Below are positions 1 through 64,000 of a stretch of DNA of 64,000 nt, piece by piece. The notes under the pieces were generated by a model that saw nothing but the letters and a program-made list of their open reading frames with translations, did no database searches and was not told where the DNA came from. Each line of letters opens with the position of its first letter. Position 1 is the stretch's first letter. The stretch comes from Chloroflexota bacterium. Its GTDB lineage: Bacteria; Chloroflexota; Dehalococcoidia; Lucifugimonadales; Lucifugimonadaceae. The stretch spans positions 75,211 through 139,210 of the forward strand of contig PBKW01000011.1 of assembly GCA_002721615.1 (NCBI GenBank). The letters are read 5' to 3'. A program made the position numbers and the translations under genes.

Positions 1-1223
1 CCGCTTCCAACTTCACCCTGAAGTAGTCTTCCCATAGGTTTTTTGGAGTTCAAGTCATTCATTATTTCATTAATTGCTTTTAATTGATCTTTAGTCAATT
101 GAAATTCTAATCTCGAAAAGAAAGTATCTAAAGAATTATCATTTAAAGAAATTGAATTAGCATAAGAAGATATTTCCCTCTTAGATTTTCTTCTAAGAAC
201 ATTTAATTGATTCAAAAATAATTCATCAAAAGATAATCTTCTTCTAGCATTATGAAAACTATCTACATTTTTAGGCAAATGCATATCTTTTATAGCTGTT
301 TTTAATTCTACTAAATTAAACTTTTTTCTTATTTCTATTGGAAGAAATTCTTCAATTAGAGTAATTCCATTATCTAAAGATTTTGCTATTGCATTTCTAA
401 TGGTTCTCTGTGCCAAATCACTGTTAGATGGATAAACAGGTAATAAGTTTCCTGCATGAATTAAATTTTCTTTTTTAGGAAAACCTGAAGAGAGTAATTC
501 ATACTCTGGATTATCCATAGTAAGTTTTCTTCCAATACTTCCTATCTTTCCACTCAATACAATCCAGTTATTTATCTTAAATTGTTTAGCTAAATAAGGT
601 TGCCCAAACCAGGTAATTTGAATATTTCCAGTACCATCACTAACAATTGCTTTAGTAGATTTCAATTTAAAATTTCCATCTGCTTTTATAGAAATAAACT
701 GAGCAATTATGGTAGTTTCTTGATTGATAATTGAATTATTTATTTTGGAAACAGAAGAATAATCAATATGTTTTCTAGGAAAATACATTAATAAATCTTT
801 TAGAGTATTAATATACAATGTTTTTAGTTTCTTTCTACCAACTGAATGTAAAAATTTTAAATCTGAAAGAGGAGTATTTAAAGTAAGTTGACTTGAAATT
901 TGAATATTATTTAGAGTATTTTTTCTATTCAGGTTACCGTAATTCTTTTTATAAGAATTTGATATTAATTTTCTATCCCTAGAATATTTCTTTTCAACCT
1001 TATAAGCCCAATTTTTTCTCATTTCCGGAGACAATTTTAAATATGAAGAGTTATTAATGGGATGTAAGTTCAAACAATCCTTTAAAGACTTTTTATGAAT
1101 ATTTAAAAATTCATCTAACCCACCGGTCACTGCCTTATTAGAATAAGAATTAAGTTTTTCTAAATCAAGAATTCGAATCAATATACTAATTGATTTGTTA
1201 TTATGACCTGTAGAAGATCCCAT
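1..1223 (-). CDS. recG: ATP-dependent DNA helicase RecG (N-terminal part; runs off window edge)
   Basis: Reverse-strand reading MGSSTGHNNKSISILIRIL...LHSVGRKKLKTLYINTLKDLLMYFPRKHIDYS...FQLTKDQLKAINEIMNDLNSKKPMGRLLQGEVGSG; wedge/OB region followed by Walker A (LLQGEVGSG). Absent from the ORF track because it is cut by the edge. Confidence 0.9.
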   Translation of the reverse strand, partial: MGSSTGHNNKSISILIRILDLEKLNSYSNKAVTGGLDEFLNIHKKSLKDCLNLHPINNSSYLKLSPEMRKNWAYKVEKKYSRDRKLISNSYKKNYGNLNRKNTLNNIQISSQLTLNTPLSDLKFLHSVGRKKLKTLYINTLKDLLMYFPRKHIDYSSVSKINNSIINQETTIIAQFISIKADGNFKLKSTKAIVSDGTGNIQITWFGQPYLAKQFKINNWIVLSGKIGSIGRKLTMDNPEYELLSSGFPKKENLIHAGNLLPVYPSNSDLAQRTIRNAIAKSLDNGITLIEEFLPIEIRKKFNLVELKTAIKDMHLPKNVDSFHNARRRLSFDELFLNQLNVLRRKSKREISSYANSISLNDNSLDTFFSRLEFQLTKDQLKAINEIMNDLNSKKPMGRLLQGEVGS

Positions 1224-1255
1224 TAAAAAATAATTTTAAACGGAAATACTATAAT

Positions 1256-2134
1256 TTATTCTTCCTCTTCCTCTTCCTCTTCCTCATCAGATGGAGGTTC
1301 TCCGATAAACATAACTCCTACTGCTCCTGGTCCTAAATGAGCTCCTAATGCAGGTCCAAATTGTGATCTTAAAATTTCACCATCGTATTTATGATCTGCT
1401 AAAGAACTAGCTAGTGCTCTAGCATCAAATCCTTGAGTTGTATGTAAGACTGCCATGTTCTTTATATTCACATAACCTTCAGCAGCATCCCTAATCTGAG
1501 ATAATGCTCTTAGCATGGTTCTTGGTTTCGCCCAAGTTTCAACCATACCATCAACATTCGTTAAAATAGGCTTAACATTTAGCATTCCACCAAAAAGTGC
1601 AGTAGTACCACTGATTCTGCCACCTTTTTTCAGATATTCTAGAGTACTTACAGCAACGAATATCTTTCCTTTTTCTGATAATTCATTAGCATAATTAACA
1701 GCATCTACAGATTTCATCCCAGACTTTACTGAGTTAGCAACCTCTAATACAATCAATCCAGTTCCCATACTTACACTTAAAGTATCTACAACAGTAATAC
1801 TACATTTTGAATTTCCTACTTCTTTAGCAGCTTGCTCTGCGGCATTCACAGTTCCACTCAATTTAGATGATATATGAATAGAAATAATGGAATCATGTTT
1901 TTTAGCTAAATTAGTATAAATATCAATAAAATCTCCTACTGCTGGTTGAGATGTAGTAGGAAATTCTTTAGAACTTTGAAGCCTTTCATAAAAATCATCA
2001 GCAGACAAATCAACATTTTCTTTGAAAGACTCATCACCAAAATTCACTATAACAGGAACCTCAGTAATATTATTCTTTTTTAAAATATCCGCGGGTATAT
2101 CAGCGGCACTATCTGTTACTATTGCTATAGACAC
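1256..2134 (-). CDS. DegV family protein (FakB-like fatty-acid-binding protein) with poly-Glu C-terminal tail
   Basis: MSIAIVTDSAADIPADILKKNNITEVPV..., YLKKGGRISGTTALFGGMLNVKPIL, HLGPGAVGVMF are DegV family signatures; next to a DAK2/FakA-like gene. Confidence 0.9.
   Translation of the reverse strand: MSIAIVTDSAADIPADILKKNNITEVPVIVNFGDESFKENVDLSADDFYERLQSSKEFPTTSQPAVGDFIDIYTNLAKKHDSIISIHISSKLSGTVNAAEQAAKEVGNSKCSITVVDTLSVSMGTGLIVLEVANSVKSGMKSVDAVNYANELSEKGKIFVAVSTLEYLKKGGRISGTTALFGGMLNVKPILTNVDGMVETWAKPRTMLRALSQIRDAAEGYVNIKNMAVLHTTQGFDARALASSLADHKYDGEILRSQFGPALGAHLGPGAVGVMFIGEPPSDEEEEEEEEE
1259..1285 (-). repeat. Hexanucleotide (GAGGAA on coding strand) microsatellite encoding nine Glu residues
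   Basis: + strand ttcttcctcttcctcttcctcttcctc directly before the stop codon of the DegV gene. Confidence 0.9.
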
Positions 2135-2179
2135 TTCATTCTCCTTAAACCTTAAATTATCTTATTCTAGAATATCAAT

Positions 2180-3838
2180 TTATTCAATTCCGATAAAGTA
2201 TTCACTATCATATTGTCCTGTTTGAATTAAATCAAATTCCGATTCAGGAAATTCCAATTCTAATTGGTTCAACAATCCTGTCGCTTCATCCAAGATAATA
2301 TTATTTCCTGCATAAATAGAAACCAATTTTTGATTTATATCAATATTATTAATAATTTCTTTAAGAACATTATGTCTATCAGAATCATTAGCAATTAAAT
2401 TATTTTCAATAAATCCTACATAATCACCTTCTTGAATATTAAGTCCATTATATTCAAGGGTTTTTACAGCAACTTTTACTGAACAAGTTTTTATATCTTC
2501 TATTGCTCTATTCATTGATTTAATATTGACTTCATAACTTTTTCCTGAAGTAAATGCCAAAACAGAAGATATGCCTTCAATAAAATTTTTTGTAGGAATC
2601 TGTGAAGCTTTTTTTGAAGTTAGTAATATTGCCTGATTACAAATTTCTATAAGATCTTTATGATTAGGGAGTAAAATGACATTTTTACCTTTACTATTTT
2701 CTATTGAATTTAATATATCTTGAACACTAGGCGAAGAGTCTTCTAAAACCTCAATAAATTCAAGGTAATCAGGTGTTATTTCAAGAAATTTTTGACGTAA
2801 AGCTGATTCTCTTGCAAAAACAATTAAAGCAATTTCTACAACTTGAAAATCTTCATCTTGACTATGATTAAATTCTGAAGTTTGTAAATTCATGTTTTGA
2901 ATATCTTCATGAGAGATTTCCCCAAATTTTTGTGAATACTTTATAATTTCATCAGGATTTTCTACATGAATATGGATTTTTAATATTTCAGCATCACCAG
3001 TAATCACAAGTGATTTTCCTTTTTTATCTAAATCACCTTTAATTTGATCAACATTTAACAAAGAGCCTTGAATAACAAATGATGTACAAAAACCCCAAGA
3101 TTCATCCTCTACAGACTGTAAAAATTCTCTATTAATAGGTTTTTGGTTTATCACTTCAGGAATATACAAACTCTTATCAGAAGGAATAGAAAAAACAATG
3201 TTTCCTTCTTGATCTTTAGATAAACAATTTAACGAAGCTTCCAACATCAAAGACAACCCATATCCTCCAGCATCTACTACACCTGCTTTTTTCAATAGCT
3301 CCATTTGGTTAGGAGTATCATCAACTGCTTTCTTTGCTATATCATTAGCAACTTGCCATATATATATTAAATCATCAGAATTTTGTGAAAGATTTTTTTC
3401 ACTAGCTTGAGCAGATTTTTTTAACACCGTGAGTATAGTTCCCTCTTGAGGGTTAGGCATTGATTCATAAGAAAATTCTGTGGTTTTGATTAATGTATCT
3501 ACAAACTGTTTTGGACCCAAAAAATCATTTTCCTCTAATACAAAAGCTAAACCTTTAAATAATTGTGCTATTAATAACCCACTATTTCCTCTAGCCGATA
3601 ACAATCCCCATTTAGACAATAGTTTAGCTATAGAACTCAAATCTAAGTTCTTTGTATCATCTGATATATAGTCTCTAATACCTTTTATAGTGAAAAACAT
3701 ATTAGTACCAGTATCACCGTCTGGTACAGGAAAAACATTAAGGGCATTAATACTTTCCCTATGCTCTTCAAGAGTCTCACAAAAAACTTCTACAAGTTTT
3801 ATTAATTCTTCAGCCTCTAGTCCAATTTTATAATTCAT
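2180..3838 (-). CDS. fakA: DAK2 (DhaL) domain / fatty acid kinase FakA-like protein
   Basis: LNVFPVPDGDTGTNMFFTIKGI, LLSARGNSGLLIAQLFKGLA, GVVDAGGYGLSLMLEA motifs; DegV-like C-terminal half; synteny with recG and rpe. Confidence 0.88.
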   Translation of the reverse strand: MNYKIGLEAEELIKLVEVFCETLEEHRESINALNVFPVPDGDTGTNMFFTIKGIRDYISDDTKNLDLSSIAKLLSKWGLLSARGNSGLLIAQLFKGLAFVLEENDFLGPKQFVDTLIKTTEFSYESMPNPQEGTILTVLKKSAQASEKNLSQNSDDLIYIWQVANDIAKKAVDDTPNQMELLKKAGVVDAGGYGLSLMLEASLNCLSKDQEGNIVFSIPSDKSLYIPEVINQKPINREFLQSVEDESWGFCTSFVIQGSLLNVDQIKGDLDKKGKSLVITGDAEILKIHIHVENPDEIIKYSQKFGEISHEDIQNMNLQTSEFNHSQDEDFQVVEIALIVFARESALRQKFLEITPDYLEFIEVLEDSSPSVQDILNSIENSKGKNVILLPNHKDLIEICNQAILLTSKKASQIPTKNFIEGISSVLAFTSGKSYEVNIKSMNRAIEDIKTCSVKVAVKTLEYNGLNIQEGDYVGFIENNLIANDSDRHNVLKEIINNIDINQKLVSIYAGNNIILDEATGLLNQLELEFPESEFDLIQTGQYDSEYFIGIE

Positions 3839-3844
3839 ATTTTT

Positions 3845-4522
3845 TTATTTAGTGGATTCAATAATTTCAGAAACAGCTTCTGAAATACTTTTTTCATTAT
3901 TCCAAAATATTGAAGATCCAGATACTAAAAGATTAGCGCCTGCGTCTACAGCAAGTTTAGCAGTATCCTTTGAAATACCTCCATCAACTCCAATTTGAAA
4001 AAACTTCTCTAAATCCAAAAATTTTTTATTTTTTTCTACAAAATTTTTTATTTTTTCTATCACATGATATTCAAAAGATCTTCCGGATGCTCCTGGTATT
4101 ACAGTCATAAAAAGAATTCTATCTAGGTGCTTCATTAAAGACACCACTTTTTGCCAATCAGTTTCGGGATTTAATGCTATTGCAGCAGACATACCTGATT
4201 CTTTAATTTCTTTAATCACTTTTACAGGATCATCATCACTCTCAATATGAAATGTAATAACATTTGCACCAATTTTTGAAAAATCTTTAATATAAGATAA
4301 AGGTCTTTTAACCATTAAATGAATATCAACAGTACACTGAATTTTTTCTTTAATAGAATCAAAGATCACAGGTCCTGCAGATAAGTTAGGGACAAAATGC
4401 CCATCCATAACATCATAGTGAACTTCTTTACAATCAGTTTGCATCAACTCATCTAACTGTTCTCCCATTCTTAGGAAATCAGCAGAAATTATAGATGCAG
4501 AAAGAGTTAAGTTTCTACACAT
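3845..4522 (-). CDS. rpe: Ribulose-phosphate 3-epimerase
   Basis: LSASIISADFLRMGEQ, HYDVMDGHFVPNLSAGP, DIHLMVKRP, FQIGVDGGISKDTA, NLLVSGSSIF. Confidence 0.95.
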   Translation of the reverse strand: MCRNLTLSASIISADFLRMGEQLDELMQTDCKEVHYDVMDGHFVPNLSAGPVIFDSIKEKIQCTVDIHLMVKRPLSYIKDFSKIGANVITFHIESDDDPVKVIKEIKESGMSAAIALNPETDWQKVVSLMKHLDRILFMTVIPGASGRSFEYHVIEKIKNFVEKNKKFLDLEKFFQIGVDGGISKDTAKLAVDAGANLLVSGSSIFWNNEKSISEAVSEIIESTK

Positions 4523-4528
4523 ATAAAA

Positions 4529-5923
4529 TTAAAAATTTTTCTTTTTTTTCAATAAAATTTTTGCTTCTTTTAAAGCTTTAGAAACACTAGAAAATGAAGT
4601 CCCACCTATACTATCTCTGGAGTTAACCACATCTTCGATTGTTAAATCTAAAACATCTTTTTCAAACAATTTGCTAATCTTTTTTAAATCTTTCAGTTCT
4701 AAATCATTAAAAGATTTTTTTGTTGACATTATTGTTTTCAACTCAAGAGACACCTTAGCATATGCTTCTCTAAATGGCATTCCCTTCTTGACTAAATAAT
4801 CAGCCAAATCTGTAGCTATCATAAAACTATCATTAATAACTTCATTGATCCTAGAATCATCGAAAGTTAATGATTGAATTAAACCTATCATGATTTGAAG
4901 AGAATCTCTAAGAGTATCAAATGAATCAAATAATGGTTCTTTGTCTTCCTGTAAATCTCTATTATAAGATAATGGAAGTGCTTTAAGAGTAGTAGATATA
5001 GTCACCAAAGACCCTATAGTTCTTCCAGTTTTACCTCTCACTAATTCAGCAAAATCCGGATTTCTTTTTTGAGGCATCATACTGGATCCAGTTGTAAATT
5101 TTTCTCCAATAGTTAAAAATGAGAATTCAGAAGAAGACCATAATATCAATTCTTCAGACAATTTAGAAAGATGAATCATGCATGCCATAGAAGCATAAAC
5201 AAAATCAAGAACAAAATCTCTATCTGAAACAGCATCTAAACTGTTTTGACTGATTTTAGTAAATCCTAATTCATTAGCAAGAAACTGCCTATCAATTTGA
5301 AAAGAATTTCCTGATAAAGCACCACTACCTAAAGTCAAAACATCTGATGCATGATAAGCTCTTACAAATCTTTCGTAATCTCTTTCAAGCATATGAAAAT
5401 AAGCCAAAAAATGATGTCCTAAAGTTACTGGTTGAGCCCTTTGCAAATGAGTATACCCAGGAATAATTAAAGAAGAATTTGATTCAGAAATATCTAATAA
5501 TGAAGCTTGAAGCCTTACAATTAATTCTTTAATTTCTTCTATTGCATCTTTTACATACATTCTAGTATCTGTAGATATTTGTTCATTTCTCGATCTTCCA
5601 GTATGAAGTTTTCCTGATAATGGGCCTACAATTTCATTTAATCTAGATTCTATATTCATATGGAGATCTTCATATTCATCTTTCCAAACAAATTTCCCTG
5701 ATTCGATTTCCTCTTTGATAATATTCAAACTTTCAATTAATTTCTTTCTTTCTTTTTCATTTAAAATGCCTAATTTTTCTAAGATCAAAGAATGGGCTTG
5801 AGAGGATAAAATATCTTGTTTATATAATCTTTTGTCAAAATCCACTGACTTTGTAAAATCAGAATTGTCTACAGATCCTCTTATTATAGAGACTAAATCT
5901 TTATCTTTTTTATTCATTTTCAC
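4529..5923 (-). CDS. argH: Argininosuccinate lyase
   Basis: LHTGRSRNEQISTDTRMYVKD, GYTHLQRAQPVTLGHH, TTGSSMMPQKRNPDFAELVRGKTGR. Confidence 0.96.
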   Translation of the reverse strand: MKMNKKDKDLVSIIRGSVDNSDFTKSVDFDKRLYKQDILSSQAHSLILEKLGILNEKERKKLIESLNIIKEEIESGKFVWKDEYEDLHMNIESRLNEIVGPLSGKLHTGRSRNEQISTDTRMYVKDAIEEIKELIVRLQASLLDISESNSSLIIPGYTHLQRAQPVTLGHHFLAYFHMLERDYERFVRAYHASDVLTLGSGALSGNSFQIDRQFLANELGFTKISQNSLDAVSDRDFVLDFVYASMACMIHLSKLSEELILWSSSEFSFLTIGEKFTTGSSMMPQKRNPDFAELVRGKTGRTIGSLVTISTTLKALPLSYNRDLQEDKEPLFDSFDTLRDSLQIMIGLIQSLTFDDSRINEVINDSFMIATDLADYLVKKGMPFREAYAKVSLELKTIMSTKKSFNDLELKDLKKISKLFEKDVLDLTIEDVVNSRDSIGGTSFSSVSKALKEAKILLKKKKNF

Positions 5924-5927
5924 AAGA

Positions 5928-7145
5928 TTAACTATTATCAGGGGGTTGTTTATACCTTTGTAACTGACTAGGAAGACTAAATATATCTATAAAACCAGTA
6001 GCAGAGTGATGGTTGAATTTATCTTCCTCAGAATAAGTAGCTAAATCATAGTTATACAAAGAATATTGGGATTTTAAACCATTCACTAATGCATTACCTT
6101 TAAATAATCTTATTCTTACTTCTCCAGAAACATATTTCATCGAACTATTAACAAATGCATCAAGATTTTCCCTCAAACCTGAAAACCATTTTCCATCATA
6201 TACTAAATCAGCATATTGTTGACTAAGATAAGATTTAATTCTCAATTGCTCTTTAGTTAATATTGATTTTTCTAGTGCCCTCAAAGATATATTCAAAACA
6301 GTTGCACCTGGAGTTTCATATACTTCTCTAGATTTTATTCCGACCAATCTGTTTTCTATATGATCTATTCTTCCTATTCCATGTTCACCAGCAATTTCAT
6401 TTAGATTTCTTACCAAGTCAACAGGATTTAAAAATTCTCCATTCAATGAAACAGGATTTCCAGAATCAAATGAAATTATCAAATCCATTGGTTCTTCCGG
6501 TGCATCACTAGGGGATTTAGTAATTATATATGCATCATCAGGAGGAATAGTCCAAGGGTCTTCTAAATCTTCCCCTTCTATTGCAATTCCCCACAAATTG
6601 CGATCAATAGAATAAATCCTTTCACCCACTCCTGGTAATTGAATATTTAGTTTTTGAGCATATTTTTTTTCTTCATCTCTTGTCATTTTTCCTTCACGAG
6701 CAGGAGCTATAATTAATAATGGGTTTTCAAATGAAAGAGTTTTTATAGCCAAATCTAATCTCACTTGATCATTTCCTTTTCCAGTACATCCATGAGCTAC
6801 TGCTACTGCATTAAATTTTCTAGCAGTTTCAACTAATTTTTGAGCTATAAGGGGTCTACCTAAAGCCGTTGCTAATAAATATTGATTTTCATAAATTGCA
6901 CCAGCTTTTAATGAAGGAAAAACAAAATTATCTATAAATTCTTCACTTACATCTATTTGAATACAATCAATTGCACCAGCACTTTTAGCTCTATCTATCA
7001 AATCTTGTGATAAATCTCCGTTACCTAAATCTACAGTAAGTGTAATAACATCAAATCCATAATTTTTTTTAATCCAATCTATAGAAATTGTGGAATCTAG
7101 ACCACCACTATAGGCTAAAATAGCTATTTTTTTCGATTTACTCAT
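5928..7145 (-). CDS. argG: Argininosuccinate synthase
   Basis: IAILAYSGGLDSTISIDWI, VAHGCTGKGNDQVR, ESREVYETPGATVL-like motif (KSREVYETPGATVLN). Confidence 0.96.
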   Translation of the reverse strand: MSKSKKIAILAYSGGLDSTISIDWIKKNYGFDVITLTVDLGNGDLSQDLIDRAKSAGAIDCIQIDVSEEFIDNFVFPSLKAGAIYENQYLLATALGRPLIAQKLVETARKFNAVAVAHGCTGKGNDQVRLDLAIKTLSFENPLLIIAPAREGKMTRDEEKKYAQKLNIQLPGVGERIYSIDRNLWGIAIEGEDLEDPWTIPPDDAYIITKSPSDAPEEPMDLIISFDSGNPVSLNGEFLNPVDLVRNLNEIAGEHGIGRIDHIENRLVGIKSREVYETPGATVLNISLRALEKSILTKEQLRIKSYLSQQYADLVYDGKWFSGLRENLDAFVNSSMKYVSGEVRIRLFKGNALVNGLKSQYSLYNYDLATYSEEDKFNHHSATGFIDIFSLPSQLQRYKQPPDNS

Positions 7146-7159
7146 TTTCTATATTATTC

Positions 7160-8365
7160 CTAAATTTTTTCTTCTATTAAAGCTTCTTCTAATATTTTTA
7201 TTGCTTGATTCATTTCACCTTCCGTAACATTTAAAGGAGGAAAAAATCTAATAATATTAGGCCTTACAGCGTTTAACAATAATCCTTTAGAAAGACATCT
7301 CTCTATTACTGCTTGGGCTTTATTTTTTCTTAATTCAAGACCGAGTAATAATCCAAATCCTCTTACAGCCTCTATATCATGCCTGTCTTTAATAACCTCT
7401 AACATTGAATACAAATACTTCCCACTTCTTGCTGCTTCCGCAGGTAAATCTGTTTCTATAATATATTTGGCAGAAGCCCAACCAGCAGCTGTAGTTAATG
7501 CATTTCCCCCAAAAGTAGAACCATGATCACCTGGAGACAACACAGAAAACCTTTCTTTACACAAAAAAGCCCCTAGAGGCACTCCCGCGCCTAAAGCTTT
7601 TCCTAAAACCATAACATCTGGATCTAAACCAAATTTTTGATATCCAAATAATGTACCAAGTCTTCCCATCCCAGTTTGAACTTCATCTACCATAAATAAA
7701 ACATTATGTTCTTGACACCATTTTTGTACACTAAGTAAATATTTTTGATCTGGAACATTTATACCACCTTCTCCTTGTACTACTTCTAAGAGTACTGCAC
7801 ATGTTTTTTCACTAACCTTTTCTAAAAATTTATCAAAATCATTATATTCGACATTTATAAAGCCTGGCATTAGAGGTTCCCATTCTTCTTGATAATGTTT
7901 TTGGCCTGTAGCAGCCATCATTGCCATAGTTCTTCCATGAAAAGAATTATTAGCAGTAATTATCTCATATGCACCATCTAACATCTCTCTACCCCATTTT
8001 CTAGCTAACTTGCATGCGCCTTCATTAGCCTCTGCTCCACTATTAGCAAAAAACACTCTATCATAACAAGAATTATCAGCTAATAATTTCGCCAATCCAA
8101 GTTGTGGAATTGTGTAATAAAGGTTCGTCATTTGCATGATTTTTTTTGACTGTTCTTGAATAGCATTAGTTACTACAGGGTGAGAATGCCCCAAGTTTAA
8201 AACAGCCCAACCTGAAGTAAAATCTAGATATTTATTTGAATTCGAGTCCCACACAAGAGTCCCTTTACCCATTACCAAAACTACAGGCAACCTATTTACA
8301 ACTTGCATATAATATTGAGATTCTATGTTTTGCCAAGTTTTTAATTTATCTATATTTTGATTCAT
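7160..8365 (-). CDS. argD: Acetylornithine aminotransferase
   Basis: Class III aminotransferase motifs (FANSGAEANEGACKLARKW, HGRTMAMMAATGQ, VLGKALGAGVPLGAF). Start moved from 8398 to the ATG at 8365 (MNQNIDKL), which abuts the argB stop at 8367-8369. Confidence 0.93.
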   Translation of the reverse strand: MNQNIDKLKTWQNIESQYYMQVVNRLPVVLVMGKGTLVWDSNSNKYLDFTSGWAVLNLGHSHPVVTNAIQEQSKKIMQMTNLYYTIPQLGLAKLLADNSCYDRVFFANSGAEANEGACKLARKWGREMLDGAYEIITANNSFHGRTMAMMAATGQKHYQEEWEPLMPGFINVEYNDFDKFLEKVSEKTCAVLLEVVQGEGGINVPDQKYLLSVQKWCQEHNVLFMVDEVQTGMGRLGTLFGYQKFGLDPDVMVLGKALGAGVPLGAFLCKERFSVLSPGDHGSTFGGNALTTAAGWASAKYIIETDLPAEAARSGKYLYSMLEVIKDRHDIEAVRGFGLLLGLELRKNKAQAVIERCLSKGLLLNAVRPNIIRFFPPLNVTEGEMNQAIKILEEALIEEKI

Positions 8366-8366
8366 A

Positions 8367-9173
8367 TCAAATAATCCTTGTTCCAATTTTTTTATCAAAA
8401 ATACAATCTAATAATGCTTTATTTATCCTTCCATCTATTATATGAGTTGAAGAAACATTTGAAAGAGCATTAATACAAGCATGAACTTTTGGTATCATTC
8501 CTCCCTTCGCAATTCCAGATTTTATCATTTCTTTTGCTTGAGAAGTTGTCATGTGAGGTATAACTCTACCATAAAAATCTAATACTCCTTCAACATCTGT
8601 CTGAAAAACTAGCTTATCTGCATTCAAACTTTTAGCTAAAAATCCTGCTGCTGTATCAGCATTAACATTTAATATTCCATCTTCTTCTAAATTTAAAAAA
8701 TCTATATTGAATGCTATAGGAGATATAACTGGAATAGAAGATTTTAATATTTTTATCAAAGATTTGACATTACATTCAACTATTTCACCTACTAATCCCA
8801 ATTTTTTATCTTTTATTTTTCCTACAAATAATTTATCTGAAACACCTGAGAAACCTACAGCACTCGCCCCTAAAACATTTAATTCATTAACTATTTTTGT
8901 ATTTATTAATCCTGCAAGGACTCCAATCGCAACTTCCATAGTTTGAATATCTGTTCTTCTGAGACCATTAATAAATTCAGGTCTAATGCCTAACTTAGAT
9001 GCCCATTCAGAAATTTGTTTTCCTCCTCCATGTACAACAACTACATTAAAACCAAATCTTTTTAATTCTACTAAATCAGTTAAAGTGCTATCACCAATCC
9101 CTAAAGTACTACCTCCAATTTTTACAACTATCACACCTTTTTTCTGCTTTTCAATATTAGTCTTAGAAGTCAT
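8367..9173 (-). CDS. argB: Acetylglutamate kinase
   Basis: VVVVHGGGKQISEW, LNVNADTAAGFLAKSLNADKLVFQTDVEGV, GMIPKVHACINAL, HIIDGRI. Confidence 0.95.
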   Translation of the reverse strand: MTSKTNIEKQKKGVIVVKIGGSTLGIGDSTLTDLVELKRFGFNVVVVHGGGKQISEWASKLGIRPEFINGLRRTDIQTMEVAIGVLAGLINTKIVNELNVLGASAVGFSGVSDKLFVGKIKDKKLGLVGEIVECNVKSLIKILKSSIPVISPIAFNIDFLNLEEDGILNVNADTAAGFLAKSLNADKLVFQTDVEGVLDFYGRVIPHMTTSQAKEMIKSGIAKGGMIPKVHACINALSNVSSTHIIDGRINKALLDCIFDKKIGTRII

Positions 9174-9224
9174 CTCATTAAATAAAAATAGATCATATTA
9201 CTAATATAAAACACAATAAAAATA

Positions 9225-10421
9225 TTATGTTCTATAGGCTGAATTAAAAACAACATATTCTTCAGTTAAATCACTGCCCCATGCAGATCCATGACCATCT
9301 CCAATGCCAAGATCAACTAATATCTCTACTTCAGATTTTGTAAGAGCAGCTATGACAGATGTTGGATTAAAAGGTATAGCTTTTCCTTCTTCGACAATTT
9401 GAATATCATTGATAAATATTTTTATCTTTTCTTCTATAATGGTCGAATCAGAATTACCTATAGCCATCATAATCCTGCCCCAATTAGGATCTCTTCCATA
9501 AACAGCAGTTTTAACAAGGTTCGAAGAAACTATTTCTTTAGCTATATGTCTAGCTTCAATACTATTTTTAGACCCCTGCACTCTTGCAGTAATTAAATGT
9601 TGTGCACCTTCTGCATCCATAGCAATTTTTTTAGATAAATCCTCAGCCACCATTTCTAAACCTTTGATGAATTCATCATGTATTGAAGAGTTTTCATCAA
9701 TTTTTTGACCTGATTCTCCATTAGCTAATAAAATTACTGAATCATTAGTACTAGTATCACCATCAACATCAATTTGATTAAAAGTTTTATCAACAACATC
9801 TTTCAAAATTTTCTTCAAATATGATGATTCAGATTTTGCATCTGTGGTAATGAAAGCTAACATTGTAGCCATATTGGGATGAATCATTCCTGAACCTTTG
9901 GCAACACCCGAGATATGAATTTTTCCACCTTCATTCTCAATTTCAAGAGATATTTCTTTAGTAATTGTATCTGTAGTAATAATAGATTTTGAAAAATCAG
10001 ATCCACCTAAATCAGAAACATTAATTTTACTTAAATTCTCTCTTATTAAACCCATCGGCAATTCTACTCCGATTACACCTGTACTGCATAAAACGAAATC
10101 TAGGTCAGTATTTAAATGTTTTTTTGTAAGGTCTATTAATTCTCTTGCGTCACTCATACCCTGATCTCCTACACAACAATTAGCTGATCCACTATTTACT
10201 ACTACGCCTTGAATAATATCAGGTAGAGATTTACTTAATGTTACTGAAGGAGAAACAATTTTATTTTTAGTAAATACACCAGCCCAATTTGATGGAGAAG
10301 AAGAATAAATTATTCCCAAATCATATTTATCTTCTCCAGGGCTTTTAAGTCCAGCATAAACTGCTCCAGCTTTAAATCCTTTTGGACTTGTAATAGAGCC
10401 TTTTTTTATAATTTTTATCAT
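9225..10421 (-). CDS. argJ: Glutamate N-acetyltransferase / ornithine acetyltransferase
   Basis: GVVVNSGSANCCVGDQG, GVAKGSGMIHPNMATMLAFITTDA (autocleavage KGSGMI/HPNMATML region), YGRDPNWGRIMMAIGNS. Confidence 0.96.
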   Translation of the reverse strand: MIKIIKKGSITSPKGFKAGAVYAGLKSPGEDKYDLGIIYSSSPSNWAGVFTKNKIVSPSVTLSKSLPDIIQGVVVNSGSANCCVGDQGMSDARELIDLTKKHLNTDLDFVLCSTGVIGVELPMGLIRENLSKINVSDLGGSDFSKSIITTDTITKEISLEIENEGGKIHISGVAKGSGMIHPNMATMLAFITTDAKSESSYLKKILKDVVDKTFNQIDVDGDTSTNDSVILLANGESGQKIDENSSIHDEFIKGLEMVAEDLSKKIAMDAEGAQHLITARVQGSKNSIEARHIAKEIVSSNLVKTAVYGRDPNWGRIMMAIGNSDSTIIEEKIKIFINDIQIVEEGKAIPFNPTSVIAALTKSEVEILVDLGIGDGHGSAWGSDLTEEYVVFNSAYRT

Positions 10422-10507
10422 AATTTTACTATCCTTATTAATCCTAGTTTAGCAGAAATAAATATCTAGAATTTAACTTTTAATCATCAATATCACTTAT
10501 AGAGTAT

Positions 10508-10513
10508 TATAAT
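10508..10513 (+). promoter_or_regulatory. Candidate -10 element (TATAAT) for the glycan-locus epimerase
   Basis: Exact TATAAT about 40 nt upstream of the TTG start at 10552, in a divergent intergenic region; no convincing -35 seen. Confidence 0.3.
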
Positions 10514-10551
10514 GTAATCTATTTTAATATTTCATACTAATTGGAGGTAGT

Positions 10552-11493
10552 TTGAAAAACAATAATTCAATATTAATTACAGGCGGAGCAGGATTTCTAG
10601 GTTCTCATCTAGTAGACACATTTATAGAAAAAGGCGACAAAATAGGAATTATTGATAATATATCTACAAATAATCATAGTGATTTTGTAAATCCTTACGC
10701 TGAATTTATTCAAATGGATATAAATGATATTGATATCAAAAAAATAATCAAAAAAAATAACCCAAGAATTATTATTCACTGTGCTAGCCAAACAAGTGTA
10801 TCAATATCTTCTAAAAACCCGAAAAATGATGCTGAAAATAATATTTTAGGAACTTTAAATTTACTAGAATCTTTAAACGATTATCAAGAATGTTACTTTG
10901 TATTCATTTCTACAGGAGGAGCTATATATGGAGAAAATCTTGAAAATTCCGTAGACGAAAATCACACTTGTTCTCCTAAATCTCCATATGGTTTATCAAA
11001 ATTAACAGTGGAGAATTACATAAAATATTTTTCTGAGTCAAAAGGACTTAAACATTTAATTGTTAGACCTGCTAATATTTTTGGGCCCAGACAAAATCCC
11101 TATGGAGAAGCTGGTGTAGTATCTATTTTTGCGAATTCAATGTTGAATAATAATAATGTATCTATATTCGGTGATGGAAACGATTTTAGAGACTATATTT
11201 ATGTTAATGATGTAGTAAATTTCATACAAAAAGCAATTGAAAAAAATGTTTCCGGTATATTTAATGTAGGAACAGGTATCCCTACCACTACTAACGAGGT
11301 TTTCTCAAATTTAGCCGAAATATTAAATTACACAAAAAAACCTAATTATCTACCTAGAAGACCCGGGGACATTAAAGGAATCACTCTTAATACACAAAAA
11401 GCTTTAAAGGAAATAAATTGGAGACCTACTACTAAATTTGAACATGGCTTGAAAGAGACAATATCTTTCTTAAAATCTGTTACTCTAAATTAA
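10552..11493 (+). CDS. NAD-dependent epimerase/dehydratase (UDP-sugar 4-epimerase-like)
   Basis: ILITGGAGFLGSHLVDTF Rossmann motif, SPYGLSKLTVENY (YxxxK), TTG start with upstream GGAGGT Shine-Dalgarno. Confidence 0.88.
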   Translation: MKNNNSILITGGAGFLGSHLVDTFIEKGDKIGIIDNISTNNHSDFVNPYAEFIQMDINDIDIKKIIKKNNPRIIIHCASQTSVSISSKNPKNDAENNILGTLNLLESLNDYQECYFVFISTGGAIYGENLENSVDENHTCSPKSPYGLSKLTVENYIKYFSESKGLKHLIVRPANIFGPRQNPYGEAGVVSIFANSMLNNNNVSIFGDGNDFRDYIYVNDVVNFIQKAIEKNVSGIFNVGTGIPTTTNEVFSNLAEILNYTKKPNYLPRRPGDIKGITLNTQKALKEINWRPTTKFEHGLKETISFLKSVTLN

Positions 11494-11526
11494 TCGATTA
11501 TATAAACTCTTCACCATTATGTTGAA

Positions 11527-14016
11527 ATGGAAAAATACCTAATCTGGATTATAAAATTATCAATTTCTGGATTATTCTTAACTCCTTTATTGGTATCACC
11601 TGAAACTATATATCCTTTTACTGTTGGAAAAGCTATATGGTTTCGAAGCTTAATAATAGTTTCAACTACTGCTTTCTTAATTTTAGTAATTAAGTACGGA
11701 GAAGAAAGACCCAAAATACCCTCAATAATTCTATTATTATTTGCCTTTTTAATAATTAATTTAATTTCAAGCTTCTTAGGCAATAGTTTTACAAAAAGCT
11801 TTTGGGGCACATGGCTTAGAATGGAAGGGATTATTACAATAATCTATATAATCTTAATGATTTTTGTAACAGTAAATTTTTTCAAGTTCTTAGATGAATG
11901 GAAAAATTTATTCATAATAAATTTTTTCATAGGATGCTGTGTTACATTAATTGCTTTAAGCCAATTTATAGGAATTCCTTTTAGTTTTCTTAATTTTCTC
12001 CCTATCACTATTACTTATCTTCCTCTAAATGAATCATACCCTGGATTTGGAGATACAGTCATAAATGCAAAAGTTAACGGAACATTGGCTAATCCTAATT
12101 TCCTAGCTCAATATTTATCAATTACTGTAATTATTGGATTGGGGTTATTAATAGAAAAAAGTAATTTCATAATTAAAAACTTTAAAACAAATAAAGATTT
12201 TATAAAAAATTCAAAAATAGAATTATTAAAATTTTCTTTAATTACTCTAGGAATATCAGCGAGTTTATTCACAATAATATTAAGTGGATCAAGAGGAGCT
12301 TTATTAGGATTATTTGCTGCAATTTTAGTAACAATTCCATTCTTAATTATTAAAATAAATAATAAATATTTAAAATATACTTTTATATCTTTATTTTTCT
12401 CTTCCCTAATAATTACATTTTCAAGTATTTTGTACCTGACTTTTGCTATAGATTGGTCAATAGACAAATATAGAAATAGAATATTAGAAGAAAATTTACC
12501 AAAATCTATCCTAGAAAAAATCACCTTAGAAAAAACTGATAATTCATTCTTTAATAAAGAAAAATTTTACAAATATGGAATGTTAGATTTTGGAACTAAA
12601 ATAAAAACTCCATTTGTAGATCAAGACCCAAATGCTAATTATGATTTCTATAGACCATTGTTGAAAACTACTATAGAAAATTTAATTTTTGATGTAGATA
12701 AATTAGAAGAAAATAATTTTGAATGTAATGAAAAATTATTAGCCCTCAACGAAATAATAATATGGGAAAACAGTGACAATCCAGATTTTTTTGGATATTT
12801 AACTTCTGAACAATATTATGAGTTACCCAGTGGTAAAAAAATAACTTTAGCTGGAAGTTTAAGTACAGGAGGAGATTATACTAAGTGTAATTCTATTTAC
12901 AAGATATTGTACAAAATACATCCATCTATATCTTATATGATTAAAGGAGGAATTGATCTAAACAATAGAAAAATTACCTATAGAATGGCACTAGAAGCCT
13001 TTAAAGAGAAACCTATCCTAGGATTTGGTACTGAAAATTTTTCTTACATTTTTTATAAATACTTAAGGGGAACAGATTTTGATGGTTACTCACCTTCAAA
13101 ATGGGACAGAACTCACAGTAGACCTCTAGATATACTAACTTCTACAGGTGTATTAGGGTTTACAATATGGAGCTTAATTTGGCTATGGATAATTTATGCA
13201 ATAATAAAAAATTTCAAAGACAACCATCAAAATACCTTTTACATTTTCATAGCTGGAGCATTAACATCATTTTTTGTTAATAATCTTTTAGTATTTCCAA
13301 CAATATCAACTTATATACAATACTCATTACTAATTTCCTTTCTAGCAAGGTCTCAAATAGGATTTCATGAAAATTCAAATATTCAATATGATTCAGAAAA
13401 AGATATTGAATTCAAAAACTTTTTAGTGACTTCAGTTTTTTCAATAAGTTTAATTAGTTTCTATTTCTTAATAATTAATCCTTTTTCTGCATCTCATAAT
13501 CAAATTCCAAAAGGAGAAAATAACGATCTTGAAATTTATAGCAATAAATTATCATCTTTTCCAGAAATGTCTATTCTAGGTAGAACCAATTTAGTATATC
13601 AAATTCTAATAGACTGGGATTCAATTCTAAGTTCTGCAAAATCTAAAGAAGAAAAACAAGAAATAATAGCAAAAATTGTTTCAGTAATAGAATCAAATGC
13701 AAAAGATAGTCTTGATAAAGATCCAAATGATTTTGATATGAATTTAGCTATGTGGAATTTTTATACAAGAATCTATTTATATGATCAATCATATATAAAC
13801 AAAATAGAAGAAAAATCTAAAAAATTAATTGAACTATCTCCCACTAATCTCTCATCTCAGGAAACAATGATAAAGACATCAGTACTAAAAAAAGATCTAG
13901 ATAGCGCGAAAAAATGGAACAAAATTTGGATAGAAGATCATCCAAATTTACATACATTAGATAAGTATCACTGGGATTCTTTAATTGCATCTCTTGAAAA
14001 TGAATTACAAAATTAA
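11527..14016 (+). CDS. O-antigen ligase / Wzy-like polymerase family membrane protein
   Basis: Multiple TM segments, GTLANPNFLAQYL, LSGSRGALLGL, ALEAFKEKPILGFGTENFSYIF, RTHSRPLDILTSTGVLGF (Wzy_C-type motifs); long insertion and hydrophilic C-terminus. Confidence 0.82.
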   Translation: MEKYLIWIIKLSISGLFLTPLLVSPETIYPFTVGKAIWFRSLIIVSTTAFLILVIKYGEERPKIPSIILLLFAFLIINLISSFLGNSFTKSFWGTWLRMEGIITIIYIILMIFVTVNFFKFLDEWKNLFIINFFIGCCVTLIALSQFIGIPFSFLNFLPITITYLPLNESYPGFGDTVINAKVNGTLANPNFLAQYLSITVIIGLGLLIEKSNFIIKNFKTNKDFIKNSKIELLKFSLITLGISASLFTIILSGSRGALLGLFAAILVTIPFLIIKINNKYLKYTFISLFFSSLIITFSSILYLTFAIDWSIDKYRNRILEENLPKSILEKITLEKTDNSFFNKEKFYKYGMLDFGTKIKTPFVDQDPNANYDFYRPLLKTTIENLIFDVDKLEENNFECNEKLLALNEIIIWENSDNPDFFGYLTSEQYYELPSGKKITLAGSLSTGGDYTKCNSIYKILYKIHPSISYMIKGGIDLNNRKITYRMALEAFKEKPILGFGTENFSYIFYKYLRGTDFDGYSPSKWDRTHSRPLDILTSTGVLGFTIWSLIWLWIIYAIIKNFKDNHQNTFYIFIAGALTSFFVNNLLVFPTISTYIQYSLLISFLARSQIGFHENSNIQYDSEKDIEFKNFLVTSVFSISLISFYFLIINPFSASHNQIPKGENNDLEIYSNKLSSFPEMSILGRTNLVYQILIDWDSILSSAKSKEEKQEIIAKIVSVIESNAKDSLDKDPNDFDMNLAMWNFYTRIYLYDQSYINKIEEKSKKLIELSPTNLSSQETMIKTSVLKKDLDSAKKWNKIWIEDHPNLHTLDKYHWDSLIASLENELQN

Positions 14017-14654
14017 TTTTCTGGAGAGTCCCATCTTGCAGTCAAACTATTGAATACTGAGATAAAAATTATCTTCAAGTCAAAAATTAAACTCATTTTT
14101 TTTGAATATTCGATATCAAACTTCAATTTGTCTTCTGGATTTAAATCGTAAGACCCTTTTATCTGAGCCAAACCTGAAAGACCTGGAGTAACTTCTAATC
14201 TTTTGTCAAAACCTGGAATCTTTTTAGAAAATTCTTTGTGCAATTCTGGTCTTTCTGCTCTTGGTCCCACAAAACTCATTTCACCTTTAAAAATATTTAT
14301 TAATTGTGGAATTTCATCTATTGCTGTTCTTCTTAAAAAATTCCCAACCTTAGTGATCCTAGGATCATCTTTAGAAGACCAAACAGGGCCTGTCATTTTT
14401 TCAGCATCAGGTACCATAGTTCTAAATTTAAATACCTTAAAATTTTTCTTATTTTTTCCTATCCTTTCTTGAGAGTAAAAAATTGGACCTTTATCTTCAA
14501 ACCAAATTAATAAAGGAACAATAAAAATCACAATTATCCAAAAAGGCCACAATAAAGGAAAAATAAGACCCCCAATTATCATGGAAATATCCAAAACTCT
14601 TTTTAATTTATATCTATTAGAATTCAAGATTTTTCCCACCTTCCTGTACTCCAT
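14013..14654 (-). CDS. Sugar transferase (bacterial polyprenyl-phosphate glycosyl-1-phosphate transferase family)
   Basis: KRVLDISMIIGGLIFPLL, GPIFYSQERIGKNKKNFKVFKFRTMVPDAE, RRTAIDEIPQLINIFKGEMSFVGPRAERPE. Start proposed at MEYRKVGK (14654) rather than 14807, which lies inside the upstream gene. Confidence 0.9.
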   Translation of the reverse strand: MEYRKVGKILNSNRYKLKRVLDISMIIGGLIFPLLWPFWIIVIFIVPLLIWFEDKGPIFYSQERIGKNKKNFKVFKFRTMVPDAEKMTGPVWSSKDDPRITKVGNFLRRTAIDEIPQLINIFKGEMSFVGPRAERPELHKEFSKKIPGFDKRLEVTPGLSGLAQIKGSYDLNPEDKLKFDIEYSKKMSLIFDLKIIFISVFNSLTARWDSPEN

Positions 14655-15688
14655 CTTAAAAGTCCATATAAAAAACCAAACCCCCAAGAAATATGCATCA
14701 ACAAAACAATTATAGGGATTAAAAAAATATTTATGATTTTTGGAGAATCCTTCCAAATATCTACAATCATTATTAACCAAAAAAAACTTAAAATTCCTGC
14801 TATCCAATTCACAATTTGTAAATATGGGTAGGGTAATATTAAATTTCCTGTCCCTAAAGTAAACAAAAATAAAACAAATAATACTGGAGCTAATTGTCTT
14901 TTTTTAAGAGAATCCGGGTGAATAGACAATGTCTTAGTTTTCCATAAACCATATCTAAAAAATTGTTTTAATAATCCTAAGAAATTTGTTCTAACAAAAT
15001 AATTTACTATTAAATCAGGGTTAATAGTTATTAAATTATTATTTAAAAATTTTCTTATTCTAATATTTAATTCATAGTCCTCATTAATTTGAAATTCCTC
15101 ATTAAAACCACCTAATTTTACTAAATCTGCTTTCCACCAACAACCTAGATAAGCAGTATCACTTTCCAATTTTTTATTTCCAGTTTTTCTATATTTGACA
15201 CCACCCATACCAAAAGTTGAATTCATAACTAAAGCAACTCCTTCTGAGAAATAATTTTCACCTACTGCTTTCTGAATAGATCCAGCATTTCCTACTTCAA
15301 GATTTTTTTGTAATGCTTCTACACAAAGATCAAGATAATTTTCAGGATAAACAGAATGAGCATCTGCTCTAATAATAATTTGAGAATCTGAGCCAACTTC
15401 TAATATATTTGAAGAACTATTTTCAATACCTAAATTAAGTGCCGAAGCTTGATATATCTTCGGATTATCTAAAATTTTTAAATTCAAATGTTGAAATTTT
15501 TCTCTAATTATATTTAAAGTATTATCAGAACTTTTCCCATCAACAATAATAAATTCAGTGGAATTTATTACATTTGATCCTTTAAGAAGAGAATTTATAC
15601 AATCTTCAATATACTCCTCCTCATTTCTTGTTGGAATTATAACTGTTTTAGAAATTTTAGTGACCATATCAATACCACAGCCTTCCAT
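14624..15688 (-). CDS. Glycosyltransferase family 2 (ExoA-like)
   Basis: VIIPTRNEEEYIEDCINSLL, FIIVDGKSSDNTLNIIRE, IIIRADAHSVYPENYL, C-terminal TM segments. Confidence 0.88.
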   Translation of the reverse strand: MEGCGIDMVTKISKTVIIPTRNEEEYIEDCINSLLKGSNVINSTEFIIVDGKSSDNTLNIIREKFQHLNLKILDNPKIYQASALNLGIENSSSNILEVGSDSQIIIRADAHSVYPENYLDLCVEALQKNLEVGNAGSIQKAVGENYFSEGVALVMNSTFGMGGVKYRKTGNKKLESDTAYLGCWWKADLVKLGGFNEEFQINEDYELNIRIRKFLNNNLITINPDLIVNYFVRTNFLGLLKQFFRYGLWKTKTLSIHPDSLKKRQLAPVLFVLFLFTLGTGNLILPYPYLQIVNWIAGILSFFWLIMIVDIWKDSPKIINIFLIPIIVLLMHISWGFGFLYGLLRWSTGRWEKS

Positions 15689-16595
15689 AATTCTTTTTTA
15701 AATATTTCAAGTTTTCAGAATCAAATGGCTTCCTTTTTAGATATTTTAATTTTAATAATCCATCTCTCAAAGCAAAAAAATATTTTATCAACTGAAACTT
15801 GAACAAAGATTTAATGAAATAATATGAACACCAAATGAATAAATGAGAAATAAAATAAATTTTTGGTAAATGTTTATAAGAAACCCAAATTCTATTTCTA
15901 ATACTATAGTAGGTTTCATCCTTTAATTGATTTTTTTTATTTACAACAGACCTTTGAGGTTCATGAATTACCTTAACTATTGGAAAATAAATAATATTTC
16001 CTCTTTCCTTAATAATAGATGAGCTTAAATCTAATTCCTCAAGTCCATAAAAAAAATCATCATCATATCCACCAATTTTTTCAAAAACTTCTCTTAATAA
16101 AACATGTCCTGCGCCAACATAATACGATACTTCAGTTTCTTCATTATGAATATTTTTCTTGAAAATTCTTTCTAAACGACTAAAAGGAATTTGTAGTCCT
16201 TCTGTTCCTTCACGCAAAATTATCTTAAAAGCCATAGCAGCAAGACCTTCAGATGAAGAAAATTTCTTTAATATTTTTTCTAAACAATTTTCATCTTCAA
16301 AATATGCATCATCATCTAAAAAAACCATTATGGATCCAGAAGAATTTTCGACAAGTTTGTTTCTAGCACCAGCTACTCCAGAAGGCATATCTGATCTTAT
16401 CCAGTCAATCTGAAAATCAGAAAATTTTTCTGCTAACTCATCCTTAATGTTTACTTTGGAAGCATCATCCAATACAACTACTCTTGGATTTATTGATTGA
16501 TTAACAGAACTTCTAATCGCCCTTTCAATTTGTTTAACTCTGTCCTTAGTAGCAATAAGAACAGTAATATCTTTACTGTGGTACATTTTCTTCAA
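15669..16595 (-). CDS. Glycosyltransferase family 2
   Basis: ITVLIATKDRVKQIERAIRSSVNQ, VVVLDDASK, IMVFLDDDAYFEDENCLEK, GGYDDDFFYGLEELDLS. Confidence 0.88.
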   Translation of the reverse strand: MKKMYHSKDITVLIATKDRVKQIERAIRSSVNQSINPRVVVLDDASKVNIKDELAEKFSDFQIDWIRSDMPSGVAGARNKLVENSSGSIMVFLDDDAYFEDENCLEKILKKFSSSEGLAAMAFKIILREGTEGLQIPFSRLERIFKKNIHNEETEVSYYVGAGHVLLREVFEKIGGYDDDFFYGLEELDLSSSIIKERGNIIYFPIVKVIHEPQRSVVNKKNQLKDETYYSIRNRIWVSYKHLPKIYFISHLFIWCSYYFIKSLFKFQLIKYFFALRDGLLKLKYLKRKPFDSENLKYLKKNYGRLWY

Positions 16596-17724
16596 AATAA
16601 TTAGAGAATTTAGTTAAATATTTTTTTGCTGAAGTTTCAAGTGAAAATCTAGCAATATTTTTTAACCCTAATTCCGAATGAAATAAAGCAATTTTAGGGT
16701 TCTGCAAATATTTTTCTATAGAATTTTTCATTTCATTCACATCATTTTTTCTTGTAATTATTCCAGCATCACCATTCATCAAAATTTCTCCCAAACCTCC
16801 TTCTTCACAAGAAGAAATTATAGGAGTTTTTAAAGCTTGAGCTTCTATTGCCACTCTCGGCAATCCTTCCCATAAAGAAGGAATAACTAAAATTTCTGCA
16901 TGTTCAATATATCCAAATGGATCTTCTATTTTACCTAAAAATAAAACATGTGAATTAATTTTCAATCTATTGACCAAATTTTTCAATTTACTCTTTTGTT
17001 CACCATCACCAATAATAATTAGTTTAAGGCCATTTGAGTGATCTAAAAGACTAAATGCTTTGATAAGCATGGAAAAATTTTTCTGTTTAGTAAGTCTCCC
17101 TAATCCAAGAATATACTTATAGTCTAAATTTATAAATTCTGATTTACATTGAATTTCATTTTGATTTTCAAAGTGAGGATTGTATATAAAATTCACATTC
17201 TTTGAAACTCCAGTCATTTTGATAACTTTTTTCATTAATCCTTCTGATTCTGCAAAAACATCTTTGGAATCATTAAACATTTTTCTCCAAACCATTTTTC
17301 TAAATATATTTTCTCTTGGAAAACCTTGAAGACTAATAACAAAATTAATTTCTTTAGATTTCCCAGAAATTTTCAAAGCTAACCATGCTATAGAAGGCAT
17401 CATAGAAGCAAATAATATTTCTGTTTTATTGGATTTCAAATAAGATGCCAATGAAAAAATTGTCCTGATTCCAATTAATAAAGAAACAAAACGAAATATA
17501 AAAAAACCCTTAGTAGGCATCCTTTTAAAATTTGTGGAGAGATAAGTGATTTTCATATTTTTTTCTAATTTGAGGCCTTCCCATTCTTTATGAACACTCA
17601 AAAGATTCACATTATAATCATTCTGAGAAAACACCTTAGCTAATCCAAAAGTTGCTCTTTTTACTCCTACAGGGTTTAAAAAAGGAGAAAAAACAGCGAT
17701 GTTTTTATTTAATATTTGTTTCAT
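16573..17724 (-). CDS. Glycosyltransferase family 4
   Basis: YILGLGRLTKQKNFSMLIKAFSLL, LIIIGDGEQKSKLKNLV, ILVIPSLWEGLPRVAIEAQALKTPIIS. Confidence 0.9.
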   Translation of the reverse strand: MKQILNKNIAVFSPFLNPVGVKRATFGLAKVFSQNDYNVNLLSVHKEWEGLKLEKNMKITYLSTNFKRMPTKGFFIFRFVSLLIGIRTIFSLASYLKSNKTEILFASMMPSIAWLALKISGKSKEINFVISLQGFPRENIFRKMVWRKMFNDSKDVFAESEGLMKKVIKMTGVSKNVNFIYNPHFENQNEIQCKSEFINLDYKYILGLGRLTKQKNFSMLIKAFSLLDHSNGLKLIIIGDGEQKSKLKNLVNRLKINSHVLFLGKIEDPFGYIEHAEILVIPSLWEGLPRVAIEAQALKTPIISSCEEGGLGEILMNGDAGIITRKNDVNEMKNSIEKYLQNPKIALFHSELGLKNIARFSLETSAKKYLTKFSNYFEENVPQ

Positions 17725-17733
17725 TGTTATCTT

Positions 17734-18879
17734 TTAATAAGAAATATTTGATTTTTCTAACATTTCTTTTGCCCTCTCAATCCAAGAGTACTTCATAGAT
17801 AGTTTTTTTGCGTTACTTTCTAATAAAATTTTTAAAGCATTATCTTTCAAAACTTTTTCAATAGCTTTAGCCAATTCTTTATGATCATCAGGTTTAACTA
17901 AATAGGCTGTTTCACAATGTTTTAAAACTTCTGTTATTGAAGGGATATCTGACGCTATTATTGCCTTACCTGCTCCCAAATATTCAAATAACTTCATCGC
18001 AGATGTATATAAATATGATTTCTTAGTCTTTGCACTAGAAGGAAGAATTAATAAATCTGACATAATAAGATATTTAGGAATAAGTTTTGGGTTTTTAAAA
18101 CCCCAAAAATTTACATTTTCAAGATTAAATTCCCCCCATTTTTTCTTATAGAAATCTATTTCTGATGGATGCCCTCCAATAATAGTAAATCTTAAATGAG
18201 ATAAAATTTGAGAAGCTTGAAGTAATGTATCTATACCTTTATCTGGCAACAAAGATCCACAATAAGTCACACCCAATCTTTCATAATCCTTAATATTTAA
18301 TTTAAATGTTTCTAAATCAACCCCATCATGTAGAACATTAACCATCTCATGGGGTAAACCCAAAGCCTTTTCTAGATCTCTTGCTAGACTCTTTGTAACA
18401 GCAAAAATTGAAGAATGTATATTGATAGCTGATTTAAAAACTTTTAAAGATAATTTAGGGGGCAAATCATGAAATTCAAGAATTGTTTTCATTCCAAGTT
18501 TTTGAAAAAACCAATAAGAAAATGGAGTATTGTCCCTCATAATACAAATATTAGGCTTTTTTATCTTTGCAATTATCAAAGAAATTATTCCCCAAAATAT
18601 AGCAAATTTAAATGAGATGATTCTGAATAAAAAGCTTGGCAAAAACTTTCTTATAAGATAAATATCAAAAAATGGAATACGAGATATAGAAACTTGTTCT
18701 TTAAGATTATAAAAATCTTTTATGTTTATACGATGATTCTGATCTGATTGATACCTCCAAGGATGAATAATGCTGACATCAAAACCTAACTTTGAAAATG
18801 CTTCACACATCCTTATTATCTGGATTCCGTGAGCCTTTTCTGTCGGTAATCTTGCATTTGTGATGTAAACTACTTTCAA
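17734..18879 (-). CDS. Glycosyltransferase family 4
   Basis: VVYITNARLPTEKAHGIQI, VTYCGSLLPDKGIDTLLQASQIL, LLILPSSAKTKKSYLYTSAMKLFEYLGAGKAIIASDIPSI. Confidence 0.88.
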   Translation of the reverse strand: MKVVYITNARLPTEKAHGIQIIRMCEAFSKLGFDVSIIHPWRYQSDQNHRINIKDFYNLKEQVSISRIPFFDIYLIRKFLPSFLFRIISFKFAIFWGIISLIIAKIKKPNICIMRDNTPFSYWFFQKLGMKTILEFHDLPPKLSLKVFKSAINIHSSIFAVTKSLARDLEKALGLPHEMVNVLHDGVDLETFKLNIKDYERLGVTYCGSLLPDKGIDTLLQASQILSHLRFTIIGGHPSEIDFYKKKWGEFNLENVNFWGFKNPKLIPKYLIMSDLLILPSSAKTKKSYLYTSAMKLFEYLGAGKAIIASDIPSITEVLKHCETAYLVKPDDHKELAKAIEKVLKDNALKILLESNAKKLSMKYSWIERAKEMLEKSNISY

Positions 18880-18940
18880 TATATTAACTCTATAACTAAA
18901 ATACTTTTATAAAACCTTATTCTAAATATATAGTTAGATT

Positions 18941-19990
18941 ATGCCTAGAGAGCTAAAGATAGAAAACCAAATAATAAATGATGACTCAGGTTGCTTTGTA
19001 ATCGCTGAAATAGGAAATAATCATCAAGGCAAATTAGAAAATGCTAAAAATTTAATAAAATTAGCAAAACAAAGTGGTGTGTCTGCAGTAAAATTCCAAA
19101 AAAGAGATAATATCAATCTTTTTACTGAAGAAATGTTCAATTCTCCATATACAGGAAGTCAAAGTTTTGGTCCCACTTATGGAGAACACAGAATGCATCT
19201 AGAATTAGATGAAAATGATTTTAAAGAATTAATTCAATATTCTAAAGAAGAAAAAATAATTTTTTTTGCAACTCCTTTCGATATTAAGAGTGCCGAATTT
19301 CTATACAAATTAGGAACTCCAGCCTTTAAAATCGCTTCATTAGATTTGAATAACCTTAATTTAATTAAAACTGTAGCAGAATTTAACCTTCCTACAATTA
19401 TTAGTACTGGTGCAGCCACTCTAGATCAAGTTAAAAGAACTTATGAAGTCATCTCGAGTATAAATAGTCAAATAGCTATAATGCAATGTACATCTGAATA
19501 TCCTGCAAAATCTATTCACATAAATCTGAATGTAATAAAAAAATATAGAAAAGAGTTCCCTAATGCAGTAATAGGATATTCAGGACATGACTTTGGCACT
19601 TCTATACCTATAGCAGCTTTCTCTATGGGAGCTAGAATAATAGAAAAACATTTTACTAATGATAAAACTTTAAAAGGTACTGATCATCAATTTTCATTAA
19701 CTCCAAATGAGATGGGTTCTCTAGTTAAAGAGATCTATGAAGTAAAATTAGCTTTAGGAGATGGAGAAAAAATCATTTATCCTGAAGAACAATTATCAAA
19801 ATTTAAAATGGGGAAAAAACTAGTTGCTTCTAAAAAATTATCTGCAGGTCATATTATTACAGAAAACGACATATCTATTAAATCCCCTGGTGATGGAATA
19901 TCTCCATTTGAAATAACTAAAATATTAGGGAAAAAAATAAAGAAAAACTTAAATAAAGATTCTTCTTTCACAGTTGAAAACATAGAATAA
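18941..19990 (+). CDS. NeuB family nonulosonic acid synthase (N-acetylneuraminate synthase-like, with SAF domain)
   Basis: FVIAEIGNNHQGKLENAKNLI, AVKFQKRD, TPFDIKSAEFL, PTIISTGAATLDQV, IMQCTSEYPA, GYSGHDFGTSIPIAAFSMGARIIEKHFTNDKTLKGTDHQFSLTP; C-terminal SAF segment. Confidence 0.93.
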   Translation: MPRELKIENQIINDDSGCFVIAEIGNNHQGKLENAKNLIKLAKQSGVSAVKFQKRDNINLFTEEMFNSPYTGSQSFGPTYGEHRMHLELDENDFKELIQYSKEEKIIFFATPFDIKSAEFLYKLGTPAFKIASLDLNNLNLIKTVAEFNLPTIISTGAATLDQVKRTYEVISSINSQIAIMQCTSEYPAKSIHINLNVIKKYRKEFPNAVIGYSGHDFGTSIPIAAFSMGARIIEKHFTNDKTLKGTDHQFSLTPNEMGSLVKEIYEVKLALGDGEKIIYPEEQLSKFKMGKKLVASKKLSAGHIITENDISIKSPGDGISPFEITKILGKKIKKNLNKDSSFTVENIE

Positions 19991-19991
19991 A

Positions 19992-20513
19992 ATGTCTATT
20001 AAATCAAAACAATTAGATCACCAAACATCAATAATTTTTAAAAACATAAAATTTATAGTTTTTGATTTTGATGGTGTATTCACTGATAACAGTGTTTATA
20101 TTACCCAAGATGGAAAAGAAATGGTTAAGTGCTCAAGATATGATGGAATTGGATTAAAAAATTTAGAAACTCAAGGAATTGATAAAATAGTCATTTCCTC
20201 AGAAAAAAATCCTTTAGTGAAAAATAGATGTAAGAAAATGAATATTGAATGCTATGATTCTGTAGAAAATAAATTTTCTTTACTACTAAAAATCATTGAA
20301 AGAAAAAATCTTCAAATCACTCAAGTAGCTTTTATGGGAAATGACATCAATGATTTAGAATGCTTATCAAAAGTCGGGCTTCCCATTGTTGTAAAAAACT
20401 GTCATCCAAAATTAATCAAAATAGCTAAATATATCACTGAAACCGATGGAGGAAATGGCGCTGTAAGGGAAGTATGTGATCATCTAACAAACCAAAAAGA
20501 CCAAGTAGAATAA
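19992..20513 (+). CDS. KdsC/YrbI-family HAD phosphatase
   Basis: IKFIVFDFDGVFTDNSVYITQDGKEMVKCSRYDGIGLK, KIVISSEKNPLV, VAFMGNDINDLECLSKVGLPIVVKNCHP. Confidence 0.9.
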   Translation: MSIKSKQLDHQTSIIFKNIKFIVFDFDGVFTDNSVYITQDGKEMVKCSRYDGIGLKNLETQGIDKIVISSEKNPLVKNRCKKMNIECYDSVENKFSLLLKIIERKNLQITQVAFMGNDINDLECLSKVGLPIVVKNCHPKLIKIAKYITETDGGNGAVREVCDHLTNQKDQVE

Positions 20514-20515
20514 TT

Positions 20516-21331
20516 ATGAAAAAAGATTATTTTAAGATAGAAAATGATGTTATTATAATAACTGGTGGTAGCGGAAAGTTAGGTTCCATTTATTCAAATT
20601 ATTTAGCTTCTAAGGGAGCAAATATCTTTAATTTTGATATATTAGGAAATCCAAATTCTGAAGGAAAATTTGGAAAAGATCCCGAAAATTCTAAAATAGA
20701 ATATATCGAAGTAGATATTACTCAAAAATCTTCTATTGAATCAGGTCTAAATCAAATTATTAATAGAGGTTTACAGCCTACAGGATTAATAAATAATGCA
20801 GCCCTAGATTCATCTCCAAGCACTGATAGTAAAGACACTGGCCCCCTAGAAAATTTACCTTTAGAATCGTGGGAAAAAGTTTTAGATGTTAATTTAAAAG
20901 GAACATTTCTTACATCTCAAATAATAGGATCTCAAATGGCAAAAAATAATAAAGGATCGATAATAAATATTAATTCTCATTATGGGCTAGTATCTCCTGA
21001 TCATAGAATTTATGATTTCACTAAAAAATCAGGTGTAGAATTTTATAAACCAATTGCTTATTCTGTATCCAAGTCTGGAATAATTAATTTCACTAGATAT
21101 CTAGCAACTTATTGGGCAGAAAAAAATATTCGGGTAAATACATTAACTTTAGGAGGCGTATTTTCAGAACAAGACCCTAGATTCGTGAAAGAATATTCAA
21201 AAAGAGTTCCTTTAGGAAGAATGGCAAAAGGGGAAGAATATTGTGGACCTATTCTATTTTTAATTAGTGAAGCTTCATCCTACATGACTGGATCTAATCT
21301 GATTATTGATGGAGGTTGGACAGCTTGGTAA
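20516..21331 (+). CDS. Short-chain dehydrogenase/reductase
   Basis: IIITGGSGKLGSIYSNYLASKGA, LINNAALDSSP, SVSKSGIINFTRYLATYWAEKNIRVNTLTLGGV, YMTGSNLIIDGGW. Confidence 0.9.
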   Translation: MKKDYFKIENDVIIITGGSGKLGSIYSNYLASKGANIFNFDILGNPNSEGKFGKDPENSKIEYIEVDITQKSSIESGLNQIINRGLQPTGLINNAALDSSPSTDSKDTGPLENLPLESWEKVLDVNLKGTFLTSQIIGSQMAKNNKGSIININSHYGLVSPDHRIYDFTKKSGVEFYKPIAYSVSKSGIINFTRYLATYWAEKNIRVNTLTLGGVFSEQDPRFVKEYSKRVPLGRMAKGEEYCGPILFLISEASSYMTGSNLIIDGGWTAW

Positions 21332-22108
21332 ATGAAAAAAATGTCTAAAAAAATTAGAAAAAATATTGTAGCACTAATTCCGGCAAGATCTGGATCGAAA
21401 AGAATTAAAAATAAAAATATTAAGCTATTAAATGGACATCCTTTAATAGCTTACACAATTCAATCAGCTATAAATAGTGAAGTTTTTGATGAAGTGATAG
21501 TTTCAACTGACTCTAAAGATATAAAAAAAATATCAGAGTATTATGGAGCTTATGTTCCTTTTTTAAGACCATCTATATATGCTACAGATACCTCTCCAGA
21601 TATAGAATTTGTCAAACATGCATTAGAAGAACTATCTAAATTAAACAAAAATTATTCTCAATTTAGCATACTTAGACCAACAAGTCCTTTCAGAAAAGCC
21701 AGAACTATTAAAAGAGCTTTCAAATTATTTTCCAATTCAGAATCAGATTCCTTAAGGGCAGTTGAAAAATGCTTACAACATCCTTGTAAAATGTGGACAT
21801 TAGATGGAGAATTCATAAAACCTTTCGTAGATCTTGGGTTTTCTGGTCCACATAATCAACCATTACATAGTTCCCAATATCCTTCTTTACCTGAAGTTTT
21901 AGTACAAAATGCAAGTTTAGAGATTGCAAATTCTAATGTGATTTTTGAGCAAAATAATATTTCAGGTTCTAAAATAATCCCTTTTTTCACAAAAGATGAT
22001 GAAGGAATAGATGTAAATGTAGAAGAAGATTGGATCAAAGCCGAAATATATTTAAAATCAGAAAAAGCTACATTACCTAAAATATTCAAAAAACCATTTA
22101 AAAATTAA
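21332..22108 (+). CDS. Acylneuraminate cytidylyltransferase family protein (CMP-ulosonate synthetase)
   Basis: VALIPARSGSKRIKNKNIKLLNGHPLIAYTI, DEVIVSTDSKDI, SILRPTSPFRKARTI, GIDVNVEEDWIKAE. Confidence 0.9.
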   Translation: MKKMSKKIRKNIVALIPARSGSKRIKNKNIKLLNGHPLIAYTIQSAINSEVFDEVIVSTDSKDIKKISEYYGAYVPFLRPSIYATDTSPDIEFVKHALEELSKLNKNYSQFSILRPTSPFRKARTIKRAFKLFSNSESDSLRAVEKCLQHPCKMWTLDGEFIKPFVDLGFSGPHNQPLHSSQYPSLPEVLVQNASLEIANSNVIFEQNNISGSKIIPFFTKDDEGIDVNVEEDWIKAEIYLKSEKATLPKIFKKPFKN

Positions 22109-22109
22109 A

Positions 22110-24041
22110 ATGACTTTAAGTTTTGTGCCACATAAAATATTTAATAATCTCTTAAAAGAGGAAATTCAACCAGAAGTAAAATCTGAACTACTTTCTTATT
22201 TATGTCGTATTAATATTCTTTATATGATAAATAATGCTGGTTCTGGGCATATTGGAACTTCATTCAGTTCTATAGATTTAATGTCATGGGTTTTTTTAAA
22301 ATATGTTTTAGATAATAGTGCCTCAAAAAATTATTTTTTCTCCTCAAAAGGCCATGATGCACCTGCAATGTATTCAGTGATGTCATCTCTAGGATTGATA
22401 GATTTTAATTTGATACATAAATTAAGAAAAATCGATGGTCTTCCTGGCCACCCTGATGTAAACACTCCCAATGTAATTACAAATACTGGCTCTTTAGGAA
22501 TGGGAATATCAAAAGCAAAAGGAATAATAAAAGCGAATCGACTCAAAAAAAGAAAATGTAGAGTTTTCGTTATGACTGGGGATGGAGAATTACAAGAGGG
22601 TCAATTTTGGGAATCGTTAATGAGAGTAAAACAAGAACATTTACATGAATTAATCATCATAATAGACAACAATAAATTTCAATCAGATCGTACTGTAGAA
22701 TATACAAGCAATTTAGGAGAATTAAAGAAAAAAATAACTTCTTTCGGGATTCAAACAGTTAACATCAATGGACATAATGTTTTCGAATTTTCTAAACATA
22801 TAAATGAATTAATCCTTAGTAATCAACCTTCAGCAATTATTGCAAATACGATTAAAGGTAATGGTGTTTCATTACTTGAAGCAAATAATCTTAAACCTGG
22901 AGAATTCTATAAATTCCATAGTGGAGCAATTCCAGATGAAACATTTACAAAATCTATTAATGAGCTTTCTTCTAAAATCAATCAAATAATAAGTAATAAT
23001 TCAATTTATCTGGACTTTGAACTTGAAAATTCTTATAAACCTGAATCAGCAATTTCTAATTCTGTAAAAAAAGAATCATTAATAGAAGAATATTCAATCT
23101 CTTTATTGAATCAAGCTAGAAAAAATAAATCTATCATTGCTTTAGATGGAGATTTAATTTTAGACACAGGTTTAATACCATTTGAAAAAGAATTTCCTGA
23201 TAGGTTTTTCGAATGTGGAATAGCAGAACAAGATATGGTTTCTCAAGCAGGTACTCTTGCACTAGAAGGTTTTCTTCCTATAGTTCATTCATTTGCTAGT
23301 TTTTTAAGCAGTAGGCCAAATGAGCAAATATATAATAATGCAACAGAAAATTCTAAAATAATTTATGTAGGTTCTTTAGCAGGGATTCTCCCAGGAGGCC
23401 CTGGACACTCTCACCAATCCGTGAGAGATATCGCATCTCTATCAGGAATTCCAAATCTAGAATTAGTACAACCAAGTTGCTCTGAAGAAGTATCTATGAT
23501 TTTGAATTATTGTATTAATGACTTAAAGGAAAGTTCTTATATTAGATTGTGTTCAATTCCAATAGAAACCCATTTTTCTTTACCAAAAAAATATAAAATT
23601 GAAAAAGGAAAAGGCACTACAATTGCTGAAGGAAAAGATATCATAATTTTCAGTTATGGTCCTGTAATGATAAATGAATTATTAAAAACAAGATCTGAAC
23701 TCATGAAAATAGGAATAAAAATTAAAATCATTAATTTGCCTTGGTTGAACTATGTAGATAGTGAATGGTTAAAAGAACAAATAAAAGGATTCGAATTTAT
23801 TTTTACTCTAGATGATCATTATGAAAGTGGAGGTCAAGGTGAAATGTTACTGTCAAATATTTCTCAACAAAATGATAAATCTAATTTTCCAAAAACCTAT
23901 TTCAAAATTGGAATTAATGAAGTACCTAAATGTGGTTCTAATGAAGAAGTATTAAGTTATCATAAAATTGATTCATTAAGTATCCTAAAAACAATCAAAG
24001 AAACTATTTCAAAAAATTCTACTTATTTAGAGAATAAATAA
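22110..24041 (+). CDS. Transketolase (N- and C-terminal halves fused)
   Basis: GHIGTSFSSIDLMSWV, SKGHDAPAMYSVMSSLGLI, GLPGHPDVNTPNVITNTGSLGMGISKAKGI, MTGDGELQEGQFWESL, ECGIAEQDMVSQAGTLALEGFLPIVHSFASFL, GPGHSHQSVRDIA. Confidence 0.9.
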   Translation: MTLSFVPHKIFNNLLKEEIQPEVKSELLSYLCRINILYMINNAGSGHIGTSFSSIDLMSWVFLKYVLDNSASKNYFFSSKGHDAPAMYSVMSSLGLIDFNLIHKLRKIDGLPGHPDVNTPNVITNTGSLGMGISKAKGIIKANRLKKRKCRVFVMTGDGELQEGQFWESLMRVKQEHLHELIIIIDNNKFQSDRTVEYTSNLGELKKKITSFGIQTVNINGHNVFEFSKHINELILSNQPSAIIANTIKGNGVSLLEANNLKPGEFYKFHSGAIPDETFTKSINELSSKINQIISNNSIYLDFELENSYKPESAISNSVKKESLIEEYSISLLNQARKNKSIIALDGDLILDTGLIPFEKEFPDRFFECGIAEQDMVSQAGTLALEGFLPIVHSFASFLSSRPNEQIYNNATENSKIIYVGSLAGILPGGPGHSHQSVRDIASLSGIPNLELVQPSCSEEVSMILNYCINDLKESSYIRLCSIPIETHFSLPKKYKIEKGKGTTIAEGKDIIIFSYGPVMINELLKTRSELMKIGIKIKIINLPWLNYVDSEWLKEQIKGFEFIFTLDDHYESGGQGEMLLSNISQQNDKSNFPKTYFKIGINEVPKCGSNEEVLSYHKIDSLSILKTIKETISKNSTYLENK

Positions 24042-25203
24042 CTTTCTGAACTGCTTTCTTCATAGGACTTTTAACAAAGTTTAAAATTTTTGTTTTGAAT
24101 GCATACATTACTAATTCAGAGTGCCAATCAAAAGAAATTTCTTTATCTAACACACCTGATTCAAAGAGATAATTAATAATATTATTAATTTCATCATCAC
24201 TTAAGCTTTCATAAAAAAATCGTGCTAATTGACCGATCTGAAGTTCTTTTTTAAAAATATTCTCCCATGATTTTTGATATTTAGACAAAAATTCTTCAGA
24301 CAAATTATCTGATGTTAAACCTTCAGATAAAACCTGAGAAGCTAAATCTGCAGACCTCATAGAAAAATAAATTCCGCCTCCTGTAGTAGGTTTTACTTGT
24401 CCAACTACATCTCCTATTCCAACAACTCTGTTTGAAAAAATTTTTGATGATGGAGAAACAGGAATACCCCAAATATCAACATTATTAAAAAAATTTAATT
24501 CTTTATACCTATTCTTTAAATTACTACAAAAATGTTCAAATATTTCCTTAGGGTTATTTTTTCCTAATACACCCAAATATGAATAATTATCATTTAAAGG
24601 AACAATCCATCCAAAAAAACCTTTTGGCAAACTATGTCCTGTAAAAACATTAACCTCATCAATTGAATTAAAATTTATTTTTATCTGAGCTCCAAAAATT
24701 TTTGTCTTTGGAGTATCTAAACCTACCATTTTTGATAATCTACTTCCAAAACCACTTGCTAAAACTAAAGATCTAGAAGTATATTCTTCTAGTGCTCCTT
24801 TGTACTTAGCTTTGATATGAACAAATTTAGAGTCAACTTCAATTTTTTCAACAATTCTTCCTAGTTTCAATTTAGTATCAAATTTTTCTGCATTAAATGC
24901 TATTTCTCTAATGAAACTTTCTCTATCAATAATTAATGCTTGAGGAGAATTTCGTTTAATTTTTAACAACTTACCAGAAGGAGAAAAGATACTTGCTGAA
25001 TAAGCTTTTCTATAAATAAATTTTGAAACATCAGGGTAAAAATTTTCAAATTCTGAACTAACAATCCCAGTGCATAATTTATTCCCAATGTTTTCCCTAT
25101 AATCTAATAATATTACTGAGTGCCCTTGAGAACTTAAATTATAAGCACACTGACTACCTGCTGGACCAGCACCAACTATTATAGTATCAACAATCTTTTT
25201 CAA
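24019..25203 (-). CDS. FAD-dependent oxidoreductase, geranylgeranyl reductase family
   Basis: DTIIVGAGPAGSQCAYNLSSQGHSVILLD, KLCTGIVSSEF, VVGIGDVVGQVKPTTGGGIYFSMRSADLAS. Confidence 0.88.
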   Translation of the reverse strand: MKKIVDTIIVGAGPAGSQCAYNLSSQGHSVILLDYRENIGNKLCTGIVSSEFENFYPDVSKFIYRKAYSASIFSPSGKLLKIKRNSPQALIIDRESFIREIAFNAEKFDTKLKLGRIVEKIEVDSKFVHIKAKYKGALEEYTSRSLVLASGFGSRLSKMVGLDTPKTKIFGAQIKINFNSIDEVNVFTGHSLPKGFFGWIVPLNDNYSYLGVLGKNNPKEIFEHFCSNLKNRYKELNFFNNVDIWGIPVSPSSKIFSNRVVGIGDVVGQVKPTTGGGIYFSMRSADLASQVLSEGLTSDNLSEEFLSKYQKSWENIFKKELQIGQLARFFYESLSDDEINNIINYLFESGVLDKEISFDWHSELVMYAFKTKILNFVKSPMKKAVQKVIYSLNK

Positions 25204-25232
25204 AATTCCCTGCTCTTAAAATTTACTTGTAG

Positions 25233-25268
25233 ATTATTATAAGTATAAGTAAATTATTATAAGAATAA
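25233..25268. repeat. Imperfect tandem direct repeat in a divergent intergenic region
   Basis: attattataagtataa (25233-25248) and attattataagaataa (25253-25268), 20-bp period, between the divergent oxidoreductase and trxB genes. Confidence 0.6.
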
Positions 25269-25295
25269 AGTTTATAATCTTTAGAAACTAAGTAC

Positions 25296-26237
25296 ATGGA
25301 TAAAATTAATATAGATTTAAGTATTATAGGTCTTGGAGCTGCTAGTTATGCAGCTGCATTATACGCAGTTAGATATCAAATACCTACTTTAATGATCGGA
25401 GAAGATTTTGGGGGAGAAACTGCAACTGGTGGATTAATTGAAAATTATCCTGGAGTACCAGAAATCGATGGTTATGATTTAATGTTAAACATGAAACAGC
25501 AAGTTGAAAATTATAATATAAAAACCATTAATGAAAATGCTTTGAGTATAGAAAAAAAAGATGCCAGTTTTTTAATAAAGTGCTCAGAAAAAACTACTAT
25601 AGAAAGTAAATCTATAATTTTAGGAATTGGTAGAGAAAGAAGAAAATTAAATTTAGAAAACGAAGAAGAATTAACTGGAAAAGGAGTTTCTTATTGTTCT
25701 ACTTGTGATGCTCCACTCTATAAAGACAAAATCACTGCAGTAGTAGGAGGAGGAAACGCTGCTATAGAAGGAGCATTATTGTTAAGTAAATATTCTACTG
25801 AAGTCTATCTTATTTACAGAGGAAACAAAATCTATAGACCAGAACCTGTACTTTTAAGACATCTAGATGAATCAAAAAACATTAACATATTACTTAACAC
25901 CAAAATTTCTAAAATTATTGGCAATAATGAATCAGGTCTTAAATCAATAGAAACTGAAAATGGTAATAAAACAAAAAATATCAACATTGATGGTTTATTT
26001 ATAGAGATAGGCGCAGATCCAAGATTAAAAATCCCTAATCAACTAGGATTAAAAATTAATCCTACAACTAATGAAGTTCATGTAAACAATTTAATGGAAA
26101 CTAATATAGAAGGAATTTTTGCAGCAGGAGATTTAACAGATGCTTCAGGGAATTTAAAGCAAACTGTGACTGCTGCTGGACAAGGAGCAATTTCAGCACT
26201 CTCAGCATATAACTATTTAAGTCAAATTCAAAAATGA
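25296..26237 (+). CDS. trxB: Thioredoxin reductase
   Basis: GGETATGGLIENYPGVPEIDGYDLM, VSYCSTCDAPLYKDK (CxxC), VVGGGNAAIEGALLLSKY, GIFAAGDLTD. Confidence 0.9.
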   Translation: MDKINIDLSIIGLGAASYAAALYAVRYQIPTLMIGEDFGGETATGGLIENYPGVPEIDGYDLMLNMKQQVENYNIKTINENALSIEKKDASFLIKCSEKTTIESKSIILGIGRERRKLNLENEEELTGKGVSYCSTCDAPLYKDKITAVVGGGNAAIEGALLLSKYSTEVYLIYRGNKIYRPEPVLLRHLDESKNINILLNTKISKIIGNNESGLKSIETENGNKTKNINIDGLFIEIGADPRLKIPNQLGLKINPTTNEVHVNNLMETNIEGIFAAGDLTDASGNLKQTVTAAGQGAISALSAYNYLSQIQK

Positions 26238-27151
26238 ATTTTAATGAGATAGAAGTAAATGTACCTGCAAGCAGTGGAAATATAGGATCAGGCTTTGATT
26301 CTATAGGAATAGCTGTAGATATTTGGAATAAAGTTATATTTAAAAAAGATTTTAATTCTTCAAAATCCCCAATTATAAAATATTCTGGTGAAGAATCTTA
26401 TAAAAAAATTTCTGATCAAGAAAATTTAATTCTTCTTCAATTAAAAAAGCTTTTTAACAACGATATAAATGGAATTTCAATAAATTGTAACAATAACATT
26501 CCACTTTCTAGAGGTTTAGGAAGTAGTTCTGCAGCTATTGCTGCCGGCTTATTGATTGGATCCTGTTTTAAAAATGAAAAAGAAAATTCACGAGATAAAC
26601 TTCTCAAAATTGGTATTAAAGAAGAAGGTCATCCTGATAATATTGCACCTACAATGATTGGAGGATGTGTTATTTCAGTACTTGATAATAAAGAATGGGT
26701 TTTTTCAAAAGTTTCAATTCCTGAAGAATTAAATTTAATTATTTATATTCCTGAAATAGAATTCGAAACAAGAAAATCTAGATCTCTACTAAACCCTTTA
26801 ATTGAGAGGAAAAATGCTGTATTCAATATAGGTAGAGTAGCATTACTCATAAATTCACTTAACAACAAAGATTATTCACTATTAAAATTAGCTACTCAAG
26901 ATATGATTCATCAGGATGCAAGATTAGAAAATTTTAAAGAAATGAGATATATCTTAAATTCAGGATTAGATGCAGGTGCTCTTTCAGGATTTATAGCAGG
27001 GTCAGGACCTTCAGTAATGTTTTTTTCTAAAGGTAGAGAAATGACAATAAAATATGAACTTTTAGAATGTGCGAGAAAACACAATATTAATGGAAAAATC
27101 GTTATTACTAAACCAACCAATCAAGGTGCACATATTAAAGTGAAAAAATAA
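26234..27151 (+). CDS. thrB: Homoserine kinase
   Basis: VPASSGNIGSGFDSIGIAVD, NIPLSRGLGSSSAAIAAGLLIG, GHPDNIAPTMIGGCV; GHMP kinase fold; next to lysC. Confidence 0.93.
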   Translation: MNFNEIEVNVPASSGNIGSGFDSIGIAVDIWNKVIFKKDFNSSKSPIIKYSGEESYKKISDQENLILLQLKKLFNNDINGISINCNNNIPLSRGLGSSSAAIAAGLLIGSCFKNEKENSRDKLLKIGIKEEGHPDNIAPTMIGGCVISVLDNKEWVFSKVSIPEELNLIIYIPEIEFETRKSRSLLNPLIERKNAVFNIGRVALLINSLNNKDYSLLKLATQDMIHQDARLENFKEMRYILNSGLDAGALSGFIAGSGPSVMFFSKGREMTIKYELLECARKHNINGKIVITKPTNQGAHIKVKK

Positions 27152-27153
27152 TC

Positions 27154-28392
27154 ATGTCTTCTAAATCAAATAAAACCGTAGTACAAAAATACGGTGGATC
27201 ATCATTAAAAAACATCACTGCTATTAAAAAAATAGCTGAAAAAATTATAAAAAACCACTCTGAAGGATTCAAAATTATTGTAGTTGTTTCCGCAATGGGA
27301 AAAACAACTGATCAACTTCTTCATCAAGCTAACAAAATTATTAAAAATAAATCAACAAATAAACATAATAGAGATATAGATTTACTTCTTTCTACCGGAG
27401 AAATAGTTAGCGCAACATTATTATCAATGGCTATAAATTCTCGTGAATCAGGAGTCACGTCCATTAGTCTTACAGGAACTCAAGCCGGAATCAAAACTAA
27501 TCTAAATCATGGATCTGCAAGAATTTCTAAAGTTGAAATTTCAAGAATTAAAAAAGAATTAAATTCAAATAAAATTGTAATTGTTGCAGGTTTTCAAGGC
27601 ATTTCACAAACTGAGGATATTACGACTTTAGGAAGAGGTGGATCTGATACTACAGCAGTAGCACTAGCTGCAGCATTAAAAGCTTCTTCATGTGAAATAT
27701 ATACTGATGTTGATGGCATTTTTACAGCAGATCCCAATATAGTAAAAAATGCTAAATTAATTACTCATCTGTCTTTTGAAGAAATGCTAGAGATGGCATC
27801 ATTAGGAGCAAAAATGCATCCTAGATCAATAGAATTAGGAGCAATATATAATATTCCTATATCAGTAAAACATTCTGAAAAATTAAATAAAGGAACAATA
27901 ATTAAATCAGGAACAAAAAAAATGGAAATTAGAGAAGTCGTAACAGGAATACCAACAGAAAGAAAAATATCAAAAATCACCATCAATGATTTAGATGATA
28001 CTCCTGGGGTAGCAGCAAATATATTTATGCCTCTTGCAAATCAAGGTATAAATGTAGATGTAATAGTTCAAAGTGCAGGGAATAAAGGAAAAACTAACCT
28101 AAGCTTCACTTTGTCAGAAAATCATCTAAACCAAGCTATTGAACTATTAAATACTTCCAATCAAATTAACTCAAAAAATATTAGTAGCGAAAAAGGTCTA
28201 GCAAAAATAAGTATTGTAGGTACAGGAATTCAAAATCAACCAGGTTATGCTGCTAAAATGTTTAAAAATTTAGCTGATGCAACAGTCAATATAGAAATGA
28301 TTACAACCTCTGAAATAAGAATCACATGTATTATCAAAGATTCTGATATAGAAAAAGCAGCCCAGGTTTTGCATAAAGAATTTTTTGGATAA
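27154..28392 (+). CDS. lysC: Aspartate kinase
   Basis: VVQKYGGSSLKNITAIKKIAEKI, VVVSAMGKTTDQL, TLGRGGSDTTAVALAAALKA, two ACT domains at the C-terminus. Confidence 0.95.
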   Translation: MSSKSNKTVVQKYGGSSLKNITAIKKIAEKIIKNHSEGFKIIVVVSAMGKTTDQLLHQANKIIKNKSTNKHNRDIDLLLSTGEIVSATLLSMAINSRESGVTSISLTGTQAGIKTNLNHGSARISKVEISRIKKELNSNKIVIVAGFQGISQTEDITTLGRGGSDTTAVALAAALKASSCEIYTDVDGIFTADPNIVKNAKLITHLSFEEMLEMASLGAKMHPRSIELGAIYNIPISVKHSEKLNKGTIIKSGTKKMEIREVVTGIPTERKISKITINDLDDTPGVAANIFMPLANQGINVDVIVQSAGNKGKTNLSFTLSENHLNQAIELLNTSNQINSKNISSEKGLAKISIVGTGIQNQPGYAAKMFKNLADATVNIEMITTSEIRITCIIKDSDIEKAAQVLHKEFFG

Positions 28393-28404
28393 TAGTTCTA
28401 CAGT

Positions 28405-29127
28405 ATGTTTTTATCAATAATTATTCCTGCATACAATGAATCCTCAATTCTTGAAAACTCTCTAATAAAAATTCAAGATTTCTTGTATGAAAAAGATTTC
28501 CAATATGAAATAATTATCATCAATGATGGAAGCACGGATAACACACTTGAAATTGCAAACTTATTAGCTTCAAAAAATATTAATATAAAAGTCATTAACA
28601 TCACTCATAAGGGGAAGGGAGCAGCAGTCAAAAAAGGAATTCTTTCTTCAAATGCAAAATGGAGTTTTTTGTGTGATGCTGATTTATCAATGCCGATAGA
28701 TGAATTAGATAAATTTTTACACGAAATAAAACAAGATCCTTCTATAGACATAATTATTGCAAATAGAAGTCATTTAAAATCACATGTTTATAAAGAACCT
28801 AAAATAAGACATAATTTAGGGATATTATTCAATATTTTTGTAAAATTTTTATTATTAAAAAATTTCAATGATACTCAATGTGGGTTTAAACTTTTTAATA
28901 ATTTAACTACTTCAAAAATTTTTAAACAACAAAAAATCAATGGGTTCTCTTTTGATGTAGAAATATTATTTTTAAGTAGTAAATTAAAACAAAATATTAA
29001 AGAAATCCCTATTGAGTGGTATTACAATTCTAGTAGCTCTGTAAAATTTTCTAATGGTTCAAAAGCATTCTTAGAAATTATATTAATTTTGATTTTTAGA
29101 ATCCTCAGAAAATATAAATACAATTAA
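28405..29127 (+). CDS. Glycosyltransferase family 2 (dolichyl-phosphate glucosyl/mannosyltransferase-like)
   Basis: LSIIIPAYNESSILENSL, IIINDGSTDNTLEIANLL, WSFLCDADLSMPIDELDKFL, DTQCGFKLFN. Confidence 0.88.
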   Translation: MFLSIIIPAYNESSILENSLIKIQDFLYEKDFQYEIIIINDGSTDNTLEIANLLASKNINIKVINITHKGKGAAVKKGILSSNAKWSFLCDADLSMPIDELDKFLHEIKQDPSIDIIIANRSHLKSHVYKEPKIRHNLGILFNIFVKFLLLKNFNDTQCGFKLFNNLTTSKIFKQQKINGFSFDVEILFLSSKLKQNIKEIPIEWYYNSSSSVKFSNGSKAFLEIILILIFRILRKYKYN

Positions 29128-29128
29128 A

Positions 29129-29893
29129 TTAATTATTAAGAATCTCAAAAAGTTCCGGCAGTATTTCTGATGTAGAACCATTGATCACTACATCACAATA
29201 ATTTGTTAATTTAGTAGGTGAAATATTGATTTCTATTAATTTAGCATTTTGAGATTTTGCAATCCAAAATAATCCTGCTGCAGGTCTAACTGTAGAAGAT
29301 GTGCCTATAGAAAGTACACAATCAGCATAATCAATTGAATCTCTAGAAGACTTTAAAACATCTTTAGGAATAGGTTCTCCAAACATTACAGAATCAAATT
29401 TCATTATTTTTCCACATCTCATACAAGGATCAGGTATTCTAGTAATTTTCTTTTCTTCTCTATTTTTTCTCCAATTACAACTAATACATCTAAATTTATT
29501 TCTATTACCATGAATTTCGATTAGATTATTAGTACCTAAATCCTGATGTAACCCATCAATGTTTTGAGTAATTAACATTTTTATTAAATCCATGTTCTCC
29601 ATAAGTTTTAAAATTTTATGCCCAATATTAGGCTTAGCTAATTCAAGAGTTTTTCTTAATTCATTAATATAAGGAGAAGATGTGTATTTTATTTCCTTCA
29701 ACCACCATTTATCAGGGTCTTTAATAAAATCTGAGTAACTATTTAAACTAGGTTTACCAAACCTAGTCCACAAGCCATCAGTGCCTTGAAATGTTGGTAC
29801 ACCGCTATCTACAGAAATCCCAGCTCCCGTAATAGCCACAACGTATTTACTTGTATCTATTATTTTTTTTGCTTCTAAAATATTCTCTCTCAT
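29129..29893 (-). CDS. cobB: Sir2-family NAD-dependent protein deacylase
   Basis: VVAITGAGISVDSGVPTFQGTDGLW, ITQNIDGLHQDLG, HGNRNKFRCISCNW...DPCMRCGKIMKFDSVMFGEPIP (Cys4 zinc site), CVLSIGTSSTVRPA. Confidence 0.94.
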   Translation of the reverse strand: MRENILEAKKIIDTSKYVVAITGAGISVDSGVPTFQGTDGLWTRFGKPSLNSYSDFIKDPDKWWLKEIKYTSSPYINELRKTLELAKPNIGHKILKLMENMDLIKMLITQNIDGLHQDLGTNNLIEIHGNRNKFRCISCNWRKNREEKKITRIPDPCMRCGKIMKFDSVMFGEPIPKDVLKSSRDSIDYADCVLSIGTSSTVRPAAGLFWIAKSQNAKLIEINISPTKLTNYCDVVINGSTSEILPELFEILNN

Positions 29894-31081
29894 TTATAAG
29901 ATATTAATTTTTCCTTTGTTAACATTAAATAATTTTGAATATTTTAGGTTTGGTTGATCTAATAATTTTCTATCTGGAACAGTAATTAACACTTGATCAT
30001 AATTATTAATTAATTCTAAAACTAATCTTCTCCTATTCGAATCCATTTCTGACATAACATCATCTAAAATAATTACAGGATCACTTTCCTTAATTTCACT
30101 GATAATTTCTGCTTCTGCTAACTTTAAGGCTAATACTATAGATCTTATTTGGCCTCTAGAAGCATAATTAGAAATATTAAAACCTGACAATTTTATATCT
30201 AAGTCATCCCTATGAGGGCCAACTAATGAAGTTCCAAGTTTTAATTCATCATTCTTTTTTCTCTCGATAGATTCGAAAATCAGTTTTTCATAATCACTTT
30301 TTGATATTAATTGATTTTTTAAATCTATATCATTTGGATATCTCAAATTAGGATGATATATTATTTCTAATTTTTCATTTTCTATAGATAGTTGATCATA
30401 TAAAATATTTGTTCGATAAAATAAATTATGTATAATTTTGTGTCTAGAATACATAATCATACTTCCATCTTCAATCAATTTATCCGTCCAAAATTTCAAT
30501 TCATTATAACTAGAATTTTTTAAAGAAATATTCTTCAAAATTCTATTCCGATTTTTTATCACCTGATTATATCTTTGAAGAGCTTTTAAGTACTGGATAT
30601 CAGTTTGTGAAATAAGGATATCTAAAAATCTCCTTCTTAATATAGGAGATCCAAAAATTAACATTAAATCATTAGCTTCAAACATCACAACATTAAAAAC
30701 ACCAACAAAAGAATTTAAAGAAACTTTAGCTCCATTTATTTTTAAAATTTTTTTATACTTATATGATTTGTAATCATTCATATTAGAATCTAAATTTTTT
30801 GTATCTGGTTTTAATTCAAACTCTATATTGAACAAAATTGGACCATCTGATCCTATAGCCTTGATGGAGCAATTATCGCCTGAATTAATTTCATAATTAA
30901 CTAATTCTTGATCAATAGATGATCTTGATGTTTTCCCGATAGCTAGTAAATATATACTTTCAACAAAATTACTTTTCCCTTGACCATTAGAACCATAAAT
31001 AATATTTAAACCTGGAGCTAAGTCAATAGAAGTATCAATATGATTTCTAAAGTTTTTCAGAGAAATTTTAGAAAGTAGAAT
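29894..31081 (-). CDS. recF: DNA replication and repair protein RecF, probable AUU start codon
   Basis: Track ORF starts at an internal TTG (30835). Extending the same frame gives [I/M]LLSKISLKNFRNHIDTSIDLAPGLNIIYGSNGQGKSNFVESIYLLAIGKTSR..., including Walker A (GSNGQGKSN); 395 codons plus stop. ATT at 31081-31079 is preceded by TAA AAA and by GGAG 7 nt upstream. C-terminal PVIILDDVMSEMDSNRR is RecF-type Walker B. Confidence 0.9.
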   Translation of the reverse strand: MLLSKISLKNFRNHIDTSIDLAPGLNIIYGSNGQGKSNFVESIYLLAIGKTSRSSIDQELVNYEINSGDNCSIKAIGSDGPILFNIEFELKPDTKNLDSNMNDYKSYKYKKILKINGAKVSLNSFVGVFNVVMFEANDLMLIFGSPILRRRFLDILISQTDIQYLKALQRYNQVIKNRNRILKNISLKNSSYNELKFWTDKLIEDGSMIMYSRHKIIHNLFYRTNILYDQLSIENEKLEIIYHPNLRYPNDIDLKNQLISKSDYEKLIFESIERKKNDELKLGTSLVGPHRDDLDIKLSGFNISNYASRGQIRSIVLALKLAEAEIISEIKESDPVIILDDVMSEMDSNRRRLVLELINNYDQVLITVPDRKLLDQPNLKYSKLFNVNKGKINIL

Positions 31082-31107
31082 TTTTTATCTCCAATTTGAC
31101 TATAATT

Positions 31108-32091
31108 TCAATTAATTTTTTCAAAAATTGAACTTATCCAATTTTTGTTATTTTTATACCAATTTACTGTCTTTTCTAGACCATCTTTTAAACTAGTACT
31201 AGGGTGCCATTTCAAAAGTGATTTAGCTTTATCTATATTGGCCCATGTATAATCTACATCCGCAAAATGTTTTGGAAGATATTCAATTTTTGGTTCTTTG
31301 TTAATTATTTCTTTTAATGTACTTAAAACTTTAATTACAGAATAAGGTTTTGATGAACCTAAGTTAAATATTTCAAATCCATCAATTTGGCTAGATTTTA
31401 TAATTCCATCACAAATATCTTTTACATATGTGAAATCTCTCTCTTGAAAACCATTTCCAAAAACATTTATAGGATAATCATTAATGATATTATGGATAAA
31501 TTTTAATATACTCATGTCTACTCTTCCAGCAGGACCATAAACAGTAAAAAATCTTAATGAAGATACATTCAAAGAAGAAATATTTGAATAATCTCTAGAA
31601 ATTTTTTCAGCAAACAATTTTGAAAATGCATATGGAGATTGAGGGATTTCTGATGTTTCATTTTCTACGAAAGGTATTCTCTTTTTTTGAGATCCATAAA
31701 CACTAGAGGAAGATGCTAAAACAAAAGATTCTCCGGAAAATTCTGTAGCTATATTCAACATATTAATAGTACCCATAATATTATTTTTGTAATAATTTTT
31801 TGGCTCCAGAACAGATTGTCTTACTCCTGCCAATCCTGCTAAATGATAAACTGTAGAAATTACTCCTGAAAAATTCGTTTCTTTTATTTTTTTATTTAAT
31901 TCTGCTTTATTAGTTATATCTACGTCTAAAAAATTAATCCCCTTAGCTTTTAATTGTTCGAGTCTCCAATTTTGAAGAACATTTCCTGAAGAAATCATGT
32001 TATCGATACCTAATACACTCAAATTATTATTTAACAACTCATTAGAAAGATGAAAACCAATAAAACCTGAACATCCTGTAACTATTATCAA
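31108..32091 (-). CDS. NAD-dependent epimerase/dehydratase (UDP-glucuronate epimerase-like)
   Basis: IIVTGCSGFIGFHLSNELL, SSSSVYGSQKKRIPF, SPYAFSKLFAEK, RFFTVYGPAGRVDMSILKF, ERDFTYVKDI. Confidence 0.9.
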   Translation of the reverse strand: MIIVTGCSGFIGFHLSNELLNNNLSVLGIDNMISSGNVLQNWRLEQLKAKGINFLDVDITNKAELNKKIKETNFSGVISTVYHLAGLAGVRQSVLEPKNYYKNNIMGTINMLNIATEFSGESFVLASSSSVYGSQKKRIPFVENETSEIPQSPYAFSKLFAEKISRDYSNISSLNVSSLRFFTVYGPAGRVDMSILKFIHNIINDYPINVFGNGFQERDFTYVKDICDGIIKSSQIDGFEIFNLGSSKPYSVIKVLSTLKEIINKEPKIEYLPKHFADVDYTWANIDKAKSLLKWHPSTSLKDGLEKTVNWYKNNKNWISSIFEKIN

Positions 32092-32164
32092 TATTTTTCC
32101 TTACTCAAAAAATTAGTTATTATTTATTATTACCTAGTTCAAAAAAAACACAAACATCTTAAAT

Positions 32165-32956
32165 ATGAATCAAAAAAAAATTTCAGCTGTTTCTTTCGAT
32201 TTGTGGGAAACTTTAATAAAAGATTCCTCTAGAATGGCTGAAAAAAGATCTGAATATAGAATTAATGAAATTTACGAAATTTTATCAAAAATCAACTCAA
32301 ATATTACCTTAGAAAACATAAAAAATTCATTGAATTATATAAGAGAAAGATGTACTCAAGACCATAATAAAGAATTAGATATAAATTTTGATGAAAGAGT
32401 AATTCAATTAATAGAAAAAATTTCTAATAAGGAAAAAATAAACCTTACAAAAAATATTCCCATTTCAATAGGAAAAATTATTGATGAAGCTTTTCTTAAA
32501 TTTCCACCTGAAATAATTCATGGAGCAGAAGAAGTAATTAAAAATATATACAAAAAAGGATACAAAATTTGCTTAATTTCTAATACTGGATTTACTTCTC
32601 CTAAAACATACAAGATATATTTGGAAAAAATTGGATTACTAAAATATTTTCAATTTATCTTGTTGTCTAATGAATTGGAAATGGCAAAACCTTCAAAGAA
32701 TATTTTTGAGATTGCAGTTAAAAAATTAAGTGTTCCTGCTCAAGAAATTCTTCATATAGGAGACAATTACACAGCAGATATCTTGGGATCAAAAAAATGC
32801 GAATTCAATTCTATTTGGATAGATAATGAATACAATGAAGTGTCACCTTGGTCACATAATGAATCTAAGCCCCAAAATAAAAATTTCACAATCAAAAACA
32901 TTACTGAAATCAATAATTTAATTAACTCTAATTCTAAAAAAATATCTGATAATTAA
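32165..32956 (+). CDS. HAD family hydrolase
   Basis: AVSFDLWETLIKDSSRM, ICLISNTGFTSPKTY, EMAKPSKNIFEIAVKKL, LHIGDNYTADILGSKK. Confidence 0.88.
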   Translation: MNQKKISAVSFDLWETLIKDSSRMAEKRSEYRINEIYEILSKINSNITLENIKNSLNYIRERCTQDHNKELDINFDERVIQLIEKISNKEKINLTKNIPISIGKIIDEAFLKFPPEIIHGAEEVIKNIYKKGYKICLISNTGFTSPKTYKIYLEKIGLLKYFQFILLSNELEMAKPSKNIFEIAVKKLSVPAQEILHIGDNYTADILGSKKCEFNSIWIDNEYNEVSPWSHNESKPQNKNFTIKNITEINNLINSNSKKISDN

Positions 32957-33598
32957 ATAAAAAAATAAAAATTCTAAAATGGATATTATTCCTATTGCAT
33001 AAGTAGCATCTCTAAAAAAATTCTCAGGAAACATCATAATTAAATAATCAGTTTTAGGATTCAAAATCCAAAGATCATTAGAAAAACTAATTTTATGAAA
33101 CAAAATAAAAAAATAATCAAAAAAAACTAAGAATATCCCCAAAATTCCTACTACTAAAAAAATACTAAACAACCCACTTAAAAATATTAAATTTAAGAAA
33201 GATTTTTTCCAGTATTTATCATAAAAAGATAATAAACAGGTGAAAATTATTAAAGAAAATCCTAAAATTAAACCTATCATATTCAAAAAATTGATTAGAT
33301 TTTTAACATCTTTCATATGTTCAATTTCTCTTTGATTAAATAAATATTTTTTCTCATTATTTACAGTAGCTTCAATTGATAAATATTCTTGATCATTATT
33401 AAAGTAATTTCTAATATTTTTACCTATTTCTCTCAAATTTTTTAAATCTATATTAGTACTTTCACTAATGTTGTATCTCCAAAAATCATATTCATAAATA
33501 AATGATGTTTTTATCACAATATCTGATGCAATAATTACTAAAAGTATAGGCACATTTATAACGAAAAATCCTTTAAAGATTAAAAGTAATACTTTCAT
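32918..33598 (-). CDS. DUF1461/TIGR01906-like integral membrane protein
   Basis: Several TM segments; luminal-type motif YLFNQREIEHMKDVKNLI resembles the TIGR01906 family; family assignment by recollection only. Confidence 0.6.
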   Translation of the reverse strand: MKVLLLIFKGFFVINVPILLVIIASDIVIKTSFIYEYDFWRYNISESTNIDLKNLREIGKNIRNYFNNDQEYLSIEATVNNEKKYLFNQREIEHMKDVKNLINFLNMIGLILGFSLIIFTCLLSFYDKYWKKSFLNLIFLSGLFSIFLVVGILGIFLVFFDYFFILFHKISFSNDLWILNPKTDYLIMMFPENFFRDATYAIGIISILEFLFFYLIIRYFFRIRVN

Positions 33599-33666
33599 AA
33601 AGTTAATTTTCTTGTAAACATATAAATATATTATTATTTTCCATAACTTAGGAGAAATTAAGTACT

Positions 33667-34326
33667 ATGTCTAGAGATTTCGAAAAATTAATCAAAGTTA
33701 TAGAAACATTAAGAAGTCCTAGCGGATGTCCTTGGGATAAAAAACAAACTCATGACTCATTAAAAACTTTATTGATTGAAGAAGTATATGAATTAGTATC
33801 TGCAATAGAAGAAAATGATACAGAAAAAATAGTTGAAGAATTAGGAGATATAATGATTCACATCATTTTTCATGCAGATATAGGCAGAAAAGAAAAAAGT
33901 TTTTTATTAAATGAAATCTTAGAAAAAGCTACCTTAAAACTTAAAAGAAGACATCCACATATTTTTTCTTCAACAAAAAGTAAATTAAATCTAGATGAAG
34001 TTAATAAACAGTGGGATAAAATTAAACTAGAAGAAAACGAAGATTCTCTCTCTTTGATAAAAAATATACCTAACCATCTCCCATCATTATTAAAATCATC
34101 AAATTTATATTCAAGAGCAAAGAAACTTAGTTTAATCAAAAAACAAAGAATCCCTCAAACAATTACTTTTGAATTAAAATCTAAAAATAAAATATCTAAA
34201 AAAGAAATTTCAGAAAAATTATTTGATCTAGTTTCAAGCCTTAAAGAACTGGGATTAAATGCTGAAGAAATACTTAGGGAACATAATAATTCAGTAATAA
34301 AAAAAATTACATCAAATAAAGATTAG
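33667..34326 (+). CDS. mazG: MazG family nucleoside triphosphate pyrophosphohydrolase
   Basis: LRSPSGCPWDKKQTHDSLKTLLIEEVYELVSAIEENDTEKIVEELGDIMIHIIFHADIG, RRHPHIF. Confidence 0.95.
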   Translation: MSRDFEKLIKVIETLRSPSGCPWDKKQTHDSLKTLLIEEVYELVSAIEENDTEKIVEELGDIMIHIIFHADIGRKEKSFLLNEILEKATLKLKRRHPHIFSSTKSKLNLDEVNKQWDKIKLEENEDSLSLIKNIPNHLPSLLKSSNLYSRAKKLSLIKKQRIPQTITFELKSKNKISKKEISEKLFDLVSSLKELGLNAEEILREHNNSVIKKITSNKD

Positions 34327-34364
34327 ACAAACTAAAATAATTTAAACAAAATAAATATACAAAT

Positions 34365-35681
34365 ATGTTGAACGAAGATATAAAAAACATACTCCCAATG
34401 ACTTCTCAAGTTAATGATGAAGGTATCTTAGAAATTGGAGGATGTAACTTAGAGGAAATTTCAAATTACTACGGTACACCTCTTTACATATATGATGAAA
34501 ATACCATTAGAAACATCTGCAAAGAATTCGTTAATGAATTCAAAGAATCTTACCCTAATTCTCATATTTCTTATTCATCAAAAGCATTTTCTAGTCCATA
34601 TCTTACAAAGATTTTAGAAGAAGAAAATCTAGGCATAGATGTTGTCTCAGGAGGAGAATTATCTGTACTTCAACATTCCAAATTCCCTTCAAATAAAGTT
34701 AATTTTCATGGTAATAACAAATCATATGAAGAACTAAAACAATCTGTAGATTGGAATATAGAAACAATTACATTAGATAGTTTCGATGAAATTTCTTTAT
34801 TAAATAAAATAGCTTCAGAATTATCAAAAAATCAAAAGGTTTTGATCAGAGTATCTCCTAGCGTAGATCCTAAAACTCATATTTTGACTACTACTGGAAC
34901 GCTAGACTCTAAATTCGGATTTCCTATTGAAACAGGACAAGCCGAAGAAGCAATCAAATTAACTACAAAAATGTCTAACCTAGATTTACAAGGAATTCAT
35001 TTTCATCTTGGTTCTCCTATTTTTGAAACAGAACCTTATGTGTTGGCAATAAATTACGTATTAGAATTTGCTCATCAACAGAGAAAGAATGGTTTAAACT
35101 TAAAAATTTTTAACCCTGGTGGAGGCTTTGCAGTTTCTTACACATCAATGGATAAAACTCCTCCTACTGTTAAAGAATATGCAAATGCCATATCTGAAAC
35201 CATTATCAAAAAATGTGATGAACTTTCATTGCCTAAGCCACATCTAATTGTAGAACCTGGAAGATCTATAGTAGCAAGATCAGGAGTAGCAATTTATAAA
35301 ATAGGGAGCATAAAAAATATTCCTGGAGTAAGAAAATATGTAAGTATAGATGGAGGAATGGGAGATAATATTAGACCTGCTCTATATCAATCAAAATATT
35401 CTATATTTCATGTAACTAGAATTTTAGAAAAACCTACAGAAAAAGTTACAGTAGTAGGAAAATTTTGTGAATCAGGAGATATTTTATCTAATGAAAGCCT
35501 TCTTCCTAAATTAAAATACGGTGATTTGATTATTTCAGCTACATCTGGGGCATATAATATTGCTATGTCTAGCAATTATAATATGTACTGCAGACCTACT
35601 ATAATAATAGTTAACAATGGAAATCATAAAGTTATTAAAAGAAGAGAAACTCATGAAGATTTACTTTCTCATTTTGTTTAA
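34365..35681 (+). CDS. lysA: Diaminopimelate decarboxylase
   Basis: YGTPLYIYDENTIRN, SYSSKAFSSPYLTKILEEENLGIDVVSGGEL, GIHFHLGSPIFETEPY, FNPGGGFAVSY, VEPGRSIVARSG, CESGDIL. Confidence 0.94.
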   Translation: MLNEDIKNILPMTSQVNDEGILEIGGCNLEEISNYYGTPLYIYDENTIRNICKEFVNEFKESYPNSHISYSSKAFSSPYLTKILEEENLGIDVVSGGELSVLQHSKFPSNKVNFHGNNKSYEELKQSVDWNIETITLDSFDEISLLNKIASELSKNQKVLIRVSPSVDPKTHILTTTGTLDSKFGFPIETGQAEEAIKLTTKMSNLDLQGIHFHLGSPIFETEPYVLAINYVLEFAHQQRKNGLNLKIFNPGGGFAVSYTSMDKTPPTVKEYANAISETIIKKCDELSLPKPHLIVEPGRSIVARSGVAIYKIGSIKNIPGVRKYVSIDGGMGDNIRPALYQSKYSIFHVTRILEKPTEKVTVVGKFCESGDILSNESLLPKLKYGDLIISATSGAYNIAMSSNYNMYCRPTIIIVNNGNHKVIKRRETHEDLLSHFV

Positions 35682-35703
35682 CCTTTTTATTCTGGAGGTT
35701 TAA

Positions 35704-36774
35704 ATTAGTTCTTGGCAAACATTAGGTTATCCTGAAGTAATTAACAGTCTTAAAGAAGTCTGTAAATCTGATTATTTTCCTAATTCAATTATTATTTCTG
35801 GACCAGAAAATTCGGGTAAAACTACTCTAGCGTTAGATATATCCAAGGAAATCAACTGTAAAGGTGAAAAAGGATTAAATGATTGTTCATGTGACCAATG
35901 TAAAAGGATTAATTCTAATAATCACCCTGATGTATTGATTATTAACAAAGAATCAGTTTGCTCAAACCCTAAAAAAAATGATGGAAGAGAATGTTGTGGC
36001 CCAACCACAAAACAAACTGTAATTTCAATATGTGTTGTTAGAGATTTAATATTAGGAAAATCTCAAGTAAAACCTTTCTACGGAAATCACCAAGTTATTA
36101 TCGTAAAAGACTCCCATTTATTAAGAAAAGAATCAATTGATCAATTATTAAAAATTTTAGAAGAAGGATCTCCAAATTTTTTACTAATTATATTAGTGGA
36201 ATCTTTAGACTCCTTACCTTTAACAATCAAATCAAGATGTCAAACTTATAAACTTTTCCCTCTACCTTCTAAAAACATAGAAAATCTATTGGAAATGACA
36301 TATCCAGAAAAAAATGAAGATCTTAGTACAATAGCAAAACTGTCACAAGGCTGTTTTGGAAAAGCTGTAGATATTATTGAAAATCCAATAATCCTCGATT
36401 ATCAAAATCAAACTATAGAAAGAATATTAAGTTTGTTGGGAAAACCTTTATCAAAACAATTAGAATATTCTCAAAAATTATCTGGGCAATATAAAAAAAA
36501 TAAAGATTCAGTAATAAATGAATTAGATTGCTGGTCAAATTGGTGTAGAGATATTTTAATGATTCAAACAAATCAAAATCATCAAATTATCTACTCTAAA
36601 TATCTTGATGAAACCAAAAAAATTGCTTCCATAATTCCTATTTCCAAAACTCTTAATTTATTAAATTATATTTCCTCTTCAAAAAAAACATTAAATATGA
36701 ATGTAAATCCGTTAATAATTTTTGACATATTTGTAAAGCAAATTCCAAAAAGTATTCAAATAAACCTAAATTAG
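35704..36774 (+). CDS. holB: DNA polymerase III delta' subunit, probable AUU start codon
   Basis: Track ORF starts at an internal TTG (35935). Same frame upstream reads [I/M]SSWQTLGYPEVINSLKEVCKSDYFPNSIIISGPENSGKTTLALDISKEINCKG...CSCDQCKRINSNNHPD, with Walker A and zinc module. ATT at 35704-35706 directly follows an in-frame TAA; GGAGG lies 5 nt upstream. Downstream: VIIVKDSHLLRKESIDQLLKILEEGSPNFLLIILVESLDSLPLTIKSRCQ. Confidence 0.88.
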   Translation: MSSWQTLGYPEVINSLKEVCKSDYFPNSIIISGPENSGKTTLALDISKEINCKGEKGLNDCSCDQCKRINSNNHPDVLIINKESVCSNPKKNDGRECCGPTTKQTVISICVVRDLILGKSQVKPFYGNHQVIIVKDSHLLRKESIDQLLKILEEGSPNFLLIILVESLDSLPLTIKSRCQTYKLFPLPSKNIENLLEMTYPEKNEDLSTIAKLSQGCFGKAVDIIENPIILDYQNQTIERILSLLGKPLSKQLEYSQKLSGQYKKNKDSVINELDCWSNWCRDILMIQTNQNHQIIYSKYLDETKKIASIIPISKTLNLLNYISSSKKTLNMNVNPLIIFDIFVKQIPKSIQINLN

Positions 36775-36786
36775 AAAAATAAATTT

Positions 36787-37443
36787 ATGATAATTACAAT
36801 AGACGGCCCTGCCGGAGTAGGAAAAACAACAGTAGGGAAATTAACAGCAGAAAAACTAGGAATGGGATTCTTAGATACAGGAATAATGTATAGAGCTCTA
36901 ACTTGGTTTCTAATAAATAAGAATCTTGAGGATGATTCTATTGATAAAATAAAATCTCATTTAGAAAACTTGAATTTTGATTTAAATATTACAAATATAG
37001 ATTTTACAACAGTATCAATAAATAAAATTAACGTTACAAAGCTACTAAATTCCCCTGAAGTAGAAAAATATGTATCTAAAATATCAAGTTTTAAAGAAGT
37101 TAGAGAAATAATGGTAAAGAAACAAAGAGAGATTGTGTATGATTCTTCTAGTGTAGTAGTAGGAAGAGATATAGGAACTATAGTATTGCCAAATGCAAGA
37201 TCAAAATTCTACTTAACTGCATCAGCAGAAGAAAGAGCTAAAAGAAGATTTTCACAAAATTCAGAAAAGGTTCCCTACCCTAAAGTACTTAAAGAGCTAA
37301 AAGAAAGAGATAATTCAGACATGTCGAGAAAATATTCCCCTTTAAAAGTTCCTCAAAATGCCTTAATAATAGATACAGAGAAAAAAAATATTCATCAAGT
37401 TTCCGATGAAATAATTGAAAAAATTAATTATGAGTCTTCTTAA
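36787..37443 (+). CDS. cmk: Cytidylate kinase
   Basis: IITIDGPAGVGKTTVGKLTAEKLGMGFLDTGIMYRALTW, VVVGRDIGTIVLPNA, RDNSDMSRKYSPLK. Confidence 0.95.
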   Translation: MIITIDGPAGVGKTTVGKLTAEKLGMGFLDTGIMYRALTWFLINKNLEDDSIDKIKSHLENLNFDLNITNIDFTTVSINKINVTKLLNSPEVEKYVSKISSFKEVREIMVKKQREIVYDSSSVVVGRDIGTIVLPNARSKFYLTASAEERAKRRFSQNSEKVPYPKVLKELKERDNSDMSRKYSPLKVPQNALIIDTEKKNIHQVSDEIIEKINYESS

Positions 37444-38119
37444 TAAAGCTTGCAATATTGGATTACGTCAAACTCTTAAAATATTTACTACATCATATAG
37501 AGTTGAAAATTTAACCAATGTGCCTAAAAAGAATCCCCTGATTATAGTAAGTAACCATTTGGCAAATATTGACCCAGGAATATTATCAGCAAGTATTAAT
37601 AGAAGACTGTATTTCGCAGCTAAATCAGAGTTATTTAAAAATCCAATAATTAAAATATTACTAAATTCTTATGGTGCTATCCCATTAAGAAGAGGAAAAG
37701 CTGACTTAAATGCATTTAAGTCAATTCTTAAAATTTTATCCAAACCTAATGGAACTATGGTTATATTCCCTGAAGGGCATAGAAGTAAAGGAAATTTATT
37801 AAAAGCTAAAACTGGAATAGCTAAGATAGCTCTTCACAGTCAAGCAACACTTTTACCAGTTAGTATTACTGGAACAAATCATCTCACTTCTGTATTTAGA
37901 GTACTAAAACCTACTGGATCTATAAAAATAAAATGTGGAAAACCTTTTATATTAAAAAAAGGATTATCCTATAATAATAAATCTGAATTGGAAGGAGTTA
38001 CAAGTGAAATAATGTTTAGGATTGCTAATTTACTCCCCCAAGATTATAGAGGATTTTATAATAAAGAAAATAAATTTGAATTCACAAAAAATTTATATAA
38101 CAGTAACAAGGAAAATTGA
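37430..38119 (+). CDS. plsC: 1-acyl-sn-glycerol-3-phosphate acyltransferase
   Basis: IVSNHLANIDPGI, GAIPLRRGKADLNAFKSIL, VIFPEGHRSKGNLLKAKTGIAKIAL. Start placed at ATG 37430 (MSLLNKAC), overlapping the cmk end. Confidence 0.9.
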   Translation: MSLLNKACNIGLRQTLKIFTTSYRVENLTNVPKKNPLIIVSNHLANIDPGILSASINRRLYFAAKSELFKNPIIKILLNSYGAIPLRRGKADLNAFKSILKILSKPNGTMVIFPEGHRSKGNLLKAKTGIAKIALHSQATLLPVSITGTNHLTSVFRVLKPTGSIKIKCGKPFILKKGLSYNNKSELEGVTSEIMFRIANLLPQDYRGFYNKENKFEFTKNLYNSNKEN

Positions 38120-39961
38120 ATGTGTGGAATTTTTGCATATGTGGGTGATAAACCTGCAGTTCAATCTCTTATAGAAGGAATAAAAAAGCTTGAATATAGA
38201 GGTTACGATAGTGTAGGAATTTCTACTATTGAAAATAAAGATAAAATAGTTATCCATAAAGTAGTAGGCAATACAAAGAAATTAAAAGCTAAATTATCTA
38301 ATGAAACTTTAAAAGGAAATATAGGAATAGCTCATACTCGTTGGGCTACACACGGGAAAATTTCTGAAGCAAATGCACACCCTCACATCAGCCAAAATTC
38401 TGATGTGGTCATTTCTCATAATGGGATTATAGAAAATTACTTACAATTAAAACAAGAGTTATTAAATGCAAATTTTATTTTCAAATCTGAAACAGACAGT
38501 GAAATTATTTCACATTTAATTTCTAAATATCTAAATGAAGGTTCTTCTTTAGAATCTTCAATTTATAAATTAACTCAACAAATCCAAGGAGCCTCTTCAA
38601 TTGTTGGTTTTTCTATCAAAGATCCAGAAACATTATTTGCTTTAAAAATAGGTAATTCAGGCGGATTGTTAGTAAGTAATTCAGAAAAATTTTCATTAGT
38701 TTCTAGCGACACGATTCCTTTAAGTGGAAATACAAATAAATTCATCGCACTAGAAAATGGTGATATAGCATTAATAAAGAAAAATAAAATCTCTATTTCA
38801 AATAACAAAAAAAATATCTCACCTGTTTATCATCATTTAACTAATAAAAAAGAAAAAATTTCAAAATTTTCATTCAACTATTTTATGGAAAAAGAAATAT
38901 ATGACCAAAGTGAAACTTCATTATATTCATTAAAGGATAGAGTCAATTTCGAAAATTCTACTATAAGATTTCATGAGCTGGAAAAACATATAAAAAAACT
39001 TCAGAAAATTAATAGAATTATATTAATTGGAATGGGTAGTAGTTTTAATGCATGTATGGTTGGAGCAAAATACTTTGAATCTATAACAAAAATTTCCTCT
39101 ATTGCAGAAAATTCCTCTGAATTCCTTTATAGCGAAAAAATGATCTCTAAAAATGATCTAATTATTGCTATTACACAATCAGGTGAAACTGCAGAAACTA
39201 TAAGATGTATAGAAAAATCCAAAGAGCATGGATGTTTCACAATATCTATAGTTGAACAAGAAATTTCACAAGCTAGTAGAATTTCAGATGTGTGTATCCC
39301 ATTAAATTGTGGACAAGAACTTTCAGTTGCAGCAACAAAAACATTTACAAGTTCATTAATTGTACTTTATATATTATCTTTATTTTTTTCATCGGAATTT
39401 CATAATCTTCCTAGAAAAGACATCGAAAGTCTTATAACTAATTTAAACCAATTACCAAGATTGATAGGAGAAATAATTCAAAATCAACCTCTATATAAAA
39501 AAATCTCTGAAAAAATAAGCTCAAGTAATCATCTTCTTTATCTAGGTAGAGATAATATGCTACCAATAGCATCTGAAGGCGCATTAAAAATGAAAGAGAT
39601 TAGTTATTTACATGCTGAATCTTATCCTGCAGGAGAAATGAAACATGGAGTTAATGCATTAATAGGGCCCTCTATGCCTACAATAATGTTAGCTCCATCC
39701 GGAAAGTTACACTCAAAAATGATTAATTCAATTAATGAAATATTATCTAGAGATGGAGAAGTGATAGCACTAATATCTGAAGAAGATAAATTAATACCTA
39801 CTTTAATAGATAAATATCTTGTATTACCAAACCTAGATGAATACCTTAACCCTATACTGTTTTCAATCCCATTACAGTTAATAGCATTCCATACATCTAT
39901 CATTAAAAATTTAAACCCAGATAGACCTAGAAATTTAGCAAAAACAGTTACCGTGGAATGA
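38120..39961 (+). CDS. glmS: Glutamine--fructose-6-phosphate aminotransferase (isomerizing)
   Basis: MCGIFAYVGDKPAVQSLIEGIKKLEYRGYDSVGIST, AHTRWATHGKISEANAHPH, SQSGETAETIR-like motif, C-terminal DRPRNLAKTVTVE. Confidence 0.97.
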   Translation: MCGIFAYVGDKPAVQSLIEGIKKLEYRGYDSVGISTIENKDKIVIHKVVGNTKKLKAKLSNETLKGNIGIAHTRWATHGKISEANAHPHISQNSDVVISHNGIIENYLQLKQELLNANFIFKSETDSEIISHLISKYLNEGSSLESSIYKLTQQIQGASSIVGFSIKDPETLFALKIGNSGGLLVSNSEKFSLVSSDTIPLSGNTNKFIALENGDIALIKKNKISISNNKKNISPVYHHLTNKKEKISKFSFNYFMEKEIYDQSETSLYSLKDRVNFENSTIRFHELEKHIKKLQKINRIILIGMGSSFNACMVGAKYFESITKISSIAENSSEFLYSEKMISKNDLIIAITQSGETAETIRCIEKSKEHGCFTISIVEQEISQASRISDVCIPLNCGQELSVAATKTFTSSLIVLYILSLFFSSEFHNLPRKDIESLITNLNQLPRLIGEIIQNQPLYKKISEKISSSNHLLYLGRDNMLPIASEGALKMKEISYLHAESYPAGEMKHGVNALIGPSMPTIMLAPSGKLHSKMINSINEILSRDGEVIALISEEDKLIPTLIDKYLVLPNLDEYLNPILFSIPLQLIAFHTSIIKNLNPDRPRNLAKTVTVE

Positions 39962-39964
39962 GAA

Positions 39965-41071
39965 ATGAGCAAAGAAAAAATTAAAAATTTAAATGAAATT
40001 ATAAGAGAAATTTCAAATCAAAATTCTAAAAATGAAAAATTGCTTTCTCCTTTAGCAATGACAACAGAAAAGTCTAAAGGAAGATTAAATCATGAAGAAT
40101 CTAACAATTTACGTTCTCCTTATCAAATAGACAGAGATAGAATAATTCATACTAATGCTTTTAGAAGACTAAAACATAAAAGCCAAGTTTTTATAGCTCC
40201 CTTAGGTGATCATTATGTCACTAGGTTAACTCATACTATTGAAGTGTCTCAGATAGGAAGGACAATAGCTCGAGCACTTAATTTAAATGAAGATTTAGTA
40301 GAAGCAACATCTTTAGGTCATGATTTAGGACATTCTCCATTTGGTCATATAGGAGAAAGTATATTAAATGAACTTAATTCTGAAGGTTTTCATCATAGTA
40401 AACAAAGTGTAAGAATAGTAGAAATTCTTGAAAAAAACGGATCAGGTTTAAATCTTACATTTGAAGTTATTGATGGCATAAAACACCACTCAAAACCTCA
40501 AGGAGATTATATGAAACCCGAATTAGTTAAAAACCTATCTCTTGAAGCTCAGATAGTAAGACTTTCTGATTCAATAGCTTATTTAGCACATGATATTAAC
40601 GATGCAATAAGAGCAAAAATGATTACTAATAATGATCTTCCAGAAAGAACTAAAAAACATTTAGGTTTGAAGCATAGTGAAAGGCTCAATAATATTATCA
40701 CTGACGTAATTATTAGTTCTTGGGACTGCAGAGGTAACATTTCTTCTAGTAAGACTAATAATCCTTGGATAAGAATGTCTCCAAAGGTAACTGAAATTAT
40801 CACAGATTTGAGAAATTTTATGTTTGAAAAAATTTATCTACCAATAGGAATAACAAAAGAAGGAAAAATATCTAAAGAAATAGTAAAAATATTATTTGAT
40901 TATTACATCAAAAATATTCATTTAGTCCCTAATTATATTAAATCCCTTTCAAACTCTTCAGACAGAATTGTAACTGACTACGTGTGTGGTATGACTGATC
41001 TTTTTGCCCTAAGAACTGCTGAAGAGCTAAAACCTGGCCTTACAACAAATATGTTTGATGGAAGATTATAG
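39965..41071 (+). CDS. dgt: dGTPase-like HD-domain protein
   Basis: RSPYQIDRDRIIHTNAFRRLKHKSQVF, YVTRLTHTIEVSQIGRTIARALNLNEDLVEATSLGHDLGHSPFGH. Confidence 0.92.
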   Translation: MSKEKIKNLNEIIREISNQNSKNEKLLSPLAMTTEKSKGRLNHEESNNLRSPYQIDRDRIIHTNAFRRLKHKSQVFIAPLGDHYVTRLTHTIEVSQIGRTIARALNLNEDLVEATSLGHDLGHSPFGHIGESILNELNSEGFHHSKQSVRIVEILEKNGSGLNLTFEVIDGIKHHSKPQGDYMKPELVKNLSLEAQIVRLSDSIAYLAHDINDAIRAKMITNNDLPERTKKHLGLKHSERLNNIITDVIISSWDCRGNISSSKTNNPWIRMSPKVTEIITDLRNFMFEKIYLPIGITKEGKISKEIVKILFDYYIKNIHLVPNYIKSLSNSSDRIVTDYVCGMTDLFALRTAEELKPGLTTNMFDGRL

Positions 41072-41116
41072 GTCAGATAATATATAATTAATATTTCTGT
41101 ATCATTCATTTTTATT

Positions 41117-42895
41117 ATGGCAAAAGCTGATCTAGTAAAAGAAGTAAAAAGTAAACTCAATCTAGTAGAATTAGTTTCAGATAATACCCATTTATCTGGT
41201 AATAAGAATGCTTTAAAAGGACTGTGCCCTTTCCATAATGAAAAAACGCCTTCTTTTGTAGTATACCCTGATAAACAGACATGGAGATGTTTTGGCGCTT
41301 GTTCTACTGGTGGAGACATTTTTAACTTTATTATGAATTCAGAAAATATAAATTTTCCTCAGGCTTTATCAATAGCTGCTAATAAAGTTGGTTTAAAACT
41401 GAATTACAATAATGAATCAAAAAAAGGCATAAATTCAATAGTACATGCAAATGAAATAGCTGCTTCTTATTTTCAATCTTTGATGAAAACACCTAATGGC
41501 TTAAAAGCCAGAAAATATTTAGAAGAAAGAGGTATTAGTGAACAAATAATTTCAAGAAGAGGTTTAGGTGTAAATTATGATGGAATGAATACTCTTGTAG
41601 ATCATTTAAAATCAAAATCTGTAGATAGTTCATCAGCAATAAAATCTGGCCTTCTAGTCAAATGGAATAATAAAATATGGAAAGATGCTTTTATAAATAG
41701 AATCACTATAGAAATTAGAGATGAAAACAATAAATTAGTAGGCTTTGGAGGAAGAGCATTAGGTCAAAATCAACCAAAATATATCAATACTAGGCAAACT
41801 CAGCTCTTCAATAAATCAAAAATACTATATGGCCTCAATTGGGCTAAGGACTCAATAAGAGAATCAGATTCTGTAATAATAGTAGAAGGATATTTTGATG
41901 TAATTACCGCTCATGAAAATGGCTTTATGAATGTTGTGGGATGTATGGGAACTGCAATTTCCGATGATCATTTAAAAATTCTTAATACTTTATGCTCAAA
42001 AATTATTCTATCTCTAGATTCAGATAATGCAGGTAAAAAAGCTACTTACAATAATCTAATAAAAATTATAAGAAACTTTGAAAAACCAGATTTGTTACAT
42101 AAAAAAATATTTATTTGTGATTCTGATGAAGAAAAAGATCCTGACACAATGATTAGAGAAAATCCTGAATCATGGAAATCCCATATCAATGATACTAAAC
42201 CTCTAATTTCTTATCTTATAGAAAATATTGACTATTCTTATAATCTATCCGAAGAAACTGAAAAAATTGAAGCCTCACAATCAATTTATCCAATTATAAA
42301 TACTATAAAAAATTCTCACGAACAAAATGAAGCATTTGACCATCTAGCAAGAAAATTAAACATTACCAGGGACCAATTACAACTATTACCAAAACCTAAA
42401 AAAAATAAAAACCAATCTAAATATATTTTTACTCAATCATGGCAAAACAATGAAAATAAACTTGACGAAGCATTGATTAATTTTTTAATCACCAATCAAG
42501 AACTTATTGAATCAGCGAAAACGGTTTTAGATCCCAAATACTTTTCTCCACTATATCAACATATATATGAAAAAATTATCTCTGATGTACCATTAGATGA
42601 TATATTAAACAATATAAATAATTCTTCTGATGAATTTACTTTAGAATTAATAAAAAATATATTTCATTTACCTCAACCATCTAGTATTCATGAAAGTAAA
42701 ATCACAATTATGAACGACTATATCAGAAGAATCCGAGAAAGATATCTCAAAGAAAGAAAAATAGAAACAGAAAAAATAATGAAAGAACGCATAGAAGAAA
42801 AAGATAAACACTCTGTTGAAGAGTGGGATTATATTATTGAAGAAGCAATAAAAGATAATAAAGAAATAAAAACCCTTCAGGAATCTAAGAAATAA
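41117..42895 (+). CDS. dnaG: DNA primase
   Basis: [102 protein letters not shown]. Confidence 0.95.
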
Positions 42896-44478
42896 TGGAT
42901 GAATCACAGAAAAAAGATTTCTCTTCTATAGATAATAACGAGGAATTTTCATTAAACATTCAAGAAGAAATTTCCACAAATTCTACTTCATTCGATTCCA
43001 AAAAAATTACTGATGAAGAAGCATTAAATGAAACCTCTCCCTTCTTAAAATCTCTATTATCATCGAATAACAACCAATTTGATATCTGGGAAGAACCTTC
43101 TGAAGATTCATTAAATCAAATTCAAGATGATCTAACTGAATGGACATCATTAGAAGAAACAGAATTGATCACAGATGATCCTGTAAGAATGTATCTTAGA
43201 GAAATTGGAAAAGTAGAATTATTAAATGCTGAAGGAGAAAGAAATTTAGCTAGAATTATTGAAATAGTAAAATACATTAATGACACTAAATCTCTACTTC
43301 TACTATCAGATCAAAGCCCAAATACTATTAATGTACAAATTATTAGAAACACACTCTCATATTTATCTTCAAGTGAAAAAGCAATTAAATTTATATACAA
43401 ATTTCTAAATATTGAAAAAGGCAAATCAGATATTACACTTTCAAATTATTTAAATAATCATGAAATAAAATCTTTGTTGTCAGGGGCTTCAAAATCTGAA
43501 GATTATTTTAATCTTATCAAATTAATGACTGACAGCCTAAATATCAATGAAGAGGAAGTACAAAATATCATCGCCGATCTTTCTGCAACAATTGATGTAA
43601 TTCCAAGCTGGATTGTCAATGAAATATTTGATGAAGACCCGAAATTAAAAGATTTGAAAAAATATGGATCTAAAAAGAAAACATTCAAATATCATAAAGA
43701 TGAAGATTTAGAGCCACTTTATGAAAATCATATTGAAAAAATTTTACATCAAGGTCAAGTTTGTGAAGATCATTTAGTAAAAGCAAATTTAAGATTAGTT
43801 GTAAGTGTTGCAAAAAAATATATTGGTAGGGGGATGTCTCTTTTAGATTTAATACAAGAAGGTAACATAGGACTAATAAGAGCTGTCGAAAAATTTGATT
43901 ATAGGAAAGGTTTTAAATTTAGTACATATGCTACTTGGTGGATTAGGCAAGCTATCACAAGAGCTATAGCAGACCAAGCAAGAACTATTAGGGTTCCTGT
44001 TCATATGGTTGAAACTATAAATAAATTGTTAAGAGTCAGCAGAAGATTAGTGCAAGAATATGGAAGAGAACCTACTACAAGAGAGTTAGCGAAAGAAATG
44101 GACCTATCTCCAGAAAAAGTAAGAGAAATATTAAAGATTTCTCAAGAACCAGTATCTTTAGCAACTCCTATAGGAGAAGAAGATGATTCATTACTAGGAG
44201 ATTTTATAGAAGATGTTACTTCTTTAGGTCCATCCGATGCTGCATCTCATAATCTATTAAAAGACCATGTTGTTAGTGTATTAGGAAGTTTAAATATAAG
44301 AGAACAAAGAGTACTTCAACTTAGATTTGGTTTAGAAGATGGAAGAAGTAGAACTTTGGAAGAAGTAGGCAGAGAATTTGGTGTAACCAGAGAAAGAATT
44401 AGACAGATAGAAGCAAAAGCCCTAAGAAAACTTAGACATCCTACAAGATCGAAAAAATTAAAAGACTTCTTAGTTTAA
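42895..44478 (+). CDS. rpoD: Primary RNA polymerase sigma factor (sigma-70/SigA)
   Basis: [113 protein letters not shown]. Confidence 0.97.
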
Positions 44479-44563
44479 CATTATTTATAATTTTGTTAAT
44501 AACTATTTACTTAATATAACTTTACTCTAATTTCTATTATTGATAACATTTATATAATTATCC

Positions 44564-44872
44564 TTGAATTTTGATATGGAAAATAGAGAATTAATTACTT
44601 TTATAAGAGATATAGTTTTAATAATTACAGGAGTAACAGTTTTTACTTCCTCTTTATTAATATTGTTTTTAATATTCAAAATATTTAAAGATATCAATAA
44701 AACCATTGCTGCTCTTAGTCGAACTGCAAATCGTTTAGATAAAATTTCAAATAAAATTATTGACGATATTACTTTTCCTGTATTCAAAATCACTAATGGA
44801 TTCCAAAAACTTAGATCAATGATTAAAAATTTCACAAAAGATAAACAAAAAGAGACTAAAGAAGAAAAATAG
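44564..44872 (+). CDS. Hypothetical protein with one N-terminal TM segment (DUF948-like)
   Basis: One TM helix (IVLIITGVTVFTSSLLILFLIFKIF) followed by an amphipathic region; adjacent to a YtxH-like gene. Confidence 0.55.
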   Translation: MNFDMENRELITFIRDIVLIITGVTVFTSSLLILFLIFKIFKDINKTIAALSRTANRLDKISNKIIDDITFPVFKITNGFQKLRSMIKNFTKDKQKETKEEK

Positions 44873-44887
44873 ATAGTTAGGAGACAA

Positions 44888-45145
44888 ATGTCTGAAAATA
44901 AAAATGGAGCAGGTTTTTACACTGGGCTTTTTTTAGGTAGTATTGCAGGTTTAACAATGGGGATACTCTTTGCACCGAAATCTGGAGAAGAAACTAGAAG
45001 TATTATCTCTGATAAAACAAGTGATTGGAAAGAAAAAGCAGAAGAACTAAGTGAAGCCACTAAAGAAAGAATAATCTCCGCTACTAACGAAGGCAGAAAA
45101 GTAGCTGGAGAAATGAGAGATGAAGATTATTTAGAAGATATCTAA
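44888..45145 (+). CDS. YtxH domain-containing protein
   Basis: GAGFYTGLFLGSIAGLTMGILFAPKSGEETRSIISDKTSDWKEKAEEL; SD AGGAGAC upstream. Confidence 0.85.
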   Translation: MSENKNGAGFYTGLFLGSIAGLTMGILFAPKSGEETRSIISDKTSDWKEKAEELSEATKERIISATNEGRKVAGEMRDEDYLEDI

Positions 45146-45975
45146 AAATCATAATTAACTTTAGGATAAGAACCTAATATTTTTAATTCACTTGTATAAT
45201 TTAATATTTCATCCAACACTTTTTTCATTTCTGGATTACTCAAATTACCTTCTATATCAATAAAAAAATAATACCTTCCTAGTTGCTTTCTAGTAGGTCT
45301 CGATTCTATTTTAGTTAAGTTTATTTTTCTTATTGCAAATGGTCTAAGAACTTCAAACAAACTTCCAGGAGAATCTTTATCAAAGCTAAACACTATAGAA
45401 ATCTTTTTGTTTCCTGTAGATTCGATAGAATCTTTTTTACTTAAAATCACAAACCTTGTTATATTATTTAAATCTCCATCAATTTTTTCTTCTAATATAT
45501 TTAATTTGTTTTGCTCAGCAGCCCATTTGGGCCCTATTACAGCACCTTTCAATCCACTATTTTCTAAATCTTCTATTGCAGACATTGTGCTTAATGAAGC
45601 TACTAATCTTGCATGAGATAAATTTTGATTTATGTAATCTTTACATTGCCCTAATGGCTGTGGATGAGAAAACAAAACTTCTATTTCAGATAATTCCATT
45701 TTTGATTTAGAAAGAAGACAATTATCAATTTTTATTAAAAGTTCATTTTTGATTTTTACAGATGGAGTTTCTATAAGAAAATCTAATACCTCAACAATAG
45801 AACCATGTAAACTATTTTCTATCGGTACAATAGAATCAGTTACTTTGCCTGATTCTAATAATCCCAATGCCTCACTAAAAGTTCTACAAGGAACCCTTGA
45901 AGCTTCTGAATCATATTTATTTAAAGCAAAAGCACTATATGTACCTTCAGGACCTAAAAATGAAATTTTTCTCAT
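45142..45975 (-). CDS. pheA: Prephenate dehydratase
   Basis: ISFLGPEGTYSAFALNKY, DSIVPIENSLHGSIVEVLDFL, VLFSHPQPLGQCKDY, ITRFVILSKK, ACT domain ESRPTRKQLGRYYFFIDIEG. Confidence 0.94.
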   Translation of the reverse strand: MRKISFLGPEGTYSAFALNKYDSEASRVPCRTFSEALGLLESGKVTDSIVPIENSLHGSIVEVLDFLIETPSVKIKNELLIKIDNCLLSKSKMELSEIEVLFSHPQPLGQCKDYINQNLSHARLVASLSTMSAIEDLENSGLKGAVIGPKWAAEQNKLNILEEKIDGDLNNITRFVILSKKDSIESTGNKKISIVFSFDKDSPGSLFEVLRPFAIRKINLTKIESRPTRKQLGRYYFFIDIEGNLSNPEMKKVLDEILNYTSELKILGSYPKVNYDF

Positions 45976-45985
45976 TAAATACCTT

Positions 45986-46702
45986 CTAAAAATATCTATT
46001 CAATAAATTTTGATGTCTATTTGATGTACTAAGTATTAACATATCTTTATCATTCAAAACTGTATCTGAATTCACCAATTGACAATTACCATAAGAATCT
46101 ATAATTCCTAAATAAATTATCTTAAAAGGAACTCTAATTTCCAAAACTTTTTTGCCTAAAGACTTAGAGTCAGAGGAAATTTTAATAGTAAATATTGCAT
46201 TATCTGTACCTTGAATATCTAAAATGTTTATTGGTAAGGAAGGTCGTGAAATTTGATTAACTATATTAAGAATATTATCAGAAATGCCTAAAGTTTTTTG
46301 AACATCTAGAAATGAAAATAAGTCTTTATTTTCATTATTAGAAACAATACAAGTGATTTCTATATCGATTTTTTTTTCATCTTCTGAAAAATTCTCAATT
46401 ACACGTTTTACTGTTTGAGCTACAGCGAAATTATCAGCATCTTCATCAAGAGCTAAGATTAATCTAGTACATCTTTTCAAGCCAGCATTAATCAAAGTAT
46501 TTTGGTCTCTAGGATCTCCTAAAATACATAAATCAACACTTTGAGAATTTTTTGATTTCACATAATCATTCATTAGCATTACTCGATTATATGAGTTGTC
46601 AATAGCAGTCAATTCTACATCATTTCCAAGAACAACAAATTTTTTAAATATACTTACACCAATTTCCCCTAATCCAACAAGAATGACATAATCATTAATC
46701 AA
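45986..46702 (-). CDS. RCK (TrkA-N/TrkA-C) domain protein
   Basis: YVILVGLGEIGVSIFKKFVVLGNDVELTAIDN, LGDPRDQNTLINAGLKRCTRLILALDEDADNFAVAQTVKRV; C-terminal RCK_C-like segment. Confidence 0.8.
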   Translation of the reverse strand: MINDYVILVGLGEIGVSIFKKFVVLGNDVELTAIDNSYNRVMLMNDYVKSKNSQSVDLCILGDPRDQNTLINAGLKRCTRLILALDEDADNFAVAQTVKRVIENFSEDEKKIDIEITCIVSNNENKDLFSFLDVQKTLGISDNILNIVNQISRPSLPINILDIQGTDNAIFTIKISSDSKSLGKKVLEIRVPFKIIYLGIIDSYGNCQLVNSDTVLNDKDMLILSTSNRHQNLLNRYF

Positions 46703-46703
46703 T

Positions 46704-47099
46704 TTATCCTCCTAAAATATCAATAACATTTCCTCTAAGAAGCTCATCAGTAGATAAAACATTAAATCCAAAATCACGTTGCAATTCTGCAAAATTAGAA
46801 TCTTTTATAAAAACGAATTTATTATGTTCAGGATAAATTTGGTCTAATCTATGGATAAATAAAGAATTAAGATTATCCTTACTAGAAGAAACAATAAATA
46901 AATCAAAATGATCAAATGTAGAAAAGTCTATATCTGAAAAATTATTAAAATTAAATAAAATTAACTCACATTTTTCAATCAAATCATTATAAATATATTT
47001 TTCATCATTTTTTACCAAAAATACAATCTTATGATCATCAAAATTAAATATATTTGAAAGTAATCTGATATTCTCCAATCCAAAAATTAAAATTCTCAT
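46704..47099 (-). CDS. Degenerate TrkA-N-like (RCK_N) protein
   Basis: RILIFGLENIRLLSNIF...FDLFIVSSSKDNLNSLFIHRLDQIYPEHNKFVFIKDSNFAELQRDFGFNVLSTDELLRG parallels TrkA_N spacing but lacks the GxGxxG motif. Confidence 0.55.
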   Translation of the reverse strand: MRILIFGLENIRLLSNIFNFDDHKIVFLVKNDEKYIYNDLIEKCELILFNFNNFSDIDFSTFDHFDLFIVSSSKDNLNSLFIHRLDQIYPEHNKFVFIKDSNFAELQRDFGFNVLSTDELLRGNVIDILGG

Positions 47100-47108
47100 T
47101 TTTAAAAC

Positions 47109-47549
47109 CTAAATATTTTTTTGATGCTTCCAAATTAACAGACTACACCTATTTCCAAGCAATATATCTTCAATTCTATTCTGGGATAATAAAACCTTTT
47201 GATTTCTTTTATTAAAAATTAGTTCAAAAGGAATTACTAGTAAATCAGGACTTTCTTGAATTAAAAAAGAAGATATAACACTATTCAAATCTCTAGACTG
47301 AGGATTTTCCAATTTTAACCTTCTTCCTTCTTTTAATTTCGAATTTTTTGCAAAATTTCTTAATTGCTCATCAGCTTGAATATTCAAATCATTTATAGAT
47401 GCATCTTCTGGAAAGTTCCTAGAAATAATCTTAGGTCTAATTGCAATTAAAGAGCCCCTAGAAGATCTTACAAGATCCCCCATTTCCTCAGCCAAAACAT
47501 CATCATGAGAGGAATCCCCTAAAATCACTAAAATTTTATCAAACAACAT
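47109..47549 (-). CDS. Universal stress protein-like protein
   Basis: DKILVILGDSSHDDVLAEEMGDLVRSSRGSLIAIRP...PDLLVIPFELIFNKRNQ...ILLGNRCSLLIWK: UspA-like alternating fold inside the K+ uptake operon. Confidence 0.6.
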   Translation of the reverse strand: MLFDKILVILGDSSHDDVLAEEMGDLVRSSRGSLIAIRPKIISRNFPEDASINDLNIQADEQLRNFAKNSKLKEGRRLKLENPQSRDLNSVISSFLIQESPDLLVIPFELIFNKRNQKVLLSQNRIEDILLGNRCSLLIWKHQKNI

Positions 47550-47559
47550 AAAACACTAC

Positions 47560-48243
47560 CTAGATTTCATTTTCTAAGCTTTGAGTACCTATTACTCTTA
47601 CTACTCTATCATCTGTACCAGCTATTAATAAAATATCATCATTTATAAATTTTTCATCTTCATCAGGGTTCAAAATCACATCATCTCTTCTTTGAATAGC
47701 TAAAATCACAACCCCATATTTATCTCTAGCATTACTAAATCCACTATCTTTCAAAGAATGACCAACATATTTTATTGGAACTTGAACTCTACTTATGCCA
47801 AACGAAGATGTTAATTCCAAATATTGTTCAACACCTGGGAGGAATAAATCATGAGCTAAACTAGCACCCCCATCTTTTTCAGGAAAAACTGTTTTTGATG
47901 CCCCTATTCTCTTTAATGTTTCTCCATGTAATTCACTCTGAGCTCTAGAAACTATTACAGGAATTTCCAAATCTCTTAATAGTACTGTAACCATTATAGA
48001 AGCCTCTGTATTTCTTCCAATAGCTACAATAGCATATTGAAAATTATCAACTCCTAATTCTTTTAAAGTCACCTCATCAGTAGCATCAGCTTTCACAGCA
48101 TGAGTAACTACTCCAGTTAATGCTTGTACTTTTCTATCATCAAGATCTATTGCCATTACATCATGACCTAGCTGATATAAAGTCATTGCTGCTCTGGTGC
48201 CAAATCTTCCTAACCCTATTACAACTATTTGCCTACTAGCCAA
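47560..48243 (-). CDS. ktrA: Potassium uptake regulatory subunit, KtrA/TrkA family
   Basis: QIVVIGLGRFGTRAAMTLYQLGHDVMAIDLDDRKVQAL, KADATDEVTLKELGVDNFQYAIVAIG; RCK_C domain at the C-terminus. Confidence 0.9.
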   Translation of the reverse strand: MASRQIVVIGLGRFGTRAAMTLYQLGHDVMAIDLDDRKVQALTGVVTHAVKADATDEVTLKELGVDNFQYAIVAIGRNTEASIMVTVLLRDLEIPVIVSRAQSELHGETLKRIGASKTVFPEKDGGASLAHDLFLPGVEQYLELTSSFGISRVQVPIKYVGHSLKDSGFSNARDKYGVVILAIQRRDDVILNPDEDEKFINDDILLIAGTDDRVVRVIGTQSLENEI

Positions 48244-48264
48244 CTTATTTCACCTAAATACCAA

Positions 48265-49722
48265 TTAACCAATTCTTATTTTTTCTTCAGATAAACTATA
48301 ATTTGAATCTCTAGAATTTGTTAGAAGGAAAACTAAAACTAAACTACTCAATCTACCTAAAAACATTGCTGAAATCAATAAATATTTACTTAACACTGAT
48401 ACTTCTGAAGTAATCCCTGTACTTAAACCTGTAGTTGTAAAAGCTGAAATTACATCAAAAACAATTTTATCAAATTGTATCTCATTATTTAATAAAGTTA
48501 TAAAAAATATATATATTAGAATCATTAATCCCAAAATAATAATAATTACTATTGAATGATTAATAGTTTCTTGTGAAATTTGTTTTTTCCAAATAGTAAC
48601 TGTTCTCTTTCCTTTTAAAAAAGATATAACTGATAAAGCTAATACAACAAACGTAGTAATTTTCACTCCACCTGCTACTGAAGCAGGAGCACCTCCAATA
48701 AACATTAAAATTTCAGTGACTAATAGAGTAAATCCTGATGCTTCAGCATAATTAAATGTACTAAAACCCGCAGATCTAGATGTAATAGAGCCAAAAAAAC
48801 TATTAACAATTTTATTATTTAAATCCATATTTCCTATAGTTTTTGGATTTAAAAATTCTCCAGAAAAAACTAATAAAAATCCTAAAAATATTAATATCAA
48901 ATAACCTAGAAGAATCAATTTAGTTTCTAAAAACAATTTTAATCTAAATTTAAATTTTCCAACTCTTCTATGATGCACTAGATCACTTAAAACAAAATAT
49001 CCTAATCCACCAATAATTATTAAAATTGAAAAAACAGTCAATATCATAGGTTTATATTTGAATAATGTTAAACTTTCACTACCTACAATACTTAAAGTTT
49101 CAAATCCAGCATTATTAAAAGCAGAAACAGAATGGAATACACTCAACCATATCATCTGACCTATAGAAAATTCATCAAACTCTTTAACCATAAAAGAAAA
49201 GAAAAAGAAAAAAACAATTGAACCAATTATCTGAAAAATTAATGTTAAAAATACTACATTTAAAACTAATGAGGTGAGATCTGATAAACCTTGAGATCTA
49301 ATTTCTTCCCTAATTAATAATAAATTCTGAAAACCCACCTTTTGACCCATTATCAAAATAAGAAATGCTGCACTAGTGGTAATTCCCAAGCCTCCAATAA
49401 AAATCAACATAACAATTATCAATTCTCCAAAAAATGACCACGTTGAACCAGTATCTAAAACAACTAATCCAGTTACCGTAACAGCAGAAGTAGATGTAAA
49501 AAGTGCATCTACAAATGAAACATTAATATCACTTAACTGAGAAATTGGTAAAAAAAGTAAAAATGCACCTAAAAAAATTAAGAATAGAAAGCCATATACC
49601 ACCAACATTAAAGATGAAGGACCCCTAAAAACAGATTTTCTCTTCTTGATTTTAAAATTTATAGAAGAAATTTCTGAATTCCTAGGAGTTAAAAGTACTC
49701 TATTTTTTGATTGTCTCTCCAA
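48265..49722 (-). CDS. ktrB: Potassium uptake membrane subunit, TrkH/KtrB family
   Basis: DALFTSTSAVTVTGLVVLDTG, FHSVSAFNNAGFETL, GSITSRSAGFSTFNY, MFIGGAPASVAGGVKITTF, SAFTTTGLSTGIT (four selectivity-filter repeats). Confidence 0.94.
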   Translation of the reverse strand: MERQSKNRVLLTPRNSEISSINFKIKKRKSVFRGPSSLMLVVYGFLFLIFLGAFLLFLPISQLSDINVSFVDALFTSTSAVTVTGLVVLDTGSTWSFFGELIIVMLIFIGGLGITTSAAFLILIMGQKVGFQNLLLIREEIRSQGLSDLTSLVLNVVFLTLIFQIIGSIVFFFFFSFMVKEFDEFSIGQMIWLSVFHSVSAFNNAGFETLSIVGSESLTLFKYKPMILTVFSILIIIGGLGYFVLSDLVHHRRVGKFKFRLKLFLETKLILLGYLILIFLGFLLVFSGEFLNPKTIGNMDLNNKIVNSFFGSITSRSAGFSTFNYAEASGFTLLVTEILMFIGGAPASVAGGVKITTFVVLALSVISFLKGKRTVTIWKKQISQETINHSIVIIIILGLMILIYIFFITLLNNEIQFDKIVFDVISAFTTTGLSTGITSEVSVLSKYLLISAMFLGRLSSLVLVFLLTNSRDSNYSLSEEKIRIG

Positions 49723-49835
49723 TGATCATTCCAAAATTTTTATTATTGTCAAATAGGATTTATAATTATATATATAAAAACAATTATAAAATTTTCTCTA
49801 TCTTTTACTCTATTCAAAATTTTATAAAAATTACA

Positions 49836-50915
49836 ATGTTAAAAAACTATTTTTATATCTTTTTAATAACTATTTTCACATTAATACTTGTTAATTGTTC
49901 TTCAAAAGAAGTAGAAAATGAAGAAATTCTATCTACAGAAATTATAGAAGAAGAAACAATTATTTTACCTAGTTTAAATAAAGTAATCACAAAAATTTCA
50001 CCTTCTGTAGTCGCAATAAATATATCAACAATCGAGAGAGATTTTTTTCTCCGTCAAAGAACACAAACTGCAGATGGATCTGGTGTAATAATCACTGAAG
50101 ATGGATTTATAGTTACTAACGATCATGTTATTTCAAAAGCTAATACTATCTCTGTAACTCTACAAAATGGAAATATTTATGAGGCTTCAGTAGTAGGCAA
50201 ATTTCCAAGTAGTGATATAGCTCTATTAAAAATTCCTATTAATGACTTACAACCACTCTCTTTCTCCGAAGACAATAGTCTTAAAACTGGAGATTGGGTT
50301 ATAGCTTTAGGTAATGCTTTTGGTTTAGAAGGTGGCCCTACAGTAACTCTGGGAATAGTAAGTGCATTAAATAGAAGCATTAAAACAGAATCGGGAATGA
50401 TCCTAACTGATATGATTCAAACTGATGCTGCAATCAACCAAGGAAACTCTGGAGGACCCTTAGTAAATTTACGAGGAGAACTAGTAGGATTAAATACAAT
50501 TTTGTTAAGTAGAGCTGAAGGAATTGGGTTTGCCATAAGTTCTTACCTAGTTAAAAGATATACAGATGATTTGATGAAATTTGGTGAAGTTATTGTTCCT
50601 TGGTTAGGGATGGAGTTAGGAACTCTAACAAAAGAACAAGCAAAAACATATTGTGAATGGGGATATAAAACTTGTGAATATAAAACTATAGATGGAATTT
50701 TAATCATGGAAGTTGAAGAAAATTCACCTTCTTTTGAAACTGGAATTAAAGCTGGAGATATAATTACACATGTAGAATCAGAACCAGTAAAATCAACCAG
50801 GGAATTTTATAGCAGATTGTGGAGTTACAAACTGGGAAGCTCCATAAATTTAAAAGGCAAAAGACAAAAAAAAGATGTTTCCTTTAACATAAAATTAATT
50901 AAGAGGAATGACTAA
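49836..50915 (+). CDS. S1C (HtrA/DegP-like) serine protease, predicted lipoprotein
   Basis: Start moved to MLKNYFYIFLITIFTLILVNCSS (lipobox LVNC). GSGVIITEDGFIVTNDHVI, SDIALLKI, TDAAINQGNSGGPLVNLRGELVGLNT, C-terminal PDZ. Confidence 0.92.
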   Translation: MLKNYFYIFLITIFTLILVNCSSKEVENEEILSTEIIEEETIILPSLNKVITKISPSVVAINISTIERDFFLRQRTQTADGSGVIITEDGFIVTNDHVISKANTISVTLQNGNIYEASVVGKFPSSDIALLKIPINDLQPLSFSEDNSLKTGDWVIALGNAFGLEGGPTVTLGIVSALNRSIKTESGMILTDMIQTDAAINQGNSGGPLVNLRGELVGLNTILLSRAEGIGFAISSYLVKRYTDDLMKFGEVIVPWLGMELGTLTKEQAKTYCEWGYKTCEYKTIDGILIMEVEENSPSFETGIKAGDIITHVESEPVKSTREFYSRLWSYKLGSSINLKGKRQKKDVSFNIKLIKRND

Positions 50916-50916
50916 T

Positions 50917-53900
50917 TCATTTTTTCAAAACAGATAAATTTACTATTTCTCCAGAAATTTTTCCAGAAATCAAATTTTCACTATCCTCAACATATTCTGA
51001 GAATAGCAGAGAATATGCCAAAATCTGTTCTGATATATATTGATAATGGCTCATAAAAGATTCTTTCATTTTTTCATTACAAAAAATTTCAACTTCTACT
51101 TTATCTGTGACTTCTAAATTTGAATCTCTTCGAATATTTTGAATTAATCTTACGAGATCTCTAGCTAATCCTTCTGATTCTAATTCAGGAGAAATGTTTA
51201 AATCTAGTTTCACAAATACATTAAAATCCAAAACTTTCTGGATTCCTTTTTCTTCACTAGATATAGGGTCGAGATTGAATTCATTTTCTTCCAAAATATA
51301 ACCTTCAATTACTATTTTTCCTTCATCATCCTGCTCCCATCTTCCTTCTCTAGCAGCAATAATACATTTTTGCACATCATGACCCAGTTTAGGCCCTAAT
51401 ACACGTGGGTTTAATTTCAGATTATAACCATCTAAAGAATATGACTCTTTTAAATAAATTATTTCCTTCGAATTTATTTCTTCCTTGATTAAATCTTCAA
51501 ATTCATCTAACCAATTAACATCTAAATCTGGTGAAATAATAGTTACTGACTTAATAGGCTGTCTTACTCTAAGGTTATTAATTTTTCTAATAGATAGTGC
51601 TACTGATACAATCTGTCTCACTAAATCCATTTTCTCGATTAAATCATTTTGTTCTTCAAAACTATCTACTAATGGCCAATCTTGCAAATGAACACTCTTC
51701 TCATTAGTAATTTTCTGGTAAGCATATTCAGAAATCAAAGGTAAAAATGGAGATAGCACTTTAAAAAAATTCTTAAGCACAGTATATAAAGTATTATATG
51801 CACTTAATACTTCAGGACTCTTAGTACTATCCCAAAATCTTGGCCTACTTCTCCTAATATACCAATTGTTTAAAACATCTATAAAGTCAGAAATTTTTGA
51901 ACATGCCTCTGTGATTTCATAAGTTTCCATATGAAAATTCACATCTTCAATCAATTTTCTAGTTTTTCCTAAAATATATTTATCAATTAAAACATCAGAA
52001 GTTTTTATTTCTTGTCCCTTAATTCCCTCAAGGTTCGAATAGAGTATAAAAAAATATAAGGAATTCCAAACTGGTACTATAACTTTCCTTAATGCTGTTT
52101 CTATACCAGAACCTTTTCTATCAATTTCTAAGTTATGTCCCTTTAAAATTGGAGATGATACAAGAAACCACCTAAGTGCATCAGAACCATATTTGTTCCA
52201 AACATCTTCTGGAGAAGGATAGTTCCTTAATCTCTTAGAAAGTTTTGACCCTGTCTCATCTACAACCACTCCATGGCCTATGGCATTCTTGAAAGGATGA
52301 CTGTCAAACAAAGCGGTACTTAAAACCATAAGTGTATAAAACCAACCTCTTGTTTGTGCAATATATTCAACAATAAAATCTGCAGGAAAATGAGAATCAA
52401 ACCATTCTTTATTTTCAAAAGGGTAATGAACCTGAGCAAATGGCATAGATCCTGATTCAAACCAACAATCCAAAACTTCTTCTACCCTAATCATCTTGCT
52501 TTTACCAGAAGGATCATCGGGATTAGGACGAGTAAGATCATCAATCGCTGGCCTGTGTAAATCTTTAGGTTTTACACCGAAATCTTTCTCTATTTCTTCT
52601 AAACTTCCATACACATCAATCCTAGGGTACTTAGGATTATCACTTTTCCAAACTGGAATAGGAGTTCCCCAAAATCTATTTCTACTAATTGACCAATCTC
52701 TTGCTCCTGATAACCATCTACCAAATGCTCCATCTTTAATATGGTTAGGAATCCAATTTATTTGTTGGTTTAACTCAGCCATTCTATCTCTAAATTTTGT
52801 TACTTCGACAAACCAAGAATTGACAGCTTTATAAATTAAAGGTTCATCTGTTCTCCAACTATGAGGATAACTATGAGAATATTCTTCATGTTTAAATAAA
52901 ATATTTCTAGAATCTAAATTTTTAATGATCTCTTTATTTGCATCAAACACCAACATTCCTTCATAATCTGAAATTTCAGCAGTGAATTTTCCCCTTGAGT
53001 CTACTGGGCTTTTGACAGGGATACCATGTGATTCGCAAACAATTTGATCATCTTCTCCAAAACCAGGTGCCATATGAACAATTCCTGTACCTTCTTCAGT
53101 ATTAACAAAGTCAGCTTCAAGAATTTTGAATGCATTTTCAGTATCTAAAAAATAGTCAAAAATTGGCTTATAAGTTTTTCCTATAAGAATTTCTCCCTTA
53201 ATAGTTTTTATTTTTTCCATTCCTTCTAATTCATTTTTATATTTTTCTACAGTATTTTCTGCTATCAATAAATAATCATTTCCATTTGAAAAAATTGAAT
53301 AAGAAATATCTTGGCCTACAGCTAATGCAAGGTTTGAAGGCAATGTCCAAGGAGTTGTAGTCCATACCAAAACATCAACAGAATCTCCTAAATCAGAATC
53401 ATTCAAAGAAAACTTTACAGTTACAGCAGGATCAATTCTTTCTCTATATGAATCATCTAGTCTAGTTTCAAAATTTGACAGTGGAGTTTCTGCTTTCCAA
53501 GAATAAGGCATAACTTTTGCTTTTTCATAAATTAAACCTTGATCCCAAAGTTTCTTGAATGCCCAAATTACAGATTCCATATAATTAAGATCCAAAGTTT
53601 TGTAATCATTTCGAAAATCCACCCACCTAGCTTGCCTATTAACTGTAGCCTCCCATTCTTTAGTGTATTTCATCACAGATTCTCTACAATGATCATTAAA
53701 TTTTTTTACTCCAAAATTTATTACTTCCGATCTTCCGCTTAAACCTAATTCTTTTTCTGACTCCATCTCTGCAGGCAAACCATGACAATCCCACCCAAAT
53801 CTTCTATCTACTCTTTTACCAATCATTGTTTGATATCTAGGAATAATATCCTTAACAAAACCAGTTAATAAATGTCCATAATGAGGTAATCCATTAGCAA

Positions 53901-54072
53901 AAGGAGGACCATCATAAAAAACATATTCATTATTATCAGATCTATGGTTAACAGATTTTTTGAATATATCTTCTTTTTGCCAAAAATTTAAAATCTCTAA
54001 TTCTATTTGAGAAAAATTAGGTTTGGGATCTAAATCAAAATAATATTTTTCTTGCTTCTTTTTTTCTGTCAT
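50917..54072 (-). CDS. ileS: Isoleucyl-tRNA synthetase
   Basis: YDGPPFANGLPHYGHLLTGFVKDIIPRYQTMIGKRVDRRFGWDCHGLPAE, VDETGSKLSKRLRNYPSPEDVWNKYGSDALRWFLV. Confidence 0.97.
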   Translation of the reverse strand: MTEKKKQEKYYFDLDPKPNFSQIELEILNFWQKEDIFKKSVNHRSDNNEYVFYDGPPFANGLPHYGHLLTGFVKDIIPRYQTMIGKRVDRRFGWDCHGLPAEMESEKELGLSGRSEVINFGVKKFNDHCRESVMKYTKEWEATVNRQARWVDFRNDYKTLDLNYMESVIWAFKKLWDQGLIYEKAKVMPYSWKAETPLSNFETRLDDSYRERIDPAVTVKFSLNDSDLGDSVDVLVWTTTPWTLPSNLALAVGQDISYSIFSNGNDYLLIAENTVEKYKNELEGMEKIKTIKGEILIGKTYKPIFDYFLDTENAFKILEADFVNTEEGTGIVHMAPGFGEDDQIVCESHGIPVKSPVDSRGKFTAEISDYEGMLVFDANKEIIKNLDSRNILFKHEEYSHSYPHSWRTDEPLIYKAVNSWFVEVTKFRDRMAELNQQINWIPNHIKDGAFGRWLSGARDWSISRNRFWGTPIPVWKSDNPKYPRIDVYGSLEEIEKDFGVKPKDLHRPAIDDLTRPNPDDPSGKSKMIRVEEVLDCWFESGSMPFAQVHYPFENKEWFDSHFPADFIVEYIAQTRGWFYTLMVLSTALFDSHPFKNAIGHGVVVDETGSKLSKRLRNYPSPEDVWNKYGSDALRWFLVSSPILKGHNLEIDRKGSGIETALRKVIVPVWNSLYFFILYSNLEGIKGQEIKTSDVLIDKYILGKTRKLIEDVNFHMETYEITEACSKISDFIDVLNNWYIRRSRPRFWDSTKSPEVLSAYNTLYTVLKNFFKVLSPFLPLISEYAYQKITNEKSVHLQDWPLVDSFEEQNDLIEKMDLVRQIVSVALSIRKINNLRVRQPIKSVTIISPDLDVNWLDEFEDLIKEEINSKEIIYLKESYSLDGYNLKLNPRVLGPKLGHDVQKCIIAAREGRWEQDDEGKIVIEGYILEENEFNLDPISSEEKGIQKVLDFNVFVKLDLNISPELESEGLARDLVRLIQNIRRDSNLEVTDKVEVEIFCNEKMKESFMSHYQYISEQILAYSLLFSEYVEDSENLISGKISGEIVNLSVLKK

Positions 54073-54104
54073 TATTAGATTTTCATATTTTATATTTTGT
54101 CATT

Positions 54105-54707
54105 TTATATTGAGGTCTCAGATAAAATTTTATATTCCGGTCCCGTAGATTTCAAAATACTTCGAATTACACTAATTTTTTTAAACCGAAAAGAAATTTT
54201 CTTCGGGTATTCAAATTTTTGCAAATTTGAAGAAAAAGATTTTCGATCTTTCTTAGAATGATTTTTTCTTATTCTAGCAATAGTAATGTGAGGAAGAAAT
54301 TTTTTGTGAATTTTAAAATTATTCTCTAACAATTTACATCTCAATTCATTATAAAGATAAAATATTTCAGGAGACTGATTTAATTTTGCTATAAAAACAT
54401 TTGGAGAATTTAAATTTGGTAAAAACACAAATTCTTCAATAAATGTATTAATTTCACAATTAAACTTAATATCTTCTATGATTTTCTTAATCAATATCAC
54501 TTGATCTTCTATAGAATCTCCAATAAATATTAATGTACAGTGAATCAATGATAAATCTGTCCATTTTAAAAAATGATTAAAAGTGTTCGGGATTAGTTCT
54601 TTAATCTCAGATAACTCTTTTCTAATAATATATGGAACATTCAAACTTACGAATATTCTCCAGGGAAAATCCTCATTATATTGATCTACCAAATTATCCC
54701 CCCGCAA
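54105..54707 (-). CDS. thpR: RNA 2',3'-cyclic phosphodiesterase (2H family)
   Basis: WRIFVSLNVPYIIRKEL, two HxT motifs: HCTLIFIGD and HITIARIR. Confidence 0.85.
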   Translation of the reverse strand: MRGDNLVDQYNEDFPWRIFVSLNVPYIIRKELSEIKELIPNTFNHFLKWTDLSLIHCTLIFIGDSIEDQVILIKKIIEDIKFNCEINTFIEEFVFLPNLNSPNVFIAKLNQSPEIFYLYNELRCKLLENNFKIHKKFLPHITIARIRKNHSKKDRKSFSSNLQKFEYPKKISFRFKKISVIRSILKSTGPEYKILSETSI

Positions 54708-54957
54708 TTGCAGGCAGAAAATGCACTTCAGAATCTTCTTTAAGTTTATGAATTAATCCTAATCTAGTAGTACGACCATCAATAACTGCTGAAAGGCCAG
54801 GCTTTAATTTGTTATTCTCAACTAATTCTAATTTGATTCCAGGAAATAAATTTTCCAGATTGTTAATCAATTCTTTTAAATTTTTCCCATTTACATCTAT
54901 GACATTTGATCCCATAGAAAAATGTCTCAGTTTATATGGTAGATAAACAATTGCCAT
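54694..54957 (-). CDS. MoaD/ThiS-like ubiquitin-fold sulfur carrier
   Basis: 87 aa, FLPAIAGG C-terminal di-glycine; next to a molybdenum hydroxylase operon. Confidence 0.82.
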   Translation of the reverse strand: MAIVYLPYKLRHFSMGSNVIDVNGKNLKELINNLENLFPGIKLELVENNKLKPGLSAVIDGRTTRLGLIHKLKEDSEVHFLPAIAGG

Positions 54958-54962
54958 AAAAA

Positions 54963-55175
54963 TTATTTATTCTTTAAACCCTCTACAATACTAGAAGGTT
55001 TCATAGGAGTAGTAGAAATTCTAATCCCCAAAGCATCGTGAATAGCATTAGAAATAGTTGGAATTGGAGGCACAATAGGTGTTTCTCCAACTCCTCTTAC
55101 GCCAAATGGATGTTCTTCACTAGGAACTTCTACAAGAATTGTATCAATCATCGGAAGGTCTAAGGAAATAGGCAT
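54963..55175 (-). pseudogene. C-terminal fragment of the molybdenum hydroxylase large subunit (frameshifted relative to 55144..57234)
   Basis: MPISLDLPMIDTILVEVPSEEHPFGVRGVGETPIVPPIPTISNAIHDALGIRISTTPMKP is the normal C-terminus of xanthine dehydrogenase/CoxL-type large subunits; different frame from the upstream ORF, 32-nt overlap. Confidence 0.85.
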
Positions 55176-57234
55176 TTCTGTAATCTAAATAACTAGAATT
55201 TTCCATGATTCCATCTCTACTCATATAATATTCCTCATTTAAAGCCCAACCTATGCCTTGAGTAGCTCCGCCTTGTAGTTGCCCTTCAACATAAGAAGGA
55301 TGAATTGCTTTTCCACAATCTTGAATTGCTGTATATCTTACTACATCAGTTTTACCAGTACTTTCATCAATTTCTACATCTGCTATATGTACTCCAAATC
55401 CTCCTCCTGCTTCTTCAAGATCTACAGAAGCATTAGCTGTAATAGGTCCACCTGGAGAATCATCAGCAAATTCTTTCAACGTCATTTTTAATTCAGAATC
55501 TGATTTCGATTTAATGATTCCATTCTCATAAATTACCTCTTCTACATCAATGTCCCACTTTAATGCTGCTTTCTCTTCAATTTCTTGAATTAACTTTTGA
55601 GAAGCTAAATATGCAGCATAACCTGTAGCATAACATGTTCTACTTCCACCAGTTACATCTGTATAACCAATACTATCTGTATCAACTACTGTGGGCCTTA
55701 CATCTTCAGCGGGAATCCCTAAAACTTCAGCTGCCTGCATAGAAATAGATGCTCTAGTACCACCAATATCAGTAGATCCCTCAGTCAAAGCCACAGTTCC
55801 ATCTGTATTTAGAGCTAAATTTACATGAGATTTAAAACCAATATTAAACCAATAACCGCTAGCAATTCCTCTTCCTCTCTTTTTTCCTGGGGACAAATTA
55901 TCATCTAATTTTGACTTCCAGTGATCAGATTTTTTCGCAGCTTTCAAACATTCCTCTAATCCTATTCTAGTATAAAGTGGACCTAAAGCAGTCCGGGTAC
56001 CTTTTCTGGCAACATTTTTAATCCTAAACTCTAAAGGATTCCAGCCTTTTTCAGAACATATTTCATCTACTAAAGTTTCTATAGCAAAAGCAACTTGAGG
56101 AGAACCTGGTGCTCTATAAGGGGCTGAACTTGGTTTATTTACAATCACATCATAACCATCAATCCTTGTAGATGGAATATCATAACAAGAAAAAACACAT
56201 TTCGAAGCTGCCTCAATGAAAGCCTCAGGAAATCCGCCTGCTTCTAATTTTATTACTGCTTTGGCAGCTAACATTTTTCCTGAAGAATCAACTCCTAACT
56301 TTACCTTAACTTTTCCACCAGGAGCTGGTCCAGTAGCCTCAAAAACATCTGTCCTTGTCATAACCAACTTAACAGGTCTCCTAGATTTTTTAGACAAAAT
56401 TGCTGCTAAAGGCTCTAAGTAAATAGGAATTTTACCTCCAAAACCCCCTCCTATTTCCATAGGAGTCACTCTTACTCTAGAAACATCTAATCCTAATACC
56501 TTAGATACACTATCTCTTACGACAAATGAACCTTGAGTACTAGTCCAAATCTTTACTCTATTCTCTTCATCCCAAATAGCTGTGGCATTATGTGGTTCTA
56601 TGTAACCTTGATGAACGGTTTGCATATTTACTTCTTTTTCCAAAACAAAATCAGAATTAGAAAAACCTTTTTCCACATCACCAAAATCATATCTTTCATG
56701 AAGAGCTACATTAGTATTTAAAACTTTTTTTCCTAGATGATCTGCTTCAAAATCTTCTAAAATTATAGGAGCATCTTTATGCATCGCCTGATCAACATTT
56801 ATAACTGGCTCCAAAATTTCATAATCAACTTTGATTTTTTTTATAGCTTCTTCAGCAGTATTTTGATCTATAGCAGCTAAAGCTGCAACAGCATGACCCT
56901 TATACATTACTTTTTTATAAGCTAAAACATTTTCACTTAAATGCTTTTCAGAACCTGATTCTTCTGAAGAAGCTCTTTGTACATCATCTAATCTTGGAAG
57001 ATCATCAGATGTCATTACAGCGAGTACACCAGGTATTTTTTCTGCTTCAGAAGTATCAATGTTTTTTATAATAGCATGTGCATGAGGACTACGAAGTACT
57101 GCTCCCAACACAAGGCCTGGCAATTTTATATCAGCTCCATATTGAGCTCTACCAGTTACTTTATCATAACCATCATGCCTTATAGGCCTAGTACCAATAA
57201 CTTTATATTCTTTTTTATCAGAAGTTGAAACCAT
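55144..57234 (-). CDS. Xanthine dehydrogenase-family molybdopterin-binding large subunit (N-terminal about 90 percent)
   Basis: HDGYDKVTGRAQYGADIKLPGLVLGAVLRSPHAHA, PMEIGGGFGGKIPIYLEPLAAILSKKSRRPVKLVMTR, QDCGKAIHPSYVEGQLQGGATQGIGWALNEEY; terminates early as SSYLDYRNAYFLRPSDD*. Confidence 0.92.
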   Translation of the reverse strand: MVSTSDKKEYKVIGTRPIRHDGYDKVTGRAQYGADIKLPGLVLGAVLRSPHAHAIIKNIDTSEAEKIPGVLAVMTSDDLPRLDDVQRASSEESGSEKHLSENVLAYKKVMYKGHAVAALAAIDQNTAEEAIKKIKVDYEILEPVINVDQAMHKDAPIILEDFEADHLGKKVLNTNVALHERYDFGDVEKGFSNSDFVLEKEVNMQTVHQGYIEPHNATAIWDEENRVKIWTSTQGSFVVRDSVSKVLGLDVSRVRVTPMEIGGGFGGKIPIYLEPLAAILSKKSRRPVKLVMTRTDVFEATGPAPGGKVKVKLGVDSSGKMLAAKAVIKLEAGGFPEAFIEAASKCVFSCYDIPSTRIDGYDVIVNKPSSAPYRAPGSPQVAFAIETLVDEICSEKGWNPLEFRIKNVARKGTRTALGPLYTRIGLEECLKAAKKSDHWKSKLDDNLSPGKKRGRGIASGYWFNIGFKSHVNLALNTDGTVALTEGSTDIGGTRASISMQAAEVLGIPAEDVRPTVVDTDSIGYTDVTGGSRTCYATGYAAYLASQKLIQEIEEKAALKWDIDVEEVIYENGIIKSKSDSELKMTLKEFADDSPGGPITANASVDLEEAGGGFGVHIADVEIDESTGKTDVVRYTAIQDCGKAIHPSYVEGQLQGGATQGIGWALNEEYYMSRDGIMENSSYLDYRNAYFLRPSDD

Positions 57235-57246
57235 TTTTCCTCCTAA

Positions 57247-57732
57247 CTACGAATTTTCAGAAGCTTTTTGTACAGCTTTCACAATCTTGTCATATCCAGT
57301 ACATCTACATAAATTGCCTGCTAACCAATGTCTTATTCTACCTTCTGAAGGATTAGGCTCCTTATCAAGTAAATTCTTTGAGGCGACTAAGAAACCTGGA
57401 GTACATATTCCACATTGCAAAGCAGCTTCTTCAAGAAAAGCCTGCTGTAATGGATGTAGACCTTCAGGTGTAGCCATCCCCTCTATGGTTTCTACATTTT
57501 TTCCATCTATTTCAGCGCCTAAAACTAAACAAGAATCAACAATCCTTCGGTCTATAGTTACAGTACATGCACCACAATTCCCATCATTACAACCTTCTTT
57601 TGTTCCAGTTATTCCAACAATCTCTCTAAGAGTTTCTAATAAGCTTATATATGGAGGAATCAATAATTCCATCTCCTGTCCATTGATAGTTGTAGTAATT
57701 TGAATTTTTTTAACTTTCTTAGAATTTGCCAT
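57247..57732 (-). CDS. (2Fe-2S)-binding small subunit of molybdenum hydroxylase
   Basis: GTKEGCNDGNCGACTVTIDRRIVDSCLVLG, LQCGICTPGFLVASKNLLD, GNLCRCTGYDKIVKAVQ. Confidence 0.95.
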   Translation of the reverse strand: MANSKKVKKIQITTTINGQEMELLIPPYISLLETLREIVGITGTKEGCNDGNCGACTVTIDRRIVDSCLVLGAEIDGKNVETIEGMATPEGLHPLQQAFLEEAALQCGICTPGFLVASKNLLDKEPNPSEGRIRHWLAGNLCRCTGYDKIVKAVQKASENS

Positions 57733-58599
57733 TTAATTTCCTCCTGCTCTTTCTAATGCTAGATCTAAAGTTCTCCTAGTTAAAACACCTATAAGATGTT
57801 TTCTGAACTCAACATCTCCTCTCATGTCAGTAATTGGAGAACAAGAATCTTGTGCTATCTGAGAAGCTTGATCTAAATTATCTTCCGAAACATCTTTCCC
57901 TAATAAAAATTCACTTGCTTTTTCCGCATAGATAGGAGTGGGCCCTACAGCAGCTAAAGCTATTTTAGAATTAGTGATTTTACCTCCATCTACTACTACA
58001 GAAGATCCAACAGCAGCAACAGCTATATCCATTTCATTTCTGGGAATAAATCTTTCATAAGCTGCACCAAAACCTGAATTAGGCAAAGGAATTTTTAAAG
58101 AAACTAAAAATTCTCCTTCATCTAGAACGTTTTTTCCTGGACTTACACAAAATTGATCTACAGAAATTTCTCTAGATCCTTTAGGTCCAGCAATCACACA
58201 TATAGTATTATGTACTATCAAAGGACATATTCCATCTGCACTAGGGGAAGCATTACATAGATTGCCACCTAAACTTGCACGTGATTGAATTTGAATGCCA
58301 CCTATTAGAGAAGCTGCATCAATTATTCCTGGAAATTGTGAAGTGACTTTTTCATCTTCATACAATAGATAACATGGGACAGCTGAACCAACTAATAAAT
58401 GATCTTTAGTCCACTCAACTTTTGTTAATTCAGGAATATTTTTCACATCTATAATCGCATCTAATTCAAACCTTCCACCTCTTGTTTGTACTAGAATATC
58501 TGTTCCTCCAGCTAAACATCTAGCTTTAGATCCAAATTTTTCAAGCAACCCCAATGCGTCATTAATATTTTCAGGGGCGTAATAATTATATGGATGCAC
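57733..58599 (-). CDS. FAD-binding medium subunit of molybdenum hydroxylase
   Basis: ARCLAGGTDILVQTRGGRFELDAIIDVKNIPEL, IQSRASLGGNLCNASPSADGICPLIVHNT, C-terminal CO_deh_flav_C region. Confidence 0.94.
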   Translation of the reverse strand: MHPYNYYAPENINDALGLLEKFGSKARCLAGGTDILVQTRGGRFELDAIIDVKNIPELTKVEWTKDHLLVGSAVPCYLLYEDEKVTSQFPGIIDAASLIGGIQIQSRASLGGNLCNASPSADGICPLIVHNTICVIAGPKGSREISVDQFCVSPGKNVLDEGEFLVSLKIPLPNSGFGAAYERFIPRNEMDIAVAAVGSSVVVDGGKITNSKIALAAVGPTPIYAEKASEFLLGKDVSEDNLDQASQIAQDSCSPITDMRGDVEFRKHLIGVLTRRTLDLALERAGGN

Positions 58600-58711
58600 T
58601 TGAAACTCCTATAAACAATAATTTTATTAATACACTTTAGATATTATCTTAATTTGAATCGAATAGAGCAAGAAACAATAAAATAATTTCTCAATCTATA
58701 TGAAAATAGGT

Positions 58712-58954
58712 TCAATTCGTAGATTTCACAGATAAACAAGTAACTGTCTTTACTATACCTGGCATTCTATGCATTTCATTGCTAAGAATCTTTCCTATAC
58801 TAGGAAGATCACTTGCTTCTATTACTGCAATAATATCATAAGGACCTGTAACCACGTCTAACATATTTACTTCCTTTATTCCTTCTAATGTGTTTACCAC
58901 ATCTTGACTCTTGCCAATAGAAGTTTCTATTAAAATATATGCTCTTGTAGCCAT
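58712..58954 (-). CDS. Stand-alone Lrp/AsnC ligand-binding (RAM) domain protein
   Basis: ATRAYILIETSIGKSQDVVNTLEGIKEVNMLDVVTGPYDIIAVIEASDLPSIGKIL...RMPGIVKTVTCL; no HTH. Confidence 0.88.
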   Translation of the reverse strand: MATRAYILIETSIGKSQDVVNTLEGIKEVNMLDVVTGPYDIIAVIEASDLPSIGKILSNEMHRMPGIVKTVTCLSVKSTN

Positions 58955-59066
58955 TATTCCTCCTGCTCAAAGTAAATAATATATAATATATAATACACGA
59001 AATTTAGTTTATTTTCTGTTTCATTTTTACTTCTATGAGAATAATTTTTCATAATATTTTAATGAG

Positions 59067-59231
59067 TTAATTACCATCTTGATTTTTTGATCTTTTCTTT
59101 AAAAAAATAAAAATTATTAATAAAATCAGAAAAATTACTATTAAAACTCCAAAAGGTGTCTTTGTAATAGACAAAATACTAAAAATAAAATTCCAAAAAG
59201 CTCTTAAAAAAGAAGTTATCCAATTAATCAT
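59067..59231 (-). CDS. Small single-pass membrane protein (54 aa), below track cutoff
   Basis: Manual reading: MINWITSFLRAFWNFIFSILSITKTPFGVLIVIFLILLIIFIFLKKRSKNQDGN*; hydrophobic helix then a positive stop-transfer segment; no clear SD. Confidence 0.45.
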   Translation of the reverse strand: MINWITSFLRAFWNFIFSILSITKTPFGVLIVIFLILLIIFIFLKKRSKNQDGN

Positions 59232-59334
59232 TTACTAATAATAACTAAAATTTTCAGTAAATTAATATTATTAGACTATTTCAATTAAGATATTTATATT
59301 ATTAATAAGATATAGAGAAATTCGAAAAGAAATT

Positions 59335-60303
59335 ATGAGACCAGGATTTGGCCAATTTAATTCAGCAAGCCCAGAATATTTAAAATTCGCAAAACAATTT
59401 GGTGCTACAGATATTCTATTAAATTCAATAGGAGGAAATGATAATCTTCCTAGTGCTAATGGCAAATGGGAATTGCAAGATTTAGTCAAACTTAGACTTA
59501 TGGTTGAAAGTCATGGTCTCAAATTATCTGCTTTGGAAAATGTTCCTAAATACTTCTATGATCATGTGATGCTTAACGGACCTAAAAGAGATGAGCAGAT
59601 AGAAAATATGATTTACACAATCAGAAATATTGCAAGAGCAGGTATTCCTATATTTGGATATAATTGGATGCCATCACTTGTATGGAGGACAGAACCTAAA
59701 TTAATTAGGGGAGGTGCTGAGGCTAGTGCTTTTGATGATTCTGTAGCTCAAAAAATGCCTCTTACTCATGAAAGAGAATACACTGATGAGGAAGTGTGGA
59801 AGAATTTAGAATATTGGATAAAAATCATTACTCCTATAGCAGAAGATGAAGGAATAAGGCTAGGAATTCATCCCTGTGATCCTCCGGTGCCTAAGCTTGG
59901 TGGTATTCCAAATTTATTTAGAAGTTTTGATTCATACAAAAGGTTAATTGAGATTTATCCTAGTGATTCAAATGCCATAGAGTTTTGTCAGGGAACCTTT
60001 TCTGAAATGAACGATGATATTTATGAAATGATTAGATATTTTGGAGAAAGAAAAAAAATACTTTATGTACATTTTAGAAATGTTTCAGGTCAGGTACCAA
60101 AATTTCATGAAGAGTTTATAAACACTGGATATGTAGATATGTATAAGGCAATGAAAATATATCATGAAGTAGGATTTGATGGATTTTTCATTGATGACCA
60201 TGTTCCAAGTACATATAAAGATACTCCGTGGGGACATAGAGGCAGAGCTTTTGCAAACGGTTACATACAGGCAATGATTGAAGCTGTGCAAAAAGAGATT
60301 TGA
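59335..60303 (+). CDS. Mannonate dehydratase-like protein
   Basis: RPGFGQFNSASPEYLKFAKQFGATDILLN, GYNWMPSLVWRTEP, GIHPCDPPVPKLGGIPNLFRSFDSYKRLIEI, DGFFIDDHVP; UxuA-like TIM barrel motifs. Confidence 0.82.
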   Translation: MRPGFGQFNSASPEYLKFAKQFGATDILLNSIGGNDNLPSANGKWELQDLVKLRLMVESHGLKLSALENVPKYFYDHVMLNGPKRDEQIENMIYTIRNIARAGIPIFGYNWMPSLVWRTEPKLIRGGAEASAFDDSVAQKMPLTHEREYTDEEVWKNLEYWIKIITPIAEDEGIRLGIHPCDPPVPKLGGIPNLFRSFDSYKRLIEIYPSDSNAIEFCQGTFSEMNDDIYEMIRYFGERKKILYVHFRNVSGQVPKFHEEFINTGYVDMYKAMKIYHEVGFDGFFIDDHVPSTYKDTPWGHRGRAFANGYIQAMIEAVQKEI

Positions 60304-60304
60304 T

Positions 60305-62938
60305 ATGGATTATTTGAAAAAATCCAAACAAAAACTTAATACTTCTTCAGGAGAATTAACTTATTTTAGCTTAAATGAATTAATTAAATACCATCCACAA
60401 TTAAAGAAATTTCCATATTCTTTAAAAATTTTATTAGAAAACATCTTAAGAAATATATCATTAGGTAAAACTCATATAGAAGAACTAGAAAATATTTTAT
60501 CTTGGGGTGATAAGTCATCTTTTAAAAAAGAGATTCCTTTTTTACCGTCTAGGGTGGTTCTTCAAGATTTTACTGGAGTTCCAGTAGTAGTAGATCTAGC
60601 AAGTATGCGTGAAGCAGCTCAAAAAGCAGGATACGATCCTTCTTTAATTAATCCTATTGTAAGATCTGAATTAGTTATAGATCATTCTGTGCAAGTAGAT
60701 TATTTTGCCACAGAAGGTGCATTGGCTAAAAATACCAAGCTTGAATTTAAAAGAAACAAAGAAAGGTATCAATTACTTAAATGGGGACAATCAGCATTCT
60801 CAAATTTTTCTATAATTCCTCCAGGAGTTGGAATTGTACATCAAGTGAATTTAGAATATCTATCTCCTGGAATAATGATTCAAGAATTAAATAATCAAAA
60901 ATATATTTTTCCAGATAGTTGTTTGGGAACGGATTCTCACACAACAATGATTAATGGTTTAGGTGTTTTGGGATGGGGAGTAGGTGGTATTGAAGCTGAA
61001 GCTGTAATGTTAGGTCAGCCATATTACTTGAAATTACCCGAAATTATAGGTGTAAGGTTAATTGGAACTTTAAAAGAGGGAACTACAGCAACTGATTTAG
61101 TTTTAACAGTGACTGAAACTCTTAGGAAACATGGAGTTGTAGAAAAATTTATTGAATTTTTTGGCCCTGGTTTGGTAGATCTGAGTTTAGCTGACAGAGC
61201 AACTATATCGAATATGGCACCTGAATATGGTGCTACATGTGGTTATTTTCCTATTGATGAACAAACAATTGAGTATTTAAGAAATACTGGAAGAGAAAGT
61301 ACTAATATCTCTGAAATGGAGGAATATTTTATTAATCAAGGTATTTTTTATTCTAATGAGATAGATCCATCTTATACCGATGTTATTGAAATTAATTTAG
61401 ATTTAGTGGAGCCTAGTTTAGCCGGACCTAAAAGACCTCAAGATAAGGTAAAACTTTCAGAAGTAAGAGATAGTTTTTACAAGAATTTTGAAAAACAAAA
61501 ACATGACAATTTGGTTTTTGAAGATGCTTCAGTAGTTATTGCTGCAATTACTAGTTGTACTAATACATCTAATCCTTCAGTAATGGTAGGTGCTGGTTTG
61601 ATGGCTAAAAATTTGAATAAAATGGGTTTAAAACCAAAACCTTGGGTTAAAACTAGTATGGCCCCAGGGTCAAAAGTAGTAACTAAATATCTTTCTGATT
61701 CTAAGTTGGATTTAGAATTAGATAAGATAGGCTTTTCTACTGTTGGATATGGATGCACTACCTGTATAGGAAATAGTGGTCCTCTTCCAAGGGAAGTTTC
61801 AGAATTGATTGAAGATAATGATTTGTCTGTGGCATCAGTTTTAAGTGGGAATAGAAATTTTGAAGGAAGGATTCATCCACAGGTTAAAGCTAATTATTTA
61901 GCTTCTCCTATGTTAGTAGTTGCTTATTCAATTGTTGGAACAATAGATATCGACTTAAAAACTGAACCTCTTGGGATTGATAAATATGGAAAAAATGTTT
62001 TTCTTTCAGATATTTGGCCTTCTCAAGATGAGATTAAAAGTACTATTCAAAATTCTATTAAACCAGAAATTTACAACAACACTTATTCAAGTGCTATAAA
62101 AGATAATTTGGATTGGAATAATTTGGATTCTGAAAATTCTAAATTATTTCAATGGGATAAAGAGTCTTCTTATATTCAAAAAGTCCCATTTTTTGATGAC
62201 TTTTCTCTAGAATTACCTGATTGGATTCCTATCAATGGAGCAAGAATCTTAGTGAAGCTTGGTAATACTGTTACTACTGATCATATTTCTCCTGCTGGAA
62301 GTATTCCTCAGAGTGCTCCATCTGGACAACATTTGATATCTAAAGATATCCCACGATCACAGTTTAATTCCTATGGTTCTAGGAGAGGTAATCACAACGT
62401 CATGATTAGAGGTACTTTTGGAAATATAAGGTTAAAGAATTTGATGACTCCTGATAAAGAAGGGGATTGGACTATTCATTATCCAGATAAAAAAGTTATG
62501 AGGATATTTGAAGCATCAGAATTATATAAGTCAAAGAACGTTCCATTAATTGTAATAGCTGGTAATGAATATGGGACAGGATCATCTAGAGATTGGGCTG
62601 CAAAAGGGCCTAGTTTATTAGGGGTAAGAGCTGTGATAGCAAAAGGATTTGAAAGAATTCATAGAAGTAACTTGATAGGTATGGGAGTTATTCCCTTAGA
62701 ATTTAAACAAAATGAAACTTTAGAAACTTTAGGAATAGAAAATTCTTGTATATTTAATATCAATCTCGATATTTTCGAGATACAACCTAGACAAAAAATT
62801 ATTATAGAATCTATTTCAGAAAATGGTCATAGAAAAGAATTTGAAGTTTTACTTAGAATAGATACTCCTATCGAAATGGAATATTTGAAAAATGGTGGTG
62901 TTTTACAGTTTGTTCTTAGACAAATGTTGAAAAAATAA
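60305..62938 (+). CDS. acnA: Aconitate hydratase
   Basis: FPDSCLGTDSHTTMINGLGVLGWGVGGIEAEAVMLGQP, AAITSCTNTSNPSVMVGAGLMAKN, GYGCTTCIGNSGPL, GNEYGTGSSRDWAAKGPSLLGVRAVIAKGFERIHRSNLIGMGVIPL. Start set at ATG 60305. Confidence 0.96.
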   Translation: MDYLKKSKQKLNTSSGELTYFSLNELIKYHPQLKKFPYSLKILLENILRNISLGKTHIEELENILSWGDKSSFKKEIPFLPSRVVLQDFTGVPVVVDLASMREAAQKAGYDPSLINPIVRSELVIDHSVQVDYFATEGALAKNTKLEFKRNKERYQLLKWGQSAFSNFSIIPPGVGIVHQVNLEYLSPGIMIQELNNQKYIFPDSCLGTDSHTTMINGLGVLGWGVGGIEAEAVMLGQPYYLKLPEIIGVRLIGTLKEGTTATDLVLTVTETLRKHGVVEKFIEFFGPGLVDLSLADRATISNMAPEYGATCGYFPIDEQTIEYLRNTGRESTNISEMEEYFINQGIFYSNEIDPSYTDVIEINLDLVEPSLAGPKRPQDKVKLSEVRDSFYKNFEKQKHDNLVFEDASVVIAAITSCTNTSNPSVMVGAGLMAKNLNKMGLKPKPWVKTSMAPGSKVVTKYLSDSKLDLELDKIGFSTVGYGCTTCIGNSGPLPREVSELIEDNDLSVASVLSGNRNFEGRIHPQVKANYLASPMLVVAYSIVGTIDIDLKTEPLGIDKYGKNVFLSDIWPSQDEIKSTIQNSIKPEIYNNTYSSAIKDNLDWNNLDSENSKLFQWDKESSYIQKVPFFDDFSLELPDWIPINGARILVKLGNTVTTDHISPAGSIPQSAPSGQHLISKDIPRSQFNSYGSRRGNHNVMIRGTFGNIRLKNLMTPDKEGDWTIHYPDKKVMRIFEASELYKSKNVPLIVIAGNEYGTGSSRDWAAKGPSLLGVRAVIAKGFERIHRSNLIGMGVIPLEFKQNETLETLGIENSCIFNINLDIFEIQPRQKIIIESISENGHRKEFEVLLRIDTPIEMEYLKNGGVLQFVLRQMLKK

Positions 62939-62942
62939 TACT

Positions 62943-63830
62943 TTAATAATATTCCATAAAAGTTTTTTCTAATGTATCTAATTTAAATTTAAAATTTGAA
63001 GATAATAATTTTTCGGGCAATATTTTTGTGCTATTAAGTAGAGTTTTTCTTGTAGGATCAGTAGTAAAATTTGATATCAAAAATTTTGGAATAGGAAAAA
63101 CACAGAATTTTTTCGAATATTTTGCGAATATTTTCATAAATTCTTTGTTTCTTGTTTGTTGAGGAGAAACGAAATTAATAGGTCCATTCAAAACTGGATT
63201 CTCTATAGCATGGTAAATACCTAAAATAGTGTCTTCTATACTAATCCAAGGCCAAAATTGGGAACCACTTCCGAACATTTTACCCAATCCTAAATTTCCC
63301 AAACCATTTAATTTAGGTAAGATCCCTCCTTTTCTTGATAAAATTAATCCAAATCGCATTAAAATTACTCTAGTATTAATATTAGGGGTGATATAAGAAG
63401 AAGCTGAGTTTTCCCATTCAATTGCTAATTGAGAAAGGAATCCTGTACCAGGAAGAGATTCCTCAGTTAAATTTTGATCTCCTCTATCTCCATAGAACCC
63501 AAACCCTGATGCTGATAAAAATACTTTAGGTGGATATTTTAATTGACTTATTGATATTGATAATGTCTTTGCACTTAAAATTCTTGATTTTTTTATTTCA
63601 TGATTATTTGAAATAGGTAACAATCTATCAATTTTTTCCCCATTTAAATTTATTATGCAGTCAAAGCCTTCTAATAAATCTAAATTTATATCTTCATTAA
63701 TTGGATTCCACAAAATTCCTTTTTGATTTGGGTCTCTTACTATAGCAGTAACACTTTCTCCTTTATTTTCTAAGAATTGTTTAAGTTCAGTTCCAATCAA
63801 ACCATTGGAACCTGATATAGCTATATTCAT
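62943..63830 (-). CDS. TIGR01777-family epimerase/SDR protein
   Basis: NIAISGSNGLIGTELKQFLENKGESVTAIVRD, SASGFGFYGDRGDQNLTEES, MRFGLILSRKGGILPKL, WPWISIEDTI. Confidence 0.9.
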   Translation of the reverse strand: MNIAISGSNGLIGTELKQFLENKGESVTAIVRDPNQKGILWNPINEDINLDLLEGFDCIINLNGEKIDRLLPISNNHEIKKSRILSAKTLSISISQLKYPPKVFLSASGFGFYGDRGDQNLTEESLPGTGFLSQLAIEWENSASSYITPNINTRVILMRFGLILSRKGGILPKLNGLGNLGLGKMFGSGSQFWPWISIEDTILGIYHAIENPVLNGPINFVSPQQTRNKEFMKIFAKYSKKFCVFPIPKFLISNFTTDPTRKTLLNSTKILPEKLLSSNFKFKLDTLEKTFMEYY

Positions 63831-63844
63831 ATAAGAATCTTGTA

Positions 63845-64000
63845 TTACTTATTTTTTTTAATTTTTTCAAATACTTCAGGAATTAAAGGAAATATCCATC
63901 CTCTATTTGAAATAATTTCAATACTTAATTCTTTTGGTATTGCAACTATGATTTCTGGTTCTATAGAAAATTTTCCAGTAAATCCTCCTATAGCACTTCT
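63845..64000 (-). CDS. C-terminal fragment of an unidentified CDS (cut by window edge)
   Basis: Reverse frame: RSAIGGFTGKFSIEPEIIVAIPKELSIEIISNRGWIFPLIPEVFEKIKKNK*; 52 codons open to the edge. Confidence 0.6.
   Translation of the reverse strand, partial: RSAIGGFTGKFSIEPEIIVAIPKELSIEIISNRGWIFPLIPEVFEKIKKNK

Follow-up and report, generated by a model that had tools for sequence, protein, structure and literature searches.

The infC gene of Escherichia coli, which encodes initiation factor IF3, starts at AUU and is autoregulated by its own product, initiation at this codon being IF3-sensitive. To our knowledge, few non-NTG starts of bacteria besides infC have been characterized. An inefficient AUU start is described for E. 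coli pcnB (Binns and Masters 2002, as cited in PMC13009471). Starts at AUA in ccpN of Staphylococcus aureus and Bacillus subtilis and at AUU in S. aureus cvfC1 were demonstrated by retapamulin ribosome profiling and reporters; they have extended Shine-Dalgarno (SD) sequences and give ~10% of AUG output (PMC13009471). In Streptomyces, sigR starts at GTC and is repressed by IF3, with a demonstrated physiological role (PMC5472188). The pairing of a weak codon with a strong SD thus has precedents (PMC13009471, PMC5472188).

Here we describe a holB gene from a genus of marine Dehalococcoidia (Chloroflexota), predicted to encode the delta-prime subunit of DNA polymerase III, that very probably starts at AUU, a very rare start codon. 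It lies in a window of 64,000 nucleotides on contig C10 of the draft genome G000 (1.46 Mb in 27 contigs, ~30% GC). A search of the literature found no paper on non-AUG starts of holB or recF, or on start codons in SAR202.

The holB start site in the window

The features of the locus are as follows.

34365..35681, plus strand: lysA-like upstream gene, its stop 22 nt upstream of the ATT of holB; putatively coupled to holB in translation
35694..35698, plus strand: Shine-Dalgarno sequence GGAGG, 5 nt before ATT; read from the sequence and kept in 7/7 genus members
35701..35703, plus strand: TAA stop, in frame, directly before the start codon; from the sequence and the orthologue starts
35704..35706, plus strand: predicted holB start codon ATT; this codon is ATT or ATC in 7/7 genus members, 0 NTG
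35704..36774, plus strand: holB coding sequence (DNA polymerase III delta-prime), 356 codons plus stop; Pfam PF13177, NCBIfam delta-prime models below cut-off
35935..35937, plus strand: first in-frame NTG, a TTG whose use would truncate Walker A and the Cys cluster; from reading the open reading frame

The SD is separated from ATT by the spacer TTTAA, and ATT is followed by AGT TCT TGG CAA. From there the frame is open to a TAG at 36772-36774, and the TTG at 35935 is codon 78, 77 codons into the gene and past both the P-loop GPENSGKTT and the Cys cluster CKGEKGLNDCSCDQC. The original prediction had described ATT as the first codon after an in-frame TAA with GGAGG 5 nt upstream, which is exact, and its statement that no ATG, GTG or TTG occurs in frame before 35935 was confirmed. 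It had also recognized a delta-prime N-terminus with Walker A and a Cys cluster, in agreement with the P-loop and with a match of Pfam DNA_pol3_delta2 (PF13177) to HolB residues 10-186 (E 2.9e-31, 109 bits, cut-off 27). This N-terminal domain is reached only from the ATT start.

The best NCBIfam models for HolB are delta-prime models, though the protein misses the equivalog cut-offs of TIGR00678 (120.3 vs 180.6 bits) and NF004047 (128.1 vs 282 bits). By its sequence, HolB here is a divergent delta-prime. We use the name holB because of the Pfam domain, one-to-one matches in relatives and the lysA-holB order, and also because a separate dnaX-like gene sits elsewhere in the same genome (G000:C3). 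The local gene order is taken to be mazG-like, lysA, holB, cmk-like, plsC-like and glmS-like, all names except holB coming from our reading of the translations.

A hairpin masking the holB SD was looked for in G000, and the fold was no better than that of shuffled sequence (z -0.25). An inverted repeat, TTTAACCT / AGGTTTAA (window 35676-35706), would in principle allow pairing between the SD and the region around the lysA stop.

Start codons of holB and recF within the genus

Sixty relatives were searched for holB, and starts were read where a full copy was present, giving seven genomes of the same genus including G000. In all seven the corresponding codon is ATT (G000, G007, G003) or ATC (G002, G005, G006, G008), with a conserved Trp three codons further on and with GGAGG or GGGAGG ~5-6 nt upstream. 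The AU and the base preceding it are invariant; the third position varies between T and C and is G in none of them. The contexts are as follows.

G000 and G007: GGAGGTTTAA-ATT-AGT-TCT-TGG
G003: GGGAGGCTAATA-ATT-TTT-TTT-TGG
G002: GGAGGAAACA-ATC
G006: GGAGGACACA-ATC
G005: GGGAGGAATA-ATC
G008: GGAGGGAATA-ATC

An ATG at this position in relatives would have spoken against the proposed start; it was found in none of the seven readable same-genus orthologues, which have no NTG at or near the codon. In G005, G008 and G003 an ATA precedes the ATC or ATT, making the exact start codon ambiguous by one there, and in G003 an in-frame upstream ATG lies inside the lysA C-terminus, without an SD. The holB genes read in other genera offer ATG, GTG or TTG candidates. 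Around gene starts in this genome, ATT, ATC and ATA together make up ~13% of non-NTG codons (2567/19219), and the probability that four divergent holB sequence groups would all carry one of them by chance comes roughly to ~3e-4 when their common ancestry is disregarded.

Among the relatives compared, G007 is the nearest, with a HolB 89% identical to that of G000. The public record PAOU01000011, which matches G007 in this identity (89%), encodes the same HolB protein from residue 1. Between G000 and G007, the first 77 codons of holB show a dN/dS of 0.21 versus 0.13 for the remainder, indicating purifying selection; the first 25 codons alone hold 1 synonymous and 5 non-synonymous changes, too few for a selection test. 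The distance from the lysA stop to the holB start is 22, 22, 16, 12 and 12 nt across genus members, or a 1-nt overlap in the form TAATC in two congeners; the frame relation, the stop codon and the gap all vary.

The original prediction had counted two DNA-metabolism genes with AUU starts in the window, and the other one, recF, was also borne out.

31089..31092, minus strand: recF Shine-Dalgarno sequence GGAG; read from the sequence
31079..31081, minus strand: predicted recF start codon ATT; ATT in 7/8 genus members, the eighth, G003, having ATG at this codon
29894..31081, minus strand: recF coding sequence; NCBIfam TIGR00611 with 284 bits (cut-off 172), residue 3 aligning to profile position 1

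The seven genomes with ATT are G000, G007, G002, G005, G006, G008 and G009. The layout resembles that of lysA and holB: the gene upstream of recF ends 7-8 nt ahead of the start codon in six congeners, the distance being 26-27 nt in G000 and G007.

Further candidate starts and a genome-wide scan

From 1.36 Mb of the genome itself and 0.51 Mb of G007 we compared 407 orthologue pairs, and the resulting candidates were checked in relatives. Gene smpB (G000:C20:30871, L137:10871) reads ATT in G000 and ATG in G001, G002, G003, G004, G008 and G009. ATT is likewise read in G000 and G007 for folP (G000 C10:210905, L042:10905), which has ATG one codon on in other genus members, and for pyrD (G000 C9:71542 minus, L124:11542). 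For rph (G000 C11:119109, L129:19109), the ATT of G000 aligns with the ATG of G014 while congeners begin ~ten codons later, and rph probably starts at ATT in G000. A gene which we take from its translation to be ino1 (inositol-phosphate-synthase-like; G000:C10:231785-232933, minus) reads ATG in G000, whereas G007 reads ATT at that codon and has its next NTG 37 codons inside. Only from ATT are the starts of the NCBIfam profiles reached, with residue 1 of SmpB at position 2, residue 2 of RNase PH at position 1 and residue 3 of RecF at position 1. These genes support the suggestion that the lineage tolerates AUU, and they span folate, pyrimidine, tRNA processing and ribosome rescue, not DNA metabolism alone, which bears on the further suggestion that AUU may serve to hold low-abundance replication and repair proteins at a low level. 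In the same orthologue comparison a handful of genes have TTG or GTG in place of ATG at an unchanged start position; as read from these alignments, exchange between ATG and ATT is rare, yet not of another order.

A scan of the genome gave no such support. A naive search of the 1.36 Mb for an SD followed by ATH without a good NTG returned chiefly noise, and when each codon was scored in turn in the same way, ATT was not in excess over control codons (ATT 13 genes, 10 per 1000 candidate codons; TTT 16 genes, 16 per 1000). Because of this result, we restrict the wider claim to the homology-anchored cases, ~half a percent of genes.

Several other genes were flagged as candidates (rsmD, an amidase, an MFS transporter and an ABC ATPase) and are not counted as non-NTG cases. 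The ABC transporter ATPase (G000:C6:6893, L087:6893) reads GGAGG AATT CTG with no nearby NTG, a possible CTG start. The rsmD-like gene (G000:C10:47292, L034:7292) has no NTG for 28 codons and no clear SD, as in G007, and its N-terminus seems degenerate or frameshifted. In two other genera pyrD is without a well-placed NTG (G015 L255, G013 L264; ATC-ATC and AGGAGAAA ATA ACG), ambiguous sites that we do not claim. Finally, prfB was flagged and set aside, as it resembles the usual RF2 frameshift arrangement.

Possible reasons for the non-AUG start codon and comparison with known systems

One explanation dispenses with ATT initiation altogether, placing the HolB start at the internal TTG or having the frame entered by read-through or frameshift from lysA. 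The TTG is the first in-frame NTG and lysA ends 22 nt upstream, but initiation at TTG would delete Walker A and the Cys cluster from a stretch under purifying selection, and an SD stands directly before ATT or ATC in all genus members read. Read-through or frameshifting is not a conserved option and is very unlikely because lysA-holB frames, stops and gaps differ between congeners; we give this explanation as a whole hardly any weight. Conversion of an ATG to ATT by an assembly or sequencing error might be suspected in a draft of 27 contigs. The same codon reads ATT or ATC in seven separate genome assemblies, which effectively excludes it. Genuine AUU or AUC initiation of holB, with help from the strong SD and from translational coupling with lysA, is therefore left as very probable from the comparative evidence.

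Granted AUU or AUC initiation, two reasons for the codon appear about equally likely, namely tolerated AT-biased drift and lowered or IF3-controlled expression. The former, in which AUG decays near-neutrally under AT bias, is tolerated through the strong SD and lysA coupling and has no regulatory role, has not quite an even chance in our estimation. ATT is an AT-ward change from ATG in a genome of 30% GC, relatives differ by ATG versus ATT at a shared start codon (smpB, ino1, recF), and the affected genes have no obvious common function. However, holB never returns to ATG, TTG or GTG in seven genomes though TTG is common (138/1203 chosen starts in this genome), and the occurrence of both ATT and ATC suggests that a non-NTG codon is kept rather than one frozen base. 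Alternatively, AUU or AUC may keep holB low or responsive to IF3 as in infC, with holB, recF and a few others forming a small IF3-sensitive set; this is a serious possibility that we place somewhat short of even. Genus-wide conservation with a strong SD (holB, recF), the known repression of non-NTG starts by IF3 (PMC5472188) and the ~10% output in S. aureus (PMC13009471) favor such a set, whereas its functional incoherence speaks against it. Inspection of the infC start (loci L052-L063, L070, L073), also put forward originally, cut both ways, with ATA after AGGAG in several congeners in favor and an apparent TTG in G000 and G007 against.

The initiation machinery looks conventional. The 16S 3' end, CCTCCTTT in G001 and G002, carries an ordinary anti-SD, and the initiator tRNA of G001, G005 and G009 has a CAU anticodon, three anticodon-stem G:C pairs and a weak 1-72 pair. 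IF3 is present in G000 and ordinary. A search of the G000 sequence itself found no initiator tRNA, presumably owing to the incompleteness of this assembly. Nothing in these features suggests an altered initiator.

On the basis of these observations, we propose that ribosomes ending lysA would stop 12-22 nt upstream of the holB start, or at the 1-nt TAATC overlap in two congeners, and that GGAGG 5-6 nt before AUU or AUC would hold the 30S subunit at holB. The ordinary initiator tRNA (CAU) would then pair with AU, leaving the third position mismatched, and HolB would begin with fMet; we infer both this N-terminus and the coupling to lysA. IF3 would destabilize the mismatched complex, so that initiation would be weaker than at AUG and would rise when IF3 is scarce. 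Initiation of holB is thus probably weak and IF3-sensitive, and lower output under IF3 control would follow by analogy with infC, sigR, pcnB and cvfC1/ccpN. It is a tentative and rather unlikely extension that ~half to one percent of genes (holB, recF, smpB, folP, pyrD among them) use AUU as a fourth regular start codon, that AUU has come and gone at a given codon among close species, and that a replication, repair and metabolic set is in this way tied to the level of IF3.

A gene finder that accepts only ATG, GTG and TTG would trim 77 residues from holB and 82 from recF, and each would lose its Walker A motif. With its several conserved cases and its swaps between ATT and ATG at one codon among relatives, the genus also forms a natural series in which selection for weak starts could be told from mere tolerance of them, and the same series bears on whether the IF3 level controls genes besides its own.

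The predicted AUU starts of holB and recF belong to the known class of weak bacterial start codons of the infC, pcnB and ccpN type. What the alignments add is a clamp-loader gene whose non-AUG start is conserved across the genus, accompanied by recF and others. Like E. coli infC, holB is a housekeeping gene with AUU and no usable NTG alternative, and the initiation machinery looks ordinary in the genomes where it was read; whereas infC is autoregulated, the product of holB is a clamp-loader subunit, and IF3, if it acts here, would be acting on a gene other than its own. It resembles E. coli pcnB in having AUU outside infC, and ccpN and cvfC1 in combining a conserved non-canonical start with a strong SD. 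It differs from pcnB in being another gene with a start conserved genus-wide, and from ccpN and cvfC1, whose starts were demonstrated by profiling and reporters, in that its start is predicted from comparative sequence and that replication, repair and metabolic genes are concerned. Finally, holB shares with Streptomyces sigR a conserved non-canonical start outside infC, of a kind misannotated by gene finders; in sigR the codon is GTC and IF3 repression was demonstrated, whereas here the codons are ATT and ATC, as read from the genomes.
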